A stretch of 64,000 nt of DNA from Nesterenkonia sandarakina (GTDB lineage Bacteria > Actinomycetota > Actinomycetes > Actinomycetales > Micrococcaceae). This document shows positions 1 through 64,000 of the stretch, piece after piece. How positions within the stretch are numbered: the stretch's first letter is position 1; every line of letters starts with the position of its first letter. The translations under genes were made by a program, and so were the position numbers. Under the pieces are notes generated by a model that was not told where the DNA came from, did no database searches, and was given only the letters and a program-made list of their open reading frames with translations. The stretch is taken from positions 1,674,001-1,738,000 of the forward strand of contig NZ_JACCFQ010000001.1 in NCBI RefSeq assembly GCF_013410215.1. Direction: 5' to 3'.

Positions 1-514
1 GCTTCATCGCCTCGGAGACGTCGCCGGTGCCGGCCTCGCCCTTGGAGCGGATCATCGAGGCGCCCTCGGTGATCCGGCGCAGCGCCTCACCGAGATTCGT
101 GGCGCCGCAGACGAAGGGCACCTTGAACTTGGACTTGTCGATGTGGTGGATGTAGTCCGCGGGGGAGAGGACCTCGGACTCATCGATGTAGTCGACCTTG
201 AGGTGCTCGAGGATCTGCGCCTCGACGAAGTGGCCGATCCGGGCCTTAGCCATCACGGGGATCGAGACCTCGTCGATGATGCCAGTGATCAGGTCGGGGT
301 CAGACATCCGGGCGACACCGCCGGTGGCGCGGATGTCGGCGGGCACGCGCTCGAGGGCCATGACAGCGACGGCACCGGCGTCTTCGGCGATGCGGGCCTG
401 CTCGCGGGTGACCACGTCCATGATCACGCCGCCCTTGAGCATCTGGGCCAGTCCGGTGTTCACAGCGGTGGCGCCGGTGGCGGCAGCAGTGTGCGAGGTG
501 GACTCAGTGGTCAC
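1..514 (-). CDS. pdxS: Pyridoxal 5'-phosphate synthase lyase subunit PdxS (partial, runs off left edge)
   Basis: PdxS builds pyridoxal 5'-phosphate from ribose 5-phosphate, glyceraldehyde 3-phosphate and ammonia supplied by the glutaminase PdxT, in a cytosolic multimer. About 171 codons are visible, from a GTG at 512-514 (AGGAG six bases upstream) to the window edge. Diagnostic stretches are [36 protein letters not shown] (the Lys that forms the ribose phosphate adduct) and, at the edge, [14 protein letters not shown], which holds the second catalytic Lys. The C-terminal third lies outside the window. A strong hairpin separates it from the upstream pspA gene, so it probably has its own promoter. 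Identification is secure; only the end is missing. Confidence 0.95.
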
Positions 515-547
515 GGAGATCTCCTGGAAGGTTGGGTTGCTGCGATG

Positions 548-584
548 ACAATGGGGAGTGAACATCGCGTTCACTCCCCATTGT
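548..584 (-). terminator. Perfect 16-bp hairpin between pspA and pdxS
   Basis: Positions 548-563 and 569-584 are perfect inverted repeats around a 5-base loop. The element lies just after the pspA stop codon in the direction of transcription and before the pdxS start. No T-run follows on the minus strand, as is common for actinobacterial intrinsic terminators. It most likely ends the pspA transcript. Confidence 0.7.
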
Positions 585-630
585 TCCATCACTTCAGCGT
601 GACCGCTGAACCGACGTCATACAGCTGCGC

Positions 631-1446
631 TCAGGCGCGATCGCGCTCCTCAGCCTCGAGCTGCGCGGCGTAGTCCTCGGTGGCCTGAGCATCCGAGCTT
701 CCGGCGCCCAGGGCTGCCGGTGCGGAGCTGCCGGACTTCAGCGCTGCGAGCCGGGCGTCGACCTCGGCCTGTTCGCCGAGGTCCTCCAGGGACTCGAACT
801 GTGCGTCCAGGGAGGAGGCGGCCAGCTCGTTCTGCCCGCGCACCTTCGCCTCTTCGCGGCGGATCTTCTCTTCGAAGCGGCCCACCTCTGAGGTCGGGTC
901 CATCACGTCGATGGACTTCACGGCGTCGTGGACCTGGGACTGGGCGTGCGCGGCGCGGGAGCGGGCGATGAGCTCGTCGCGCTTGGAGACCAGCTGCTGA
1001 CGCTTGGTCTTCATCTGCTCCAGGCCGGTCTTGAGCCGGTCCACGATCTCACGCTGGGAGGTGATGGTCGGCTCCGAAGACTTCGCGGAGGACTCCGCCT
1101 CCATCTGGCGCTGGATGGCCACCCGGGCGAGGTTGTCGAACTTCTGCGCGTTCTCGGCGTTGCCGCCGTCACGGAACTCGTCGGCCTTGCGGGAGGCGGC
1201 GAGGGCCTTCTGCCCCCAGGAACGGGAGTTCTCGAGATCCTCCTTGTAATCGTCCTCCATCATGCGCAGGTTGCCGATGGTCTGGGCGATCGCCTCTTCG
1301 GCCTCTGAGATGTTGTTGGTGAAGTCTCGGACCATCTGGTCGAGCATCTTCTCCGGGTCCTCGGAGCGATCCAGCATGGCGTTGACGTTTGCGCGTACCA
1401 GCTGGGACATGCGACCTAAAATGGACTGCTTGCTCACAGTGTTCAC
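631..1446 (-). CDS. pspA: PspA/IM30 family envelope-stress protein
   Basis: Phage-shock-protein-A family protein, a coiled-coil ESCRT-III-like protein that binds the inner face of the membrane and supports it under stress. The N-terminus has the family signature: SKQSILGR, a short amphipathic segment, then RANVNAMLDRSEDPEKMLDQ. The central 200 residues are charged heptad-type helix, and the C-terminus is a short Ala/Ser-rich tail ending in acidic residues. At 271 residues it is typical of actinobacterial members. The start could be GTG at 1446 (AAGGA just upstream) or the GTG at 1437, which begins MSKQS like many homologues. It lies downstream of the membrane-anchored coiled-coil gene at 1563-3059, and the two are probably one envelope-stress unit. 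Confidence 0.92.
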   Translation of the reverse strand: MNTVSKQSILGRMSQLVRANVNAMLDRSEDPEKMLDQMVRDFTNNISEAEEAIAQTIGNLRMMEDDYKEDLENSRSWGQKALAASRKADEFRDGGNAENAQKFDNLARVAIQRQMEAESSAKSSEPTITSQREIVDRLKTGLEQMKTKRQQLVSKRDELIARSRAAHAQSQVHDAVKSIDVMDPTSEVGRFEEKIRREEAKVRGQNELAASSLDAQFESLEDLGEQAEVDARLAALKSGSSAPAALGAGSSDAQATEDYAAQLEAEERDRA

Positions 1447-1562
1447 CTTTCCTTGTGCATCAATGTCTCTGAACTGCTCACCATGTCGATACTAGTCACG
1501 GCACCTGGCCACGGCCATGGCAGGTCCCCGGGGAAGCCGCAGGAATCCCCGGGCCCGGGACG

Positions 1563-3059
1563 TCAGAACATCCGACGACGGCGTCCGAAGCCGCCGCCCA
1601 TGCCTCCGCGGCCCCCGGGGTAGCCGTAGCCCCCGGGCATGCCGAAGCCTCCGAACCCGCCGCCGTAGCCTCCACCCCCGCTGAGCGCGTCCTCGGCCGA
1701 TTCCTGGCGTGCGATCTGGGCGGCCTGGACGGCGAGCGTCTTGGCCTGGGTCGCCAGTTCGAGGGCTTTCGCCGGCTGGTCATCCCCGATGGATTCCGCC
1801 TCGGCGAGTGTTCGCTCCGCCTCGGCCATCCGGGTCCGGGAGGTGGCGCCGCTGCGTTTGGAACGCAGGTAGTCACGAGAGGACTGCACCTGGTGCCGCG
1901 CGGTGAGGATCTCGGTCTGGAGCACCTCGCGGGCGCGACGATCCCTGGCCTGCTGGTCGCGCACTGCGTTCAGCGGCTCATCGAGCTCCCGGTGGGCGAT
2001 TTCCAGGGAGTTCAGCAGCTCCAGCGGATTGGTCTTCTGCTGGGAGTCCAGAGCGCGGCGGACCTGTTTCACCGCGGCTTCGGCGGCGGCGATGGGTCCT
2101 GCGAGCTCTGCAGACTGACCTGCCTGCATGGTGGCGCGGGCCTGGGCGATGTCCTGCTCGGTCTGGTCCAGGCCGATGCTGAGGTTCTGCTCGGCGCTGC
2201 GCAGTCGCAGCTGGGTCTCCTCCAGGGAGTCGATCAGCTTCCCGGCTTCCCCGGCCGCTTCTTCGCCGGTGTGGATCGCGACCACCGCGTCGGAGGCGTC
2301 TGAACCGGTGAGCGCCTGCTCGGCCTCGGCGGCGGCCCGCCGGGCGTGGTCGAGGCTGCGCGAGGAATGCGTCAGGCCTTCGGTGAAGGAGGCGAGCGCG
2401 TCGTCGTCGTATACGGACTGCAGATCTGGCAGCCGCTTCTGGGCCTGCTCCCGGCGGCGGCCGAGCTCCTCGATCCGGGCACGGAGCTGATCCAGCGCCG
2501 GCCGGGGGTCGAGCTCCAGGCTGCGCAGGGACTCGAAGTCTTGGCGGTGCGACTCCAGGGTCTCATTGACCTGCTGGCAGTTGGCGATCACCTTGCGCAG
2601 CAGCTCACGGGCCTGCGCCTCATCCTCCGGGGGATCACGGTCCACCTGGTGTTGCATCCGGAAGGACTCCTGCAGGTGCTCCCGAGCCTGGTCCACGTCC
2701 TGCTGGAACGGGGCCACCTGTTCATCGCCATAGGCGGCGCTGGCGAAGAGGATCTCCTGCTCGGAGGAGTTCACCGCATTATCGGCCGCGATCAGCAGAG
2801 AACCCGCCTCGCGCCGCAGCTCCTCGAGGCTCATTCCAGCGAGTCGACGTTCTTCTGCGGAGACCGGTTCGGAGTCCCGACCGGAGGAGAGTCGCTGGCG
2901 ATCTGCGAAGCCCTGGAGCCGGCGGTCCTGCTTCTTCCCGCCTGAGAGCCACACCGCACCCAGACCGATCAGTCCTAAGATGACCGCGCCGATCAGCAGC
3001 GGGCCGATCACGATCATTCCCAGGGTGACGGGGGGACTGAGGACTGTCTCGGGCACCAT
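1563..3059 (-). CDS. Membrane-anchored coiled-coil protein with Gly-rich tail, upstream of pspA
   Basis: A 498-residue protein. It has one N-terminal transmembrane helix (about residues 12-38, mostly I, L, G and V), a long Gln/Glu/Arg/Ala-rich coiled coil (about 50-440) and a Gly/Tyr/Phe-rich tail (about 455-498) ending RRRRMF. In related actinobacteria the gene before pspA usually encodes a larger protein with a signal peptide, a TPM (YgcG-like) domain, a membrane helix, a coiled coil and a Gly-rich tail. This one matches only the part from the helix onward; no TPM domain is encoded upstream. It probably works with PspA at the membrane, but its molecular role is unknown. No Shine-Dalgarno precedes the ATG, which fits leaderless translation (see the promoter at 3066-3094). 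Confidence 0.75.
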   Translation of the reverse strand: MVPETVLSPPVTLGMIVIGPLLIGAVILGLIGLGAVWLSGGKKQDRRLQGFADRQRLSSGRDSEPVSAEERRLAGMSLEELRREAGSLLIAADNAVNSSEQEILFASAAYGDEQVAPFQQDVDQAREHLQESFRMQHQVDRDPPEDEAQARELLRKVIANCQQVNETLESHRQDFESLRSLELDPRPALDQLRARIEELGRRREQAQKRLPDLQSVYDDDALASFTEGLTHSSRSLDHARRAAAEAEQALTGSDASDAVVAIHTGEEAAGEAGKLIDSLEETQLRLRSAEQNLSIGLDQTEQDIAQARATMQAGQSAELAGPIAAAEAAVKQVRRALDSQQKTNPLELLNSLEIAHRELDEPLNAVRDQQARDRRAREVLQTEILTARHQVQSSRDYLRSKRSGATSRTRMAEAERTLAEAESIGDDQPAKALELATQAKTLAVQAAQIARQESAEDALSGGGGYGGGFGGFGMPGGYGYPGGRGGMGGGFGRRRRMF

Positions 3060-3065
3060 GGGCCG

Positions 3066-3094
3066 AGTCTATAAGTGGCCTATGACATCGTCTA
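3066..3094 (-). promoter_or_regulatory. Probable leaderless promoter of the 1563-3059 gene
   Basis: On the minus strand TAGACG (3094-3089), a 17-base spacer and TAGACT (3071-3066) form a SigA-like -35/-10 pair. The -10 ends six bases before the ATG at 3059, and there is no ribosome-binding site. That spacing would start transcription at or next to the ATG. This is a pattern match only. The remainder of the gap up to the htrA start (3095-3324) shows no gene. Confidence 0.4.
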
Positions 3095-3324
3095 TCAGGC
3101 AACGGTCAGCTCCCCTGAGGGCGTAGGGAGCGCTGGTGTCGGGCGCGTCCAGGCCCAGCTCAGACCAGCGGCGTCTCATGGAATCGTCCAGGAGGCATCC
3201 AGCCGGTTATCGTCGTCGATACAGAATGGGCGCGGACAATAGCTGTCGAGCCACAGGCCAGCATGCGTGTCACGCTCCGGCCGGCACACTATTGCACCGC
3301 AAGACCACAGAGGCAGGTTCCACC

Positions 3325-5142
3325 ATGAGTTCAGATCCGTCTAACAGTCCTGACCGGGATGAGGTAAACCCTCCGGAGGACGCCACCGCGCGGATCGACC
3401 CCGTTCCGGCGCGTGAAGAGGCGCAGGATCCTCATGTGGAGTCGGTCCCGGGGCCTGAGACGGGCCACGGCAGCCAGGGACACGGCAGCCCGTCTCCCGA
3501 GGGCCGAAGCCCCGAGGAGTCCTCTCCACTCAACGCGTCCGACGTGCCCCCCGCACCGGCCGGTTCCCAGCCCGGATCAGGCCAGTACACCCAGGCGGAA
3601 CATGGTCAGGGCCAGTACGGCGGGGGCCAGTACGGGCAGGGCCAGCATGGTCATGACCAGTACGGCCAGGGTCAGTACACCCAGGCGGAACACGGTGAGG
3701 GCCAGTACGGCCAGGGCCATTATGGCCAAGACCCGTACGGGCAGTATCCGCAGGGCGGGGTCCAGTACGGCGCGGACCAGTACGGCGGGGTCCAGTACGG
3801 CCAAGACCCGTATGCCCAGTCCCAGCACTACCAGGATCCCTCCCTTGCATCGACTGGCGGCTACGCCGGGTATGGCTCAGGTGCGGCCTTCGCCGACTCC
3901 TCGCAGAAGCAGCCCCGGAACAAGCGGACGGTGGGCGTGGGTTCCCTGGCGCTCGCGGTGCTGCTGGCCGGGCTGCTCGGCGGCGGCGTGGTGGCGGGAT
4001 CCCAGGCCGTGCTCGGAGACGGCGGAAGCGTGAGCACCTCCGCGTCCGGCGGGATCGAGATCAACAACCCGGATTCGGCCACAGTGGTCACTGCGGCGGC
4101 GGCGAAGGCCTCCCCGTCAGTGGTGACCCTCGCAGTCAACGACGGCAGCCAGGGCGGTTCGGGTTCGGGGATCATCCTCGATGAGGAGGGTCACGTGCTG
4201 ACCAACACCCATGTGGTGACGCTCGGTGGTGCCGCTGCCGACCCGGAGATCGAGGTCCGGATGAGTGACGGGTCCGTCTCCGCCGCGGAACTGGTGGGCA
4301 CCGACCCGCTCAGTGATCTTGCGGTGATCAAGCTGGAGAACATCGACGGCATCCAGCCCGCCGAGCTGGGATCCTCCGGCGACCTCAACGTCGGGGACCA
4401 GAGCATCGCCATCGGTGCTCCGCTGGGACTCTCCGGCACCGTCACCGACGGGATCGTCTCCACGCTGAACCGGACGATCTCCGTGGCCTCCTCAGCGGTA
4501 GAGGATGACGGCGCCGATGCTCCCGAAGCTCCGGAAGACGGCTCGGAGGAAGACGGTTTCGAGTTCTACTTCCCGGACATGGAGGGATCTCCCACCCAAG
4601 GATCGATCCACCTCAACGTGATCCAGACCGACGCCGCGATCAACCGCGGCAACTCCGGCGGTGCCCTGGTCGACGACGAGGGCCGGGTGATCGGGGTCAA
4701 CGTGGCCATCGCCTCCTCCGGAGGGGGAGCCGAGACCGACGCCGGATCCATCGGTGTGGGCTTCGCCGTGCCCATCGACTACGCCCAGCGGGTCGCCCAG
4801 GAGCTGATCGACACCGGCGAGGTCTCCCACGGGCTGCTCGGAGTCACGGTGGCGGCCGCTGGATCCCAGGACGCCTCCGGGGAGACCGATCCCGAAGTGG
4901 CTCCGGTGATGCCTGGCTTCACCGTGGGCGCACTGATCGACGACGTCCCGGGCAATACGCCCGCTGCGGACGCCGGACTGACCACCGGTGACATCATCAC
5001 CGCGGTCAATGACCGGAGGATCGAGGATTCGCTCGCGCTGACCGCAACCATCCGGGAGTACCCGGCAGGGGAGACCGTGACGATCACCTACGTGCGTGAC
5101 GGCGCCGAGGAAGAGACCGAGGTGACCCTTGGCGCGACCTGA
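3325..5142 (+). CDS. HtrA/DegP-like membrane-anchored serine protease with PDZ domain
   Basis: Envelope serine protease for quality control of extracytoplasmic proteins. Using the ATG at 3325 (AGAGG upstream; the preceding in-frame region is not protein-like) it has 605 residues. It has an acidic cytoplasmic N-terminus, a Gln/Tyr/Gly repeat region (about 87-169), one membrane helix (about 203-228), a trypsin-like domain and a C-terminal PDZ domain. The catalytic triad is visible: His296 in NTHVV, Asp331 in SDLAVIKL and Ser444 in RGNSGGALV. An acidic insert (about residues 392-425, rich in D, E, A and P) interrupts the protease domain before the active-site serine. The PIG-L deacetylase gene overlaps its 3' end by 14 bases, so the two are probably co-transcribed. 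Confidence 0.93.
   Translation: MSSDPSNSPDRDEVNPPEDATARIDPVPAREEAQDPHVESVPGPETGHGSQGHGSPSPEGRSPEESSPLNASDVPPAPAGSQPGSGQYTQAEHGQGQYGGGQYGQGQHGHDQYGQGQYTQAEHGEGQYGQGHYGQDPYGQYPQGGVQYGADQYGGVQYGQDPYAQSQHYQDPSLASTGGYAGYGSGAAFADSSQKQPRNKRTVGVGSLALAVLLAGLLGGGVVAGSQAVLGDGGSVSTSASGGIEINNPDSATVVTAAAAKASPSVVTLAVNDGSQGGSGSGIILDEEGHVLTNTHVVTLGGAAADPEIEVRMSDGSVSAAELVGTDPLSDLAVIKLENIDGIQPAELGSSGDLNVGDQSIAIGAPLGLSGTVTDGIVSTLNRTISVASSAVEDDGADAPEAPEDGSEEDGFEFYFPDMEGSPTQGSIHLNVIQTDAAINRGNSGGALVDDEGRVIGVNVAIASSGGGAETDAGSIGVGFAVPIDYAQRVAQELIDTGEVSHGLLGVTVAAAGSQDASGETDPEVAPVMPGFTVGALIDDVPGNTPAADAGLTTGDIITAVNDRRIEDSLALTATIREYPAGETVTITYVRDGAEEETEVTLGAT
3583..3831 (+). repeat. In-frame QYGQG-type repeat tract inside htrA
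   Basis: Irregular repeats of codons for QYGQG, QYTQAEHG, QYGGV and QDPYGQ run through this interval. Two nearly identical blocks (CAGTACACCCAGGCGGAACA at about 3583 and 3676) show local duplication. The tract encodes a disordered cytoplasmic segment before the membrane helix. Similar Q/Y/G tails occur in other actinobacterial membrane proteins, but copy number usually differs between strains. Confidence 0.75.
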
Positions 5143-5941
5143 GTCCGATCTCTCCGGCGGGGGTGACGATCCGGGGAGTCAGGGGTCCGGGCCCGTGGCA
5201 CCGGCGCGGCTCGCCGCAGAGCATGGACTGAGCTCGGTGCTGGCATTCGGGGCGCACCCGGATGACATCGACTTCGGTGCCGCAGGCAGCATCGCGGCCT
5301 TCACCGAAGCTGGCGTGGCCGTGACTCTGTGTCTGCTCACGGCCGGTGACGCCGGAGGCTTCGAGCCCGGCCGCGACGCCGCAGAGATGGCCCGGGTGCG
5401 TGAGGCCGAGCAGCGCCAGGCGGCGGCGGTGCTGGGGGTGGATCGGGTCATCCTGCTCGACGAGCGGGACGGCTTCGTCGCGCCCACCGCCGAGCTGGTC
5501 GGGAAGATCGTGCGGATCATGCGTGAGGTCAGGCCTGAGCTGGTGATCTCTCCGCATCCCGAGCGTGCCTGGGATCGGCTGCAGAAGTCTCACCCTGACC
5601 ATATGGCCTGCGGGGAGGCAGTGGTGCGAGCCTCGTACCCCTATGTCGAGAATCCCTTCGCCTACCCGGAGCTGGCGGCCGAGGGGCTTGAGGCGTTCAA
5701 GATCCGGCATCTGATGCTCACCACCGCCCCGCAGGAACGGGTCAACCTGCGTCTGGACGTCACGGGTCAGGAGTCGGTGAAGATGAGCGCCCTGCGGGCG
5801 CATTTCAGCCAGCACCCCGACGCTGCCCGGATGGAGGGCTATGTGCTGGAGAAGATGCGCCAGATCCACGGTGCCGGCGGTTACGCCGAAGAATTCCACT
5901 GGGTCACGGTCAACGCCCCGGACACGATCAGCGGGTTCTGA
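5129..5941 (+). CDS. PIG-L family zinc-dependent deacetylase
   Basis: A LmbE/PIG-L hydrolase, a family that removes N-acetyl groups from sugar-containing substrates (for example MshB in mycothiol synthesis, BshB in bacillithiol synthesis). The zinc motif AHPDD is at about residues 42-46 and the second motif HPDH at about 153-156; the rest of the length (270) is normal. The likely start is TTG at 5129, which overlaps the end of htrA and allows coupling; a GTG at 5195 would give a shorter N-terminus and is also possible. The substrate cannot be told from the sequence. The context (htrA upstream, convergent rraA downstream) gives no pathway clue, so MshB itself should not be assumed. Confidence 0.88.
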   Translation: MARPESDLSGGGDDPGSQGSGPVAPARLAAEHGLSSVLAFGAHPDDIDFGAAGSIAAFTEAGVAVTLCLLTAGDAGGFEPGRDAAEMARVREAEQRQAAAVLGVDRVILLDERDGFVAPTAELVGKIVRIMREVRPELVISPHPERAWDRLQKSHPDHMACGEAVVRASYPYVENPFAYPELAAEGLEAFKIRHLMLTTAPQERVNLRLDVTGQESVKMSALRAHFSQHPDAARMEGYVLEKMRQIHGAGGYAEEFHWVTVNAPDTISGF

Positions 5942-5967
5942 GATCGGCGGCTCCAGAAAGCGGCGGC

Positions 5968-6495
5968 TCAGGCGGGGGTGACCAGCACTCCGTCGGCGTC
6001 GGACCAGAGGGTGGCGCCGGGAACGAAGGTGACGCCACCGAACTGCAGCGGCACATCCACCTGACCGAGCCCTTCCTTGACCGACTTGCGCGGGTTCGAT
6101 CCCAGCGCGCGGACCCCGAGATCCATCTCGGCGAGCTGCTCGCGGTCCCGGACGGCGCCGTGGATGACCACCCCTGCCCAGCCGTTCTCGATCGCAGAGG
6201 CGGCGATCATGTCTCCGATCAGCGCCGAGTCCAGGGATCCTGCGCCGTCGACGACCAGCACCGAACCCTTGCCGGGGGTGTTCAGCAGCTCCTTGACCAG
6301 TCCGTTGTCCCGGTAGCAGCTGATGGTCCGCACCTGGCCGGTGAAGCGGGCGCGACCGCCGAGGTTCAGCAGCTGCAGGGAGAGCGACTGCAGCGACTCG
6401 TCGGCGTCGTAGAGGTCGCAGGTGGCGAACTCGGTGCCACCGCTCGGCGCGGGCTCGGGCTGGCTGTTCGGGGTAGACATGGTTTCTCCGCTCAT
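5968..6495 (-). CDS. RraA family protein (ribonuclease E regulator / HMG-aldolase-like fold)
   Basis: RraA-family protein of 175 residues. In proteobacteria RraA binds RNase E and inhibits it; relatives with the same fold are class II aldolases or oxaloacetate decarboxylases. Recognised by ATCDLYDA near the N-terminus, GRARFTGQVRTI, VLVVDGAGSLDSALIGD, NGWAGVVIHGAVRD and ALGSNPRKS. The ATG at 6495 shares its A with the TGA of the sigma/anti-sigma gene (TGATG), so translation is likely coupled; MSTPN at 6480 is an alternative start. The true function in actinobacteria is unsettled, because many of them carry this protein and its partner is unproven. Confidence 0.88.
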   Translation of the reverse strand: MSGETMSTPNSQPEPAPSGGTEFATCDLYDADESLQSLSLQLLNLGGRARFTGQVRTISCYRDNGLVKELLNTPGKGSVLVVDGAGSLDSALIGDMIAASAIENGWAGVVIHGAVRDREQLAEMDLGVRALGSNPRKSVKEGLGQVDVPLQFGGVTFVPGATLWSDADGVLVTPA

Positions 6496-8360
6496 CAGTC
6501 CTGTTCCTGGTCCTCATCCACGGAACCGCCGTACTGCGGCCCGTCGGTGACGCGTTCACGCAGCTCGATCTCACCGGCGGTCTCACCCGTCGGCCGCTCC
6601 TCGCCGCGGATCGTCTCGATGGTGATCTGCAGGGCTCGGTTGGCCTCGATGTCTCGCAGGGTGACGATCTCCTCCTCGAGCTCCGCGGCGGTGAAGTTCC
6701 CCAGCGAGCTGGGCTGGCCCTCGTCGCGCGGCATCAGCCAGAGCTGGTAGGTCGTGTCGCCTTCGAGCTCTCCGACCTCGGCGAAGTCGACATAGCCGAC
6801 CCCCTCGGCGGTCGAGATCACCGCCCGCGCGGTGCCCCCCTCGGTGAGTTCCACGCCCTCGACCACTCGGGCCTCCGGGTCACCGTCGGCTGTGGCCTGG
6901 ATGTCCTGACCCGAGGCGAAACCCCAGATCAGCAGGATCGCGGCGAGTACGACGACGCCCAGCCCGGTCACGATCATCCAGCGTTTCATCACCGGCTCAC
7001 GCTTGGAGGTGACCTCGGTGTGGCTGGAGATGGACTCCACCATCCCCATCCCGACCTCCTGGTCTGAGAGGTTGTGCAGCACCTCATCGAGCAGGTTGCT
7101 CGGCGGGACCACCGGGTAGGCCGTGAAGATCTCGGCAAGGGTGCGACGGGCGGCAAGCACCCGGGTGTCCCAGGCCCGCGCGGTGGCATCGTCCGCGGTC
7201 AGCGCCGCTTCATCGAGCACCGCGCGTTCCCGGTTGTCGATCGCGTCCAGGGCGTGGACCTCGGCGAGCTCCACCAGCAGCCCGTTCTCGACGTCGGAGC
7301 TGATGTCCTCGGTGAAGTTCCGTTTCACCGCCCCGGAGCGCTCCACGTCCTTCTTGGTCACCGCAGCCCGCAGGATCGGGTCCAGCTCCGCCTCCAGGGT
7401 GGTGCGACGGGCATGCATCCGTGTCATGCCATCCCGCAGACGCGACTTCACCGCGGGCACGGCGGATCCCACCTGCGCGGCGACCTGCTGATGGGTGCCT
7501 CCGGCCAGATAGCTCAGCGCCAGCGCCTGCGACTGGGAGTCAGAGAGGACGCTGATGTCCTCGATGATCTCCTCGGGCAGCCCGGCGATGCCGCCGCCCT
7601 GCTCGGCCGGGACCACGGTGAGCGGGATCGGGGTGGCCAGACCTTCCCGGAAGCGCTCCACGATGATCCGGTGCGCCAGCGGCACCAGCCACTCCAGCAC
7701 CAGCTCATACTCGCTGGGCCGGTAGGCCTCCTCCTGGACCTGCTCCTGGGCGGCGTGCTCATCGGTGAGCAACTCCGAGGCCTGGGACTGCAGCCGCAGA
7801 TCCTGGGCGCGCTCATCGGCCTGGTCCCAGAGCTGGTGATAGACCGCCAGCGTGGAATCCTGGGCGCCCTGGGCGTCAGCGTGCATGAGCAGCGCCAGGC
7901 CGTAGACCACGTCGGAGGTGGCGTCGTAGAAGGTGGCGAAGGAAGGCTGTTCCCCCCGGGCGGACCCTGCGAGCAGCTCGCTCAGCGTCGGGTCGCTCAG
8001 CGACCGGGCTGAGTCCAGGTGATCGGCGCTCTGGTCATCGGTCGCAGTGTGGCCATGGTCAGTGGCGTGCTCGGACTCAGCTGTGTGCCCACGGGCAGTG
8101 TCGTGCCCCGTCTCAGCCGTGCGCCCGACCTCAGCCGTGGGCGCTGGCTCAGCGTCGTGTTCAGCGTCGTCGGCGTGCCCATGCTGCGCGGCCTCGGCCG
8201 TGCCCGGGTGCGGATCCGTGTCAGGTTCCGCGGGCGCCTGGTGACTCGCCGTCTCGGTGGTGGTGTGCTGGGTTCCGCGGTGCTGATCTGCGGGGGTCCG
8301 GCCACCGTCGGGACGATCGTCGGGGCGGTCCGATGCAGGGCGGTCAGAGGCGGTGTCCAT
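6495..8360 (-). CDS. ECF-type sigma factor fused to an RskA-like anti-sigma factor
   Basis: One uninterrupted 621-residue frame joins two normally separate regulators. Residues 1-115 are a low-complexity His/Asp/Thr/Ala stretch. Residues about 122-240 resemble sigma region 2 of SigK-type ECF factors (LSELLAGSARGEQPSFATFYDAT, read here in pieces, then WLVPLAHRIIVERF). About 268-318 match sigma region 4 (SDSQSQALALSYLAGG, then AVKSRLRDGM). About 362-432 resemble the cytoplasmic anti-sigma domain (AEVHALDAIDNRERAVLDEA) without the Cys/His zinc ligands. A membrane helix lies at about 460-482, followed by an RskA extracytoplasmic domain (YQLWLMPRDEGQP). It would be tethered to the membrane and should need proteolysis or a conformational signal to act. 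The region-2 sequence is diverged, so promoter binding is uncertain. It is coupled to rraA. Confidence 0.8.
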   Translation of the reverse strand: MDTASDRPASDRPDDRPDGGRTPADQHRGTQHTTTETASHQAPAEPDTDPHPGTAEAAQHGHADDAEHDAEPAPTAEVGRTAETGHDTARGHTAESEHATDHGHTATDDQSADHLDSARSLSDPTLSELLAGSARGEQPSFATFYDATSDVVYGLALLMHADAQGAQDSTLAVYHQLWDQADERAQDLRLQSQASELLTDEHAAQEQVQEEAYRPSEYELVLEWLVPLAHRIIVERFREGLATPIPLTVVPAEQGGGIAGLPEEIIEDISVLSDSQSQALALSYLAGGTHQQVAAQVGSAVPAVKSRLRDGMTRMHARRTTLEAELDPILRAAVTKKDVERSGAVKRNFTEDISSDVENGLLVELAEVHALDAIDNRERAVLDEAALTADDATARAWDTRVLAARRTLAEIFTAYPVVPPSNLLDEVLHNLSDQEVGMGMVESISSHTEVTSKREPVMKRWMIVTGLGVVVLAAILLIWGFASGQDIQATADGDPEARVVEGVELTEGGTARAVISTAEGVGYVDFAEVGELEGDTTYQLWLMPRDEGQPSSLGNFTAAELEEEIVTLRDIEANRALQITIETIRGEERPTGETAGEIELRERVTDGPQYGGSVDEDQEQD

Positions 8361-8418
8361 GGTTGGTGAGTGTATCCATCCTCAGCTCGGCGCCGCGGCA
8401 CCAACACCCGCCTTCGAA

Positions 8419-8901
8419 TCAGACAGCGCCGCTGAAACCGTCCTGACGCCAGGCCTCGTAGACCGCGATCGAGACCGAGTTCGCCAGGTTCAGCGACCGG
8501 CGGGAGGCGAGCATCGGAATGCGCACCCGTTGCGTGATGCGCGGATCCGCCTTGACCTCTTCATCCAGCCCGGTGGATTCTCGTCCGAAGAGCAGCACAT
8601 CGCCGTCGCGGTAGCTGATGGAGGTGTGGGCGACGGTGCCCTCACCGGTGAATGCGAAGATCCGTTCAGGGGCGAGCGCCGCGTAGGCGGCCTCCAGGCT
8701 CGGGTGCACCGTGAGCACGGCGAGGTCGTGGTAGTCCAGTCCGGCCCGGCGCAGCTTCGCATCGGCGAAGTCGAATCCCAGCGGCTCGGCCAGGTGCAGC
8801 TCGACGCCGGTGACGGCGGCGAGCCGGATCAGGTTCCCGGTGTTGCCGGGAATCTCAGGCTGGTCCACCAGCACGCGTATCGCAGTCTCCACGCCGGTCA
8901 T
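8419..8901 (-). CDS. trmL: tRNA (cytidine/uridine-34 2'-O)-methyltransferase TrmL-like (SpoU family)
   Basis: A small stand-alone SPOUT methyltransferase (160 residues, normal for TrmL). TrmL 2'-O-methylates the wobble nucleotide of tRNA-Leu isoacceptors using S-adenosylmethionine. The three SpoU motifs are visible: PEIPGNTGNLIRLAA near the N-terminus, LLFGRESTGL in the middle and the knot segment RIPMLASRRSLNLANSVSIA at the C-terminus. It lies 58 bases upstream of the sigma/anti-sigma fusion in the same direction and may share its transcript. The family assignment is strong; the exact tRNA target is inferred from length and motif. Confidence 0.92.
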   Translation of the reverse strand: MTGVETAIRVLVDQPEIPGNTGNLIRLAAVTGVELHLAEPLGFDFADAKLRRAGLDYHDLAVLTVHPSLEAAYAALAPERIFAFTGEGTVAHTSISYRDGDVLLFGRESTGLDEEVKADPRITQRVRIPMLASRRSLNLANSVSIAVYEAWRQDGFSGAV

Positions 8902-8951
8902 CCTACCGGCGACCGTTCACCGGTCAGGTCTCCTTCGCCGGCGGGGGAGGG

Positions 8952-9017
8952 GCGGGCGCCTGCCCAGGGCCACCGTGCTGCGGGCGCCTGCCCAGGGTCA
9001 CCGTGCTGCGGGCGCCT
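8952..9017. repeat. 28-bp tandem repeat spanning the stop codon of the oxidoreductase gene
   Basis: A 28-base unit starting GCGGGCGCCTGCCCAGGG occurs at 8952-8979 and 8980-9007, with a partial third copy to 9017. The copies differ by one base (C versus T). The T at 8998 creates the TGA stop of the minus-strand oxidoreductase; the copy beyond it reads TGG at the equivalent place. The duplication therefore involves the extreme 3' end of that gene. Confidence 0.8.
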
Positions 9018-11343
9018 TCTCCTGGCTGCTGTCCCCGACGGGGGCCGCCGCCGCGTGCTCGAGCCGGATGATCACGCCCTTGGAGATCGGGGTGTTGCTG
9101 CCCTGCACGGTCTCGTCCAGGGGCACCAGGACGTTGCCCTCCGGGTAGTACACCGCCGCGCAGCCCTGCGCCGAGGGGTAGGACACGGCGCGGAAGCTGC
9201 GCAGCACGCGGTCCTTGCCGTCTGCGGATTCCCCGTGGACGTCCACCAGGTCCCCGTCGCTGAAACCCAGGCGTGCGAGGTCCTCGGGGTTCACGAAGAG
9301 CACATGCCGGCCCTTCTTGATCCCGCGATACCGGTCGTTGTAGCCGTAGATGGTGGTGTTGAACTGGTCGTGGGAGCGCATGGTCTGCAGGATCAGACGA
9401 TCCGGCGGGCAGTTCATCGGATCCAGCTGATTCACGGTCATCCTGGCCCTGCCGGTGGCGGTGTTGAAGGTGCGGGAGTCGCGCGGCCCGTTGGCCAGGA
9501 GGAAGCCGTCCTTCTCGCGGATGCGCCGGTTGTAGTCCCCGCAGCCCGGGACCACGTGGGAGATGTGATCGCGGATGAGGTCGTAGTTTTCTTCGAATCC
9601 CTGCCAGTCGGCAGCGATGCGGCGGCCCAGGACCGCGTGGGCTATGCGGCTGATGATGGCGATCTCAGAGAGCAGGTTCGGCGCCACCGGGTCGACCCTG
9701 CCCTGCGATGAATGGACGGCGCTGACGGTGTCCTCCACGGAGACGAACTGAGGCCCCGATGCCTGGACATCGATCTCGGTGCGACCCAGGGTCGGCAGGA
9801 TCAGCGCCTCCTGGCCCACCACGGTGTGGGACCGGTTGAGCTTGGTGGAGATCTGCACGTTCATCTCGAGGTGCTCCATCGCGGCCTCGGTGGCCCCGGT
9901 GTCCGACATCGCGGACGCGAAGTTCCCGCCCAGGGAGAGGAAGAACCTGATGGCGCCGTCGCGCATGCCCCGCACGGCGTCCACGGAGTCGACACCGTGT
10001 TCACGGGGCGGGTCGAAGGAGAACTCTTCGCCGAGGGTGTCCAGGAACGACGCCGGCATCTGCTCCCAGATGCCCATGGTGCGGTCACCTTGGACGTTGG
10101 AGTGCCCGCGGATCGGTGCCGCTCCGGCTCCGGGGCGGCCGAAGTTTCCCCGCAGCAGGAGCAGGTTGATGATCTCCTTGATGGTGCCCACCCCGTTCCT
10201 CTGCTGGGTGACGCCCATCGCCCAGCAGAGGATGACCGAGTCAGCGGTGATGTACCGCTCGGCGAGCTCGTCGATCTCCTCCGATCTCAGACCCGTCGCC
10301 TCGCGGATGCTCGGCTCATCAAGGTGGGAGAGGTGTTCGCGCAGCTCGGCAAGCCCGTCGCAGTGCTCGGTGATGAACTCGTGGTCGAGCACGCCGCCGG
10401 GGTTGCGGTCCTCGGCGTCGAGCACCCGCTTGGACACGGCTTGGAGCAGCGCCATGTCTCCGCCGGCGCGGATCTGCAGGAACTGATCCGCCAGGTCGGT
10501 GCCGCGGCCCACCACGCCCCTGGGCTTCTGCGGATTCTTGAACCGACGCAGTCCCGCCTCGGGCAGGGGATTGATCGCGACGATCTGGCCCCCGTTCTCC
10601 TTCTGCTGCTCCATGGCGGTGAGCATCCGCGGATGGTTGGTCCCGGGATTCTGCCCCATCACGATCAGCAGATCCGTGGTGAGGAAGTCGTCATAGGAGA
10701 CTGTGGCCTTGCCGACCCCGAGGGTCTCACCCATCGCCACACCGGAGGATTCGTGGCACATGTTGGAACAGTCCGGCAGGTTGTTGGTGCCGTAGCCACG
10801 GACGAAGAGCTGGTAGAGGAACGCCGCCTCGTTCGAGGCGCGTCCGCTGGTGTAGAACGCGGCCTCGTCGGGTGAGGCGAGGCTCTTGAGCTTCTCCGCG
10901 ACGATCTCGATGGCCGTGTCCCAGTCCACCGGTCGATAGTGCTGGGATCCGGCGGCCTTGTAGACGGGCTCTGTGAGCCGGCCCTGCATCCCCAGCCAGT
11001 ACTCGGAGCGTCCGCGCAGCTCGCTGATGGGGTGCTCGGCCCAGAACTCTGAGGAGACCGTGACGGGTGTGGCCTCCCAGGTGACGGCCTTCGCGCCGTT
11101 CTCGCAGTACTCGAAGGTGCTGCGGTGACCTGAGGGATCAGGCCAGGCGCAGCTCATGCAGTCGAATCCCTGTTTCTGGTTCATCGCCAGCAGCGTCCGA
11201 GCACTGCGCTCGATGCCCATGTGTTTCAGCGCGGGCTGCATCGAGTGGTACACCCCCGGCAGGCCGGCGGCCCAGTCCTTGGGCTTGCCGACGTCAAGGT
11301 TGTTCTCGTCGGCTTCCTCCACATGCGGCTCGTGGCGAGTCAT
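8998..11343 (-). CDS. FdhF/YdeP family molybdopterin oxidoreductase
   Basis: A 781-residue enzyme of the formate-dehydrogenase-H-like/YdeP branch of the molybdopterin oxidoreductases, a soluble cytoplasmic type. The ATG at 11343 has AAGGGA upstream; longer frames add a non-conserved N-terminus. Visible features are Cys pairs in GFDCMSCAWPDP followed by EYCENGAKAV (the N-terminal iron-sulfur site), SNMCHESSG in the active-site region, VMGQNPGTNHPRM, LLLRGNFGRPGAGAAPIRGH, and the C-terminal molybdopterin dinucleotide-binding part with TMRSHDQFNTTIYG. The natural substrate of YdeP-type enzymes is not settled. Here the gene follows a formamidase, whose product is formate, so formate oxidation is an attractive but unproven inference. 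A strong hairpin separates it from fmdA, so transcription may be attenuated or separate. Confidence 0.9.
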   Translation of the reverse strand: MTRHEPHVEEADENNLDVGKPKDWAAGLPGVYHSMQPALKHMGIERSARTLLAMNQKQGFDCMSCAWPDPSGHRSTFEYCENGAKAVTWEATPVTVSSEFWAEHPISELRGRSEYWLGMQGRLTEPVYKAAGSQHYRPVDWDTAIEIVAEKLKSLASPDEAAFYTSGRASNEAAFLYQLFVRGYGTNNLPDCSNMCHESSGVAMGETLGVGKATVSYDDFLTTDLLIVMGQNPGTNHPRMLTAMEQQKENGGQIVAINPLPEAGLRRFKNPQKPRGVVGRGTDLADQFLQIRAGGDMALLQAVSKRVLDAEDRNPGGVLDHEFITEHCDGLAELREHLSHLDEPSIREATGLRSEEIDELAERYITADSVILCWAMGVTQQRNGVGTIKEIINLLLLRGNFGRPGAGAAPIRGHSNVQGDRTMGIWEQMPASFLDTLGEEFSFDPPREHGVDSVDAVRGMRDGAIRFFLSLGGNFASAMSDTGATEAAMEHLEMNVQISTKLNRSHTVVGQEALILPTLGRTEIDVQASGPQFVSVEDTVSAVHSSQGRVDPVAPNLLSEIAIISRIAHAVLGRRIAADWQGFEENYDLIRDHISHVVPGCGDYNRRIREKDGFLLANGPRDSRTFNTATGRARMTVNQLDPMNCPPDRLILQTMRSHDQFNTTIYGYNDRYRGIKKGRHVLFVNPEDLARLGFSDGDLVDVHGESADGKDRVLRSFRAVSYPSAQGCAAVYYPEGNVLVPLDETVQGSNTPISKGVIIRLEHAAAAPVGDSSQEKAPAAR

Positions 11344-11422
11344 CGCGTATCCCTTCGGGCGGGGGTCTGGGCGTGCGGCAGTCTTCTGGGTGCCATCGTG
11401 ACTCACGAGTCGGGTGGATGTC

Positions 11423-11458
11423 CCGAGGTCCCGCCCCACGGATGGGGCGGGACCTCGG
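11423..11458 (-). terminator. Perfect 16-bp hairpin between fmdA and the oxidoreductase
   Basis: Positions 11423-11438 and 11443-11458 are perfect inverted repeats with a 4-base loop, nine bases after the fmdA stop codon on the minus strand. The stem is very GC-rich, with no following T-run. It should end or reduce transcription from the amide operon before the oxidoreductase gene. As a symmetric element it could also act on the other strand, but no plus-strand gene enters it. Confidence 0.72.
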
Positions 11459-11466
11459 TGGGGTTC

Positions 11467-12723
11467 TCACTGGTTGGCGGCTCGCGGTGCCCCGATGCCG
11501 GGGTCGATCTGGACCGGTCCGGCAGCCGAGGGTCGAACATCGAAGTCGAAGATCGAGGTCGGGATATAGACGGTGGAACAGGAGTTCGGGATGTCCACCA
11601 CGCCGGAGAGTCGGCCCTCGATCGGTGCCGCCCCGAGCAGCAGATACGCCTGCTCCGGGGAGTATCCGAACTTGGTGAGGTAGTCGATCGCGTGCAGGCA
11701 GGCGCGCTGGTAGGACAGGTGCGAGTCCAGGTAACGCTGCTCACCGTCCAAGGTCACGGAGGTTCCGGAGAAGGCCAGCCACTGGCTGAACTGAGGATCG
11801 ACGTTGCCCGGCATGAAGATCGCGTTCTCCTTCACCCCGTAGGTCTCCATGCCGCCCTTGATCACGTCCACGTGCAGGTCGATGAAGCCGCCCATCTCGA
11901 TGGCGCCGCAGAAGGTGATCTCGCCGTCGCCCTGGGAGAAGTGCAGGTCGCCCAGTGAGAGGTTCGCGCCGTCCACGAAGACCGGGTAGAAGATGCGGGT
12001 GCCCTTGGACAGGTTCTTGATGTCCTGGTTGCCGCCGTTCTCCCGCGGGGGCGCCGTCCGGGCCGCTTCGGCGGCGACTCGGCTGAACTCCTCCGAGGGC
12101 AGAGACCCCAGAACGGCTTCTCTCGGCTCCGGAGGCAGCGCCAGCGGCGGCACCCGGTGCGGGTCGGTGGCGATCAGGTCGCCTTCACGCTTGTTCCACA
12201 CGGCCAGAAGCTCCGCCGAGGGGGCCGTTCCCATCAGTCCGGGGTGGATGAGCCCGGTGAAGGACACGCCTGGGATATGCCGCGAGGTGGCCGTCTGGCC
12301 GCTGAAGTCCCAGATGGCCTTATACGCATCCGGGAACTGCTCGGTGAGGAAGCCGCCGCCGTTGTTGCGCGAGAAGATGCCCGTGTACCCCCAGCCCTGA
12401 CCGGCGAGGGGTCCAGAGTCCTCCATCGGGATGGGGCCCACATCGAGGATGTCCACGACCAACAGGTCACCTGGCTTCGCGCCTTCAACGGCGAAGGGAC
12501 CGCTGAGCTTGTGCACCGTCAGCAGCGGGGCGTTGAGGATGTCCTCGGCGGAGTCGTCGTTGACGATGGCGCCGTCGAACCACTCGCGGCAATCCACCCG
12601 GAAGGAGTCCCCGGGCTTCACGGTGGCGACCGGAGGGATCTCTGGATGCCAGCGGTTGTGCCCCAGCTTCTCCTGGTCCTCGAACTTCTTGGAAGAATCT
12701 AGCGGAAACAGCAGTTCAGGCAT
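11467..12723 (-). CDS. fmdA: Formamidase (acetamidase/formamidase family)
   Basis: Cytoplasmic amidase of 418 residues, the usual FmdA length, hydrolysing formamide (and sometimes acetamide) to formate and ammonia. Family landmarks are the N-terminus PELLFPLDSSKKFEDQE followed by GHNRWHPEIPP, EWFDGAIVNDDS, GAKPGDLLVVDILDVGP, FSGQTATSRHIPGVSF, the motif FYPVFVDGANLSLGDLHFSQGDGE (read in pieces) and EMGGFIDLHVDV. It is the third gene of an amiS-fmdB-fmdA operon: 36 bases after fmdB, in the same direction. The context, with a channel of the AmiS/UreI type, supports a nitrogen-scavenging role. Confidence 0.95.
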   Translation of the reverse strand: MPELLFPLDSSKKFEDQEKLGHNRWHPEIPPVATVKPGDSFRVDCREWFDGAIVNDDSAEDILNAPLLTVHKLSGPFAVEGAKPGDLLVVDILDVGPIPMEDSGPLAGQGWGYTGIFSRNNGGGFLTEQFPDAYKAIWDFSGQTATSRHIPGVSFTGLIHPGLMGTAPSAELLAVWNKREGDLIATDPHRVPPLALPPEPREAVLGSLPSEEFSRVAAEAARTAPPRENGGNQDIKNLSKGTRIFYPVFVDGANLSLGDLHFSQGDGEITFCGAIEMGGFIDLHVDVIKGGMETYGVKENAIFMPGNVDPQFSQWLAFSGTSVTLDGEQRYLDSHLSYQRACLHAIDYLTKFGYSPEQAYLLLGAAPIEGRLSGVVDIPNSCSTVYIPTSIFDFDVRPSAAGPVQIDPGIGAPRAANQ

Positions 12724-12759
12724 GGTGTTCTCCTTCTGTGGACAGGTCGGGCCGTGGGG

Positions 12760-13050
12760 TTATGGTCGCGGAAGCTTCTGATGCAGCGGGTTCGAGGTGT
12801 ATCTCTGCGCTGGGGCGGAGCGCGCCCGCCCGGGCAGCGAACTGACGGTCTCGGGTTCATGAGCGCTGCGCTCGGCGGCGTCGATGACTCGGGAGGCCGC
12901 TGAACCGGCCCGGGAGAGTCGGGGCGCGCTGACCCGGCGCCTGGCGGACGCGCCACAGGTCGGGCACGTCGCGTTCTCGGGCACCGAGCGCATGGCGAAG
13001 ACCAGGTCGAAGTCGGTGCAGTCGGGGCATCGGAACTCGTAGGTGGGCAT
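12760..13050 (-). CDS. fmdB: FmdB-type zinc ribbon protein
   Basis: A 96-residue protein with an FmdB/CxxC zinc ribbon: Cys8 and Cys11 in FRCPDC, Cys29 and Cys32 in TCPTC, on the typical start MPTYEF. The C-terminal 55 residues are Arg/Ser/Ala-rich and not conserved. FmdB proteins are proposed regulators of formamidase expression, but biochemical evidence is thin. It sits between amiS (9 bases upstream) and fmdA (36 bases downstream), the standard place for this gene in amide operons. Confidence 0.92.
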   Translation of the reverse strand: MPTYEFRCPDCTDFDLVFAMRSVPENATCPTCGASARRRVSAPRLSRAGSAASRVIDAAERSAHEPETVSSLPGRARSAPAQRYTSNPLHQKLPRP

Positions 13051-13059
13051 GATCCTCTT

Positions 13060-13692
13060 TCAGGTGACGAGGTGTGCGGGGGTGGATTCCTCGGGTTCCG
13101 TCGCGGCTGCTCTCCGGCGTCCGAGCGTGATGGCGATGAGGAGCGCGAGCGCTCCCAGTGCGGCGAGGGTCAGGGCGAGGGGCACGTTGGACTCGTATCG
13201 GCCCAGCAGCAGGACGAAGGCCGGGATCGTGCCGGTGAGGTGGCTGATCAGTATCGTGAACCATCCGGTGGTATGCGCCAGAGATTCCATGCCCAGCCCC
13301 AGCAGCAGGAAGAAGAGGAACCACAGCACCGCCCAGATCCACCAGATGACGGCGAAGACCGGGTCCTGCAGTGTCAGTTGGATGAACCCGATCACCACCG
13401 CGCACGCCGAGACGAACAGTGAGAACCAGCCAAGGCCCTCTCCGCTGACGCCGGTCACCTGAATGATGCCCACGTAGAGGTAGGTGAACCCGAAGAGGTA
13501 CAGGCCCGCGGCTCCCAGGATGATCCCCGGGTCATTCTCGGCCTGGATGAGAACGATGGTCGGGAAGACCACCTGCATGCCGCCGACGAAGAAGTTGAGG
13601 ATGGCAGCAGACTTGCCGGGGATCACCCCGATCAGCATCAGCCCGTTGATGAACAGGACCGCCCCGACGTATAAGAGTCCGACGTTGCTCAT
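13060..13692 (-). CDS. amiS: AmiS/UreI family amide/urea channel
   Basis: A small polytopic membrane protein (210 residues, about six or seven helices) of the AmiS/UreI family, passive channels for short amides or urea. Recognised by VGLLYVGAVLFINGLMLIG at the N-terminus, NFFVGGMQVVFPTIV, GLYLFGFTYLYVGI and the Trp-rich WWIWAVLWFLFFLLLG. It is the first gene of the amide operon, and the short C-terminal tail is cytoplasmic and Arg-rich. The 148 bases upstream (13693-13840) hold the presumed promoter, including an imperfect inverted repeat (GGTCC...GGACC at 13807-13826), but no recognisable riboswitch. Confidence 0.93.
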   Translation of the reverse strand: MSNVGLLYVGAVLFINGLMLIGVIPGKSAAILNFFVGGMQVVFPTIVLIQAENDPGIILGAAGLYLFGFTYLYVGIIQVTGVSGEGLGWFSLFVSACAVVIGFIQLTLQDPVFAVIWWIWAVLWFLFFLLLGLGMESLAHTTGWFTILISHLTGTIPAFVLLLGRYESNVPLALTLAALGALALLIAITLGRRRAAATEPEESTPAHLVT

Positions 13693-13840
13693 GCTTCACC
13701 CGCCTCCACGACTGCGTCGAGGGTCCGGAGCCAGCGAGGTGCTACCCGGAGATGTGATTCCTTGAGCGTGTCTTCACCATGGGCCGGGAACAGTCAGGTG
13801 GGCCAGGGTCCTAGGTCCTACGGACCAGGTCAGCCGGAGG

Positions 13841-14899
13841 TCACTGCAGCGGGTGCTGGAGCTGCCGGCGCAGCGCGGCGAGCAGGTGCCGGTCGATCAC
13901 GTTGGCCTGGTCGGAGGCGGCCAGCTGCTCTCGGATGCTGCGGAAGGCGCGCGCCGGGGCCAGCGGGGCGCGCCCGGAGCCGGTGCCGCGGGTCTCGATC
14001 ACCGGGCTCTGCATGCTGCCGTCGGGGGAGTGCAGCACGATCTGCTGGCCCAGGTTGAGGGCGGTCTCCCGTCCGGTCTCCCGCATGGCCGCCTCGAGGG
14101 TGGCCCGCAGCAGCCGGGAATCCCCGGTGAGATCGGGCAGGGTCAGCGAGCGGCCCGCTGCGTGGAGGCGGCGTCCGTCCCAAGAGGCTGCGGCGGCGGG
14201 CACCTCAAGGGAGGTGACCACGACCAAGGTGTCCCCGCAGACCAGGACATGATCCACCGCGGGGCCGCGCGGGGGCCGGCTGCGTCCGCGCCGGTCCTTC
14301 TCGGCCGGCTCCAGAGCCACGGCGTTGAACAGCCGCGCCGTGGGCAGCTCGGCGAGCACATGCTTCTCCAGCAGATCGGCCATGCGCTCCGCGCGACGCA
14401 CCCGCCCGCCGCCGAAGAGTCCTCGGGAGGCGAAACGGCCGTGGCTGCGCTGGCTGGTCAGCGGCAGCGACAGCGGCTCGGGCTGCGAGAGGTCAGGGAT
14501 GTAGACCGGAGCCAGATGGGCGGCCCCCGACGGCGTCCGGGCGGAGTCTGCGCTGGAGGAGCCCGCCGAGGTGCTGCCCGAGGCGGTGGTCCGAAACCCG
14601 GATCCTGAGCCGCCGAAGCCGGAACCCCGGCCGTAGATCGGGCCGCTGCCGGCGGCCTCGTCTGCGGGGCTCTCGCCGCTGGTCTGTGGCTGGCGGAGCC
14701 TGCGGTCGTAGGCGGCGCGGGCAGATTCGTCGCCGAGGATCTCCCAGGCCGACTGCACCTGATGGAACTCCTCGGCCGTGCCTCCGGCATCCGGGTGCGC
14801 CTGCCGCACGCGCCGGCGGTAGGCCGCGCGGACGGACTGGGCGTCGGCATCGGAGCCGATGCCCAGCACGCTGTAGAGATCTCCGGAATCACTGCTCAT
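13841..14899 (-). CDS. J-domain (DnaJ N-terminal) protein with uncharacterised C-terminal domain
   Basis: A 352-residue protein starting at the ATG at 14899. Residues 6-68 are a J-domain with the HPD motif at 35-37 that stimulates Hsp70 ATPase activity, so it should be a DnaK co-chaperone. It lacks the zinc-finger and substrate-binding domains of DnaJ. A Gly/Ser-rich linker (about 70-120) leads to a C-terminal region of about 180 residues with VDHVLVCGDTLVVVTSLEV and GRRLHAAGRSLTLPDL, distantly like the fold of nuclease-related (NERD-type) domains. That resemblance is by eye only. It is divergent from the cysteine desulfurase gene with only 43 bases between starts, so their promoters overlap. 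Confidence 0.82.
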   Translation of the reverse strand: MSSDSGDLYSVLGIGSDADAQSVRAAYRRRVRQAHPDAGGTAEEFHQVQSAWEILGDESARAAYDRRLRQPQTSGESPADEAAGSGPIYGRGSGFGGSGSGFRTTASGSTSAGSSSADSARTPSGAAHLAPVYIPDLSQPEPLSLPLTSQRSHGRFASRGLFGGGRVRRAERMADLLEKHVLAELPTARLFNAVALEPAEKDRRGRSRPPRGPAVDHVLVCGDTLVVVTSLEVPAAAASWDGRRLHAAGRSLTLPDLTGDSRLLRATLEAAMRETGRETALNLGQQIVLHSPDGSMQSPVIETRGTGSGRAPLAPARAFRSIREQLAASDQANVIDRHLLAALRRQLQHPLQ

Positions 14900-14942
14900 C
14901 GAGGATTCACGATAGCCCCAAAAGCGTAGAATCGTGGACACG

Positions 14943-16172
14943 ATGTCATCTGTACCCGACGCCCCCGGCGGATCCTACTTCGACCACGCGGCCACCACCC
15001 CGATCAAGCCCACCGCGATGCGCGTGCTCACCGAGATGCTGCCCGCGCTGTCGAACCCCTCCTCGCTGCACGGCTCCGGCCGCCGGGCGCGGCTGGCCGT
15101 GGACTCCGCCCGGGAGCAGCTGGCCCGCGCGGCGGGCGCCCACGCCTCAGAGGTGATCTTCACCTCCGGGGGCACCGAGGCGGACAACCTGGCGGTCAAG
15201 GGAGTCTACTGGCAGCGCCGCACCCAGGACCCGGGACGGCGCCGGATCCTGCTCCCCGGGATCGAGCACCACGCGGTGCTCGAGACCGCCGAATGGCTTC
15301 AGGAGCACGAGGACGCCGAGCTGGAGATCCTCGCCGTGGATTCCGAGGGCATCGTGGATCTTCCGGCGCTGGAGGCCACCCTGTCCCAGTCGGCGGAGTC
15401 CGTGGCGCTGGTCACCGTGATGTGGGCCAATAATGAGACCGGCGCGATCCAGCCGGTGGCGCAGATCGGCGAGCTCTGCACACGGTTCGGGGTCCCGCTG
15501 CACACCGATGCGGTCCAGGTCTTCGGCTCACTGCCGGCCGGGGCGGCTCCGATGAGCTTCCGGGACTCCGGGGCGGCGACGCTGGCGATCAGCGGGCACA
15601 AGATCGGCGCCCCGGTCGGTGTGGGCGCGCTGCTGGTCCGCAGGGACGTGGTGCTGACCCCGGTGCTCCACGGTGGCGGCCAGGAGCGCGACATCCGTTC
15701 GGGGACCCTCGATGTCGCCGGGATCTGCGCCTTCGCCGCAGTGGCCGAGGAGCTGGTGGCGTCTGCGCAGCAGGAGGCCCAGCGGCTGGCGGGGCTGCGT
15801 GATCAGCTGTTGGACGCCGTCGTCGGACTCGAGGGTGTGACGCTGCGCGGACCGGATCCGCGCACCCACCCGGAGCTGCGACTGCCGAACAATCTGCACA
15901 TCACCGTGGAGGACGCCGAGGGCGATTCGCTGCTGTTCATGCTGGACATGGCAGGGTTCGACACCGCCACCGGCTCCGCCTGCACCGCCGGGGTGCCGCG
16001 CCCCTCGCACGTGCTGCTGGCGATGGGCCTGGGAGAGGAGCAGGCCCGCGGGGCCCAGCGCTTCACACTGGGATGGACGACCACCCAGCGCGACGTCGAC
16101 GCGCTGATCGCCGCGCTGCCTGCGGTGATCGCCCAGGCGCGCAGCGCGGGCATGGCCGCGGCCCGGCGCTGA
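14943..16172 (+). CDS. Cysteine desulfurase (NifS/IscS family)
   Basis: PLP-dependent enzyme that takes sulfur from cysteine as an enzyme-bound persulfide for Fe-S clusters and tRNA thiolation. It has 409 residues from the ATG at 14943; a GTG at 14934 is an alternative. Landmarks: YFDHAATTP at the N-terminus, NPSSLHGSGRRAR, FTSGGTEADNLAVKG, WANNETGAIQPV, the PLP Lys220 in ISGHK, and catalytic Cys347 in GSACTAG. A TAGAAT -10-like hexamer ends ten bases before the ATG. MnmA, a known user of such sulfur, lies about 2 kb away in the opposite direction; in many actinobacteria the two genes are neighbours. Confidence 0.94.
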   Translation: MSSVPDAPGGSYFDHAATTPIKPTAMRVLTEMLPALSNPSSLHGSGRRARLAVDSAREQLARAAGAHASEVIFTSGGTEADNLAVKGVYWQRRTQDPGRRRILLPGIEHHAVLETAEWLQEHEDAELEILAVDSEGIVDLPALEATLSQSAESVALVTVMWANNETGAIQPVAQIGELCTRFGVPLHTDAVQVFGSLPAGAAPMSFRDSGAATLAISGHKIGAPVGVGALLVRRDVVLTPVLHGGGQERDIRSGTLDVAGICAFAAVAEELVASAQQEAQRLAGLRDQLLDAVVGLEGVTLRGPDPRTHPELRLPNNLHITVEDAEGDSLLFMLDMAGFDTATGSACTAGVPRPSHVLLAMGLGEEQARGAQRFTLGWTTTQRDVDALIAALPAVIAQARSAGMAAARR

Positions 16173-16227
16173 GCGGGAAAGCACCCGGGGGAGGGGACGC
16201 AGCGGGAGAGGAGGGAGGGACCTCGTC

Positions 16228-16641
16228 TCAGGGCAGCACGATGTCGTTGACCTCACTCGGTGCGCAGGCGATCTCCCAGCGGAACCCGTCGGGATCCGCG
16301 AAGTAGCCGCTGTAGCCGCCCCACTCGCGGTGCTGTGCCGGGGAGACGGCGCTGGCACCGGCCGCTTGGGCCAGGCGCAGGACCTCATCGACCTGGTCGT
16401 TGCTGGCCACGTTGTGCGCCAGAGTCAGCGGGGCGACGCCGGTGCCGGTCATGATCGGACCCACCTCGGCCTCGAACTCCTCGCGATCCCACAGCGAGAG
16501 CAGCAGGTGCTCACCGGCACGCAGCATCAGCACCCCGGGGGCCTCCACGCTGGGCGCCCAGCCGAGCCCTTCGAGGTAGAAGCGTCGGGTGGCGGGCAGA
16601 TCCGCCACGGCCAGGGTGATCAGGGAGAGTCGCTGGTCCAT
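16228..16641 (-). CDS. VOC superfamily (glyoxalase-like) protein
   Basis: A 137-residue vicinal-oxygen-chelate fold protein with the paired beta-alpha-beta-beta-beta modules of the family. Recognised by LSLITLAVADLPATRRFY followed by EGLGW at the N-terminus, MLRAGEHLLLSLW in the middle and YSGYFADPDGFRWEIA at the C-terminus, where the Glu is the usual second metal ligand. The family covers glyoxalases, dioxygenases and resistance proteins; no substrate can be named. It is convergent with the cysteine desulfurase gene and lies 71 bases beyond the end of the MetE-like gene in the same direction. Confidence 0.88.
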   Translation of the reverse strand: MDQRLSLITLAVADLPATRRFYLEGLGWAPSVEAPGVLMLRAGEHLLLSLWDREEFEAEVGPIMTGTGVAPLTLAHNVASNDQVDEVLRLAQAAGASAVSPAQHREWGGYSGYFADPDGFRWEIACAPSEVNDIVLP

Positions 16642-16712
16642 CGGGGCCCCACTTCTACGGGAGTGCTGATTCGGGCCGGGTCTGCGTCGGGTGCGCCCGG
16701 CGGCGCGGCCGC

Positions 16713-17852
16713 TCAGTCCTGCTGCATCTGCTCACGCAGCGCCTCGGCGGCGTCGCGCACACGGGTGATCACCCGCATGGCGGCGGGCTCGGTCAGCGCG
16801 GCGGACTGCGACCGGGCTGGTTCCGTGCCGTGCCGGTCCGCGGAACCTACCAGAAGGAAGCTCTCCAGGGCACCCAGCGGCATCCCGAGTCGTTCCCAGG
16901 GACCGCGCAGCCGCCGCGCCAACTCACTGACCTGCGGCAGCTGGGTCTCCCCGCGACGGGCCGCCTCGGGCGAGCCGAGACGAGCCGCGGCGGCGGTCTC
17001 CGCGGAGGTCAGCATGGAGGCGAGCATGCTGGCTCCGGATTCCACCAGCTCGGCGGTGCGCTCCCAGCCGGGGGCCTGCATCGTGGTGAGATCCACCCCG
17101 AAACCGTCTGCCCGCGGGCCCCGTTCCGCGCGGAAGTCCTGGATGTGCTCGGCCTCCACGCGGCCGCCCAGGTCTAGCAGGACCTCATCCGCGCCGGCGT
17201 GCTGCAGGGTCTCGATCATGGCGCCCAGATACCCACGGGCCTCCTCCCGCTCCAGCGCCCGGATGGTGCGGTACCCGCTGACCGTGGGGATCAGCCCGCT
17301 GCGGACGCGGGTGTAGTCGGGCTCGGTGAGGACCACGGTCAACGACGACGGCGCGCAGGCTCTGCGCACGTGGCTCAGGTGCTCCGCGGCCCCGGTCGCC
17401 AGCGAGGCGGCCAGGTCCCGGCGCGCGCCGTGATCGGTGAGCACCTTCTCCCCGGAGGGCAGCGCCAGTCCGGCCATCAGGCTGATCGGTCCCAGCAGCT
17501 CGAGCGCCAGGGGAGCGCCGCGCCCGTCCTCGGCGACCGGGTCCAGGCCGGACTCGCGGCGCTGACCGCGGAGATCGGCCAGGGTGTCCACATCGGAGCG
17601 CAACCAGCCGCGGGCACGTTGATCATCGGCGCCGGGGCGCTGAGTCAGCCGCCAGCCGTAGGAGGTCAGCTCGGTGGCGAGCTCGGAGAGCTGGGCGAGG
17701 CTGCGTCCCATCAGCTGAGAGTGCAGGCCCCGCCCGGGCAGTTCGGGCAGCCCGGGAAGATGCGGTGCCGGCAGCTCGGCGGCATGGAGCTCGGCGCTGC
17801 GCAGCAGGTTCGTCCCAGGCATCACGCCGACGGCGGCGCTGCGCAGGCTCAT
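16713..17852 (-). CDS. Cobalamin-independent methionine synthase C-terminal domain-like protein
   Basis: A 379-residue protein with the TIM-barrel fold of the MetE C-terminal/UROD superfamily, in the short form found beside mnmA in actinobacteria. It starts SLRSAAVGVMPGTNLLRSAE and contains ELLGPISLMAGLALPSG (read in pieces), LTVVLTEPDYTRVRSGLIPTVSGYR and DGFGVDLTTM. The full-length MetE zinc site cannot be confirmed, so true methionine synthase activity is doubtful. The ATG at 17852 overlaps the chorismate mutase stop by four bases (ATGA). mnmA, the chorismate mutase gene and this gene are probably one operon. Confidence 0.78.
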   Translation of the reverse strand: MSLRSAAVGVMPGTNLLRSAELHAAELPAPHLPGLPELPGRGLHSQLMGRSLAQLSELATELTSYGWRLTQRPGADDQRARGWLRSDVDTLADLRGQRRESGLDPVAEDGRGAPLALELLGPISLMAGLALPSGEKVLTDHGARRDLAASLATGAAEHLSHVRRACAPSSLTVVLTEPDYTRVRSGLIPTVSGYRTIRALEREEARGYLGAMIETLQHAGADEVLLDLGGRVEAEHIQDFRAERGPRADGFGVDLTTMQAPGWERTAELVESGASMLASMLTSAETAAAARLGSPEAARRGETQLPQVSELARRLRGPWERLGMPLGALESFLLVGSADRHGTEPARSQSAALTEPAAMRVITRVRDAAEALREQMQQD

Positions 17853-18295
17853 CCGCGTTCGACCGGGGCCTCGGAGGCCTGCGCGCCGGCACCGGGCCGG
17901 GAAGACGGCGCCGCCGAGGTCTCAGGCGCTGAAGTCTCAGGCGCTGACGTCCCAGGCGCTGCGGCGGTGGCGCCGGAGATCGCCTCGTGGTGCCGGATGA
18001 CCTCTTCGATGATGAAGTTCAAGAACTTCTCCGCGAACTCAGGGTCCAGCTGCGCCTCGTCGGCGAGTCGTTTGAGCCGGGAGATCTGGTTCTTCTCACG
18101 GGCCGGGTCTGCTGCGGGAAGCCGGTGCTTGGCCTTGAGCACGCCGACGCGCTGGGTGGCTTTGAATCGCTCGGCCAGCAGGTAGACCAGGGTCGCGTCG
18201 ATGTTGTCGATGCTGGCCCGCATGGACAGCAGCTCGTCGAGGATCTCGGGCTCTACCTGGGCGGCGGCCTCACCGGCGCGGGGATCAGTGCTCAT
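17849..18295 (-). CDS. Chorismate mutase (AroQ class)
   Basis: A 148-residue AroQ-type all-helical chorismate mutase converting chorismate to prephenate for Phe/Tyr synthesis. The AroQ signature is clear: ELLSMRASIDNIDATLVYLL, AERFKATQRVGVLKA, PAREKNQISRLKRLA and FLNFIIEEVIRHHEAI. The C-terminal 30 residues are a Ser/Pro/Ala tail containing APETSAPETSA repeats. It starts at 18295, nine bases after the mnmA stop, and overlaps the next gene by four bases. Confidence 0.93.
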   Translation of the reverse strand: MSTDPRAGEAAAQVEPEILDELLSMRASIDNIDATLVYLLAERFKATQRVGVLKAKHRLPAADPAREKNQISRLKRLADEAQLDPEFAEKFLNFIIEEVIRHHEAISGATAAAPGTSAPETSAPETSAAPSSRPGAGAQASEAPVERG

Positions 18296-18304
18296 GGACC
18301 CAGC

Positions 18305-19459
18305 CTACTGGCCGGTGGCGCCCACCGGCTGGTAGTTCTTCGAACGCGCGGTGTCGATCGTGGCCTGCCCCAGCACCCGGGTGCCCTGGTACATCACGGC
18401 CGTCTGCCCCGGAGCCACGCCCTGCAGAGGTTCCTGAAGCTCCACCATCAGCCGCGGGGCGCCGTCCTCGGTCTGCGGGTCCTCGGCCTCGACCCGGGCC
18501 CGGGCCGGCACGGGATCGGCGTGCGCGCGGATCTGCAGATCAAGCGAGAACCAGTCACCGGTGTGAGCCTCCGGCACCGGGCGGCCCGCCCAGGAGAGCC
18601 GGATCCCTGTGAGCCGGTCGATCTCGAGCAGCTCACGCGGACCGGCCACCACGGTGTTCTCCTTGGGCCGGATCTCCAGCACGAACCGCGGCTTGCCGTC
18701 CGGGGCGGGGCGGCCCAGCTTGAGTCCGCGGCGCTGGCCCACGGTGTAGGCCTCGGAGCCCTCATGCTCACCGATCTGCTCACCCTCGGCGTCGAGGATC
18801 GGGCCGTTGCGCAGCTCGATCTGCTCGGCCAGCCAGCCCCGAGTGTCACCGTCCGGGATGAAGCAGATGTCATGGGAGTCCGGCTTCTTGGCCACGGAGA
18901 GCCCGCGTTCGGCGGCCTCGGCGCGGACCAGATCCTTCGACGGGGTCTCCCCGAGGGGAAACATGCAGTGCTCGAGCTGTTCGGTGGTGAGCACCCCGAG
19001 CACATAGGACTGGTCCTTGGTCCAGGTGGCCGCGCGGTGCAGCTCCGGGGTGCCCTCGGCGTCGCGGAAGACCTTGGCGTAGTGCCCGGTGGCCACGGCG
19101 TCGAAGCCCAGGGCGATCGCCTTGTCCAGCAGCGCCTCGAACTTGATCTTCTCGTTGCAGCGCATACACGGGTTGGGGGTGCGCCCGGCGGCGTATTCGC
19201 TGATGAAGTCATCCACCACATCGGCCTTGAATCGATCGGAGAAGTCCCAGACGTAGAACGGGATGCCGAGCTTCTCACACGCCCGCCACGCATCGGAGGA
19301 GTCCTCGATGGTGCAGCAGCCCCGGGACCCGGTGCGCAGCGTGCCGGGCATCCGACTCAGCGCGAGGTGGACCCCGACGACCTCGTGTCCGGCCTCGACG
19401 GCGCGGGCTGCGGCCACGGCGGAGTCGACTCCGCCGGACATGGCTGCCAATACCTTCAT
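18305..19459 (-). CDS. mnmA: tRNA-specific 2-thiouridylase MnmA
   Basis: MnmA adds sulfur at the 2 position of uridine-34 in Lys, Glu and Gln tRNAs using ATP and a persulfide relay. The start at 19459 gives 384 residues. The PP-loop [13 protein letters not shown] is at the N-terminus; the two catalytic cysteines lie in [12 protein letters not shown] and in [12 protein letters not shown]; the tRNA-binding stretch GQRRGLKLG is further on. It heads a minus-strand unit with chorismate mutase and the MetE-like gene. The sulfur source could be the cysteine desulfurase at 14943-16172. Confidence 0.95.
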
Positions 19460-19555
19460 GAGATGACTTTCCGATTGACGATCAGGCGCGCCGCCGATGC
19501 GGCGCTGATGGACCCCAGTATTCAGCAACCCAGGGGGTCGGTGCATTCCCGCCGG

Positions 19556-20896
19556 TCAGAGCCGACCGGAGGCCTTGAGCCGGATATAGGTGTCCGCGAG
19601 CTGCGGAGGCAGCTGGTGCGGGGTGGCCTCGACGACCTCGACTCCGAGGGAGGTCAGCTGCCGGCGCAGCGCCTCCTTCTCGATCAGCGCCCGCTCCGCG
19701 GCGGCCGCCCGGTAGACCTCCCCGGCGGTCTCCCGGGCCTGCGCTCGCCGATCCAGCTCAGGATCCCGGACCGCGGCGAGCACCACCAGGTGCCGTTGGG
19801 TCAGCGCCGGGAGCACCGGCAGCAGCCCTTCCTCCAGAGAGCCTGAGTCCAGCGAGGTCAGCACCACCAGCAGGCTGCGCTGTGAACTGATCGAGCGGAT
19901 CTGCCCCGGCAGCTGGGAGAAGTCGGCTTCGACCAGGCGCGGCTGCACCACGGACATCGCCTCGGCCATCTGATGCAGCAGGTCCCCGCGCATCCCGGAG
20001 CGTGCCTGGGAGCTGATCCCGCGGTCGAAGGAGAAGCAGTCCACGCGGTCCCCGGCCCCGGCGGCGAGCGCGCCGAGCAGCAGCGCCGCCTCGATCCCGG
20101 AGTCCAGCCGCGGCTCGTCCTCGATCCGCACCGCGGAGGTGCGGGAGGAGTCCAGGGCGAGGATCACGCGCCGGTCGCGTTCCGGGCGCCAGGTGCGCAC
20201 CACCAGGTGCTGCCCCTGCGAGGACTGCCTCCGGGCCGTGGCGCGCCAGTCGATGGAGCGGACATCGTCGCCGCGGACGTAGTCGCGCAGCGAGTCGAAC
20301 TCATGGCCGGCCCCACGGATCTGCACCGCGGTGGCCCCGTCGAGCTCGCGCAGCCGCTGCAGCTTCGAGGGCAGGTGGCGTCGGGAATGGAACGGCGGCA
20401 GCACCCGCTGGGTGTGCCGCACCCGGTGCACCACCTGGCGTCCGGCCAGGCCCAGCGGACCGATCGAGCGCAGGCTCAGATGCTCGCTGTGCAGGTCCCC
20501 GCGCCGGGTGGGCCGCAGCGCCGTGTCGATCCGGCGGCTCGCGCCGGGCGGCGCCGTCTCCGGGTCGGCGGAGCGTCCCGCCGCGAGCTGGATCGGGCTG
20601 ATCGGCGAGCGTGCCCCGGCGGAGGGCTGCCAGCCGTCCTTGACCTGGCCGCGCAGCGCACGTGCGCCGCGGTGGTGCAGCACGGTGCTCGCCGTCGTCG
20701 GCTGCCCCAGCCGGACCGCGGTGGTGGGCACCCGCTCCACCCGCACGCTGCGCGGGGATCCCGCGAGCACCATGTCCACGGCCGCCAGCAGGGCCAGGAT
20801 CAGCGCGCAGCCGAGCAGCGTGGCCGGGTCGGGGAAGACGACGACGACGGCGCTCAGCCCCAGCGCCAGGTACAGGAAGCGTCGGGTCAGCACCAT
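19556..20896 (-). CDS. DUF58 domain protein (von Willebrand A-like), MoxR partner
   Basis: A 446-residue membrane protein with two N-terminal helices and the DUF58 domain. The signature YVRGDDVRSIDWRATARRQ is at about residues 210-228, followed by a vWA-like fold (VILALDSSRTSAVR, LVVLTSLDSGSLEEG). DUF58 proteins pair with MoxR AAA+ ATPases and are thought to act in assembly or metal insertion of extracytoplasmic complexes; actinobacterial function is not defined. It is the last gene of the five-gene operon 25130-19556, 63 bases after moxR. Confidence 0.9.
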   Translation of the reverse strand: MVLTRRFLYLALGLSAVVVVFPDPATLLGCALILALLAAVDMVLAGSPRSVRVERVPTTAVRLGQPTTASTVLHHRGARALRGQVKDGWQPSAGARSPISPIQLAAGRSADPETAPPGASRRIDTALRPTRRGDLHSEHLSLRSIGPLGLAGRQVVHRVRHTQRVLPPFHSRRHLPSKLQRLRELDGATAVQIRGAGHEFDSLRDYVRGDDVRSIDWRATARRQSSQGQHLVVRTWRPERDRRVILALDSSRTSAVRIEDEPRLDSGIEAALLLGALAAGAGDRVDCFSFDRGISSQARSGMRGDLLHQMAEAMSVVQPRLVEADFSQLPGQIRSISSQRSLLVVLTSLDSGSLEEGLLPVLPALTQRHLVVLAAVRDPELDRRAQARETAGEVYRAAAAERALIEKEALRRQLTSLGVEVVEATPHQLPPQLADTYIRLKASGRL

Positions 20897-20959
20897 GGCG
20901 GGCTCCCCGGGGCCCGGTGCAGCCGGGTGTCCGTGACGGCGATGATCATCTCAGGCCGG

Positions 20960-21992
<1,033 letters not shown>

Positions 21993-22000
<8 letters not shown>

Positions 22001-23291
22001 CGCTGGTGTTCTTCCCTTGCTGGTGGGTCAGGTGTGTGGGCTCGGGTGCGGCGCTGCGGCCGCCGGGATGATGCTTCAACGCGGCGCTGCGGACCTCATC
22101 CTCCAGCTGCGCCAGGGCCTGGGCGTAGGCGACGAGGTCGGCGTTGCTGCGAGGTTCTGTGTTGATCAGTCCGCCCAGCTGGGCCGGGTCTCGGTGGACC
22201 GCACTGGCGGCGGCGCTGATGATGCTCGCCTGATGCGGGGCGGTTCCCAGGCGCAGCAGCCGGGCGAGCCGGATCAGGTGCGCGCTGCGCAGGGTCTGGG
22301 CCGAGGCGGTGACCGCGTTGGCGCTCTGATACATCCGGCCGCGACCCTCGGCGGTCTCGGCCGCAGGGACCTGCACCGGCAGCGGCTCGCCGATCACCGG
22401 GCCGGGGCGTCGCCCGAGCACGAGCATCATCACCAGTACGCACAGCAGCAGCCACCAGGTCAGCGGGAGGACCCAGCCGGGGAAGAAGTCCATCGGGGAG
22501 GCCCACTGCTGATCCTCCAGCGTGTCCAGGCCCATCGGGGTGTACCAGATGAGGTCATCCTCGGCACCGAGCAGCCACAGCGCGAGCGCCGCGTGCCCGG
22601 CGTCGGTGATGTTCTGGTTGGTGAAGGCCGCCGGGGCGCCGAAGAGGATCCCGGCGTCGGTCTCGACCAGCATCTGCGGATCACCGGCCGCCGCGGAGTC
22701 CTCCGCGGCCTCCCCGGCATCGGCGGCATCCCCGGAGGAGACGGGGAAGCAGCCGGTCCCGGCGCCGGTGAACAGTGCGCCGGGGGCCTGCACCGTGGAG
22801 GCGTTGACCGCGGCGTCCACGCCACACTGCGTGCCGGCCTGAAGCGCGGAGCCGGAGCCGCCACCGGGATGAGCCCCGGCGTAGCTCACGGGGCCCTCCG
22901 GGTAGAGCGAGCTGAGCAGCTCAGGTCCTTCGCTGAGCAGCGCCACTTCTCGATCCCTGCCGTCGCGCAGCCGCTCCAGGAAGGCCTCGTCGGGGACCTC
23001 GCCGGTGGAGAGCACCACCAGAGGAGCGTCCGGGTGCTCGCCGAGCAGCTCGCGGGTGATCTCTGCGGAGGGCGCCGGGTGGATCTGCACCTGCTGGTCG
23101 TCGAGGACCTCGGCCAGCGCCGCATACCCGTCCAGGGAGGTGTTCTCCAGGCCGAACCGGTCCATGTCCTCGTCGCTGAGCGACTGGACCAGGGCCACGG
23201 AGAGCAGGCCCAGGACCAGCAGCAACAGCCAGAACTGCCAGCGCTGGTAGCCGCTGCGCAGCGCGGAGCCGAGCGTCGCCGTCGTCGTCAT
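21993..23291 (-). CDS. DUF4350 domain membrane protein
   Basis: A 432-residue protein with one N-terminal helix (about 18-38), an extracytoplasmic domain (about 40-265) and a second helix (about 273-293), then a cytoplasmic C-terminus. The DUF4350 signature is GLENTSLDGYAALAEVLDDQ near the start, followed by PLVVLSTGEVPDEAFLERL. In actinobacteria this family always travels with MoxR, DUF58 and DUF4129 genes; its activity is unknown. Four-base overlap with the DUF4129 gene before it and eight-base overlap with moxR after it. Confidence 0.88.
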
Positions 23292-23956
23292 CGGGGCACC
23301 CCCGGACGCTCCGGGGCGGTCCAGGCCTCGGGTGCGCTGGGGGCGGCCGCCTCGGCGGGTGAGCCCGCGCTCTGGGAGGCGGGCAGCCGCTGCTGAAGGT
23401 CCAGCAGCGCGTCATAGTCCGAGCGTTGCAGCGACCGGCCGCCGTAGCGGGAGTAGTTGAACAGCTCTGCGGCGCGCATGGCTTCCCGCGCCTGGGTCGG
23501 GTGCGCCCGGGCCAGCGAGGCGCCCGCCTCGGTCGCGGTGCGCCCGGCCTGCTCGGCGAGCTCCTGACGCTCTTCGGCGGCGCGGATCACGGACCGGAAC
23601 AACTCTCTGCAGGCCTCGTCGAAACGGCCGGCCTGGGCGTGGGACTCGGCGCGTCGGCGCAGCTCATCCGCGGTGACCCCGGCGGGGCTGGCAAGCAGCT
23701 CCTCGGAGTCGGCACCGCGCTGCAGCCGGGGCCGGACCAGCACGATGCACAGCACCACCGCGGCCAGCAGCAGCACCAGCAGCAGCACCGGACCCAGCGG
23801 GAGGTTCACCGGTCCCAGGTTCAGGCTCAGCTGGTCCAGCCAGCCGAAGAACCGGTCTGCGGCCTCGCGCAGCGGCCCGGTCGCGTCCCGCTGATAGCGC
23901 GGGTCGCTGAGCTCGCGCTCCAAGAGTCGACGTGCCTCATCGGGTTCGGGCTGCAT
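23288..23956 (-). CDS. DUF4129 domain membrane protein
   Basis: A 222-residue single-pass membrane protein. The helix at about residues 52-75 (GPVLLLVLLLAAVVLCIVLV) separates a short N-terminal domain from the cytoplasmic DUF4129 domain, with ADELRRRAESHAQAGRF, ACRELFRSVIRAAEER and FNYSRYGGRSLQRSDYDALL near the C-terminus. It is a component of the MoxR/DUF58 operon and its function is unknown. It overlaps the upstream membrane-protein gene by 20 bases and DUF4350 by four. Confidence 0.88.
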   Translation of the reverse strand: MQPEPDEARRLLERELSDPRYQRDATGPLREAADRFFGWLDQLSLNLGPVNLPLGPVLLLVLLLAAVVLCIVLVRPRLQRGADSEELLASPAGVTADELRRRAESHAQAGRFDEACRELFRSVIRAAEERQELAEQAGRTATEAGASLARAHPTQAREAMRAAELFNYSRYGGRSLQRSDYDALLDLQQRLPASQSAGSPAEAAAPSAPEAWTAPERPGVPR

Positions 23957-25130
23957 CGCGGCTCACCTCCGCGAAGTGCTCGTGGAGGTGCTCGGTGGAT
24001 CCTGGGACGAGGCGGTCGGTGGGGGTCCACATGGGCGGCTGGGTGCCCCACGGGGTGTTCGGTTCAGGTGCATCTAGGCGGGGGGCGCCGGGTCGCCGTG
24101 CGGCCCGGTCCGCGGCGGCGAGCAGCGTCACGTCCAGTGCCTCCTGGCGGATCCGGGCATTGAGGTACATCAGGGAGATCACCGTGCCGACCACCCCGAT
24201 GAACAGCGTGGAGAGCACCGTGCCGTAGAGCTCGGTCAGCGCGAACACCGCGAAACCGGCCCACTCGCCTCCGGGGGAGGTCGAACCGGCGAGCAGCTCG
24301 GAGAGGGCCACGGTGAGCATCAGCGGCATCGAGGCGACTGTGAACACCAGCCCCAGGATCACGTAGAGCAGCGCCACCAGCCCGATGTTGCGCCACCAGC
24401 GTCCCCGGTTCAGCCGCCAGGACCGGGCGATGGCGGCGAAGGGTCCCAGCCGTTCCACCACCACCGTCAGGGGGGCATACATCACCGCCGCGGTGACCCA
24501 GCACATGAGCAGGAAAAGTCCCGGAAGCACCACCACGGCGCCGAGGAACAGCGTGATCACCAGCAGCAGGACCGCCAAGACGAACACCGGCAGCGCCACC
24601 ACGCTGAGCAGCAGTCCCAGCACCAGCAGGTTGACCACGCATGGGCCCAGCCGGCCCCAGCGCAGCCGCACGGTCTGGCCCATCCCGGTGTGCAGCCCAT
24701 AGGCGGCGCGCAGCGTGGGCAGCACCATATAAGCGGTGGCCACCGCGATCACCAGGGAGGTCACCGCGGCGCCGGCGAAGCTCACCCAGAGGAACGCCGC
24801 GTCCGTGGCCACCCCCAGCGCCAGATCAGGGTCCTCGAACGCGCCGGGGTCCGTGAGCATGCGCATATAGGAGGAGGAGGGCAGCACCAGCATCATGATC
24901 AGGGTGAGTCCGAAGTTCACCAGCCCGGCGAGGAACGGGACCCCCAGCACAGCCTTGGGCGAGCGACGGATCACCGCGACGGCGGCGCTGAAGAGTTCAT
25001 CGGCGACCATCCGGCGCAGCGGGAAGATCGCCCCGGGCTGCAGCGGCTGTTCCCCGGAGGCGCTCGAAGGCGCCGGAGCATGGCCCGGCGAGCGCCGAGC
25101 ATCCCGGTGTGTCTCCGCTGTGCGGATCAT
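23937..25130 (-). CDS. Polytopic membrane protein (GDPD membrane-domain-like), first gene of the MoxR operon
   Basis: A 397-residue protein with about six to eight hydrophobic helices between residues 55 and 330, similar to the membrane domain seen in some glycerophosphodiester phosphodiesterases and in DUF7847-type proteins. Recognisable segments are SPKAVLGVPFLAGLVNFGLT, WVTAAVMYAPLTVVVERLGP and FAAIARSWRLNRGRWWRNIG. No catalytic domain is present. It is the promoter-proximal gene of the operon that continues with DUF4129, DUF4350, MoxR and DUF58. The divergent gap to mtrA (25131-25278) holds both promoters. Confidence 0.78.
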   Translation of the reverse strand: MIRTAETHRDARRSPGHAPAPSSASGEQPLQPGAIFPLRRMVADELFSAAVAVIRRSPKAVLGVPFLAGLVNFGLTLIMMLVLPSSSYMRMLTDPGAFEDPDLALGVATDAAFLWVSFAGAAVTSLVIAVATAYMVLPTLRAAYGLHTGMGQTVRLRWGRLGPCVVNLLVLGLLLSVVALPVFVLAVLLLVITLFLGAVVVLPGLFLLMCWVTAAVMYAPLTVVVERLGPFAAIARSWRLNRGRWWRNIGLVALLYVILGLVFTVASMPLMLTVALSELLAGSTSPGGEWAGFAVFALTELYGTVLSTLFIGVVGTVISLMYLNARIRQEALDVTLLAAADRAARRPGAPRLDAPEPNTPWGTQPPMWTPTDRLVPGSTEHLHEHFAEVSRDAARTR

Positions 25131-25278
25131 CGTCCCTCCTCAAGCGCGTCTGCGCGAGTGCCCTCTGCGCCCAGCCTACCGCTCTCATATATCCTGGGTG
25201 CGGTGCCGCATGGAACTGGGCCCGAACCTGCGTGCGCGTGACGCTCTGCGCGGCAGGACCCCTATGGATGGAGAGCAG

Positions 25279-25968
25279 ATGAAAGCCAGAATCCTGGTCG
25301 TCGACGACGACGAAGCGCTCGCAGAGATGATCGGCATTGTGCTGCGCAATGAAGGATTCGAGCCCACATTCTGCTTCAACGGTGAGGACGCCCTGGAGAC
25401 CTTCCACAGCTCCAAGCCCGATGTGGTCCTGCTCGACCTGATGCTGCCGGGCAAGGACGGCATCGAGGTCTGCCGCGAGATCCGCGATGAGGCCGACACC
25501 CCGGTGATCATGCTCACCGCCAAGTCAGACACCGCGGATGTGGTGCGCGGCCTGGAGGCCGGCGCCGATGATTATGTGCCCAAGCCGTTCAAGCCCGCGG
25601 AGCTGGTCGCTCGGGTGCGCGCTCGGCTGCGGCCGGCGGACCATAACGCCCGCCCCGACGGGGAGAGCCTGAAGATCGGTGACCTGAGCATCGACGTGGC
25701 CGGCCACGAGGTCCGGCGCGGGGAGCATCGGATCTCGCTGACCCCGTTGGAGTTCGATCTGCTCACGGCGCTGGCGAAGAAGCCCTGGCAGGTCTGGAAC
25801 CGCGAGATGCTGCTCGAAGAAGTCTGGGGCTACCGGCACCAGGCCGACACCCGCCTGGTCAACGTGCACGTGCAGCGGCTGCGGTCAAAGATCGAGAAGG
25901 ACCCGGAGAACCCCGAGATCGTGCAGACCGTGCGCGGCGTCGGCTATAAGGCCGGGGGGCAGGGGTAG
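25279..25968 (+). CDS. mtrA: Response regulator MtrA (OmpR family)
   Basis: Response regulator of the actinobacterial MtrAB system, which coordinates cell-wall metabolism and cell-cycle genes. 229 residues from the ATG at 25279 (GGAG five bases upstream); an ATG at 25264 with AGGA is an alternative that adds five residues. Receiver domain 1-115: acidic pocket VVDDDEAL, phosphoacceptor Asp53 in LLDLMLP, Lys in YVPKPFKP. The winged-helix DNA-binding domain ends VNVHVQRLRSKIEKDPENPE and TVRGVGYKA, nearly the mycobacterial MtrA sequence. First gene of mtrA-mtrB-lpqB. Confidence 0.96.
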   Translation: MKARILVVDDDEALAEMIGIVLRNEGFEPTFCFNGEDALETFHSSKPDVVLLDLMLPGKDGIEVCREIRDEADTPVIMLTAKSDTADVVRGLEAGADDYVPKPFKPAELVARVRARLRPADHNARPDGESLKIGDLSIDVAGHEVRRGEHRISLTPLEFDLLTALAKKPWQVWNREMLLEEVWGYRHQADTRLVNVHVQRLRSKIEKDPENPEIVQTVRGVGYKAGGQG

Positions 25969-26045
25969 TCATTCCTGGCCAGGCTGAGAACTCCGCGGAC
26001 CGGGCTGCCTCGCGGTCTTCGGCCACCTCCACCGGCAGCATCCCG

Positions 26046-27809
26046 GTGATCAGGGACCGCGCCCTGGATCCCCAGGCGGACAGTTCTGCCTCGGCAGAGA
26101 CCCCGGCAAGCTCAGGGGAGCGGCCCGGCGCCAAGCGCAGCCTGGCCGGCACCGCGCGCAGGATCAGCGGGCTGCCCCGGCTCTGGGCGCGCTCGCTGCT
26201 GATCCGCGCGGTCTTCTTCACTGGGCTGCTCACCATGCTCAGCACCATGGCGGTGGCGGCCTTCCTGGTGCAGCAGGTCACCTCGGGGCTCTTCCAGGAG
26301 CGCTTCGACCAGGCCGAGCAGGAGGCCGCCGTCGGCCTGGACAGCATCCGGAGCAGCTTCGCGGCGCTGAGCACCACGAGCCGGTCGGAGGCGCAGCAGG
26401 ACGTGTTGTCGATCCTGAATGAGGTAGACAATTCCACGGCGCAGATCCAGCGCGAATTCTCGCTGCAGCCTCTGGAGGTAGGAGAGAACCTCTACGTGGA
26501 CGGCATCACGTCCCCCGGGCTCAGCGCGCAGGACATCTCCGAGGAGCTCGATGAGGCCGTGGCCGGTGGCACCGGGCAGTACTGGCAGGCCGTCTCGCTT
26601 GAACGCAATGGTGCCTCCGAGGTCCCCGGGGTGGCCTTCGGCACCCAGGTCGACATCCAGGGCAACCCCTACGCGCTCTACTTCGTCTACGACTTCTCCC
26701 CGGTCCAGGAGAACGTGGCGTTCGTGTTCCGGACCATGCTGGTCGCCGGGATCGCGATCCTGCTGATCAACATGGCCATCGCCGGCTGGGTCGCCCGGTC
26801 GGTGGTGCGCCCGGTCTCGCAGGCCGCCGAGGTCTCGGAGCGGATCGCCGACGGGCAGCTGGATCAGCGCCTGGCGGTGCGCGGGGAGGACGAGATCGCC
26901 CGCCTGGGCCTCTCCTTCAACCGGATGGCCTCGAACCTGCAGGAGCAGATCACCCGACTGGCGAACCTCTCCAAGATGCAGCAGCGCTTCGTCTCTGACG
27001 TCTCCCACGAGCTGCGCACCCCGCTGACCACGGTGCGCATGGCCGCGGAGGTGCTGCATGAATCTCGCGACGACTTCGATCCGATCAATCGGCGCTCCAC
27101 CGAGCTGCTGCACCATCAGGTGGAACGGTTCCAGGCGCTGCTCTCGGACCTGCTGGAGATGTCCCGGTTCGACGCCGGCGCCGCCGAGCTGGCCACCGCC
27201 GAGGTGGATCTGCTCGCCCTCACCCGGGAGGTGCTGATCAGCTCGAAGCCGCTGGCCGAGAGCTCGAACACCCCGCTGGGCCTGGTGGTCCAGGGGGAGA
27301 ACTTCATCGCCGAGGTCGACGCCCGTCGGATCAGCCGGATCCTGCGCAATCTGATCAACAACGCGATCGAACACGCCGAGGCCCGCCCGGTGGATGTGAT
27401 CGTCTCCTCGAGCCCGACTGCGGTGGGCATCGCCGTGCGAGATCATGGGATCGGCATGAGCCCCTCGGAGGTCGCCCACGTCTTCGACCGCTTCTGGCGC
27501 GCCGACCCGGCACGGGCCCGGACCACCGGAGGTTCCGGGCTGGGTCTGTCCATCGCCACGGAGGACACCCGGCTGCATCAGGGAGCGCTGGACGCCTGGG
27601 GGCAGAAGGGCCAGGGTTCCTGCTTCCGGCTGGTGCTCCCGCGCCGCCAGTCGGTGCCCTACCGCGCCTCGCCCATGGCGCTGCCCCCGGTCTACCGGGC
27701 CACCGATCGGTATCGCATCGAGAACATCCAGGACCTCGGCGTCGAGGAGCCCGAGCACGACCGGGTCAACGAACAGGCGCTCTACCAGCCGAAGCGGGGT
27801 GAGGCATGA
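26046..27809 (+). CDS. mtrB: Sensor histidine kinase MtrB
   Basis: Membrane kinase partner of MtrA, 587 residues. First helix at about residues 58-80, extracytoplasmic loop, second helix at about 235-258, a HAMP domain (SVVRPVSQAAEVSERIADGQ), the dimerisation helix with His321 in SDVSHELRTPL, and an ATPase domain with N-box RNLINNAIEHA, G1 DHGIGMS and G2 GGSGLGLSI. The only usable start in the frame after its upstream stop is the GTG at 26046, with a poor ribosome-binding site, 77 bases after mtrA; an ATT at 25971 is the only other candidate. Its 3' end overlaps lpqB by four bases. Confidence 0.95.
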   Translation: MIRDRALDPQADSSASAETPASSGERPGAKRSLAGTARRISGLPRLWARSLLIRAVFFTGLLTMLSTMAVAAFLVQQVTSGLFQERFDQAEQEAAVGLDSIRSSFAALSTTSRSEAQQDVLSILNEVDNSTAQIQREFSLQPLEVGENLYVDGITSPGLSAQDISEELDEAVAGGTGQYWQAVSLERNGASEVPGVAFGTQVDIQGNPYALYFVYDFSPVQENVAFVFRTMLVAGIAILLINMAIAGWVARSVVRPVSQAAEVSERIADGQLDQRLAVRGEDEIARLGLSFNRMASNLQEQITRLANLSKMQQRFVSDVSHELRTPLTTVRMAAEVLHESRDDFDPINRRSTELLHHQVERFQALLSDLLEMSRFDAGAAELATAEVDLLALTREVLISSKPLAESSNTPLGLVVQGENFIAEVDARRISRILRNLINNAIEHAEARPVDVIVSSSPTAVGIAVRDHGIGMSPSEVAHVFDRFWRADPARARTTGGSGLGLSIATEDTRLHQGALDAWGQKGQGSCFRLVLPRRQSVPYRASPMALPPVYRATDRYRIENIQDLGVEEPEHDRVNEQALYQPKRGEA

Positions 27810-29536
27810 TCCGCCGTCGGTTCTTCGCCCTGATCACCGCGCTGCTCGCCGTGATGCTCACACTCAGCGCCTGCTCTCCGATGCTGCCCACCGATGGGCC
27901 GGTGGGCACCTCGGCGCCGGAATCGAGCCGGGACCTCGCCTACGCCCTGGAGGCGCAGCCGCCGCAGACCGGAGCCAGCGCAGAACAGATCGTCTCCGGA
28001 TTCATCCGCGCCGGGGCCGGCGCCCAGGACGACTACGCCATCGCCCGGGAGTTCATGTCTCCGGAGGCGGCCCGGGAATGGCGTCCAGACGCCCGCACCG
28101 TGGTCTACTCCTCCGAGCCTCCGGTGCTTGCCTCCGGAGACAACACCTGGAGCGCGCCCTTCCAGGTCGATTCGGTGGTGGACGAGGCCGGCATCCTGAC
28201 CCGCCTGCCCGAGGACTCCACCGAGGTCATGGACTTCACGCTGGAGGAGATCGAGGGGGAGTGGCGGATCACCGAGGCCCCGGACGGCACCATGCTCAAC
28301 GAGGGCAGCTTCCAGCAGGCCTTCCAGGCGCACACCCTCTACTACTTCGACCCGGAGCTGCGCTACGCGGTGCCGGACCAGCGCTGGTTCCTCAACCGTC
28401 CAGGGATCTCCTCGGAGATCGTCAGCGCGCTGCTCGCTGGGCCGGCGCCCTACCTGGAACCCGCCGTGGTCTCGGCCTTCTCCGATTCGGCCCAGCTCGA
28501 GCGCGCCTCGGTCCCGGTGGAGGACAGCATCGCCGCCGTGGATCTCGCACCGGAGGGTGTGGCCGACGCCGGGCCGGCTGAGCGTGCCCTGATGCAGGAG
28601 CAGCTGGAGCTGGCGCTGACCTCGCTGACCCGGATCAACGAGGTCGAGATCACCGTGGCGCAGAGCGAGCTCGACATCCCGGCGCGTGAGGACCTCCCGG
28701 AGGAGGACCGACTGGACATCCAGGTGGCCCCCGAGGTGGACTCCACCCAGGTGGGCATCCAGGACGACACCCTGGTCCGGCAGAACGATCAGGTGACCCT
28801 CTCGATCGGGAGCCTCCCCGACATCTCAGATCTCGACCCGCAGGCTCCGGCGTTCCCCGGGACCTCCTCGGAGGACGTCTTCGCCTTCCTCAACGGTGCT
28901 GGTGACCGGCTCTATCACCTGCGCCCGGAGCGGGCCGAGGACCCAGTGCTCGAGGCCGAGAACCTCACCCGGCCCTCGATGGACAACTACGGCTGGACCT
29001 GGACTGCCTCAGCCGAGGGGGAGGACGCCACCGTCCACGCGGTCGCCTATGACGAAACTCTGGAGCCGAACTCGACAGAGGTCAGCGCCGACTGGCTGGA
29101 GGACCGCACGATCACCTCGCTGCGCATCGCCCAGGACGGCGCCCGCGCGGCGATGATCCTCGACGACGACGGCGAGCGTGACCTCTACGTCGCCGGTGTC
29201 ATCCGTGACTCCTCCGGGATCCCGCGCGGACTCGGACAGCCGATGCGGCTTGCGACCTCTGTGCAGCTCGAAGAGGTGCGCTGGCAGGGCCCCGATGCGC
29301 TCTACGTGTGGGCGAACTCCGAAGAAGAGCCGATGACCCCGGAACGGGTCACCCTGACCGGTTCCAACCGGGTGGACAGCCCGCTGCTGGGCCTGTTGAA
29401 CATCTCCGCCGGTGAAGGCCAGAGCAATCTCTTCGCCGAGACCGTGGACGTTCCGTTCTACAACCTCTCCAGCAATGGGGAGACCTGGGTGGTCCTCGAG
29501 GACGTCGAGGTGCGCGATCTGGCCTTCCGGGGCTGA
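27806..29536 (+). CDS. lpqB: Lipoprotein LpqB, MtrAB accessory protein
   Basis: A 576-residue lipoprotein with a signal peptide and lipobox LSAC, Cys23 being the lipid-anchored residue. The first half includes a GerMN-type region (ISSEIVSALLAGPAPYLEP) and the second half a beta-propeller-like LpqB domain (TITSLRIAQDGARAAMIL). LpqB binds the extracytoplasmic part of MtrB and tunes the pathway in mycobacteria. The ATG overlaps the mtrB stop (ATGA), so translation is coupled; the mtrA-mtrB-lpqB order is conserved in actinobacteria. Confidence 0.95.
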   Translation: MIRRRFFALITALLAVMLTLSACSPMLPTDGPVGTSAPESSRDLAYALEAQPPQTGASAEQIVSGFIRAGAGAQDDYAIAREFMSPEAAREWRPDARTVVYSSEPPVLASGDNTWSAPFQVDSVVDEAGILTRLPEDSTEVMDFTLEEIEGEWRITEAPDGTMLNEGSFQQAFQAHTLYYFDPELRYAVPDQRWFLNRPGISSEIVSALLAGPAPYLEPAVVSAFSDSAQLERASVPVEDSIAAVDLAPEGVADAGPAERALMQEQLELALTSLTRINEVEITVAQSELDIPAREDLPEEDRLDIQVAPEVDSTQVGIQDDTLVRQNDQVTLSIGSLPDISDLDPQAPAFPGTSSEDVFAFLNGAGDRLYHLRPERAEDPVLEAENLTRPSMDNYGWTWTASAEGEDATVHAVAYDETLEPNSTEVSADWLEDRTITSLRIAQDGARAAMILDDDGERDLYVAGVIRDSSGIPRGLGQPMRLATSVQLEEVRWQGPDALYVWANSEEEPMTPERVTLTGSNRVDSPLLGLLNISAGEGQSNLFAETVDVPFYNLSSNGETWVVLEDVEVRDLAFRG

Positions 29537-29605
29537 GCTGCTCCCGGAGGCGCGCCGCCGTTCTGAGACGGCGCCGGCCTGACGGGGTGCTGATCTGAGA
29601 CGGCG

Positions 29606-29680
29606 CTGCTCAACCCGGCGCTGGTCGACCCGGTGCTGGTCGACCCGGCGCTGGTCGACCCGGCGCTGATCGACCCGGTG
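29606..29680. repeat. 15-bp tandem repeat (five copies) upstream of comF
   Basis: Five consecutive 15-base units of the form CTGGTCGACCCGGCG, with few substitutions, fill 29606-29680 between lpqB and comF. The period is a multiple of three and the frame is open (LVDPA repeats on the plus strand), but no coding gene is supported: there is no start with a ribosome-binding site and no family likeness. The gap 29537-29798 (262 bases) otherwise holds a duplicated TCTGAGACGGCGC motif at about 29564 and 29594. Confidence 0.8.
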
Positions 29681-29798
29681 CCGACCTGCAACGGCGCTGC
29701 TTCTCCCCAGCCCGGATCGAGGCAGCCTCGCAGTGCCCGATCTCCCCAGCGCGGCTCGAGGCGATCCGACCGGATGCTCGCTCCGGCATGCTCACAGG

Positions 29799-30869
29799 AT
29801 GACTCGAAGCTCCCCAGTCTCCGCCGAAATCGTCCGGGCCCTGGACCGGCTCTGGTTCGCTCCGCTGGGAGCCGGACTCCGGGCAGCTGTCTCCTCGGCG
29901 GCTGGGATGCTGTCTCCGGTGTGGTGCATCGGGTGCGCGGAGCAGGATGTGGTGCTCTGCCCGCCGTGTGCCGAAGATCTGCACCTGCTCACCCGTGCGC
30001 CCTTTGCGGCTGAAGAGCAGGCGCTGGCCCTGCCGCTGCTGCTCGAGGAGCAGGAGATGACCGTGCTGCCGGTCAGCGCGGCCGCCCGCTATGAGGCGCT
30101 GGTCGCCCGGTCCGTGCTGGCCTTCAAGGATCACGGGGCCATCGGTCTGGGCGCTGCGCTGGGGCCCGGGTTCGCCCGGGCGCTGCGCCTGGCCCTGGAG
30201 CGCGCCGCCGAGCCGGGGGCGCCAACGCCCGAGCCGACGCCCGAGCCGACGCCCGAGCCAGCGCCCGGGCCGGCACTCGGGCGAGCAGCCGGGGCCGAAT
30301 ACCTGGCGGAGCCCCGGCCAGCAGCTGGGCCAGCAACCGGACCAGAACCCACGCCCGAACCCGAGGCGGCACCGGGGGCGGAGCCCGGTGCGGCGCTGTC
30401 ACGGGTCTGGTGGCTGGTGAGCCCGCCGCCGTCGTTGCGTTCCCGGCTGAGTCGAGGATTCGATCCGGTCCAGGTCCTGCTCCGGCACGCCCTCGGCGCC
30501 ACCGGCGGCGAACTGGACCACCGGGGCCAGAGGCTGCGGCCCGGGCCGGGGCTGGTGCGACCCTCCCGCACCGCCACGCTGGGCACGCTGAACCCGCGGA
30601 ACGCCCGGCAGAAGACCCGAGGCGCGCAGGCCAGGCGTCGCCGCTCGGTGGGCAGCATCGCCCTCACCCGGCGCGGCCGGGCGCTGCTGCCCGGTGCTCA
30701 GGTGCTGCTGGTCGACGATGTGCTCACCAGCGGATCCACGCTGGCTGAGCTGCACCGGGTGCTCTCCTGCGCCGGGGCGCGGGTCCACGGTGCAGCGGTC
30801 TTCGCCGCGGCCCCTGGACCTGGGGCTGCGATGGAATCTTCGCTGGTGAGAGCTTCGCCCGAGGCGTAA
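29799..30869 (+). CDS. ComF family phosphoribosyltransferase-like protein with PEPT-rich insertion
   Basis: ComF-family protein (356 residues from the ATG at 29799; homologues are about 220-260), associated with DNA uptake in competent bacteria but widespread in others. The N-terminal zinc site CIGC and LCPPC is at about residues 48-65, and the phosphoribosyltransferase loop VLLVDDVLTSGSTLAEL at about 302-318. Between them, about residues 140-200, is an insertion made of repeated PTPEPTPEP and PGPA units, unlike the compact family fold. Position next to lpqB and hpf matches the mycobacterial order (Rv3242c). Function in this organism is unproven. Confidence 0.87.
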   Translation: MTRSSPVSAEIVRALDRLWFAPLGAGLRAAVSSAAGMLSPVWCIGCAEQDVVLCPPCAEDLHLLTRAPFAAEEQALALPLLLEEQEMTVLPVSAAARYEALVARSVLAFKDHGAIGLGAALGPGFARALRLALERAAEPGAPTPEPTPEPTPEPAPGPALGRAAGAEYLAEPRPAAGPATGPEPTPEPEAAPGAEPGAALSRVWWLVSPPPSLRSRLSRGFDPVQVLLRHALGATGGELDHRGQRLRPGPGLVRPSRTATLGTLNPRNARQKTRGAQARRRRSVGSIALTRRGRALLPGAQVLLVDDVLTSGSTLAELHRVLSCAGARVHGAAVFAAAPGPGAAMESSLVRASPEA

Positions 30870-30933
30870 ATGGTGACGTGGATCGCCCCGGGGAACTAGT
30901 CTGAGGTATGGGTACTTCTTAGAGTCCCATCGC

Positions 30934-30966
30934 AGCGGCGAGGGGAAGAGTGTTCCCGTCCCCGCT
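30934..30966 (+). other. Imperfect hairpin in the hpf leader
   Basis: Positions 30934-30947 and 30953-30966 form a 14-base stem with two mismatches and a 5-base loop, about 30 bases before the hpf start. A TAGAGT hexamer at 30920-30925 could be a -10 element just upstream, which would place the stem in the hpf 5' leader. It may affect mRNA stability or translation; no known riboswitch is recognised. Confidence 0.4.
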
Positions 30967-30996
30967 GTGTCTGATATCGGATACGAGGAGGACAGA

Positions 30997-31686
30997 ATGA
31001 CTCTGCAGGTCAACTTCACTGGCCGAAATATCGCGATCCCCGCCAGCTTCAAGGAGCACGTCGAGGGCAAGCTCGAGAAGATCGAGCAGCTCACCGATAA
31101 GGGGCATCGCCTGGAGATCAAGGTCTCCAGCGAGAACTCCCACCGCCGAGCCGACACCAGCATGACCGTGGAGCTGACAGTCATCGGCCGGGGCAAGGTC
31201 ATTCGTTCCGAGGCGCAGGCCGGTGACAAGTTCGCCGCCTTTGAGATTGCCCTGAACAAGCTCACCGAGCGTCTCCGGCGCACCCTGGACAAGAAGAAGT
31301 CCCGCGCCCACGCCTCCCACAACGGGGCCGCCGACGTGGCCGCCGCCATGGCCAGCGTCCCGCCGGCCGCCACGGACCGCCCGCTCTATGAGCAGGTCCT
31401 CGACGCGGAGGCAGCCGATGATGTGCCGCCCACCGAGGATGCGGCGGAATCAAGCATCAAGATCCGGCGCAAGGTCTTCCCGGCCAAGCCGCTCAGCGTC
31501 GACGCAGCCGTGGACGCGATGGAACTCGTCGGCCACGACTTCTACCTCTTCGTGGACGCCGCCACGGGTCAGCCCTCAGCGGTCTACCGCCGCCGCGGCT
31601 GGACCTACGGAGTGATCTCGCTGGATCAGAACAGCAGTGACCAGCACGAGCCTGTGATCGAGGAGCTGGCCTACCAGGCCTCCTGA
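30997..31686 (+). CDS. hpf: Long-form hibernation-promoting factor (HPF/RaiA)
   Basis: Ribosome-binding protein of 229 residues that stops translation in stationary phase. It has an N-terminal HPF domain (about 1-100: TLQVNFTGRNIAIPASFKEH, KLEKIEQLTDKGHRLEIKV) and a C-terminal dimerisation domain (about 165-225: IKIRRKVFPAKPLSVDAAVD, MELVGHDFYLFVDAATG) that joins two ribosomes into 100S dimers. The ATG at 30997 is preceded by GAGGAGGACAGA, a strong ribosome-binding site. It lies upstream of secA as in other actinobacteria. Confidence 0.96.
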   Translation: MTLQVNFTGRNIAIPASFKEHVEGKLEKIEQLTDKGHRLEIKVSSENSHRRADTSMTVELTVIGRGKVIRSEAQAGDKFAAFEIALNKLTERLRRTLDKKKSRAHASHNGAADVAAAMASVPPAATDRPLYEQVLDAEAADDVPPTEDAAESSIKIRRKVFPAKPLSVDAAVDAMELVGHDFYLFVDAATGQPSAVYRRRGWTYGVISLDQNSSDQHEPVIEELAYQAS

Positions 31687-31708
31687 GCTTCTCGGCGACG
31701 CTTCCGTT

Positions 31709-31773
31709 GAGGGGCGGTTTCTCCGGGTGCTTCATCGCTGTATCGGTGAAGATGCTCGGAGAATCCGCCCCTC
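31709..31773 (+). terminator. Long two-part hairpin between hpf and secA
   Basis: Arms 31709-31725 and 31757-31773 pair over 17 bases with one mismatch, and an inner stem (CTTCATCG with CGGTGAAG, one G-U pair) caps it with a 6-base loop. It begins about 20 bases after the hpf stop and is the likely hpf terminator. The following TAGAAT at 31821-31826 may be the -10 of a separate secA promoter. No long T-run follows, so some read-through is possible. Confidence 0.6.
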
Positions 31774-31893
31774 GACGCTGTGAGCTGTCTTCCAGTTCCG
31801 GGTCCGCTGAGCGGAGCGCGTAGAATGACAGATGGGGATCCATGCCTATCGTGGGTCTCCGCCGAACCAGTAGACACTGATGGAGAACTGGCT

Positions 31894-34506
<2,613 letters not shown>

Positions 34507-34522
34507 GCCCGGAGCAGGCGGC

Positions 34523-35218
34523 TCATCCCAGCTCCATCGCGACGACGCGCCAGCGCCGCCGGTGGGCTTCGAGCCGAAGCGCGCAGGCCCGGATCCGGCG
34601 GCCGTCTCCGAACACCACCGAGACCTCCCAGGCGCCGCGGGTGACACGTTCGGCGCGCAGATGCCCGAAGGTCAACGGCTGGGGGCGAGGGATCGTCCTC
34701 GGCGACGCCTGCCGGGATCGCGCCGCAGGGTCCGGGGTCGCGTCTGCGCGTCTGCGGGTCTCAGCCAGCAGCGCGGCGCGCTCTGCCACCTTGTTCTGCA
34801 CCTCGAGATCCAACCACCGCTGCAACTGCCTGGCCGGGCGCAGACCCTGCAGCACCTCTGTCGTCACCTGGCAGACGATCCGCGCGATCGCGCAGATCTG
34901 CCGGTGCTCCTCGCGATAGGTGGCCAGTGTGGTGGGTGGCTCACCCGGAGGTCGATGGGTCGCCGCGGGCTCGCGTTCTGCGCGCAGTCGGCGGATCAGT
35001 GCTGGAACCTCCTCCTCTCTGCGGAGCCGATAAGGCGATGCAGCGACGGGGGCCTGTCGTCGCCACGACGACCCCGGGGCCGCGACCACCGTGGTGCGCC
35101 CGGCCAGCTGGGGGTCACCGTCGAGGAAGGCGCGCAGCGCCGCCATGGGATCCTCCTGGGCTGCGCTGCGAGAGCCGGAAGTCGAGTAGGGCTGCGGTTC
35201 GGCTGGACTGACGGACAT
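34523..35218 (-). CDS. Rv3235-family (DUF6459) protein
   Basis: A 231-residue protein without signal peptide or membrane helix. The N-terminal 110 residues are variable and Pro/Arg-rich. The conserved C-terminal half has TLATYREEHRQICAIARIVC, LRPARQLQRWLDLEV and, near the end, ACALRLEAHRRRWRVVAMELG, typical of the Rv3235 family found next to secA. The fold resembles SnoaL/NTF2-like domains but its function is unknown. It is convergent with secA (16 bases apart) and follows the LysM-protein gene. Confidence 0.83.
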   Translation of the reverse strand: MSVSPAEPQPYSTSGSRSAAQEDPMAALRAFLDGDPQLAGRTTVVAAPGSSWRRQAPVAASPYRLRREEEVPALIRRLRAEREPAATHRPPGEPPTTLATYREEHRQICAIARIVCQVTTEVLQGLRPARQLQRWLDLEVQNKVAERAALLAETRRRADATPDPAARSRQASPRTIPRPQPLTFGHLRAERVTRGAWEVSVVFGDGRRIRACALRLEAHRRRWRVVAMELG

Positions 35219-35288
35219 GATCTCTCCCTGTGGGTCGAATGCTCTGGTGCTGGTGCTGGTGCTGGTGCCTGTGCTTGTGAGGTGGTCG

Positions 35289-36263
35289 TCAGCTGCCCGG
35301 GACGGTCAGGATCATTCCCGGCAGGATGATGCCGGGATCGGCGCCGATCCGGTCGCGGTTCACTGCGTGCCACCGGGGCCAGCTTTCTGCGATCTCCCAA
35401 TCGGTGGCGTCCGGGCCCAGGTGGTCCGCGGCGATGTCCCAGAGTGAGTCCCCAAGGCGCACCACGATCTGCTCCGGTGCCGAGGTGTCACGCTGCGGCA
35501 GGCCCTGAAGCCGCTCAGCACCGGGCAGCTCGGGGATGAAAAGGCCCGACGGCGGCTGTGTCGGGTCTGCCCGCCGCTCCGGGTCTGGGTGCCGATCTTC
35601 TTCAGGCGCATGGCTCACCTCATGCGCGGCACGGATCTCTGACGCGGTGCGGATCTCTGACGCGGTGCGGGTCTCAGACGCGGTCCGGATCTCTGACACC
35701 ACGCCGGGCTCAGTCATCACGGGCCGGGTGGGTCCGGGCCGGGTCACCTCACCCGGCCCGGCGGGGTCGAACAGCACCGAGTCTGCACCCCCGATGCTCT
35801 GCCCGGTTTCGGTCGCGGTGGATCGGGGCCAGGCATCGGCCGCCACACTGCTCAGTCCCAGCCCCGCGGCCACCACCAGTGTGGCGCTGCGGCGCATGAA
35901 CTCAGGGCTGAAGAGCGCCAGCCGTCGTTCCAGCTTCCAGGCACCGCACCGTTGGGCAAGCTGCTGAGCCAGGACCGCGAGCACCGCGACGGTGGTGGCG
36001 CCACTGACGCACAGTCCCGCCGCGGCAGCGAGGAGCCCGAGTGCCGTCTCTGCGGCATCGATGCCGTGCTGGTGCTGCAGCCGCGCAAAGGATCCCTCGA
36101 GATCGGGCTGCCCCGCGAGGATCACCGTGCCGAAGTGCCACAGTGCGGGTCCGCTCCCGATGAGCGCGATGCTCAGGAGCAGGTCTCTGAGCCGGGTCTC
36201 CGAGACGAAGCCGCTCGACGTCGAAATGTCAGCTGGTGTTCTGGTCATATCCATGGAACCCAT
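35289..36263 (-). CDS. Membrane protein with C-terminal LysM domain
   Basis: A 324-residue protein with three hydrophobic segments in its N-terminal half (about residues 27-50, 75-100 and 128-145) and a C-terminal LysM domain (about 263-324: VVRLGDSLWDIAADHLGP ... IILPGMILTVPG) that would bind peptidoglycan. Between them is a disordered linker with ASEIRTASEIRT repeats (35635-35700 in DNA). ATGs at 36263, 36254 and 36248 are all possible starts. LysM proteins at this spot, near the SAF/CpaE pair and Rv3235 gene, are a recurrent actinobacterial arrangement; a cell-wall role is inferred. Confidence 0.83.
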   Translation of the reverse strand: MGSMDMTRTPADISTSSGFVSETRLRDLLLSIALIGSGPALWHFGTVILAGQPDLEGSFARLQHQHGIDAAETALGLLAAAAGLCVSGATTVAVLAVLAQQLAQRCGAWKLERRLALFSPEFMRRSATLVVAAGLGLSSVAADAWPRSTATETGQSIGGADSVLFDPAGPGEVTRPGPTRPVMTEPGVVSEIRTASETRTASEIRTASEIRAAHEVSHAPEEDRHPDPERRADPTQPPSGLFIPELPGAERLQGLPQRDTSAPEQIVVRLGDSLWDIAADHLGPDATDWEIAESWPRWHAVNRDRIGADPGIILPGMILTVPGS

Positions 36264-36396
36264 CCCGAGTTTTTTAGTGCTGTTTGATAACGCTGGGTGT
36301 ATTTAGAGTGTACCGAGTTGTCCCGGGTCTTCAAGAGGGTTCGGGAGGAGTCCTGTAGCCTCAGCCCAGGCAGCAAGTCACGGAGGTGAGACCGGA

Positions 36397-36960
36397 ATGC
36401 GCTGGGAAGCACTCTTTGCCGATCTCGAGACACAGCTGGAGGCGGCGCAGACCGCTGAGTTCAATGCAGCGCTGGCCGAGGCATCCCGGCTTGAAGCGTC
36501 TCGGGTGGAGTTCGCCGAGCGTCTGCGCGCGCATCGGCATCGAGAGCTGGGTCTACACGTCTGGGGTGGTCAGCGGCTCGATGTGCGGATTCAGGCGGTC
36601 GGGTCCGACTGGCTCTCGGGCGCTCTCCCGCAGCACAGCGTCCTGGTGCCGCTGAGGAGCATCCTCGCGGTCGAGGGAATGGCTCGCGCGGCGGCCCGGA
36701 GCGAACCCAGCGCGGCCCGACGACGTCTGGGCATCATGGCGCCTCTGCGCAGCTTGGCCCGGGATCGGGCGCAGGTCAGCGTGATCGGGGTGCACGGGCT
36801 TCTGGCCGCGGGGCTGATCGCGACCGCAGGCCGGGACTTCGTCGACATCGCGCCGGTGAGTGCGGAAGGGATGAGCCGGGCCGACGCCGGGCGCGCGGCA
36901 CGCACCATCCCGCTGCACGCCGTGGCATGGTTCCGCGGCGAGGGGCCTGATCTGGACTAG
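36397..36960 (+). CDS. Conserved hypothetical protein, 187 residues
   Basis: Not recognised as a named family. It starts RWEALFADLETQLEAAQTAEF, a charged helix of about 45 residues, followed by a beta-rich part (ELGLHVWGGQRLDVRIQAVG, SDWLSGALPQHSVLVPLRSI) that reads like a small SH3- or LSm-type barrel, and a C-terminal alpha/beta part ending in PLHAVAWFRGEG. No signal peptide or membrane helix. The ATG at 36397 is preceded by GGAGGTGAGACCGGA. Divergent from the LysM gene; the 133-base AT-richer gap between them (36264-36396) holds both promoters, including TAGAGT at 36304. Confidence 0.7.
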   Translation: MRWEALFADLETQLEAAQTAEFNAALAEASRLEASRVEFAERLRAHRHRELGLHVWGGQRLDVRIQAVGSDWLSGALPQHSVLVPLRSILAVEGMARAAARSEPSAARRRLGIMAPLRSLARDRAQVSVIGVHGLLAAGLIATAGRDFVDIAPVSAEGMSRADAGRAARTIPLHAVAWFRGEGPDLD

Positions 36961-36973
36961 TCGAGCCCCCGAC

Positions 36974-37231
36974 TCAGGACGCGGTGGTGCGCGGGGTGTG
37001 TTCTTGCGGTGTCCCCGGTGCGGGGGTGGAGGCGGTTGCAGAGCGGGATTCGCGCTGCGCCGCGTACTGGCGCTCGATGTACTCGTCGAGCTTGGCCTCC
37101 TCGACCCGCCACTGACCGCGACCCCCGATCTGAATCCCCTCCAGGTCCCCGGTCTTGATCAGGGCGCGGGTCTGCGACATGGAGATGTTCAACGCCTCCG
37201 CCACATCAGGCAGGGTCAGGAACCGTCGCAT
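36974..37231 (-). CDS. Small excisionase-type helix-turn-helix DNA-binding protein
   Basis: An 85-residue protein from the ATG at 37231 (AGGA five bases upstream). Residues 1-60 are a MerR/excisionase-type winged helix: RFLTLPDVAEALNISMSQTR, ALIKTGDLEGIQIGGRGQWR and VEEAKLDEYIERQY. The remaining residues are a disordered Thr/Pro tail. Such proteins occur singly on actinobacterial chromosomes near the SAF/CpaE genes and need not be linked to a prophage; no integrase or attachment site is seen nearby. It is convergent with the preceding hypothetical gene and divergent from the SAF gene. Confidence 0.85.
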   Translation of the reverse strand: MRRFLTLPDVAEALNISMSQTRALIKTGDLEGIQIGGRGQWRVEEAKLDEYIERQYAAQRESRSATASTPAPGTPQEHTPRTTAS

Positions 37232-37359
37232 CGTGATCCTCCGTGTTTCGACGTGTCGTTTGGTGTCGTTTCTCCCATTCTTCCACGTCTGAGTCCTGAG
37301 GCCAGAGTTCTGCACCCCGGAGATGCGATCGGCCTTATGCACAGATTTCACCGGACCCG

Positions 37360-37388
37360 TTGTCTTCTGAGGAGCCGGTATCTACGCT
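37360..37388 (+). promoter_or_regulatory. Probable promoter of the SAF/CpaE-like operon
   Basis: TTGTCT (37360-37365) and TACGCT (37383-37388) are separated by 17 bases, a reasonable SigA-type -35/-10 pair, about 45 bases before the SAF-gene ATG at 37435. The gap 37232-37434 also holds the promoter of the small HTH gene on the other strand. Sequence match only. Confidence 0.45.
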
Positions 37389-37434
37389 GATGCCTGTGCG
37401 CCCGTGACGGCGGGCCGTCAGCCAGGGAGACACC

Positions 37435-38256
37435 ATGCCTGAGCCCCAGTCCACGCGGAGCCCCGATTCCAGGCCGCAGCCGCCGCACTCCGCCGCGTCG
37501 CGGCCCGGGCCTGGAGCCCAGCGGCTGCGCGCACCGAGCTGGCGGGATCCGCGGCTGCTCGTCGGGGTGCTGATCGTGGCGCTCTCCGTCTCCGGTGTGA
37601 TCGCCCTGGTGACCACACAGAATCGCACCACCCCGGTCTACGCGGCAGACCGGCTGCTCGCCGTGGGGGACCGGCTCTCCGTGGAGGACCTCCGCGTGGT
37701 CCAGGTCCAGATCGATGAGCTGTCGGAGGCATATCTCCCTGTCAGCAGTGCACTGCCGGAGGACGCCGAGTTCATCGCCATGGTCGATGAGGGAGAGCTG
37801 ATCCCTCGCCGTGCTGTGGCCGAGGATGATCCGCAGGGACGTCAGGCGATGACGATCACAGTGGAGCACACCCTCGCCAGGGGCGTGGAGCCAGGTCGAC
37901 TGGTCGACGTCTGGGCCGCAGACGCGGGAGCGCTGGGCGCACAGGAGGAGGTCGAGGTCGAGCAGCTCGCCGCAGGCGCCCAGGTCTCAGAGATCACCGA
38001 GTCCAACACCACCTTCGGCACGCAGGAGCGGGTCACCGTCGAGCTGCTGGTGGACCCTGAGGAGCTGCCTGCGCTGTTGGGCGCCACCAGCTCTGCCTCC
38101 ACGCTGTCGGTGGTCCCGGCCGGGGCTGCGGGGGAGCCGGACCCAGAACCAGCAGCGGCGTCGGATCCAGATTCAGACTCAGATACGGACCTAGACTCAG
38201 ATTCGGACCCGGATACAGAACCGGATTCGGACCCAGACCCGGAGGACGAGACCTAG
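37435..38256 (+). CDS. SAF-domain membrane protein with acidic repeat tail
   Basis: A 273-residue single-pass membrane protein: Pro-rich cytoplasmic N-terminus, helix at about 42-61 (LLVGVLIVALSVSGVIALVT), then a SAF domain (about 65-135: VYAADRLLAVGDRLSVEDLR) as in CpaB/FlgA-type pilus and flagellar assembly proteins. The C-terminal tail (about 240-273) is a run of Asp/Ser/Pro/Glu repeats (DSDSDTDLDSDSDPDTEP). The ATG at 37435 has GGGAG upstream. Its stop is directly followed by the CpaE-like ATPase ATG, so the two probably act together, perhaps in assembling a surface structure; no pilin gene is in view. Confidence 0.82.
   Translation: MPEPQSTRSPDSRPQPPHSAASRPGPGAQRLRAPSWRDPRLLVGVLIVALSVSGVIALVTTQNRTTPVYAADRLLAVGDRLSVEDLRVVQVQIDELSEAYLPVSSALPEDAEFIAMVDEGELIPRRAVAEDDPQGRQAMTITVEHTLARGVEPGRLVDVWAADAGALGAQEEVEVEQLAAGAQVSEITESNTTFGTQERVTVELLVDPEELPALLGATSSASTLSVVPAGAAGEPDPEPAAASDPDSDSDTDLDSDSDPDTEPDSDPDPEDET
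38162..38246 (+). repeat. Asp/Ser/Pro codon repeat at the 3' end of the SAF gene
   Basis: Short six-base-type units (GAYTCR, GAYCCR) repeat through this interval and encode an almost wholly Asp/Ser/Pro/Glu/Thr tail. The tract keeps the reading frame. Such units are prone to copy-number change. Confidence 0.7.
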
Positions 38257-39882
38257 ATGGGCAGATGCTCCGTGGTCACCATGGGCCGACTCGGTGTGGA
38301 CCACATCGCCGCAGTAGAAGGGCTGCAGGGCCCGGTCTCGATCGATCGTCGCTGCGCTGACCTGCCCGAGCTCATCGCGGTGTGCCGCGCGGGCCGAGCC
38401 GACGCCGCGCTGATCATCGGGGACACCGATCAGCTCACCGCCACGGTGCTCCACGAGCTCCAGGGGGAGGGTCGGAACGTCGTCGTCATCTCGCACATCG
38501 CCCAGGAGCGGGGGCGCCTGCAGCGACTCGGTGTGCGCAGCTTCCCCGACGAGGTCAGCGCATCGGATCTGGCACTGGCCCTGAGGGGAGTCCAGGCAGC
38601 CGAAGACGCAGATCCGGGTTCGGCCGGTCCCACGCCGGGTCTCAGCAGCGGTTTTCCCTATGCGGCAGCCCAGGTGCACCACCGCCGCGAACACCCGAGC
38701 CCAGAACAGTCCAGCCCAGAACCGTTCCTTCCTGAGCGGCCCAGCCCCGCGGCGCGCCGCGACGCGATGGCAGACGGTCGCAATGCTGCGCCAGCCGAGA
38801 CCGCGATTTCAGCCGAGACCCCAGCATCGGCAGGGGCGGCCGCGGCGAGAGAGACGGCTGAGGCAGCAGAGACCACCCAGGCCAGAACCGCGGCAGAGTC
38901 CAGAATCACGGCAGAGTCCAGATCCACGGCAGCGGCGGTAGCCGCGACAGGGACCGTCACCACGACGGAGACCCGTGCCGCCGTGGGGCTCGGGGATCTC
39001 CACGGTGCGGCGTTGGCGAGCGGGTCCGGCAGCGCCGGTGGGATCACTGTGGTCTGGGGTGCCCCGGGCAGCCCCGGCCGCAGCACCGTGGCGGTGAACC
39101 TGGCAGCCGAGCTGGCCCTGCACGGGAGCTCAGTGCTGCTGCTCGACGCCGATACGGTGGCGGCGTCGCTGGTGGCCCAGCTGGGTCTGATGGAGGAGAC
39201 CGCCGGCCTGGCACGGGTCTGCCGAGCCGCTGACCTGGGCCGGCTCGACGTCGCCGCGATGCACGCTGCCACCACGGTGGTCCAGATCGGCGGCGTCCGG
39301 CTGGACCTGCTCTCCGGGCTCCCGCGCTCCCAGCGCTGGCCGGAGCTGCGGGAGCGCAGCCTCACCGCGGTGCTCGAACTGGTCCGCGTCCACTACGAGC
39401 ATGTGATCATCGACGTGGCAGCCCCGGTGGAGGAGGACGAGGAGCTCAGCTTCGACACCGCAGCGCCGCAGCGCAACGCGGCGACCCTGGCCTGCCTGCG
39501 CCTGGCTGAGAGGCTGCTCGTCGTCGGCGCGGCGGATCCGGTGAACTTTCCGCGCCTGGTCAAGGCGGTCGAGGCCCTTGATCCCAGCCTCGGCGGCGTC
39601 CCGGGGGTCCAGCCGGAGGTGGTCATCAACAAGGTGCGCAGCGAGGTGATAGGACGTTCCCCGCGGGACCAGCTCAGTCAGACCTGGCTGCGGATCGGCC
39701 CGGACGCGCCGATCGCGGCGTTCCTGCCCTGGGACCCGGCCGGCTGCGATGCCGCCCTGCTGACCGGGCAGATCCTGGCCGAGGCGGCCCCGAACTCGCC
39801 GCTGCGCCGGGGCATCGCACGGTTGGCCGGCGTCGATCTTCCGGTGCGCCGGCGCGGCCTGCTCCGCAGCGGCAGACGGTAG
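38257..39882 (+). CDS. CpaE/ParA-like P-loop ATPase with atypical Walker A
   Basis: A 541-residue protein. The N-terminal 115 residues form a receiver-like domain without a clear phosphoacceptor site (ALIIGDTDQLTATVLHEL). A long Ala/Glu/Thr-rich linker (about 125-255) follows, then a MinD/ParA-type ATPase domain. Its P-loop reads WGAPGSPGRSTVAVNLAAEL (from about residue 266), with Arg where the Walker A Lys normally is. Switch regions VLLLDADTVAASLVAQLGL and VIIDVAAPVEEDEE follow. It directly follows the SAF gene. The pair resembles CpaB/CpaE of pilus systems, but no secretin, pilin or CpaF gene is present, so the process served is unknown. Confidence 0.8.
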   Translation: MGRCSVVTMGRLGVDHIAAVEGLQGPVSIDRRCADLPELIAVCRAGRADAALIIGDTDQLTATVLHELQGEGRNVVVISHIAQERGRLQRLGVRSFPDEVSASDLALALRGVQAAEDADPGSAGPTPGLSSGFPYAAAQVHHRREHPSPEQSSPEPFLPERPSPAARRDAMADGRNAAPAETAISAETPASAGAAAARETAEAAETTQARTAAESRITAESRSTAAAVAATGTVTTTETRAAVGLGDLHGAALASGSGSAGGITVVWGAPGSPGRSTVAVNLAAELALHGSSVLLLDADTVAASLVAQLGLMEETAGLARVCRAADLGRLDVAAMHAATTVVQIGGVRLDLLSGLPRSQRWPELRERSLTAVLELVRVHYEHVIIDVAAPVEEDEELSFDTAAPQRNAATLACLRLAERLLVVGAADPVNFPRLVKAVEALDPSLGGVPGVQPEVVINKVRSEVIGRSPRDQLSQTWLRIGPDAPIAAFLPWDPAGCDAALLTGQILAEAAPNSPLRRGIARLAGVDLPVRRRGLLRSGRR

Positions 39883-39968
39883 GCTGAGCGGCACAGGCAA
39901 CGCGCAGCCGGCCCTACTGGGCGCGGGTCTGCGCGCACTTCATATCAGCAGAAAGAGCGAGAGCACCT

Positions 39969-42900
39969 ATGCCCGCCGAGACAATTCTTTGGACCAGCAA
40001 TGACGCCGATCTTGAGACATTGACCGATGCCTACTACGCCCATATCGCCAGCGAGGACCGCCAGCAGGTCAGCGCGGAACGTCAGCAGCAGCGGGTGCGG
40101 GAGCACCTGCAGCTGGCTGAGACCCGGACCGACTCCTCACCGGTGGTCCACGTGGTCGGCGTCGGCGGTCAGAGTCTGGTGCAGGTCGTCACCGATGACA
40201 TGCCCTACCTGGTGGACTCAGTCACCGCCGAGGTGACCCGGCACGGCCACGGCATCTCCCTGGTGGTGCACCCGATCCTGCTCAGCAGCCGCAGCACCAG
40301 CGACGGTGGGCTGGTCTCGGTGAAATCCCTGCCCTCCGAACACCGCGGGGTCTCCTCGGGGGACACCCAGACCCTGCCCAACCTCAGGGCCATCTTCGAC
40401 GAGCAGCACCTGGTCAAGATCGAATCCTGGATCACCATCGAGCTGGACCGCGTGATCTCGGAGGAGGACGCGCAGACCCTGGTCAGCGGGCTGCACCGGA
40501 TCCTGCATGACGTGGAGGTCAGCCACCGGGACCAGGACCGGATGATCGCCCGGGTCAAGGACGCCGGGGGATCGCTGCGGCAGGCCGGCGATCTGCCGGA
40601 GTCTCAGGAGTCCTCCGATCTGCTGCAGTGGATGGGCGCCGGGAACTTCCTGTTCCTGGGCTACCGGGAATACGAGCTTGCCGAGTATCCCGACGGCTCC
40701 GTGCACCTGGACCCGATCACCGGTACCGGCCTGGGGATCCTCGCCGATAAGAACGGCAAGCCGATCACCCGGCGCTCCACCGAGCTCTCCGCCGCCGGCC
40801 GGCAGCGCGCCGGACAGCGCCGCGCCCTGGTCATCACCAAGGCCAACTCGCGCTCCACGGTGCGCCGACGCACCTATATGGACTATGTGGCGGTGAAGAC
40901 CTTCCACGCCGACGGCACGGTCAAGGGTGAGCGCCGGTTCATCGGGCTCTTCAGCGAGCGGGCCTACAGCGAATCCATCGTGAACATCCCGCTGCTGCGC
41001 TCCCGCGCCGAGCAACTGCTGCGCCGTTCCGGGTTCGCCCCGGACTCCCACTCCGGCACCGACCTGATGCAGATCCTCGAGACCTATCCGCGCAACGAGC
41101 TGCTGCAGATGGAGATCGATGAGATCGAGCAGGCCACCTGGCAGATCATGCAGCTCCAGGAGCGGCGCCGGGTCAAGCTGTTCCTGCGCCGGGACCACTA
41201 CGGACGGTTCATGACCGCCCTGGTCTACCTGCCCAGGGACCGTTACAACACTGCGGTGCGCCGACGGATCGAGCAGGAGCTGCTGGACTACATCCAGGCG
41301 GAATCCATCGACTTCAACGTCCGGCTCACCGACTCGGTGCTGGCTCGGGTGTTCTTCCGGCTCCGCCTCGCCGACGACGCCGCAGAGCCCGCCGGCACCG
41401 TGCAGGAGCTGGAGCAGCGGCTGGCCCGGGCGGTGCGCTCCTGGTCTGAGGGAATCGCTGCCGAGGCGCGGGAGCGCTACTCGTCGTCCCAGGCCCACGA
41501 CGTCGCCGCCCGCTGGGGCGAGGCGTTCCCGGATGACTACCGGGTGCTCTACGAAGTCCAGGACGCGCTGGCCGATGCCGCCCAGTTCGAGGCTCTCGAG
41601 GCGGCCGTCGCCGAGGGTCATCCTGTGCCGCGGATGAGCTTCTACCGCTCGGGGGACGGTGGCGCGGCGGACATGCGGCTCAAGCTCTACCTCACCGAGC
41701 CCAAGACGCTCACCGACACCCTCCCGGTGATCGATGACTTCGGTCTCGAGGTCCTCGACGAGCGCTCCTACACGCTGCACTGCCCCGACGGGGCGACCTT
41801 CCATCTCTACGACCTGGGACTGTTCTACCCGGAATCGGTCGACGCGGAGGCCACCATCGGTCTGCTCCAAGAGGCCTATCAGCAGGTGCTGATCGGCCGC
41901 GCGGAGTCCGATGTCTTCTCGCAGCTGGTGCTGCGTCTGGGGCTGAGCATCCGAGACGTCACCGTGCTGCGCGCCTACGCCAAGTACTACCGTCAGCTCG
42001 GCAGCACCAACTCCTACAGCTTCGTCGCGGACTCGCTGCTGGCCAACCCGGAGATGGCGCTGGCGCTGGTGGACTACTTCCAGACCCGATTCGATCCCGA
42101 CCTCGAAGGGGACCGCCAGGCGCAGAGCGCGACGGCGCGGGAGCGGGTCATGGAGGCTCTGGAGCAGGTCCGCACGTTGGACGCCGACCGGGTGCTCAGC
42201 GCCCTGCTGAACCTCATCGACTCCACGGCGCGCACCAACCTCTACCAGAACCGGGACTGGCTCTCGCTGAAGCTGACTCCGGAGACCATCGACGCCGCGC
42301 CCGCCCCGCGCCCGGCGCACGAGATCTGGGTCTACTCCCCGCAGGTCGAGGGCGTGCACCTGCGCTTCGCCAAGGTCGCCCGCGGCGGGCTGCGCTGGTC
42401 CGACCGCCGCGAGGACTTCCGCACCGAGGTTCTGGGCCTGGTCAAGGCGCAGATGGCCAAGAACGCGGTGATCGTCCCCTCCGGGGCCAAGGGAGGCTTC
42501 TTCCCCAAGCAGCTGCCGGACCCGACCGCGGACCGAGGGGCCTGGGCCGAGGCCGGCAAGGAGGCCTATAAGGTCTTCATCCGCGCCCTGCTGGACATCA
42601 CCGACAACCAGAGCGAACAAGACGGGCAGATGGTGATCACCCACCCGGAACGGGTCGTGCGCCATGACGGCGACGACGCGTACCTGGTGGTCGCCGCGGA
42701 CAAGGGCACCGCGACCTTCTCCGACACGGCCAACCAGATCAGTCAGGAGTACGGGCACTGGCTCGGCGACGCCTTCGCCTCCGGTGGTTCGGTGGGCTAT
42801 GACCATAAGGCCATGGGCATCACCGCCCGGGGCGCCTGGGAATCGGTGAAGTCCCACTTCTCCGAACTCGGCCTGGACACCCAGCAGGAGGACTTCACCG

Positions 42901-44801
42901 TCATGGGCGTCGGGGACATGGGCGGTGATGTGTTCGGCAACGGGATGCTGCTCTCCGAGCACATCCGGCTCGTCGCCGCGTTCAACCACCTGCACATCTT
43001 CATCGACCCGGACCCCGACGCCGCCGCCAGCTTCGCGGAGCGTCAGCGGCTCTTCACCGCCCAGCGCTCCGGCTGGGGGGAGTACAACCTGGAGCTGATC
43101 TCCGAGGGTGGCGGGGTCTTCTCGCGCACCGCGAAGACCATCGAGATCACCGAGGCGATGCGTCGACGCTTCGACCTGCCGGAGTCGCAGAGCCGGCTCA
43201 CACCCCCAGAACTGATCAATGCGCTGCTGAAGGCTCCGGTGGACCTCTTCTACAACGGCGGCATCGGGACCTATGTGAAAGCCTCCACGGAGACCCACGA
43301 GCAGGTCGGGGACCGTGCGAACAACGCGATCCGGGTCGACGGCGCACAGCTGCGCGCCCGGGTGGTCGGGGAGGGCGGCAACCTGGGCCTGACCCAGGCC
43401 GGACGGATCGAGGCGGCCCAGAACGGGGTGCTGCTGAACACCGACGCGATCGACAACTCCGCGGGGGTGGACTGCTCAGACCACGAGGTCAACATCAAGA
43501 TCCTGATCGATCAGCTGGTGGACTCCGGTCACCTCGACGCCGCGGAGCGCAGCGAGCTGCTGAGCTCGATGACCGAGGACGTCGCCGCCCTGGTGCTGGA
43601 GACCAACCGGGACCAGAACGCCCTGCTGATGACCGATCGGCACCGGGTGGGTGAGTGGTCACCGAGCTTCCAGCGGCTGATCAGCTGGCTCGAGGAGACC
43701 GTCGGGCTGGACCGGGACCTCGAGGTGCTCCCGGATGATGACGGCTTCGCGGAGCGCGCGGCCAATGATCAGCGGATCCTCACCTCCCCGGAGCTCTCGG
43801 TGTTGGCCGCCTACGCCAAGATCCAGCTCAAGTCGGCCCTGGTGGAGAACTCCGTGCCCGACGACGACTGGTTCGAAGACACCCTGGCCCACTACTTCCC
43901 GGCCGCGCTGCGCGAGCGGTTCCAGGATCAGCTCTCCCGGCACCCGCTGCATCGCGAGATCATCGCCAATGTGCTGGCCAACGAGGTGATCAACGTCGGC
44001 GGCGCCGCGTTCGTGTTCCGCGCCATCGAAGAGACCTTCGCCGCGGAGGAGCAGGTGGTCCGGTCCTTCGTGGCGGTGCGCGAGCTCTTCGCCCTGGAAG
44101 ACTTCGACGTCGCCATGCGCGAGCTGCCGGTGAGCTTCGACCGGGATGCCTGGGCCAACACCTACCGGGACATGCGCCGGCTGCTGGACCGGGCGGTGCG
44201 CTGGTTCATCAACCATGTCAGTCGCGGCACCTCGGTGCGCGAGGATGTGGAGACCTACGCGGAGCACATCGCCCCGCTCTACGGCGAGCTCACCAGCTAT
44301 CTGCGCGGGGAGGACCGCCGTCGGGTCGACGAGCTGCACGCCGAAGCGCTGCAGGCGGGCATGCCCGAGCAGCTGGCCACCTGGGTGTCCCAGCTCTTCG
44401 AGGCCTTCTCGCTGCTGGACATCGCCACCCTGGCCCGGGACCTGAAGCTGGACTCCCGGGAGGTCGCCGGGGTCTACTACGCGGTCTACGCCGACTTCAG
44501 CGCAGACTCGCTGCTGAACCGGATCACCAACCTGCCCCGGCAGGACAAGTGGCAGGCGCTGGCCCGCGGCGCTCAGCGCGACGAGCTCTATGGGGCGATG
44601 GCAGACATCACCCGGGCCGTGCTCGAGGCGACCCCCTCGGATGCGGAGCCCGAGCAGCGGCTGGAGCAGTGGAAGCAGGCCAACGGCGCCAAGCTGGCCC
44701 GCGCCGAGAAGCTGGTGGACGAGGTGGACGCGCTGGCCGATGACAACATCGCCTCACTGACCGTGCTGCTGCGGCACCTGCGGGGCCTGATCGACTCGTG
44801 A
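39969..44801 (+). CDS. gdh: NAD-specific glutamate dehydrogenase, large (GDH-180 type)
   Basis: Large cytoplasmic NAD-dependent glutamate dehydrogenase (1610 residues, as expected for this class), converting glutamate to 2-oxoglutarate and ammonia. The N-terminal half carries ACT-like regulatory regions (VVHVVGVGGQSLVQVVTDDM, PYLVDSVTAEVTRHGH). The catalytic core has VARGGLRWSDRREDFRTEVL, LVKAQMAKNAVIVPSGAKGG, MGVGDMGGDVFGNGML, NGGIGTYVKASTETH, VVGEGGNLGLTQAGRIE and LLNTDAIDNSAGVDCSDHEV. The ATG at 39969 has GAGCGAGAG upstream. It lies 54 bases before the pdtaS gene. Confidence 0.96.
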   Translation: MPAETILWTSNDADLETLTDAYYAHIASEDRQQVSAERQQQRVREHLQLAETRTDSSPVVHVVGVGGQSLVQVVTDDMPYLVDSVTAEVTRHGHGISLVVHPILLSSRSTSDGGLVSVKSLPSEHRGVSSGDTQTLPNLRAIFDEQHLVKIESWITIELDRVISEEDAQTLVSGLHRILHDVEVSHRDQDRMIARVKDAGGSLRQAGDLPESQESSDLLQWMGAGNFLFLGYREYELAEYPDGSVHLDPITGTGLGILADKNGKPITRRSTELSAAGRQRAGQRRALVITKANSRSTVRRRTYMDYVAVKTFHADGTVKGERRFIGLFSERAYSESIVNIPLLRSRAEQLLRRSGFAPDSHSGTDLMQILETYPRNELLQMEIDEIEQATWQIMQLQERRRVKLFLRRDHYGRFMTALVYLPRDRYNTAVRRRIEQELLDYIQAESIDFNVRLTDSVLARVFFRLRLADDAAEPAGTVQELEQRLARAVRSWSEGIAAEARERYSSSQAHDVAARWGEAFPDDYRVLYEVQDALADAAQFEALEAAVAEGHPVPRMSFYRSGDGGAADMRLKLYLTEPKTLTDTLPVIDDFGLEVLDERSYTLHCPDGATFHLYDLGLFYPESVDAEATIGLLQEAYQQVLIGRAESDVFSQLVLRLGLSIRDVTVLRAYAKYYRQLGSTNSYSFVADSLLANPEMALALVDYFQTRFDPDLEGDRQAQSATARERVMEALEQVRTLDADRVLSALLNLIDSTARTNLYQNRDWLSLKLTPETIDAAPAPRPAHEIWVYSPQVEGVHLRFAKVARGGLRWSDRREDFRTEVLGLVKAQMAKNAVIVPSGAKGGFFPKQLPDPTADRGAWAEAGKEAYKVFIRALLDITDNQSEQDGQMVITHPERVVRHDGDDAYLVVAADKGTATFSDTANQISQEYGHWLGDAFASGGSVGYDHKAMGITARGAWESVKSHFSELGLDTQQEDFTVMGVGDMGGDVFGNGMLLSEHIRLVAAFNHLHIFIDPDPDAAASFAERQRLFTAQRSGWGEYNLELISEGGGVFSRTAKTIEITEAMRRRFDLPESQSRLTPPELINALLKAPVDLFYNGGIGTYVKASTETHEQVGDRANNAIRVDGAQLRARVVGEGGNLGLTQAGRIEAAQNGVLLNTDAIDNSAGVDCSDHEVNIKILIDQLVDSGHLDAAERSELLSSMTEDVAALVLETNRDQNALLMTDRHRVGEWSPSFQRLISWLEETVGLDRDLEVLPDDDGFAERAANDQRILTSPELSVLAAYAKIQLKSALVENSVPDDDWFEDTLAHYFPAALRERFQDQLSRHPLHREIIANVLANEVINVGGAAFVFRAIEETFAAEEQVVRSFVAVRELFALEDFDVAMRELPVSFDRDAWANTYRDMRRLLDRAVRWFINHVSRGTSVREDVETYAEHIAPLYGELTSYLRGEDRRRVDELHAEALQAGMPEQLATWVSQLFEAFSLLDIATLARDLKLDSREVAGVYYAVYADFSADSLLNRITNLPRQDKWQALARGAQRDELYGAMADITRAVLEATPSDAEPEQRLEQWKQANGAKLARAEKLVDEVDALADDNIASLTVLLRHLRGLIDS

Positions 44802-44855
44802 GCCGTCGTCGTCTGCTGACCCTCTCCCTCACCTCTAGTTCCGAGGAGCCCTGAT

Positions 44856-46574
44856 ATGGCCGTCTTCCAGGATCCGCTGGTCGGACACCGTCACCTCTCC
44901 CAGGACGACGTGGAGTGGCTCCACGCCCTGGTGGGGGACTGGCAGCTGCTATCGGACCTGGCGTTCTCGGATGTGGTGCTGTGGTTCCCGCACACCGAGG
45001 AGGGGTTCCTCTCCGCCGCCGAGCGCTCCTTCATCGCGCTGGCCCAGGCTCGGCCATCGACCACGCAGACCCTGATCCACCGGGATGTGGTCGGGGATCG
45101 GATCCGCGCGGATCTGAAACCGATGGTGGAGCGCGCCTGGACCTCCCAGGTGGAGACGAACTCCTCGGATCAGGGGCAGCCCTCGCCGGGGCGGATGCGG
45201 GTGCAGGCGATCCCGCTGCTGCACCGGGGGCGCACGGTCGGGGTGATCACGCTGCACTTCGCGGTGGCCGCGATGCGCAGCCCCTCCCGGCTGGAGCTGA
45301 CCTACCGGCGCTGCGCCGAGGACCTGCTGGTGATGGTGGCGGAGGGTCGCTGGCCCGATGTCAGCCAGGAGTTCACCGGCTACGGGGGCGCCCCGCGGGT
45401 GGGGGACGGGCTGCTGCGCCTGGACGCCGAGGGCCGGATCACCTTCGCCTCGCCCAATGCGGTCTCGGCGCTGCTGCGACTGGGCGTCTCGGACACCCTG
45501 GAAGGACGTTCTCTGGCCGGCATCGGGTCCGAGCTGCAGCGCGCCACCGGGGTGGCGGTGGATGAGTCGCAGCCGATGATGCTCACCGGACGCCGTGCCA
45601 TGCGCGCCGAGCTGGAGGCCCACGGCGCGGCTGTGACGCTGCGCTCGATCCCGCTCTACCGGGCCTCCCGCCAGGGCTTTAGATCGCTGGCCGGTGCCGG
45701 ACCGGTCGCTGGCGGCGCTGAACGTCGGGGCTCCCGGTCCGAGAAGGGCGGCGAACGTTTCGCCGCGCTGGTGCTCTGCCGTGATGTCACTGAGCTGCGC
45801 CGCCGGGACAAGCAGCTGATGAGCAAGGACGCCACGATCAAGGAGATCCATCATCGGGTGAAGAACAATCTGCAGACCGTCTCGGCGCTGCTGCGGATGC
45901 AGTCGCGCCGGATGGACTCCCAGGAGGGTCGGGAGGGGCTGCGCCGGGCGATGCGCCGGGTGGAGACCATCGCGATGGTCCACGATTCGCTCTCCAAGGG
46001 TCTGGAGGAGACGGTCGACGTCGATGAGCTGATGCGCCGTCAGCTGCACCTGGCTGCGGAGATGGCCCAGTCGGATCGGCAGGTGATCACGGCGCTGCAC
46101 GGCAGCTTCGGGCAGCTGCCGCCGGACATGGTCACCCCGCTGGCGCTGGTGATCACCGAGATCGTCGCCAACGCGGTGGAGCACGGCTTCGGCCCGGATC
46201 CGGCGCATCGCGAGCTGCATGTCAGCATGAGCGTGCAGCGGCACGCCGACGCGGCGGGGCGTCAGCGCCTGGAGCTGGAGCTCACCGACGACGGCGTGGG
46301 GCTGCCCGAGCAGGAGTGGGAGCCCGGTCTCGGGCTGCAGATCGTGCGCACCCTGGTCCGAGGAGAGCTCTCGGGCTCCATCGAGTGGGAGAGCGCCGGC
46401 GGCCCCTCGGGCGAGGCGGCGGGCACAGAAACTACTGCCGGCACAGAAAAGTCTGCCGGCACAGAAAAGTCTGCCGGCACAGAAAAGTCTGCCGGCACAG
46501 AAACGGCGAGGAGCGGGACACGGGTGAAGCTGCGTGCACCGATCCTCGCCGCGACGATCAACAGCGGAGGGTGA
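44856..46574 (+). CDS. pdtaS: PdtaS-type cytosolic sensor histidine kinase
   Basis: A 572-residue soluble kinase, orthologous by layout to PdtaS (Rv3220c). In mycobacteria PdtaS signals to PdtaR, an ANTAR-type antiterminator. It has an N-terminal GAF domain (about 1-155), a PAS domain (about 180-290), the HisKA_2 helix KEIHHRVKNNLQTVSALLRM with His332/His333 and an HWE/HATPase domain (VITEIVANAVEHGF, ELTDDGVGLPEQE, GLGLQIVRTLV). A tandem GTEKSA insertion interrupts the last strands of the ATPase domain (about 523-552). RBS GAGGAGCCCTGAT precedes the ATG. It is convergent with the whiB gene, three bases apart, as in the Rv3219/Rv3220c pair. No pdtaR is in the window. Confidence 0.92.
   Translation: MAVFQDPLVGHRHLSQDDVEWLHALVGDWQLLSDLAFSDVVLWFPHTEEGFLSAAERSFIALAQARPSTTQTLIHRDVVGDRIRADLKPMVERAWTSQVETNSSDQGQPSPGRMRVQAIPLLHRGRTVGVITLHFAVAAMRSPSRLELTYRRCAEDLLVMVAEGRWPDVSQEFTGYGGAPRVGDGLLRLDAEGRITFASPNAVSALLRLGVSDTLEGRSLAGIGSELQRATGVAVDESQPMMLTGRRAMRAELEAHGAAVTLRSIPLYRASRQGFRSLAGAGPVAGGAERRGSRSEKGGERFAALVLCRDVTELRRRDKQLMSKDATIKEIHHRVKNNLQTVSALLRMQSRRMDSQEGREGLRRAMRRVETIAMVHDSLSKGLEETVDVDELMRRQLHLAAEMAQSDRQVITALHGSFGQLPPDMVTPLALVITEIVANAVEHGFGPDPAHRELHVSMSVQRHADAAGRQRLELELTDDGVGLPEQEWEPGLGLQIVRTLVRGELSGSIEWESAGGPSGEAAGTETTAGTEKSAGTEKSAGTEKSAGTETARSGTRVKLRAPILAATINSGG
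46422..46511 (+). repeat. 18-bp tandem repeat encoding GTEKSA in pdtaS
   Basis: Five 18-base units begin GGCACAGAAA at 46422, 46440, 46458, 46476 and 46494. The second, third and fourth are identical (GGCACAGAAAAGTCTGCC) and the outer two diverge. They encode (GTEKSA)n between the GSIEWES strand and the final GTRVKL strand of the ATPase domain. The frame is preserved. Confidence 0.92.
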
Positions 46575-46577
46575 ACC

Positions 46578-46826
46578 TCAGGAGGCGCGGCGGGCGCGTG
46601 CGGCCCGGCGCTTGAGCGCCCGGCGCTCGTCCTCGCTCATCCCGCCCCAGACTCCCGAGTCCTGACCGGTCTCCAGGGCCCACTGCAGGCAGGTGTCCAT
46701 CACGGGGCACCGCCGACAGACGCTCTTGGCCTCTTCGATCTGCAGCAGCGCCGGTCCGGTGTTGCCGACGGGGAAGAAAAGCTCGGGGTCCTTGTCCAGG
46801 CAGGCTGCTCGGCTGCGCCAATCCAT
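46578..46826 (-). CDS. whiB1: WhiB1-type iron-sulfur transcription factor
   Basis: A Wbl-family protein of 82 residues from the ATG at 46826, nearly the WhiB1 sequence of mycobacteria: MDWRSRAACLDKDPELFFPVGN, read here in part, with four cluster cysteines (Cys9, Cys37, Cys40, Cys46), the turn GVWGGMSEDERRALKRR and a basic DNA-binding C-terminus. WhiB1 binds the primary sigma factor and a nitric-oxide-sensitive [4Fe-4S] cluster. Its position convergent to pdtaS is conserved. A CRP-like site lies at 47135-47150 in the long upstream region. Confidence 0.95.
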   Translation of the reverse strand: MDWRSRAACLDKDPELFFPVGNTGPALLQIEEAKSVCRRCPVMDTCLQWALETGQDSGVWGGMSEDERRALKRRAARARRAS

Positions 46827-47256
46827 GGGATCACTACTCCTAGGGCGCCTCGCGGGCGCCGATGTTCGGGTCGTTGGGCATTCAGCGGGGAATCCTTGAC
46901 CGAGTCGCAATGTGAGCGGCCCGGGCAGGTGTCTCCAGGGTGGAATCCGAGGAGCCATATCGCGTCCAGTCGGCAGAATGTTCCACAGTGGGGGTGTTCC
47001 GCAGCGCCTGGATGACTCTAGGACTCCAGACCTCGGGTGAGGTGTTCTGCCATCCCGGTTAAGTACGCAATCAAGGCTGGCATGTTAACGGCCGGCAAAC
47101 AAGACTTCGCACCGCTGAAATGGGCCCGAAACAGTGTGTACTTTGTCACAGCTTTCTCAGGTCTCAGAGAAGCCCCAGGTCAGGGCAATGCTGCTGTGGC
47201 GTCGGTGGGGACGGGGCTTCCGGTCGCGCCGGGTGCAGCAGTGGTTCAATGGTGAG
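46827..47256. other. 430-base intergenic region between whiB1 and a membrane protein
   Basis: No credible gene is present. The region contains an inverted repeat (GGCGCC...GGCGCC, 46845-46860) in the whiB1 leader, a relatively AT-rich stretch (47060-47105), and a CRP-like palindrome at 47135-47150. It must contain the divergent promoters of whiB1 and the 47257 gene. Long upstream regions are usual for whiB1. Confidence 0.6.
47135..47150. promoter_or_regulatory. CRP/GlxR-like palindromic site
   Basis: The 16 bases TGTGTACTTTGTCACA match the CRP/GlxR consensus TGTGA-N6-TCACA in nine of ten fixed positions. Mycobacterial whiB1 is controlled by the cAMP receptor protein, so the location between whiB1 and its neighbour is apt, although the site lies about 310 bases from the whiB1 start and only about 107 from the divergent gene. 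The binding protein is not in this window. Confidence 0.5.
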
Positions 47257-47709
47257 ATGGCCTCAGATGACTCCGTCCAGCCGGACTTCAACGCCCCGCG
47301 TCCGCCGCGGCGCTTCGTCCAGGCCCGGCCCCGCCCGCTCACCGTGTGGGTGCTGTTCCTGATCCTCTTCGTCCAGGGACTCGCCGTGGCCTTCAGCACT
47401 GTCGCCGGGGCGGTGGCCTCACCGCCTGAGGTCCTCGACACCGCCGGTCAGATCGCTCTGGTGGTGCTCTATGTGCTCTTCGGCCTGATCCTGGTGCTGC
47501 TCGGGTTCCGGATCTTCCTCGGCGCCCAGGGAGCACGCACCCCCGCGATGGTGCTTCAGCTGCTGATCGTGGTGCTCTCCTTCAGCTTCTTCTCCTCGGG
47601 TGCGGGTCCGATCGGGCTGGCCTTCCTGGTGCCCGCCGCGGTGGCGCTGGTGCTGCTGTTCATCCGGCCCACTCAGGTCTGGCTCAGCGAAGCAGATCCC
47701 CAGGAGTGA
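47257..47709 (+). CDS. Small polytopic membrane protein of unknown function
   Basis: A 150-residue protein with a polar N-terminus of about 25 residues followed by three or four hydrophobic helices (LTVWVLFLILFVQGLAVAF, IALVVLYVLFGLILVLLGF, VLQLLIVVLSFSFFS, GLAFLVPAAVALVLLFI). It resembles the small uncharacterised membrane proteins common next to housekeeping genes in Micrococcaceae; no domain name is supported. The ATG at 47257 is preferred over longer upstream frames. Its last 26 bases overlap the convergent phosphotransferase gene. Confidence 0.7.
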   Translation: MASDDSVQPDFNAPRPPRRFVQARPRPLTVWVLFLILFVQGLAVAFSTVAGAVASPPEVLDTAGQIALVVLYVLFGLILVLLGFRIFLGAQGARTPAMVLQLLIVVLSFSFFSSGAGPIGLAFLVPAAVALVLLFIRPTQVWLSEADPQE

Positions 47710-48958
47710 GCCCGCGCAGCAGCCCCTCAGCACAGCGCAGGTAGTGCCCCTGCTGTGCGGGGCTGCGCGAGCCCGGCAGCAGCGAGAGCAGCACCGCGGC
47801 GGTGCGCGCATGGAGATCGTCTGGATCCGTGTCCGGAAGGCAGGCGGCGTGGAAGCGCCCGGCGAAATCCGGGACCCCGGCGTATCCCTCGGCGTCGAAG
47901 CTGGGCAACGCGAAGAGGTGCCCCAGCATGGTGGCGAGATCGTCCACGCGATGCCCCGGCCCCACCGTGTCGGCGTCGATGAGCGCGCTGGGATGCTCTG
48001 CCGCCGCGTCCAGGAACAGGTTCGCCGGGTGAAAGTCCCCGTGCGTGGGCACGAGCGGTCCGGGGGGCTGATGCAGCGCTGCCTCAATGCCGGCACGCAG
48101 CTGCTGGACGCGTCGCCGATCGGCCCCCACCGCGATCGCAGACTCGCCGAGGCCCGCGAGTCGGTGCGCCGGCGGCACCCGGGCCGGGAGGTCCAGTGCC
48201 TCCGGCCGCAGGGTCTCCAGCGCCGAGATCGCCACGCGTGGATTCAGCGGGTGCACGTGGGCGGGTGGGCAGGCCCGGTGCAGATGCTCGGTCAGGGGGA
48301 GCCCAGGCGCCTGGTCCAGGATCAGGATGCCGTCCCCGGCATCGGCGATGGCCGGAATCAGCCCCGAGCAGCGGTGGCGCTGCAGCAGCTGCGCCGCTCG
48401 GGAGGGTCGGACCACCTTGAGGTAGACCACCCGCTGGCCCCGCCGGGAGGAGACCACGGCCCGGTAGACGGCACGGCGCAGCGGGCGCAGCACCAGCATC
48501 TGCAGCTCCTGCACGGTGGACTGCTCGCCCAGGGCCCGGCTGAGCCGGACCTGAAGTTCGGTGGGCGCTGAGCGCTCGGCAGGTTTCTCGCCGTCTGGCT
48601 CAACGAGCAGCAGGCCGGGCAGCTCGGGATCCACCGGATGCACCCAGAGGTGCAGCGTGCCCTGCGGTGACTCTGCCCGCACCGCGCCCATGCCCGCGCG
48701 CTGCTCAGCGCTCAGCTCCACGGTGCTGGCGATCATGGTCAGCTCCGTCAGCCCCGGCAGTCCTCCCGGGGCGCTGCCCCGCTCTGCCGGGGCGCACTGC
48801 ACACGGTAACGGGCGGAGACCTCTGCTCCGGGCCGCGCGTAGACCTGTTCCAATTCCCAGGTGCGCAGCAGCATCCCGGAGGCGCGGAGAGACTGCCGCA
48901 GCAGGGTCTCGGTCTGGGGTCCGCGCAGCACGGTGAGCAGCTCGTTGCGCGTGTCCAT
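47684..48958 (-). CDS. APH-fold phosphotransferase (third of three in the cluster)
   Basis: A 424-residue kinase-like protein of the aminoglycoside phosphotransferase superfamily. The catalytic loop THGDFHPANLFLDA is at about residues 303-316 and the metal-binding LIDADTVG at about 326-333. The N-terminal lobe (about 90-190) has RVVYLKVVRPSRAAQLLQR, a candidate nucleotide-binding Lys region shared with the 51973-53040 protein (IKVVRPGRAAAIL). The ATG at 48958 has GGAGG eight bases upstream. Family members phosphorylate sugars, amino alcohols or antibiotics; the substrate is unknown. It is divergent from the histidine kinase gene (84-base gap), so it may be controlled with that system. Confidence 0.85.
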   Translation of the reverse strand: MDTRNELLTVLRGPQTETLLRQSLRASGMLLRTWELEQVYARPGAEVSARYRVQCAPAERGSAPGGLPGLTELTMIASTVELSAEQRAGMGAVRAESPQGTLHLWVHPVDPELPGLLLVEPDGEKPAERSAPTELQVRLSRALGEQSTVQELQMLVLRPLRRAVYRAVVSSRRGQRVVYLKVVRPSRAAQLLQRHRCSGLIPAIADAGDGILILDQAPGLPLTEHLHRACPPAHVHPLNPRVAISALETLRPEALDLPARVPPAHRLAGLGESAIAVGADRRRVQQLRAGIEAALHQPPGPLVPTHGDFHPANLFLDAAAEHPSALIDADTVGPGHRVDDLATMLGHLFALPSFDAEGYAGVPDFAGRFHAACLPDTDPDDLHARTAAVLLSLLPGSRSPAQQGHYLRCAEGLLRGLTPGDLLR

Positions 48959-49042
48959 CCCGTCATCCTCCCGCATCCAGATGAAAGAACTCTCATGGCC
49001 GGTGTGCCCGAACCCGGCGGCTTCAGTGAGAAACTGGCGACT

Positions 49043-50704
49043 ATGAACGAGCAGAGCCGTCCCGAGCACGCCGGGACGCGAAGCCCCGACGGGGCTCCCG
49101 GAGCGCGGCGCTCCTGGGCCCGCAGACCGGGTCCGCTCAACGTGCGCGCACGGATCCTCGCAGCCGTCGTCGGACTCGCCGCCCTCGCCTTGGCGGCGGC
49201 CGGGTACACCGCGTTCGCGATCCAGCAGGCACAGGTCGAGGGTCGGATCGACGCCGAGCTGGCCGCCGACGCGGAGCAGTTCCGGGTCCTGCACGAGGTC
49301 GGTGTGGACCCCGGGACCGGTGAGCCGTTCAGCTCGCCGGCGGAACTGGTGCGCACCGCGATGGAGCGGATCATCCCGACGCGCAATGAGGGGATCCTCG
49401 GCCTGGTCGATGCTGAGGTCGCGTACACATCCCCGGTGACCCCGGTGCGGCTCGAGGAGGATCAGCAGCTGCTTCGTGCACTGGCTCCGCACGCGGTGGC
49501 TCAGCGTGCCAGCGTGGTCACGATCGACACGGAGCTCACCAGCTACCGCGCGGCCATCGTTCCGGTCCACGGCAGCGTCTCGGAGCCGCCGGGGGAGTCG
49601 ACGTCGACCGATCCCGCAGCCGAGGCAGAGCAGGTCGGGGCACTGGTGATGGCTTATGACATCACGGCGGAGAAGCGCGTGTTCTCCGAGGGGTTTGTGA
49701 TCTATGCCGCCGTGGCGCTGCTCTCGCTCGGGGTGGTGGCCATCGTCGGGGGTGTGATCGCGGGTCGGCTGCTGCATCCGGTGGGCGTGCTCGCGTCTTC
49801 GGCGCGGCAGATCGGGCGCGAGGACCTCTCCGAGCGGATCCCGGTCACCGGTAACGATGATCTCTCCGAGATGACCAAATCTGTCAACCAGATGCTGGAT
49901 CGGCTGGAGGATTCGTTCACTGCGCAGGAGAGGCTGATCCACGACGTCAGCCATGAGCTGCGCACCCCGCTGACCATCATCCGGGGCCACCTCGAGGTCC
50001 TCGACGTTGGAGACCGCGTCGACGTGACTGCCACCCGAGAGCTGACCCTTGATGAGCTGACGCGGATGAACCGCGTGATCGACGATCTCACCACACTGGC
50101 TCAGGCCGGCCAGCCAGGCTTCGTGCAGCGCGCCGAGACCGATATAGGCACCCTGACCGATGAGGTCTACGACAAGGCGCTGGCGCTCGGCGACCGGCGG
50201 TGGATCGTGGAGAGCCGCGCCGAGGGAACCGCCTGGGTGGACCGGGAGCGGATCACCCAGGCGTGGCTGCAGCTCGCGGCGAACGCGGTCAAGTTCTCAC
50301 CGCCCGGCTCGGTGATCGCCCTGGGCACTGAACTGGCTGCGCACCAGCTGCGCCTCTTCGTGCGCGATCAGGGAGAGGGGATCGACCCCGCGGACCAGGA
50401 ACGCATCTTCCAACGTTTCGGGCGCACCGACCCGTCCAAACCAGGATCAGGGCTGGGGCTTCCGATCGTCGAGGCGATCGCCCGGGCGCATGGCGGAGTC
50501 ATCGAGCTGGAGTCCTCGCCGGGGGCGGGTTCCCGCTTCACGCTGGTGCTTCCCCGGATGGACGCGGCCGGGGCAGATCTGGGCACCGATGGCACGGACG
50601 TTCTCGGGACCGATCAGGACCCCGGCGCCGATCCGAGAGACGCCGACCCGAAAGATGCCGACCCGAGAGACGCTCACCCGAAAGAGGAAGATCGCCGCAC
50701 ATGA
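49043..50704 (+). CDS. Membrane sensor histidine kinase (HAMP, HisKA)
   Basis: A 553-residue sensor kinase from the ATG at 49043. Helix at about 37-58, extracytoplasmic sensor domain (about 60-215), second helix at about 217-242, HAMP (RLLHPVGVLASSARQIGRED), His304 in HDVSHELRTPLTII, and an ATPase domain with N-box LQLAANAVKFS, DQGEGIDP and GSGLGLPIVEAIARAHGG. The C-terminus (about 515-553) is a disordered tail of DP(R/K)DA repeats. The response-regulator gene overlaps it by four bases, kinase first, which is less usual than regulator first. It probably governs the secreted-protein gene and the glycosyltransferase operon (shared operator arrays). Confidence 0.92.
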   Translation: MNEQSRPEHAGTRSPDGAPGARRSWARRPGPLNVRARILAAVVGLAALALAAAGYTAFAIQQAQVEGRIDAELAADAEQFRVLHEVGVDPGTGEPFSSPAELVRTAMERIIPTRNEGILGLVDAEVAYTSPVTPVRLEEDQQLLRALAPHAVAQRASVVTIDTELTSYRAAIVPVHGSVSEPPGESTSTDPAAEAEQVGALVMAYDITAEKRVFSEGFVIYAAVALLSLGVVAIVGGVIAGRLLHPVGVLASSARQIGREDLSERIPVTGNDDLSEMTKSVNQMLDRLEDSFTAQERLIHDVSHELRTPLTIIRGHLEVLDVGDRVDVTATRELTLDELTRMNRVIDDLTTLAQAGQPGFVQRAETDIGTLTDEVYDKALALGDRRWIVESRAEGTAWVDRERITQAWLQLAANAVKFSPPGSVIALGTELAAHQLRLFVRDQGEGIDPADQERIFQRFGRTDPSKPGSGLGLPIVEAIARAHGGVIELESSPGAGSRFTLVLPRMDAAGADLGTDGTDVLGTDQDPGADPRDADPKDADPRDAHPKEEDRRT

Positions 50705-51360
50705 CCCAGATCCTGTTGATCGAAGACGAAGCCCGCATTGCGTCCTTCGTGGAGAAGGGACTCCGCGCGGCGGGGTACGCGGTCCTGCACGGAGCGACGG
50801 CGGCCGAGGGATTCGAGCTCGCACTGCATCATTCCGTGGACCTCACCGTGCTGGACCTGGGGCTGCCCGATGAGGACGGGCTCCGGCTGCTCGGCAGGCT
50901 GCGCGGCCAGGGCTTCCGAGCCCCGGTGATCATTCTCACCGCGCGCAGCACCTCGGCCGATACCGTCGCCGGACTCGAGTCCGGGGCCGATGACTACATG
51001 GCCAAGCCGTTCAGCATCGATGAGCTGCTGGCCAGGATCAGACTGCGGCTGCGCGGCGGGTCGGCCGAGGAGCCGACGACGTTGAGCGCGGGCCGTCTCA
51101 TCCTGGACCTGCATGCCCGTCAGGTGACCGTGGGAGAGAAGCAGCACGACCTGTCCTCACGGGAGTTCGCGCTGATCGAGACCTTCATGCGGCATCCCGG
51201 ACAGGTGCTCTCCAGGGAGCAGCTGCTGGAGCGGGTCTGGGGCTACAGCTTTGACCCGGGCTCAAACCTGGTGGATGTCTATGTCCGCTATCTGCGCGCC
51301 AAGATCGGCGCCGAGGCGATCCGCACGGTCCGTGGCGTCGGGTATCGTCTCGAGATCTGA
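50701..51360 (+). CDS. OmpR-family response regulator
   Basis: A 219-residue response regulator. Receiver: IEDEARIASFVEKGLRAAGY, phosphoacceptor Asp52 in TVLDLGLPDEDG, Lys in MAKPFSIDELLARI. Winged helix: LSSREFALIETFMRHPGQVL, REQLLERVWGY, VDVYVRYLRAKIGAEAIRTV. The ATGA overlap with the kinase gene indicates coupling. OmpR-family proteins bind tandem direct repeats with about 11-base spacing. Such arrays sit upstream of the adjacent secreted-protein gene (51939-51976) and of the glycosyltransferase operon (60256-60337), making this the prime candidate for the protein that binds them. Confidence 0.93.
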   Translation: MTQILLIEDEARIASFVEKGLRAAGYAVLHGATAAEGFELALHHSVDLTVLDLGLPDEDGLRLLGRLRGQGFRAPVIILTARSTSADTVAGLESGADDYMAKPFSIDELLARIRLRLRGGSAEEPTTLSAGRLILDLHARQVTVGEKQHDLSSREFALIETFMRHPGQVLSREQLLERVWGYSFDPGSNLVDVYVRYLRAKIGAEAIRTVRGVGYRLEI

Positions 51361-51423
51361 ATCCTAAGGGGCCCGTGGGGCGGGGTCGAGCGTATGGCAG
51401 GTGCGGGGACGGCCGCCGCGGCC

Positions 51424-51867
51424 TCAGCTCTCCGCTGAGGGGGCCGACCAGCTCTGGGCAGAGGCCGGGCTGGACCAGGACTGTGCAGACTCCAAGGGGG
51501 CCTGGTACTGCGAGGGTGGTGCCGGGGCGACCGTGGTGGGCCCAGAGGTGGGCGCAGGCTCGGGCTGCTCGGGAGATGCGGGGCTCGGTGCCGTGGCCGC
51601 GGTGACCGGGCTCGGCCACGCGGTGGCACTGGCGCTGCTGCTCGGGCTGGCGGTGCCGCCGGTCTCGGCCTGCTCGCTCTCGGAGTCGCTGGGACTGGCG
51701 TAGATGGTCGGGGTGGCGCTGGGGGCGCCGCTGGGCGAGGACACCTCCATGGCGGGGCCCAGGTCTTGACCCTGGGCCGGTCCACTCAGCCCTGCCACCG
51801 CTGCCGTGCCACCGAGGGCAACGATGCTCAGCGCTCCGGTGATGATCCATCCGCTCTGCCTGGGCAT
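51424..51867 (-). CDS. Small secreted Ser/Pro/Ala-rich protein
   Basis: A 147-residue protein from the ATG at 51867. It has a signal-type helix (about 8-30: IITGALSIVALGGTAAVAGL) and then a low-complexity Ser/Pro/Ala/Thr/Gln region with no recognised domain; the end carries SAQSWSSPASAQSWSAPSAES. It looks like a secreted or wall-embedded spacer protein. The gene is convergent with the response regulator and downstream of a strong TAGAAT -10 (51910-51905, minus strand) preceded by the three-repeat operator, so it is likely a direct target of the two-component system. Its function is unknown; it is not a PepSY protein. Confidence 0.72.
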   Translation of the reverse strand: MPRQSGWIITGALSIVALGGTAAVAGLSGPAQGQDLGPAMEVSSPSGAPSATPTIYASPSDSESEQAETGGTASPSSSASATAWPSPVTAATAPSPASPEQPEPAPTSGPTTVAPAPPSQYQAPLESAQSWSSPASAQSWSAPSAES

Positions 51868-51938
51868 GGTCCCGCATCCTCTCGCATCCGCGTCGTGCTC
51901 TCTGATTCTAGATCCTGCTTCCATGGTGGACCGTCCAA

Positions 51939-51976
51939 GTGAGGTCACCGTGAGACCTGGATGAGAAGATTCTCAT
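51939..51976 (-). promoter_or_regulatory. 11-bp-spaced direct-repeat operator upstream of the secreted-protein gene
   Basis: On the minus strand, in the direction of transcription, hexamers TCTCAT (51966-51961), TCTCAC (51955-51950) and CCTCAC (51944-51939) start exactly 11 bases apart. One inverted TCTCAT follows on the plus strand (51971-51976). A TAGAAT -10-like hexamer lies at 51910-51905, and the gene starts at 51867. The order TCTCAT, TCTCAY, CCTCAC recurs upstream of the glycosyltransferase operon. The spacing is characteristic of OmpR/PhoB-type binding sites. Confidence 0.75.
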
Positions 51977-53040
51977 CTGAATCCGGGCTGGGCGGCGACC
52001 TCGCGCAGCTGGGCCGCCACCTTGCCGGAACCGGGACGCACCGCATAGACGCAGCCCAGCCGCAGGATCGCACCGCGTTCGTAGACCGCCAGTCGCCGGG
52101 CCGGAACCTCGAGCCGGCTCGCGGCGGCGTCCACCGCGGTGATCACGGTCTGTGCTTCCTGGGGTCCCCACCCTCCCTGCAGCGCTCGCAGGCGTGCGTG
52201 GGCGCGCAGGTTCCCCAGATCCAGGGCAGCATCGGCACGGCAGGCGGTGTCCACATCGAGCAGGCCTGGTCCCGCCTGCGGGCTCCAGAGCAGCTGCTTG
52301 TCGTGGAGGTCCCGGTGGGCCGGTCGCACCGGCGCCTCCGGCAGCTGCTGCAGCTGGGCTGTCACCTCCTGGACCAGGCGTTCCAGTGGTTCCGAGCGAT
52401 CAAGGTAGGGGGTCACCAGGTGTGCCCACCGGTGCAGCACCTTGGCCTCATCCTGTGCCGTGTGCTGTGGAATCACCGCTTCCGCGGCGAGACCGCGATC
52501 TCCACCCGGGGGTGTGGTCAGCGCGGGCTGCTCGGGGAGCACTGCATGGACCCAGGCGTCGAGCACCTCGGTCCAGGCCCGTCTCCAGTGCGCTGCGGTG
52601 AACTGCGAGGGGTCGTGCAGGCTTCTTCCCTGCAATGCTGCGAAGGTCACGGTGGAGTCGTCCTGGGCGAGCACCTCGGGGGTGCGGAAGGACGCGGTGA
52701 ACGCGCCGGCTCGGCGGATGCCCTCCAGGATCGCCGCAGCCCGCCCGGGGCGCACCACCTTGATGTAGCTCGTACCATCTCGGACGACCGCGCGCTTCCC
52801 GGGCCGGTGAGAGACCACGGTGCCGGAGGAGGCGACAGGTTCAAGCCCGGGAAGCCGACGGTCGGTTCCGACAGGCTGCAGCTGGGCTCCGGTGTGGTCA
52901 TAGAACCCCGCCCGACGCTGACCGTCCTGTTCACATTCGATCCCGAGCCGATCTTTATCGGGCACCGGCCAGGCTCGGGTCACCCGGATCCGGGATCCCG
53001 GGACGGGGAGGAACTCGGGGGGAAGGGGCATGGGGGTCAT
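51973..53040 (-). CDS. APH-fold phosphotransferase, last gene of the glycosyltransferase/ABC operon
   Basis: A 355-residue aminoglycoside-phosphotransferase-superfamily protein. The catalytic loop PAHRDLHDKQLLW is at about residues 237-250, with His-Arg-Asp in place of the more common His-Gly-Asp. The metal-binding LLDVDTACRADAALDLGNL follows at about 258-276. The N-terminal part has VVRDGTSYIKVVRPGRAAA, probably the nucleotide-binding Lys region, close to that of the 47684-48958 protein. The start overlaps the upstream kinase gene by four bases. Substrate unknown; context suggests a sugar-containing product or precursor. Confidence 0.83.
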   Translation of the reverse strand: MTPMPLPPEFLPVPGSRIRVTRAWPVPDKDRLGIECEQDGQRRAGFYDHTGAQLQPVGTDRRLPGLEPVASSGTVVSHRPGKRAVVRDGTSYIKVVRPGRAAAILEGIRRAGAFTASFRTPEVLAQDDSTVTFAALQGRSLHDPSQFTAAHWRRAWTEVLDAWVHAVLPEQPALTTPPGGDRGLAAEAVIPQHTAQDEAKVLHRWAHLVTPYLDRSEPLERLVQEVTAQLQQLPEAPVRPAHRDLHDKQLLWSPQAGPGLLDVDTACRADAALDLGNLRAHARLRALQGGWGPQEAQTVITAVDAAASRLEVPARRLAVYERGAILRLGCVYAVRPGSGKVAAQLREVAAQPGFR

Positions 53041-54236
53041 CTCTGAAGCGCCTCCTCACCAAGTGCCAGCGTCCGCTCCATCGCGGCAGGCCAGTGCGCC
53101 TCCCGGAGCCGAAACGCTTCCGGTGCGGCGTGCAGCTGCGCGAAAGCCTCCCAGGCCGCCGCTCGGCGCAGGTCAGCGTTGGTCTGAGTGAGATAGCCGG
53201 TCAGGAACTCCTCGACGAGCTCCGGGTGTCCCAGCCGTCGGCAGGCGGCGGCCCAGCTGCCCAGGTCCCGCATCGGGTCTCCGATGGTGGACCGGTCCAG
53301 ATCGATGAGCCGGATCTTGTGACTTCCTGGAGTCGCGAGGACCACCTGGTCGGGTGAGAGATCGCCGTGGAGCTCGCTGCTCGTGCCCGGCCCGAGCCGA
53401 TCGAATCGCTGCTGGATCGTCTGTGCGAGTCGGTCAGCGCGAGGTCCCAGCCACGGCGCCACCAGAGCGACGGCGCTTGTCCCCGTGCCTGACCGACTCG
53501 GCACAGGAGAGCTGTGCGGAGCGGAGGTGAGCCGGTGCAGCTCGCCCACGGCGGCGCCAGCTGTGGCCGCTGCCGGGCCATGCGGGTGGGTGCGCAGATC
53601 CGCCCATCCCCACAGCGGGGCGCTGAGCGCGGTGCCTCGTCCTCCCACTGGGGTGCTGCGCACCAGGGGCAGCCCCAGCTCCCGCCACCGCTGCGCGGCA
53701 GCCAGGGCGGCGGCGGTGGTCTTCTTTGCGGCGACCCGGATGACCTTCTCTCCGTGTCCGGGCCCTGCCGGTGGCACCACGGCCACCACCCGACGGCGCG
53801 GATTCTGGCGCAGGAACGTCCACGGGCGGTTCGCTTCGGACTCCGCGTCGAGCGCTGCCCGCGCCTCGGTGAGGTCCTTGGCCAAGACCGGGTCGGCCCA
53901 GACGCTCCCACTGAAGAGGTAGGGCCGCCGCGCTGCGTGGACGAGGAAGGGCACCTGGTTCATCTCCGCTCGAACGCTGTCCTGGGCACGCTGCCTGGCC
54001 TTGCTGAGCTTGTCCGCATCCCGGGTCAGCATCGCCCAGCCGGGCTCGGAGTCTGCGCCGGTGAAACCGGCGACCACGGAATGTCCGGGCTTGATGCGGA
54101 CCCGGGAGATGGTTACCGAGCGGCCGAGTCGGGCGGAGAGCTCGCCGGAGTCCAGCAGTGTGCGCGCCCCGCTGAGCTGGGCGGACCTGGCGGCGGCCGC
54201 GTCGGCCTCGGTCCACTCTGGATGTGCGGCGTTCAT
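53037..54236 (-). CDS. APH-fold phosphotransferase, fifth gene of the glycosyltransferase/ABC operon
   Basis: A 399-residue APH-superfamily protein. Catalytic loop SELHGDLSPDQVVLAT at about residues 285-300 and metal-binding RLIDLDRSTIGDPMRDLGSW at about 306-325; the rest is alpha-helical. The N-terminal region contains VTISRVRIKPGHSVVAGFTG. It differs clearly from the other two APH-type proteins here, so the three are not recent copies. The ATG at 54236 overlaps the ABC exporter stop by four bases; the stop overlaps the next kinase gene by four. Two kinases back to back in one operon suggest successive or combined phosphorylation, which is an inference. Confidence 0.83.
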   Translation of the reverse strand: MNAAHPEWTEADAAAARSAQLSGARTLLDSGELSARLGRSVTISRVRIKPGHSVVAGFTGADSEPGWAMLTRDADKLSKARQRAQDSVRAEMNQVPFLVHAARRPYLFSGSVWADPVLAKDLTEARAALDAESEANRPWTFLRQNPRRRVVAVVPPAGPGHGEKVIRVAAKKTTAAALAAAQRWRELGLPLVRSTPVGGRGTALSAPLWGWADLRTHPHGPAAATAGAAVGELHRLTSAPHSSPVPSRSGTGTSAVALVAPWLGPRADRLAQTIQQRFDRLGPGTSSELHGDLSPDQVVLATPGSHKIRLIDLDRSTIGDPMRDLGSWAAACRRLGHPELVEEFLTGYLTQTNADLRRAAAWEAFAQLHAAPEAFRLREAHWPAAMERTLALGEEALQR

Positions 54237-56185
54237 CGACTCACCCACTCGGTCTGCTCGGATTCCCTCGGTGCCGGTGCCGGTGCGGGTGCCGGTGCCG
54301 GTGCCGATGCCGATGCCGGTGTGGCTGCGGGTGCTGCCGAGCCCAGCCGACCTTCTCCGCCGGATTCTGCAGCACCTCGCTGGGTGGCTGCCCACCGGGC
54401 CAGCTGCGAATGCGGATCTGCCAGCAGCTCCTCCGGGCTGCCGTCCTCCAGGATGCGCCCCTCCTGCAGCCACAGCACTCGGTCCAATCCCTGGATCATG
54501 CTGAGGTCGTGCGTGATGGCCACCGTGGTGCGTCCGCGGGTCAGTTCTCGGATGGAGTTCTCCACGACCCCGCGGGAGGCCGGGTCCAGCCCCGTGGTGG
54601 GTTCATCGAGCAGCACGATCGGAGCGTCGCGGACCAGGGCCCGGGCGATCGCCACGCGCTGGCGCTGACCGCCGGAGAGCGTGTCACCGCGGTTGCCCAG
54701 CTCGGTCTCATACCCCTCTGGCAGGGCCATGATGAAGTCGTGGGCACCGGCCCGCCGGGCGGCCTGCTCCACCTCGGCGTCGGAGGCGTCCTGCCGTCCG
54801 TATCTGATGTTCTCCCGGACCGAGGTGCTGAAGAGCACCGATTCCTGGAGCAGGACCGCGATGTTGCGCCGGAGATCTGCTCGGGTGACGTTGCGTGCGG
54901 AGCATCCGTCGACCAGCACCGAGCCGGAGTCCGGATCGGCGAGCCGCAGCAGGTACCCGGCCAGGGTGGACTTCCCTGCGCCGGAGGGCCCCAGCAGACC
55001 CACTCGCTGACCCGGTGGGATGGACAGGTTCAGCTTCTCGAACAGCGGTGCTCCACGGTGGTCACAGGAGCTGACGTTCCAGAAGGTGAGCTCTCCGGAG
55101 GCGCGAGACAGGGGCAGTGGGCGGTCCGGGTCACGAATCTCGATCTCCTCGTCGAGCAGATCGGCGATGCGTTCCCCGGAGGCGGTGGCGCGAGCGATCC
55201 GGCCGGTGTACTTCGCCATATCCCGCAGCGGCTTCATCGCGATCTTCAGGTACATCAGGAACAGCACCATGTCTCCGGGCGTCATGGTCCCCTGCAGGAC
55301 CTGCCATCCACCGAGCCCCAGGACGACGGCGGTGCTGATCCCGACCAGAAGGTCGGTGGAGCGTTCAAGCCGGGCCGCCAGCTTGCGGGCCTTGATGCCG
55401 GCCTTGAGCGCCTTGGCGTTTCCTGCGGCGAAGCCTGAGGCCACGGTCTCCTCCAGGCCGTAGGACTGCACCACCCGGATCGCGCCCAGTGCCTCGGCCG
55501 CGTCGCCGACGAGTTGGCCTTCACCCTTGCGGGTCGAGCGCGAGGCGGCGGTGATCTTGGGACTCAACACATGGCTGAAGAGCAGGTATCCGGAGCCGGT
55601 GAGCAGCACGATGATCGCCAGAAGCGGGTTGAGGATCAGCACCACGATCAGCAGCGTGAGCAGCGTCAGCAGGTTCCCGACCATCGGCAGCCCGGCGGTG
55701 ACTGCGACCTCCTGAAGCCGTCCCATGTCCCCGACCAGTCGCTGCGAGGTGTCACCGATGGAGGCCCGGGAGTGATAGCGCAGCGAGAGCGCCTGGATAT
55801 GGTCGAAGACCCGGGTCCGCAGCCGTGCCGCGACCTTCACGCCGGTCTTCGCGAACGCGATCGTGGAGGCGTAGCTGCAGAAGGCGCGTCCGCCCACGAT
55901 CAGCGCCAGAGAAAAGGCCCAGAAGGTGAGCATTCCCTCGACGTTGTGGCTGGAGTCGATGGTCTCGTCGATCTGCGCCCCCAGCGCCTCGGTGACGGCG
56001 TCCACCGCGAACTTCACCGGCCACGGCTCCAGCACCCGGAAGGCGACGTCGCCGAGCAGGGCCAGCAGCCCGAGGGTGATGAGCATCTTGTGCTCGCCCA
56101 GGTGGGGCAGCACCATGCCAAGGGTGCGGCGCAGTCCCTGGCGGTGCAGGGTGCGCGAGGACTTGGCCTCGGAGCGTCGACTCAT
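54233..56185 (-). CDS. ABC-type exporter, fused membrane and ATPase domains
   Basis: A 650-residue half-transporter of the type IV (MsbA-like) exporter class, working as a homodimer. Membrane domain with six helices (about 38-320: LITLGLLALLGDVAFRVLEP, ALIVGGRAFCSYASTI, MVLFLMYLKIAMKPLRD) and ATPase domain with Walker A LLGPSGAGKST, signature LSGGQRQRVAIARAL, Walker B IVLLDEPTTGLDP and the His switch in AITHDLS. The C-terminus adds an Ala/Pro/Ser repeat tail of about 35 residues. Four-base overlaps join it to the glycosyltransferase before it and the kinase after it. It probably exports the product of the operon; cargo unknown. Confidence 0.9.
   Translation of the reverse strand: MSRRSEAKSSRTLHRQGLRRTLGMVLPHLGEHKMLITLGLLALLGDVAFRVLEPWPVKFAVDAVTEALGAQIDETIDSSHNVEGMLTFWAFSLALIVGGRAFCSYASTIAFAKTGVKVAARLRTRVFDHIQALSLRYHSRASIGDTSQRLVGDMGRLQEVAVTAGLPMVGNLLTLLTLLIVVLILNPLLAIIVLLTGSGYLLFSHVLSPKITAASRSTRKGEGQLVGDAAEALGAIRVVQSYGLEETVASGFAAGNAKALKAGIKARKLAARLERSTDLLVGISTAVVLGLGGWQVLQGTMTPGDMVLFLMYLKIAMKPLRDMAKYTGRIARATASGERIADLLDEEIEIRDPDRPLPLSRASGELTFWNVSSCDHRGAPLFEKLNLSIPPGQRVGLLGPSGAGKSTLAGYLLRLADPDSGSVLVDGCSARNVTRADLRRNIAVLLQESVLFSTSVRENIRYGRQDASDAEVEQAARRAGAHDFIMALPEGYETELGNRGDTLSGGQRQRVAIARALVRDAPIVLLDEPTTGLDPASRGVVENSIRELTRGRTTVAITHDLSMIQGLDRVLWLQEGRILEDGSPEELLADPHSQLARWAATQRGAAESGGEGRLGSAAPAATPASASAPAPAPAPAPAPRESEQTEWVSR
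54270..54325 (-). repeat. Six-base repeat encoding the Ala/Pro tail of the ABC exporter
   Basis: The plus strand shows repeated GGTGCC / GATGCC units (about eight) which on the coding strand read as Ala-Pro and Ala-Ser codons. It lies just before the stop of the exporter gene and encodes a disordered tail. Confidence 0.75.
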
Positions 56186-57462
56186 CGTGAGCTCACCTCC
56201 CGGGCTGGAACGGCCGCGAGCACACTCTGTGCACGCTGCACCCAGCTGTGCTCAGCCTCCACGCGTCTGCGACCGGCTGCTCCCAGGTCCGCCCGAAGGG
56301 CTGGGTCCTGGATGAGTCGGGTGAGTGCCCGGGCCAGCGCTTCGGAATCCCCAGGGGTCACCGTCACCCCGGCCGCGGGTACTTCCTCCTCGGCCCGGGT
56401 GCCACCTGGGATCCCGGTCCGCTCTGCGGTCGACGGGCGGCCGTGCAGCAGCGCTGGAAGCTCACCCAGCGCCGAGGCCACCACGGGGATCCCTGCGGCG
56501 AGATACTCGTAGACCTTCAAGGGGGAGAAATAGTGTCCGGCCTGGGCCGCGGGAGCCGGATAGGGCGCCGTCGCGATGTCCAGGTCGGCCAGCAGCTGGG
56601 GCACCTGCGCCGGTGAGACCGGCCCGGTGAACTCCACTCGTTCACCGATGCCGAGCTCTGTGGCGAGGGATTCCAGATGCTCCTGCTCGGGGCCGCCGCC
56701 GATGATGCGCAGTCCGGGCTGCGGTCCTGAACCGGGCTGCGTCTGAAGGACGCGGGCGAAGGCACGCAGCAGCAGGTCGGTGCCGTGCCAGGGCTTCAGC
56801 GTGCCGAGGAAGCCGATGATCACGCGGTTCCGCGAGGCACGAGGTCCTGGGGTGAACCGTGCCGGGTCGACCCCATTGGGGGTGACCCGCACCCGGGGCG
56901 ACCGGTCACCAGCGGTGGTGTCGGTACCCAGGAGCTCGAGTGCCCATTCGGCCACCGGGGCAGACACGCAGGAGAGCAGGTCGGCTCGGGAGAAGGACTC
57001 CCGAGTGGCGCGTGCGGCGGTGGGCTCATCGTGGAGGCTGCGGTGCAGCCTCTGCTCGCTCAGCAGCGGGGAGTTGACCTCGATCACCAGTGGGGCGACG
57101 CCGCGCCGTCGGGCTGTGGCACCAGCGGTGGAGAACAGCGAATACCGCTCATAGAGGAGATCGAAGTCTCCCTCGGCGGCCAGCTCGGCCATCCTGGCGC
57201 TGGCGCGCGCCACCGCGGCTTCTCGGGCCGCCGCTGTCTTGGCTCCGGAGACCGGCACCACGAAGACCGGCAGGTCGGCGAGGTCTGAAGGAACCGAGGC
57301 CGACGTCGGGTCATCGTGCTTGTCCCCACGTTTGGTGCAGAACACGGTGACCTCGTGCCCCAGGGCTCGGAACGCCCGGATCATCTCCTGGGCGTGCACG
57401 CTCGCGCCCTTGGAGCCGAAGATGCCGATGCCTGGATCCGCGAGCAGGTAGCCGATCCTCAT
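56182..57462 (-). CDS. Family 4-type glycosyltransferase (GT-B fold)
   Basis: A 426-residue retaining-type glycosyltransferase. N-terminal acceptor domain: RIGYLLADPGIGIFGSKGAS, VHAQEMIRAFRALGHEVTVF. C-terminal donor domain: IIGFLGTLKPWHGTDLLLRA, FTGPVSPAQVPQLLADLDIA, and a GT4-type end SPLKVYEYLAAGIPVVAS with the Glu that contacts the nucleotide sugar. No membrane helix. Donor and acceptor are unknown. It is the third gene of the operon; four-base overlaps on both sides. Confidence 0.88.
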   Translation of the reverse strand: MRIGYLLADPGIGIFGSKGASVHAQEMIRAFRALGHEVTVFCTKRGDKHDDPTSASVPSDLADLPVFVVPVSGAKTAAAREAAVARASARMAELAAEGDFDLLYERYSLFSTAGATARRRGVAPLVIEVNSPLLSEQRLHRSLHDEPTAARATRESFSRADLLSCVSAPVAEWALELLGTDTTAGDRSPRVRVTPNGVDPARFTPGPRASRNRVIIGFLGTLKPWHGTDLLLRAFARVLQTQPGSGPQPGLRIIGGGPEQEHLESLATELGIGERVEFTGPVSPAQVPQLLADLDIATAPYPAPAAQAGHYFSPLKVYEYLAAGIPVVASALGELPALLHGRPSTAERTGIPGGTRAEEEVPAAGVTVTPGDSEALARALTRLIQDPALRADLGAAGRRRVEAEHSWVQRAQSVLAAVPAREVSSR

Positions 57463-58871
57463 GCCGAGACCTGCACTTTCGCGAACCGGTCCTGCGACGC
57501 CGGGGCGTGCGGATCCTGGATCAGCGCCTGCAGGCGACGAGCCTGAAGAGCTGAGTCGAAGCTGTGCTCGATCATGGCGCGTGCCGCGTCAAGCACGCTG
57601 ACCCTCGCCGGGTCAGCTGCGACGGCCTCGGCCGCCGCCTCGGCCACCGCCTGCGTGAGCGCGTCGAGGTCACCCGAGGGCACCAGCCATCCGGTCTCAC
57701 CGCTGCGCACGACCTCGCCCACGGCGGTCACCTCGGCAGCCACGCAGCGGATGCCGCGCGCCATGGCCTCCAGCAGCACAGTGGGCAGCCCGTCGGCGTT
57801 GCCGTCGGACCCGATGACGAAGGGAGCCACGAAGACGTCGTGGGAGCCCAGCAGCTCTCTCACCTCCTGCTGGGTGCAGGGCCCCAGCAGCCGCACCCAG
57901 CCCTGCAGGCCGGCGTCGTCGATCTGGTGCTGGAGCTCATCCTTCAGGGGGCCGTCCCCGGCGATGTCAGCCTGGACCTCAAGGCCCTGTGCCCGCAGCC
58001 GGGAGACCGCGTCGATGAGCAGCCTGAATCCCTTCTTCTCGACCAGCCGACCGATCCCGAGCAGCCGGACCGGACCCTGCGGATCGGCGGAGTCTGCTGC
58101 CGGGAGCGTCCCGCGCGTCGGGGCGTACGGGAAGCGGGAGAGTTCCAGCCCATTGCGCACCAGGTGCAGCCGGGTGGTCGCGGCGGGGAAGCGGGAGCGC
58201 AGATGATCGAGGTTATAGCCGGAGATCGTGATCGCGTGATGCGCCTGTGCCAGCTTCGACTCCAGCTCCTGCTCATCGACGTCTTCATGGAAGATGTCCT
58301 TGGCGTGCGCGGTGAAGGAGTAGGGCAGACCGCCGATCTGCCCGGCCAGCCGCGCCACCGTGGTGGCGATCGAGGCGAAGTGCGCATGCAGGTGGGTCAC
58401 CCCGGCCTGCTGTGCCGCGTGGGCCAGCGCCACGGCCTGCTGCGCATCGTCGTGACCGGCCGCGAGCAGCTCCGGGAGACTGCGCTGCATGCCCTCCCGC
58501 AGTGATGGGGACGCCGCGGCGAGCCCGAGCTGCGCCCAGAGCTTCGCGGAGGTGGAGCCGCGCGGCACGTGGATCACAGGGGCCTTGACCCGCGCCAGCT
58601 CCGGGTGGAACCGGGCATCGGTGCTCGGGCGCAGCGAGAAGATCACGATCTCCTCGCCTGCCGCCTCGCGCGCCAGGATCTCCGAGACGATGAAGGTCTC
58701 GGAGAATCGGGGATACATCTTCAGCACGTATCCGATGACCTGCCTCGGCGGTGCCGCAGACCCGTCTGGCGTCGGGATCCTCGGCATCCCCGGGTGGATC
58801 TCGGGGAGGTGCTCGGCGGAACCCTCGAGCGGGTTCCGCGGGGAGTCGGCGATGGTGTTCTCAGCGGACAT
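57459..58871 (-). CDS. WcaL-like family 4 glycosyltransferase
   Basis: A 470-residue GT-B enzyme resembling colanic-acid-type WcaL proteins: YVLKMYPRFSETFIVSEIL, VTHLHAHFASIATTVARLAG, YSFTAHAKDIFHEDVDEQEL, a donor domain with LLGIGRLVEKKGFRLLIDAV and the GT4 motif DGLPTVLLEAMARGIRCVA. The ATG at 58871 is used; earlier in-frame codons run through the previous gene and are not protein-like. It overlaps the upstream glycosyltransferase gene by 11 bases and the next by four. Acceptor and donor sugars are not identifiable. Confidence 0.88.
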   Translation of the reverse strand: MSAENTIADSPRNPLEGSAEHLPEIHPGMPRIPTPDGSAAPPRQVIGYVLKMYPRFSETFIVSEILAREAAGEEIVIFSLRPSTDARFHPELARVKAPVIHVPRGSTSAKLWAQLGLAAASPSLREGMQRSLPELLAAGHDDAQQAVALAHAAQQAGVTHLHAHFASIATTVARLAGQIGGLPYSFTAHAKDIFHEDVDEQELESKLAQAHHAITISGYNLDHLRSRFPAATTRLHLVRNGLELSRFPYAPTRGTLPAADSADPQGPVRLLGIGRLVEKKGFRLLIDAVSRLRAQGLEVQADIAGDGPLKDELQHQIDDAGLQGWVRLLGPCTQQEVRELLGSHDVFVAPFVIGSDGNADGLPTVLLEAMARGIRCVAAEVTAVGEVVRSGETGWLVPSGDLDALTQAVAEAAAEAVAADPARVSVLDAARAMIEHSFDSALQARRLQALIQDPHAPASQDRFAKVQVSA

Positions 58872-60231
58872 GGGAATCAAACCTCGTTTCGGCGGCTGAT
58901 GGTGAGAGGGGAGTGGCGGCGCAGCGCGCCGCGGCGTGTGCTGGGCTCGGATATGGTGGGGCGGCCGTGAGGACGTGGTCCTGGCTGGACGCCCATTCGG
59001 GGCCGCGCACCGGATCAGGACGTTCGGCGGGGGAGCCGGCTCTCGCGCACCTCCGAGCGGCGGGACCCAGCCCGAGCTCCGCGGCGGCGAGGCCACCGAT
59101 CCTGGCCAGCCCGTCGAGGTCCACCGCGCTGCGGTCGCAGCGCCGGGTCACGGCGTCGGCGAGCCAGCGGCTCAAGGCCTGCGCGGTGAGCTCTTCGGCT
59201 GGGAGGGTGTCCACGGCGCCCACAGCGGCCAGCGCTCGAGCCCGGCGCGGCTGTTCGGCGCGACGGGTGGCACGGGGCACCAGCAGGGCCGGCGTGGTGG
59301 TGGCCATGATCTCGGCCGTGGAGTTGTACCCGGCCATGGACACGACGGCGGCCGCCTCGCGGACGAGCTGTGGCACATGCGGCGCCAGACGAGTGACCTG
59401 GACGCTGCCGGAGTCGGGCGAGGCGGCCGCGGCGCGCTGCACCCGGTCATGGTCTGCCGGCGGCATCTGCGGTCCGGTGAGGATGATGTGTCGGTGACCG
59501 GCCGGGACCTGCGCCCGGGCGGCCGCCAGGGCCAGCCGGCCGCCGTCGGAGCCGCCGCCGACCATGGAGAGCACGTAGGGCTTCGGTGCCCGGACGCTGG
59601 CGTCGGTGAGCTCATCGGTCGGGCGGCCGTGGCTGAGATAGCCGGTGAACCTGGTCCGTGTGGCCAGCGGCGCCGGGATCTCGCCGCTGCTGATCGGGTT
59701 GTAGACCGAGGGGTCTCCGTAGACCCACACCGCGTGGTAGAACGCAGCGGCGGCCGAGGCCCCGCCGATCCGGTCCCATTCCTTGCGGGCGGCGGCGGGG
59801 GTGTCCAGCACCTCACGCATGCCCAGCACGCAGCGAGTGCCCTGGGAGTGCAGCCAGCGCAGGGAGTCCAGCAGCTCACCGCCCACCCCGAACGGGTGTC
59901 GGTCGGCGATGAAGAGATCCGGGTCCATCGCCTTGATCGCGGCGGCGGCGGTGGAGCTGCGCAGCGCCGAGAGCCGTTCGTTGCTCACATCCAGGCTCCG
60001 CGACGCGTAGCCCTGCGGAGTGCTGGTGAACCCGGGGAGCACCAGCCAGTCCCAGCCCTCCGGCAGCGAGTCGGCGGTCGCATCGGGGTGTCCGGCGATC
60101 AGCAGTCCGCGCACCGGCTGGCCGGTCAGTCGCGGCAGATCAGCCGCGAGGGCGTGGGCCAGGGCCCGGTTGCGGCGGGCGTGGCCCAGGCCGACCGAGT
60201 CGTGGGAGTAGAGAACGGCTGTGATGCTCAT
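58861..60231 (-). CDS. MurG-like (GT28-type) glycosyltransferase, first gene of the operon
   Basis: A 456-residue predicted glycosyltransferase of the COG4671/MurG-like type. The N-terminus VLYSHDSVGLGHARRNRALA carries the glycine-rich GHxRR loop; IADRHPFGVGGELLDSLRWL, YVLSMVGGGSDGGRLALAAA (GGG donor loop) and VVSMAGYNSTAEIMATTTPA (nucleotide-sugar site) follow. The last 70 residues are a low-complexity tail. It is the promoter-proximal gene; on the minus strand TATGGT (60242-60237) ends five bases before the ATG, downstream of the repeat array. Its activity (donor, acceptor) is unknown. Confidence 0.85.
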   Translation of the reverse strand: MSITAVLYSHDSVGLGHARRNRALAHALAADLPRLTGQPVRGLLIAGHPDATADSLPEGWDWLVLPGFTSTPQGYASRSLDVSNERLSALRSSTAAAAIKAMDPDLFIADRHPFGVGGELLDSLRWLHSQGTRCVLGMREVLDTPAAARKEWDRIGGASAAAAFYHAVWVYGDPSVYNPISSGEIPAPLATRTRFTGYLSHGRPTDELTDASVRAPKPYVLSMVGGGSDGGRLALAAARAQVPAGHRHIILTGPQMPPADHDRVQRAAAASPDSGSVQVTRLAPHVPQLVREAAAVVSMAGYNSTAEIMATTTPALLVPRATRRAEQPRRARALAAVGAVDTLPAEELTAQALSRWLADAVTRRCDRSAVDLDGLARIGGLAAAELGLGPAARRCARAGSPAERPDPVRGPEWASSQDHVLTAAPPYPSPAHAAARCAATPLSPSAAETRFDSHVR

Positions 60232-60255
60232 GGAAGACCATAGTGGTCACCCCAT

Positions 60256-60337
60256 GTGAGGCAGCGATGAGAACACTATGAGAGTCTCCGCCGAGATCTC
60301 TCATCCTGGTCTCATCAAGTTCTCATGAAACCCTCAG
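60256..60337 (-). promoter_or_regulatory. Two opposed 11-bp-spaced repeat arrays upstream of the glycosyltransferase operon
   Basis: On the minus strand TCTCAT (60283-60278), TCTCAT (60272-60267) and CCTCAC (60261-60256) start 11 bases apart, ending 13 bases before a TATGGT -10-like hexamer (60242-60237), where a -35 would be. On the plus strand a second array points the other way: TCTCAT at 60299, 60310 and 60321 and CCTCAG at 60332, again 11 apart. The last overlaps the DUF1844 stop codon. The hexamer order matches the array at 51939-51966. The geometry fits activation by an OmpR-family regulator, probably that at 50701-51360. Confidence 0.78.
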
Positions 60338-60714
60338 TTGACCGGGCCGGTCCACTTCTCGCCGGGTCCCTTGCCGGGTGCATCCGGGACGCTGGACTCC
60401 TCGCGGAAGGCGAGCTGGAGCGAGCGCAGCCCATCACGCAGCGGCGCCGCGTGGGTGGAGCCGACCTCGGGGGCGGCGGCGGTGATCAGCCCGGCCAGCG
60501 CGGTGATCAATTTGCGGGCCTCGTCGAGGTCCTTGAGCTCATCGGCCTTGGGGTCATCGGCGAGACCGGTCTTCACCGCGGCGGCGCTCATCAGATGCAC
60601 GGCGACGGTGTTGATCAGCTCCACGGCCGGCACCTCGGAGATGTCGCGGGACCGCTGGTTGACCGCCTGGGCGAGATCGGATTCCTCGGCGTGGTTATTC
60701 TGCTCACTGTGCAT
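60334..60714 (-). CDS. DUF1844 domain protein
   Basis: A 126-residue cytosolic protein of the DUF1844 family, found next to infC in actinobacteria. Core: [64 protein letters not shown]. Function unknown. Divergent from infC with a 135-base gap (60715-60849), which should contain the promoters of both. Confidence 0.92.
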
Positions 60715-60849
60715 GCTGGTAAGCTTGTCACAGTCTCATCAGCCGCGCTAAACGCGCTCAACACGGCGATCACAGCCCGGTTGGGCTCGTCCGGCGGTCC
60801 GGCCGATGTCTCTCCATTCACCGAATTCCTCACAACAGGAGCTAGACAG

Positions 60850-61560
60850 ATCAGCGAACCACGCATCAACGAACGCATCCGCGTACCAGAAGTCCGCCTC
60901 GTCGGCCCCCAGGGGGAACAGGTGGGAGTCGTGCGCATCGAAGACGCGCTGCGTCTCGCCACGGAGTCCGATCTGGATCTGGTTGAGGTTGCGCCCCAGG
61001 CCAAACCTCCTGTCTGCAAGCTGATGGATTTCGGCAAGTACAAGTACGAAGCCGCGGTCAAGGCTCGGGAATCCCGGAAGAACCAGAGCACCACGGTGCT
61101 CAAAGAGGTGCGCTTCCGGTTGAAGATCGATGACCACGACTACAACACCAAGGTCGGTCACGCCCGCCGCTTCCTCGAGGCCGGTGACAAGGTCAAGGCC
61201 ATGATCCAGTTCCGTGGTCGCGAGCAGCAGCGCCCCGAGATGGGGGTCCGGCTTCTTCAGCGCTTCTCCCAGGACGTCGCCGATCTCGGTGCCGTGGAGT
61301 CCTCCCCGCGCCAGGACGGCCGCCATATGGTGATGGTCGTCGGACCGCTGAAGACCAAGGCCGAGGCCAAGGCTGCAGCGAAGAACCAGGCCAAGAACCA
61401 GGAGCCGGCTGAGGCCGAGGCTGAAGCCGAGGCGCCCAAGGTCAAGAACGATCGCCGAGCGCGGAAGAACGCAGAGCGACTGCCCACGGAGAAGAAGGAC
61501 GCGACACCGTTGTCGAACTCCATGGCCGATTATCTCCCGGATGAGCTGAAGAACCTCTAG
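60850..61560 (+). CDS. infC: Translation initiation factor IF-3, probable ATC start
   Basis: IF-3 binds the 30S subunit and checks start-codon/initiator-tRNA pairing. The frame reads [20 protein letters not shown], the conserved actinobacterial N-terminus, then [43 protein letters not shown] and [19 protein letters not shown]. The best start is ATC at 60850, with AGGAG eight bases upstream (60837-60841). No ATG, GTG or TTG in frame fits between there and the conserved sequence. Non-canonical infC starts (AUU in Escherichia coli) are used for autoregulation. 236 residues, with an acidic/Lys-rich C-terminal extension of about 55. First gene of infC-rpmI-rplT. Confidence 0.92.
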
Positions 61561-61822
61561 AGGCCTTCTGCTGATCCTGGTGGACCCGCGCACCCGTCTC
61601 ATGGCGTAGACTGGTGCGCTGGTTTGCGTGAGAGCCCCATGCGGGTGCTCTTACCGCCACTCAAAAGGGGTTTCACGGTGTGGACCCGCGTCGCTGCCTC
61701 GGCAGCGGCGGCCACGCCTCGATGACCCACCTCTGCGCCGCCGCGTCAGCCGACGAGCCCCGAGCTCGTGCGCTGGAGAGCACAGGCGCTGCAGGTCCGA
61801 ACGACATAAGGAGAACGGCACC
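61561..61822 (+). other. infC-rpmI intergenic leader (262 bases)
   Basis: No gene is supported. The stretch has a TAGACT hexamer (61607-61612) that may be an internal promoter and several short inverted repeats, for example GAGAGCCCCATGCGGGTGCTC near 61630, seen here as a possible attenuator-like stem. Leaders at this spot often regulate rpmI-rplT by L20 feedback; no known family could be assigned by eye. Confidence 0.4.
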
Positions 61823-62017
61823 ATGCCGAAGATGAAGACCCACAGCGGGGCCAAGAAGCGCTTCAAGCTGACCGGTTCCGGCAAGCTCAAGCGCCAGCAG
61901 GCCAACCGTCGCCACTACCTGGAGCACAAGTCTTCACGCCTGACGCGCCGTCTGGCCGGTGACCGCCTGGTCACCAAGGCTGACGAGAAGCGCATCAAGC
62001 GGATGCTGGGCATCTGA
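61823..62017 (+). CDS. rpmI: 50S ribosomal protein L35
   Basis: A 64-residue basic ribosomal protein of the large subunit. Complete family sequence: [48 protein letters not shown]. The ATG at 61823 has AAGGAGAACGGCACC upstream. It lies between infC and rplT, the standard order. Confidence 0.98.
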
Positions 62018-62066
62018 GCCTCAGCACGATCATCACCGAAGACTTCACGACTCAAGGAGACATCAC

Positions 62067-62447
62067 GTGGCACGTGTAAAGAGGGCCGTCAACGGCCATA
62101 AGAAGCGCCGCAAGGTCCTGGACAGGGCCTCCGGCTACCGCGGACAGCGCTCGCGCCTCTACCGCAAGGCGAAAGAGCAGCTGCTGCACTCGTACGTCTA
62201 CAACTACCAGCACCGCAAGAAGCGCAAGGGCGACTTCCGGCGGCTGTGGATCCAGCGCATCAACGCCGCTGCCCGCTCGCACGGAATGACCTACAACCGC
62301 TTCATCCAGGGCCTGAAGGCCGCTGGGGTCGAGGTTGACCGCCGCATGCTCGCCGAGCTGGCGGTCTATGACGCGAACTCCTTCGGCGTCCTCGTCGAGA
62401 CCGCCCGCAAGGCGCTCCCGCAGGATGTCAACGCCGCTCGAGTCTGA
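62067..62447 (+). CDS. rplT: 50S ribosomal protein L20
   Basis: A 126-residue basic protein needed for early 50S assembly; it can also repress its own operon. Sequence begins [20 protein letters not shown] and has [39 protein letters not shown] and [11 protein letters not shown]. The start is a GTG at 62067 with AAGGAG upstream (the earlier in-frame codons are not protein-like). 49 bases after rpmI. Confidence 0.98.
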
Positions 62448-62463
62448 CTCGATCAGCATGGCC

Positions 62464-62498
62464 GAAGGCGCCGTCTCCGCACTGGAGGCGGCGCCTTC
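62464..62498 (+). terminator. Hairpin after rplT
   Basis: Arms 62464-62478 and 62484-62498 pair over 15 positions (one G-U) with a 5-base loop, 16 bases after the rplT stop. It probably ends the infC-rpmI-rplT transcript. There is no long T-run. Confidence 0.7.
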
Positions 62499-62551
62499 TG
62501 CATGCCCGCACCCCACGATGCAGAAGACACGACGCAGAAGAAGAGAGAACC

Positions 62552-63484
62552 ATGTCTCAGCACAGCGACCCCGAGCTGGTCGACAACCCGCGCTCTGACC
62601 GCGTCCGCCGCGTGGCAGCCCTCGCCGGACGTTCCGCACGGCAGAAGCAGGGGCTCTTCCTCGCCGAGGGGCCTCAGCCGGTGCGCGAAGCCCTTACCAT
62701 CTGGCTGCGTCAGTGGGAGCAGGAACAGGGACCGCAGCCGTTCCCCGAGCTGGACGCGCTCTACTTCGACCCCGCGGCGCTTCAGCGGCACCCCGACGTG
62801 CTCGCCCTGCTGGACCGGATGCGCGGCGTGCTCTTCAACCCCGAGGCCAAGCTGCCGGGGAAGGCCCGGGTGTTCCTGCGCGAGGCCACCGGCGAGGCGC
62901 TGCGCGCCATGGGCGACGCCGAGACCTCCCAGGGCATGCTCGCGGTCTGCCGGATCCCCGACGCCGCCGCCCAGCGTGAGGCGCTGGATGCACAGCTGCA
63001 GAAGATCGCGGAGGGAACCGGGCAGGTGGCCGCGATGCTGCGACTTCAGGACCCCGGCAACGCCGGCACGATCATTAGGACTGCGGACGCAGCCGGGGCC
63101 GGCGCCGTCGTGCTCTCCCCGGGGACCGTGGACCCCTGGAGCCCCAAGGTGGTCCGCTCGGCAGCCGGTTCGCACTTCCACCTGCCGATCTTCACCGGCG
63201 TCGAGGCCTCAGACCTGAGCGAGGCCGCGCGCACCCACGGCTTCCAGGTGCTCGCCGCCGATGGACGCGGCGAGAAGCAGCTTGGTGAGCTGGCCACCCC
63301 TGCGAGCCGCACGCTGTGGCTCTTCGGACACGAAGCTCACGGGCTGACCCACGCCGAGCGTGAACTGGCCGACCATCGTGTGGCGATCCCGCTCTTCGGA
63401 GCCGCCGAGTCGTTGAACGTCGCCACCGCGGCCACGGTCTGCATGTACACCACAGCGATGGCTCAGCACTCACCGGCGGCATGA
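62552..63484 (+). CDS. SpoU-family RNA 2'-O-methyltransferase
   Basis: A 310-residue SPOUT methyltransferase with an N-terminal substrate-binding domain (SDRVRRVAALAGRSARQKQG, LFLAEGPQPVREAL) and a C-terminal SpoU domain: LRLQDPGNAGTIIRTADAAG, LWLFGHEAHGL and IPLFGAAESLNVATAATVCM. It sits downstream of rplT as in many actinobacteria, where such genes are annotated as TrmH/RlmB-type rRNA methyltransferases. The target nucleotide is not known. The RNHCP gene overlaps it by four bases. Confidence 0.93.
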   Translation: MSQHSDPELVDNPRSDRVRRVAALAGRSARQKQGLFLAEGPQPVREALTIWLRQWEQEQGPQPFPELDALYFDPAALQRHPDVLALLDRMRGVLFNPEAKLPGKARVFLREATGEALRAMGDAETSQGMLAVCRIPDAAAQREALDAQLQKIAEGTGQVAAMLRLQDPGNAGTIIRTADAAGAGAVVLSPGTVDPWSPKVVRSAAGSHFHLPIFTGVEASDLSEAARTHGFQVLAADGRGEKQLGELATPASRTLWLFGHEAHGLTHAERELADHRVAIPLFGAAESLNVATAATVCMYTTAMAQHSPAA

Positions 63485-63786
63485 GCAGGCAGGCCGAGAA
63501 CACCGGCTTCGACTGTCTGCACTGCGGCAAGTCGATCCCGGCCCAGCGCGGGGGCAGCTACCGCAACCACTGCCCGCACTGCCTGTACTCCCGGCATGTT
63601 GACATCACGCCAGGCGATCGCGCCGCGAACTGCGGCGCCGAGATGGCTCCCGTGGGGGTCGATCACAGTGGAAAGAAGGGCTTCCTGCTGCTGCACCGCT
63701 GCACCAGATGCGGTCAGGTGGACCGGAATCGGCTGGCTCCCGACGACGACATGGACCGGGTCATCGAACTCCAGCGCCCGCAGTAG
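63481..63786 (+). CDS. RNHCP domain zinc protein
   Basis: A 101-residue protein of the RNHCP family, with zinc-binding cysteine pairs in DCLHCG and YRNHCPHCLYSRHVD (the motif giving the family its name), a Cys in AANCGAEM and RCTRCGQVDRNRLAPDDD near the C-terminus. The fold resembles tiny zinc-ribbon RNA-binding proteins; function unknown. The ATGA overlap with the methyltransferase gene suggests coupled expression and perhaps a role in RNA modification. Confidence 0.92.
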   Translation: MSRQAENTGFDCLHCGKSIPAQRGGSYRNHCPHCLYSRHVDITPGDRAANCGAEMAPVGVDHSGKKGFLLLHRCTRCGQVDRNRLAPDDDMDRVIELQRPQ

Positions 63787-63797
63787 CGGCTGCCGCC

Positions 63798-64000
63798 TCA
63801 GCCGGGCTGGTTGCTGAAGGCCACCCCGGAGCTGCCCCGCCGATGAGAGCCCACCAGGTGGGTGTCCACCATCCCGATCGCCTCCATCAGCGCGAACGCG
63901 GTGGTGGGTCCCACGAACCGGAAGCCTTCAGCCTTGAGTCGCTTCGAGAGTGCCTCAGACTCAGCGGAACGGGTCGGCACCTCGGTCAGGGTCTCGGGCG
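63798..64000 (-). CDS. tag: DNA-3-methyladenine glycosylase I (C-terminal part, runs off right edge)
   Basis: The last 66 codons of a TagI-type glycosylase, which removes 3-methyladenine from alkylated DNA in base-excision repair. The visible part reads PETLTEVPTRSAESEALSKR, then LKAEGFRFVGPTTAFALMEA, IGMVDTHLVGSH, the conserved C-terminal helix pair and His/Cys-type end of the family. The start and the catalytic Glu lie outside the window. Convergent with the RNHCP gene. Confidence 0.9.
   Translation of the reverse strand, partial: PETLTEVPTRSAESEALSKRLKAEGFRFVGPTTAFALMEAIGMVDTHLVGSHRRGSSGVAFSNQPG

Follow-up and report, generated by a model that had tools for sequence, protein, structure and literature searches.

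The window, a stretch of 64,000 nucleotides from Nesterenkonia sandarakina, contains hexamers repeated every 11 bp before a glycosyltransferase operon and again before the gene of a small secreted protein, which lies beside the genes of a two-component system (Table 1). Which protein reads these repeats, and with what effect on the genes behind them? The reading that we consider very probable is that the adjacent response regulator, of the OmpR/PhoB type, uses the arrays as operators and would activate three neighbouring promoters. This type of operator is already known for the OmpR/PhoB family. A literature search, judged by titles and the beginnings of abstracts, recovered no description of this circuit, of the composite operator or of the secreted partner.

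Repeat arrays of the window and the operon behind them

The two minus-strand triplets (60283-60256 and 51966-51939) and the opposed array are present base for base as the earlier note had given them. Array 1 lies 24 bp from the operon start; the hexamers of the opposed array start at 60299, 60310, 60321 and 60332 of the plus strand, the fourth being CCTCAG and not CCTCAC. In the 3.0-Mb high-GC genome of the organism, the exact triplet is confined to the promoters of the operon and of the secreted-protein gene. With up to two mismatches, the pattern TCTCAY-N5-TCTCAY-N5-CCTCAC gave four matches in this genome, all within the three arrays of the window, and its reversed control gave none. The looser pair YCTCAY-N5-YCTCAY gave nine matches genome-wide, six of them in the window arrays; its reversed control gave a single match. 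In the window, the strict triplet TCTCAY-TCTCAY-YCTCAY is present three times, versus zero times in 100 first-order Markov shuffles.

Eleven further places of this genome carry a head-to-head or a direct pair. They were rejected as extra targets: nine are situated within predicted coding frames, and the two others are a non-coding direct pair without explanation (L205) and an intergenic palindrome, GTGAGAGCGCTCTCAT, before a lipoprotein-like gene (L197:1501-1516; G000:C1:1032424). This palindrome presumably resembles a LacI-type operator rather than a site of the window regulator.

Table 1. Features of the window, with positions counted from its first letter
Feature	Position	Strand	Remark
Operator array 1 (predicted)	60256..60283	-	TCTCAT-N5-TCTCAT-N5-CCTCAC, upstream of the glycosyltransferase operon
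Opposed upstream array, four hexamers	60299..60337	+	TCTCAT x3 and CCTCAG; 15 bp from array 1
-10-like CACTAT	60240..60245	-	exactly 10 bp past array 1; the GT1 ATG follows after 8 bp
GT1, GT28-type glycosyltransferase	58861..60231	-	first operon gene; Pfam
GT4-type glycosyltransferase	57459..58868	-	best NCBIfam match EpsE, below cut-off
GT4-type glycosyltransferase	56182..57462	-	Pfam
MsbA-like ABC exporter	54233..56185	-	ABC_membrane and ABC_tran
Phosphotransferase, APH family	53037..54236	-	Pfam
APH-like kinase	51973..53040	-	last operon gene; HRDLHDKQ...DVDTA motifs
Head-to-head pair ATGAGA-N4-TCTCAT	51961..51976	.	upstream edge of array 2
Operator array 2 (predicted)	51939..51966	-	TCTCAT-N5-TCTCAC-N5-CCTCAC, upstream of the small secreted-protein gene
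-10-like CACCAT	51923..51928	-	exactly 10 bp after array 2
Small secreted Ser/Thr/Pro-rich protein	51424..51868	-	DLGPAMEV motif after signal/anchor segment
OmpR/PhoB-type response regulator	50701..51360	+	proposed binder; Response_reg and Trans_reg_C
Sensor histidine kinase	48995..50704	+	HAMP, HisKA, HATPase_c
Head-to-head half-operator ATGAAA-N4-TCTCAT	48981..48996	+	kinase-regulator promoter
Divergent phosphotransferase, APH family	47684..48958	-	shares the kinase promoter region

The operon comprises six genes on the minus strand (51973-60231), and its product would be an exported envelope glycan. Its last gene had no Pfam match; in a sequence-profile search of the PDB, this kinase recovered aminoglycoside phosphotransferases with a best E value of 2.3e-5. 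The earlier note had linked the regulator to a sugar operon 9 kb away. The link itself is supported, but not the distance: the 9 kb that separate the two promoters are taken up by the operon, whose 3' end adjoins the regulator. Elsewhere in the genus, GT1 contains one in-frame TGA in G001 and G014 and is split at contig ends in G012 (L012, L022, L024/L034). The window also encodes a PdtaS-type histidine kinase (44856-46574; GAF_PdtaS, HisKA_2), which adjoins a WhiB gene and displays a tandem EKSAGT-like repeat in its C-terminus.

Kinase-regulator pair and distribution of the arrays

The regulator has the receiver and the winged helix of the OmpR/PhoB class (PF00072, 9.9e-24; PF00486, 1.3e-26), and the tandem repeats of about 11 bp that go with this class are found in the target promoters. 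None of the best 25 of its 92 NCBIfam matches reaches its own cut-off. PmrA/BasR (NF007928, the best among these 25, 187.9 versus 330 bits), MtrA (NF040689, 181.7 versus 300 bits), PhoB (TIGR02154, 178.8 versus 296.2 bits) and CseB (NF041733, 177.7 versus 350 bits) were rejected on these values, and PhoB also on the hexamer, which is TCTCAY and not a GTTCAC-type repeat. In the PDB, BasR/PmrA, PrrA and mycobacterial PhoP are among its best matches. The stretch SN[LVI]VDVY[VI], which we take to be the recognition helix, is conserved in 78 of the 86 regulators with at least 49.5% identity; this conservation fits a common operator without proving one. As the stretch is also present in five of the ten regulators below 49.5%, it does not single out this group.

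Other actinobacterial regulators of the OmpR/PhoB family, namely mycobacterial PhoP (PMC4832192), Microlunatus PolR and Streptomyces PhoP (GTTCACnnnnnGTTCaC; PMC6754071), are likewise described with direct repeats spaced by 11 bp. The PolR hexamer is GTTCAC whereas that of the window is TCTCAY, and the targets reported for PolR and Streptomyces PhoP concern phosphate and polyphosphate, unlike the glycosyltransferase operon (PMC6754071). MprA of Corynebacterium glutamicum and CutR of Streptomyces are also actinobacterial two-component regulators, theirs being assigned to envelope or secretion stress. They were rejected since their motifs, compared in published form only (TKTTAAGAAM, PMC12113857; TAWATAAA, PMC12802291), differ from that of the window, as does the TCG-rich motif given for Dietzia MtrA (PMC9599347). 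The Brevibacterium loci carry the variant TCTCAT-N5-TCTTAA-N5-CCTTAA, whose unit TCTTAA resembles part of the C. glutamicum MprA motif; this is a lead only.

Upstream of the kinase gene, which perhaps starts at ATG 49043, the half-operator ATGARA-N4-TCTCAT is present in 13 of the 14 loci printed, the window included, the exception being L057 with ATGAAG. The window version of this promoter contains one hexamer pair only, and at offset 10 no -10 is clearly recognizable. The site was detected in 24 of 76 kinase 5' regions of 1.4 kb, duplicate loci being left in; in a control of 2000 random windows, from which true sites had not been removed, it was detected in 183. This count supersedes an earlier scan of kinase promoters (14 of 81 with the site), where the starts were unreliable for distant kinases. 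The kinase and regulator genes are probably under the control of their own regulator.

The genus set was composed of 30 Nesterenkonia genomes, that of the window included, and co-occurrence was tabulated with and without four incomplete genomes. GT1 is present in 20 of the 30; the array pattern was found in 18 of these 20 and in none of the ten others. All 16 genomes with a regulator at least 79% identical also hold GT1 and the arrays, with an array directly before GT1 in each of them, and among the 14 without such a regulator two have arrays. The conservation of the arrays, on which the earlier note had let its proposal depend, is therefore complete (16/16) in the relatives that keep operon and regulator. 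Since the genus genomes are related, the P-values of these co-occurrences are indicative only. Among 19 GT1 promoters of the genus that were aligned, 15 have an array beginning at exactly -52 relative to the gene start (in L057 it is shifted by 1 bp), and the opposed arrays lie at the same 43-bp offset in G006, G008, G012, G015, G016, G018, G019, G021 and G027. Counterparts of array 2 were found in 11 further genus genomes; none was seen in G007, G008 and G029, and the contig of G015 ends before the corresponding position.

Four genomes of the genus depart from this arrangement in part. G002 and G020 have GT1 with only a shorter or weaker array, G003 has strong arrays and only a 54% regulator located 72 kb away, and G009 has arrays and GT1 fragments. 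A fifth, G028, contains a 55% regulator and neither GT1 nor arrays. In G009 and G003, a four-unit array also precedes a similar small lipoprotein gene, apart from operon and regulator (L059:6515-6553, L068:5683-5721).

Searched with one mismatch in 98 genomes, TCTCAY-N5-TCTCAY-N5-YCTCAY gave 73 matches, spread over 33 of them, and its reversed control three. An alignment scan with GT1 of 84,980 species genomes gave at least 537 confirmed stretches (two patterns may match one gene), from which 80 named actinobacterial operon loci were kept, several of them from genomes that are also in the preceding set. In the 250 bp before GT1 of these loci (20 kb), TCTCAY-N5-YCTCAY occurs 32 times in sense (27 loci) and seven times in antisense, versus four and three times (seven on both strands) in the other 1.56 Mb. 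Periods of 7-10 and 12-16 bp are absent in sense before GT1; a period of 17 occurs once and the harmonic of 22 occurs 16 times. A strict or looser three-unit array precedes GT1 in 41 of the 80 loci; in the 39 others, a weaker array, a pair or a head-to-head unit was found in 16 and no form in 23, which include Rothia and Corynebacterium loci. Of the 80 loci, 41 encode a regulator with at least 50% identity; its gene precedes GT1 in 25 (e.g. Brevibacterium, Serinicoccus, Kocuria and two Microbacterium) and follows it in 16 (e.g. Rathayibacter, Actinomyces and two other Microbacterium). In the remaining 39, none was present within the stretch fetched. In three Serinicoccus loci, the operon is followed by an array and the gene of a small acidic-tailed secreted protein, an arrangement like that of array 2 and its gene.

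Arrays also lie beside an orthologous regulator in genomes where GT1 was not detected (G039, G050, G052, G086, G058). In L075, L076 and L087 (with two mismatches in L087), the array beside the regulator lies before the gene of a small secreted protein that converges on the regulator gene; in L078 it adjoins the regulator in a genome where GT1 was not found. In L077 it precedes DUF4956 and VTC-domain genes, confirmed by Pfam. Such genes recall the accessory genes of Gram-positive Pel loci, in which DUF4956, polyphosphate polymerase and CotH-like genes are described beside an exopolysaccharide operon (PMC7112168), unlike the window target, which is an operon of glycosyltransferases, an ABC exporter and kinases. 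By analogy, the likeness supports an envelope-polymer theme and does not itself identify the product. Some arrays situated apart from operon and regulator (L059, L065, L067, L068, L069, L071, L073, L074) are possibly due to chance or belong to other targets. In two other genera, four-unit arrays precede secreted proteins with beta-solenoid-like matches (L065:5309-5347, bactofilin; L073:5732-5770, weak DUF4097), which are possible extra targets.

Another OmpR-type regulator of the same cell, for instance the 42% paralogue encoded elsewhere in the genome, might bind the arrays, the adjacent pair being a bystander. This could be accommodated by the genomes, as 94 of the 98 have a regulator match above the search threshold, the closest regulator of the GT1-bearing genomes G002, G003 and G020 is a 52-54% one located elsewhere, and G009 has none above 42%. 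We nevertheless find it improbable: a 42-43% paralogue exists in genomes devoid of arrays and GT1 (G004, G005, G010, G011, G013, G022, G024), in several families arrays are found next to the window-type regulator, and the genes of this regulator and its kinase have half-sites in front of them. The proposal of the earlier note that the adjacent regulator binds both promoters gains support from this comparative genomics, the regulator and the arrays co-occurring across families with or without GT1.

Promoter geometry and proposed mode of action

A hexamer nAnnnT is located 10 bp past the third repeat in 52 of 58 array-anchored promoters; of the other offsets between 0 and 25, none has it in more than 14. 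The 58 promoters (the GT1 promoter of the window, those of 36 named loci and 21 other sites) are all places where the scans had already found an array. Among the 36 named GT1 promoters, 30 have the hexamer at offset 10, for a background of 3.7%; the misses are one Tessaracoccus, one Brevibacterium and four Arthrobacter loci, in the last of which the GT1 promoters lack the A of the -10. In the 52 promoters the repeat block thus lies about one helical turn upstream of the -10, the place of a class II activator. In the window, the position of the -10-like box sets the transcription start at or next to the GT1 ATG, so that the GT1 mRNA is likely leaderless.

Most likely, phosphorylated regulator molecules occupy the three hexamers side by side along a single face of the helix, and the third repeat takes the place of a consensus -35. 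From this place, the bound regulator should recruit RNA polymerase by class II activation. Its targets in the genome would be the six-gene operon, the DLGP gene and probably the kinase-regulator genes. Binding, dependence on phosphorylation and activation are what we infer from the DNA. The regulator could also bind and repress, the occupied repeats covering the -35 region and blocking the polymerase: the repeats overlap the expected place of the -35, and CutR is described to repress from positions over the core promoter (PMC12802291). This opposite effect seems unlikely to us, since no consensus -35 was seen that the repeats could block, and the constant spacing of 10 bp is close to that of the activated PhoP promoters of Salmonella, which is 11-12 nt (PMC3335776).

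In the Salmonella promoters of architecture I, the PhoP box precedes the -10 by these 11-12 nt and its action there is orientation-dependent (PMC3335776). The promoters of architectures I and II resemble those of the window by a direct hexamer repeat with a 5-nt spacer near the -10. They differ in that the window has three repeats, TCTCAY instead of (T/G)GTTTA and 10 bp to the -10 (PMC3335776), together with one opposed hexamer separated by a constant gap of 4 bp, an actinobacterial regulator and other targets. The Salmonella gene ybjX has, as in the window, a second and reversed box upstream, which raises expression; its mutation is reported to reduce expression more than eightfold (PMC3335776). 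ArcA, also of the OmpR/PhoB family, binds units spaced by 11 bp centre to centre and often more than two of them: more than half of its sites have extra direct repeats, mostly with a spacing of 11 or 22 bp (PMC3798270). The ArcA sites are described without conserved location or orientation, whereas the arrays of the window type are nearly constant relative to the -10 (PMC3798270). From these two cases, tandem arrays with an opposed upstream block have a precedent.

The pair RTGAGR-N(g)-YCTCAY occurs before GT1 with g=4 in 28 loci and g=15 in 25 loci, and no other g between 0 and 20 was seen in more than one locus; both gaps are found in 14 loci, only g=4 in 14 and only g=15 in 11. Where both occur, g=15 is a consequence of the second direct repeat. 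The remaining locus DNA contains 14 such pairs at g=4, four at g=15 and up to six at other gaps. In the window, the gap is 15 at the operon promoter and 4 at the secreted-protein gene. At either gap, the opposed upstream hexamers probably load extra regulator and strengthen activation. The head-to-head hexamer at a fixed gap of 4 or 15 bp is new here. According to He et al., all known OmpR/PhoB sites are direct repeats (PMC4832192), and HP1043 is cited as a binder of inverted repeats (PMC3960148); the regular head-to-head half-site is for this latter reason a variant and not a new principle.

The opposed array was considered as part of a divergent promoter, and this was rejected, as DUF1844 is co-directional with the operon and no -10-like hexamer was seen by eye in the window sequence 10 bp beyond this array. 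The pair ATGAGA-N4-TCTCAT might also be the palindromic operator of another factor, of the LacI or GntR type for example, given the hexamer palindrome at array 2 and a similar one at an unrelated promoter (L197). The hexamer of this palindrome is however the unit of the direct repeats, and its gap shifts by exactly one repeat of 11 bp, which makes a separate factor improbable. That the repeats are fortuitous or a functionless family of mobile repeats, as isolated matches elsewhere in other genomes could suggest, is contradicted by their rarity genome-wide, their conservation across families and their fixed geometry to the gene start and the -10, and can practically be dismissed. Activation by the adjacent regulator stays the preferred reading.

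The secreted protein and the proposed circuit

The gene of the small secreted protein runs convergent to that of the regulator. Its product had no Pfam or NCBIfam match at 0.001. The GTG start at 51948 falls inside array 2, and ATG 51868 is the start common to the relatives. The genus proteins encoded behind array 2 have in common an anchor segment, a DLGPAMEV-like motif and a Ser/Thr/Pro-rich stem. The general plan consists of an anchor, the motif DLGPxhxV, a Ser/Thr/Pro-rich stem and a tail that is poly-Asp or SAPSA; the tail is poly-Asp in most matches from other families and SAPSA-like in most Nesterenkonia, L057 having poly-Asp.

Of 86 loci with the regulator, 26 contain ORFs of this plan at a distance of up to 4 kb from it, or 23 of 82 without the four duplicate loci, whose regulator proteins are identical (L120=G021, L116=G027, L121=G023, L135=G082). 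Only one occurs elsewhere in the 688 kb of the same loci and two in the 765 kb of 40 loci devoid of the regulator. In the 60 other regulator loci, no ORF with the DLGP motif was present within 4 kb. Thirteen loci of other families were chosen because a two-repeat site precedes the kinase. In each of them, a small secreted protein with this plan is the product of the first suitable ORF that follows the site, and seven of the 13 have nAnnnT 10 bp after the second repeat. In G006, array and DLGP gene are duplicated in tandem, each gene with its own array (L041:11493-11520, L041:12025-12052). The locus L093 (G033:C3) has both kinds of DLGP protein, the SAPSA-tailed one convergent with the regulator and the acidic-tailed one before the kinase.

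The recurrence of a small secreted DLGP protein beside the kinase-regulator pair is new here. From its position alone, a sensory or feedback role is proposed for this protein. We put forward, as a tentative view that may well prove wrong, a widespread envelope-sensing circuit of actinobacteria formed by the kinase, the regulator and the DLGP protein as external probe or feedback element of the kinase, in which the regulator would drive the DLGP gene, its own genes and the conserved glycan-export operon via the composite operator of head-to-head and tandem units.

The arrays provide a testable operator code, TCTCAY every 11 bp with a -10 box 10 bp on, for a two-component system present in many Micrococcales and their neighbours. 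They link this system to an operon of glycosyltransferases, an exporter and kinases and to a secreted partner, and this opens both the polymer and the signal to experiment.
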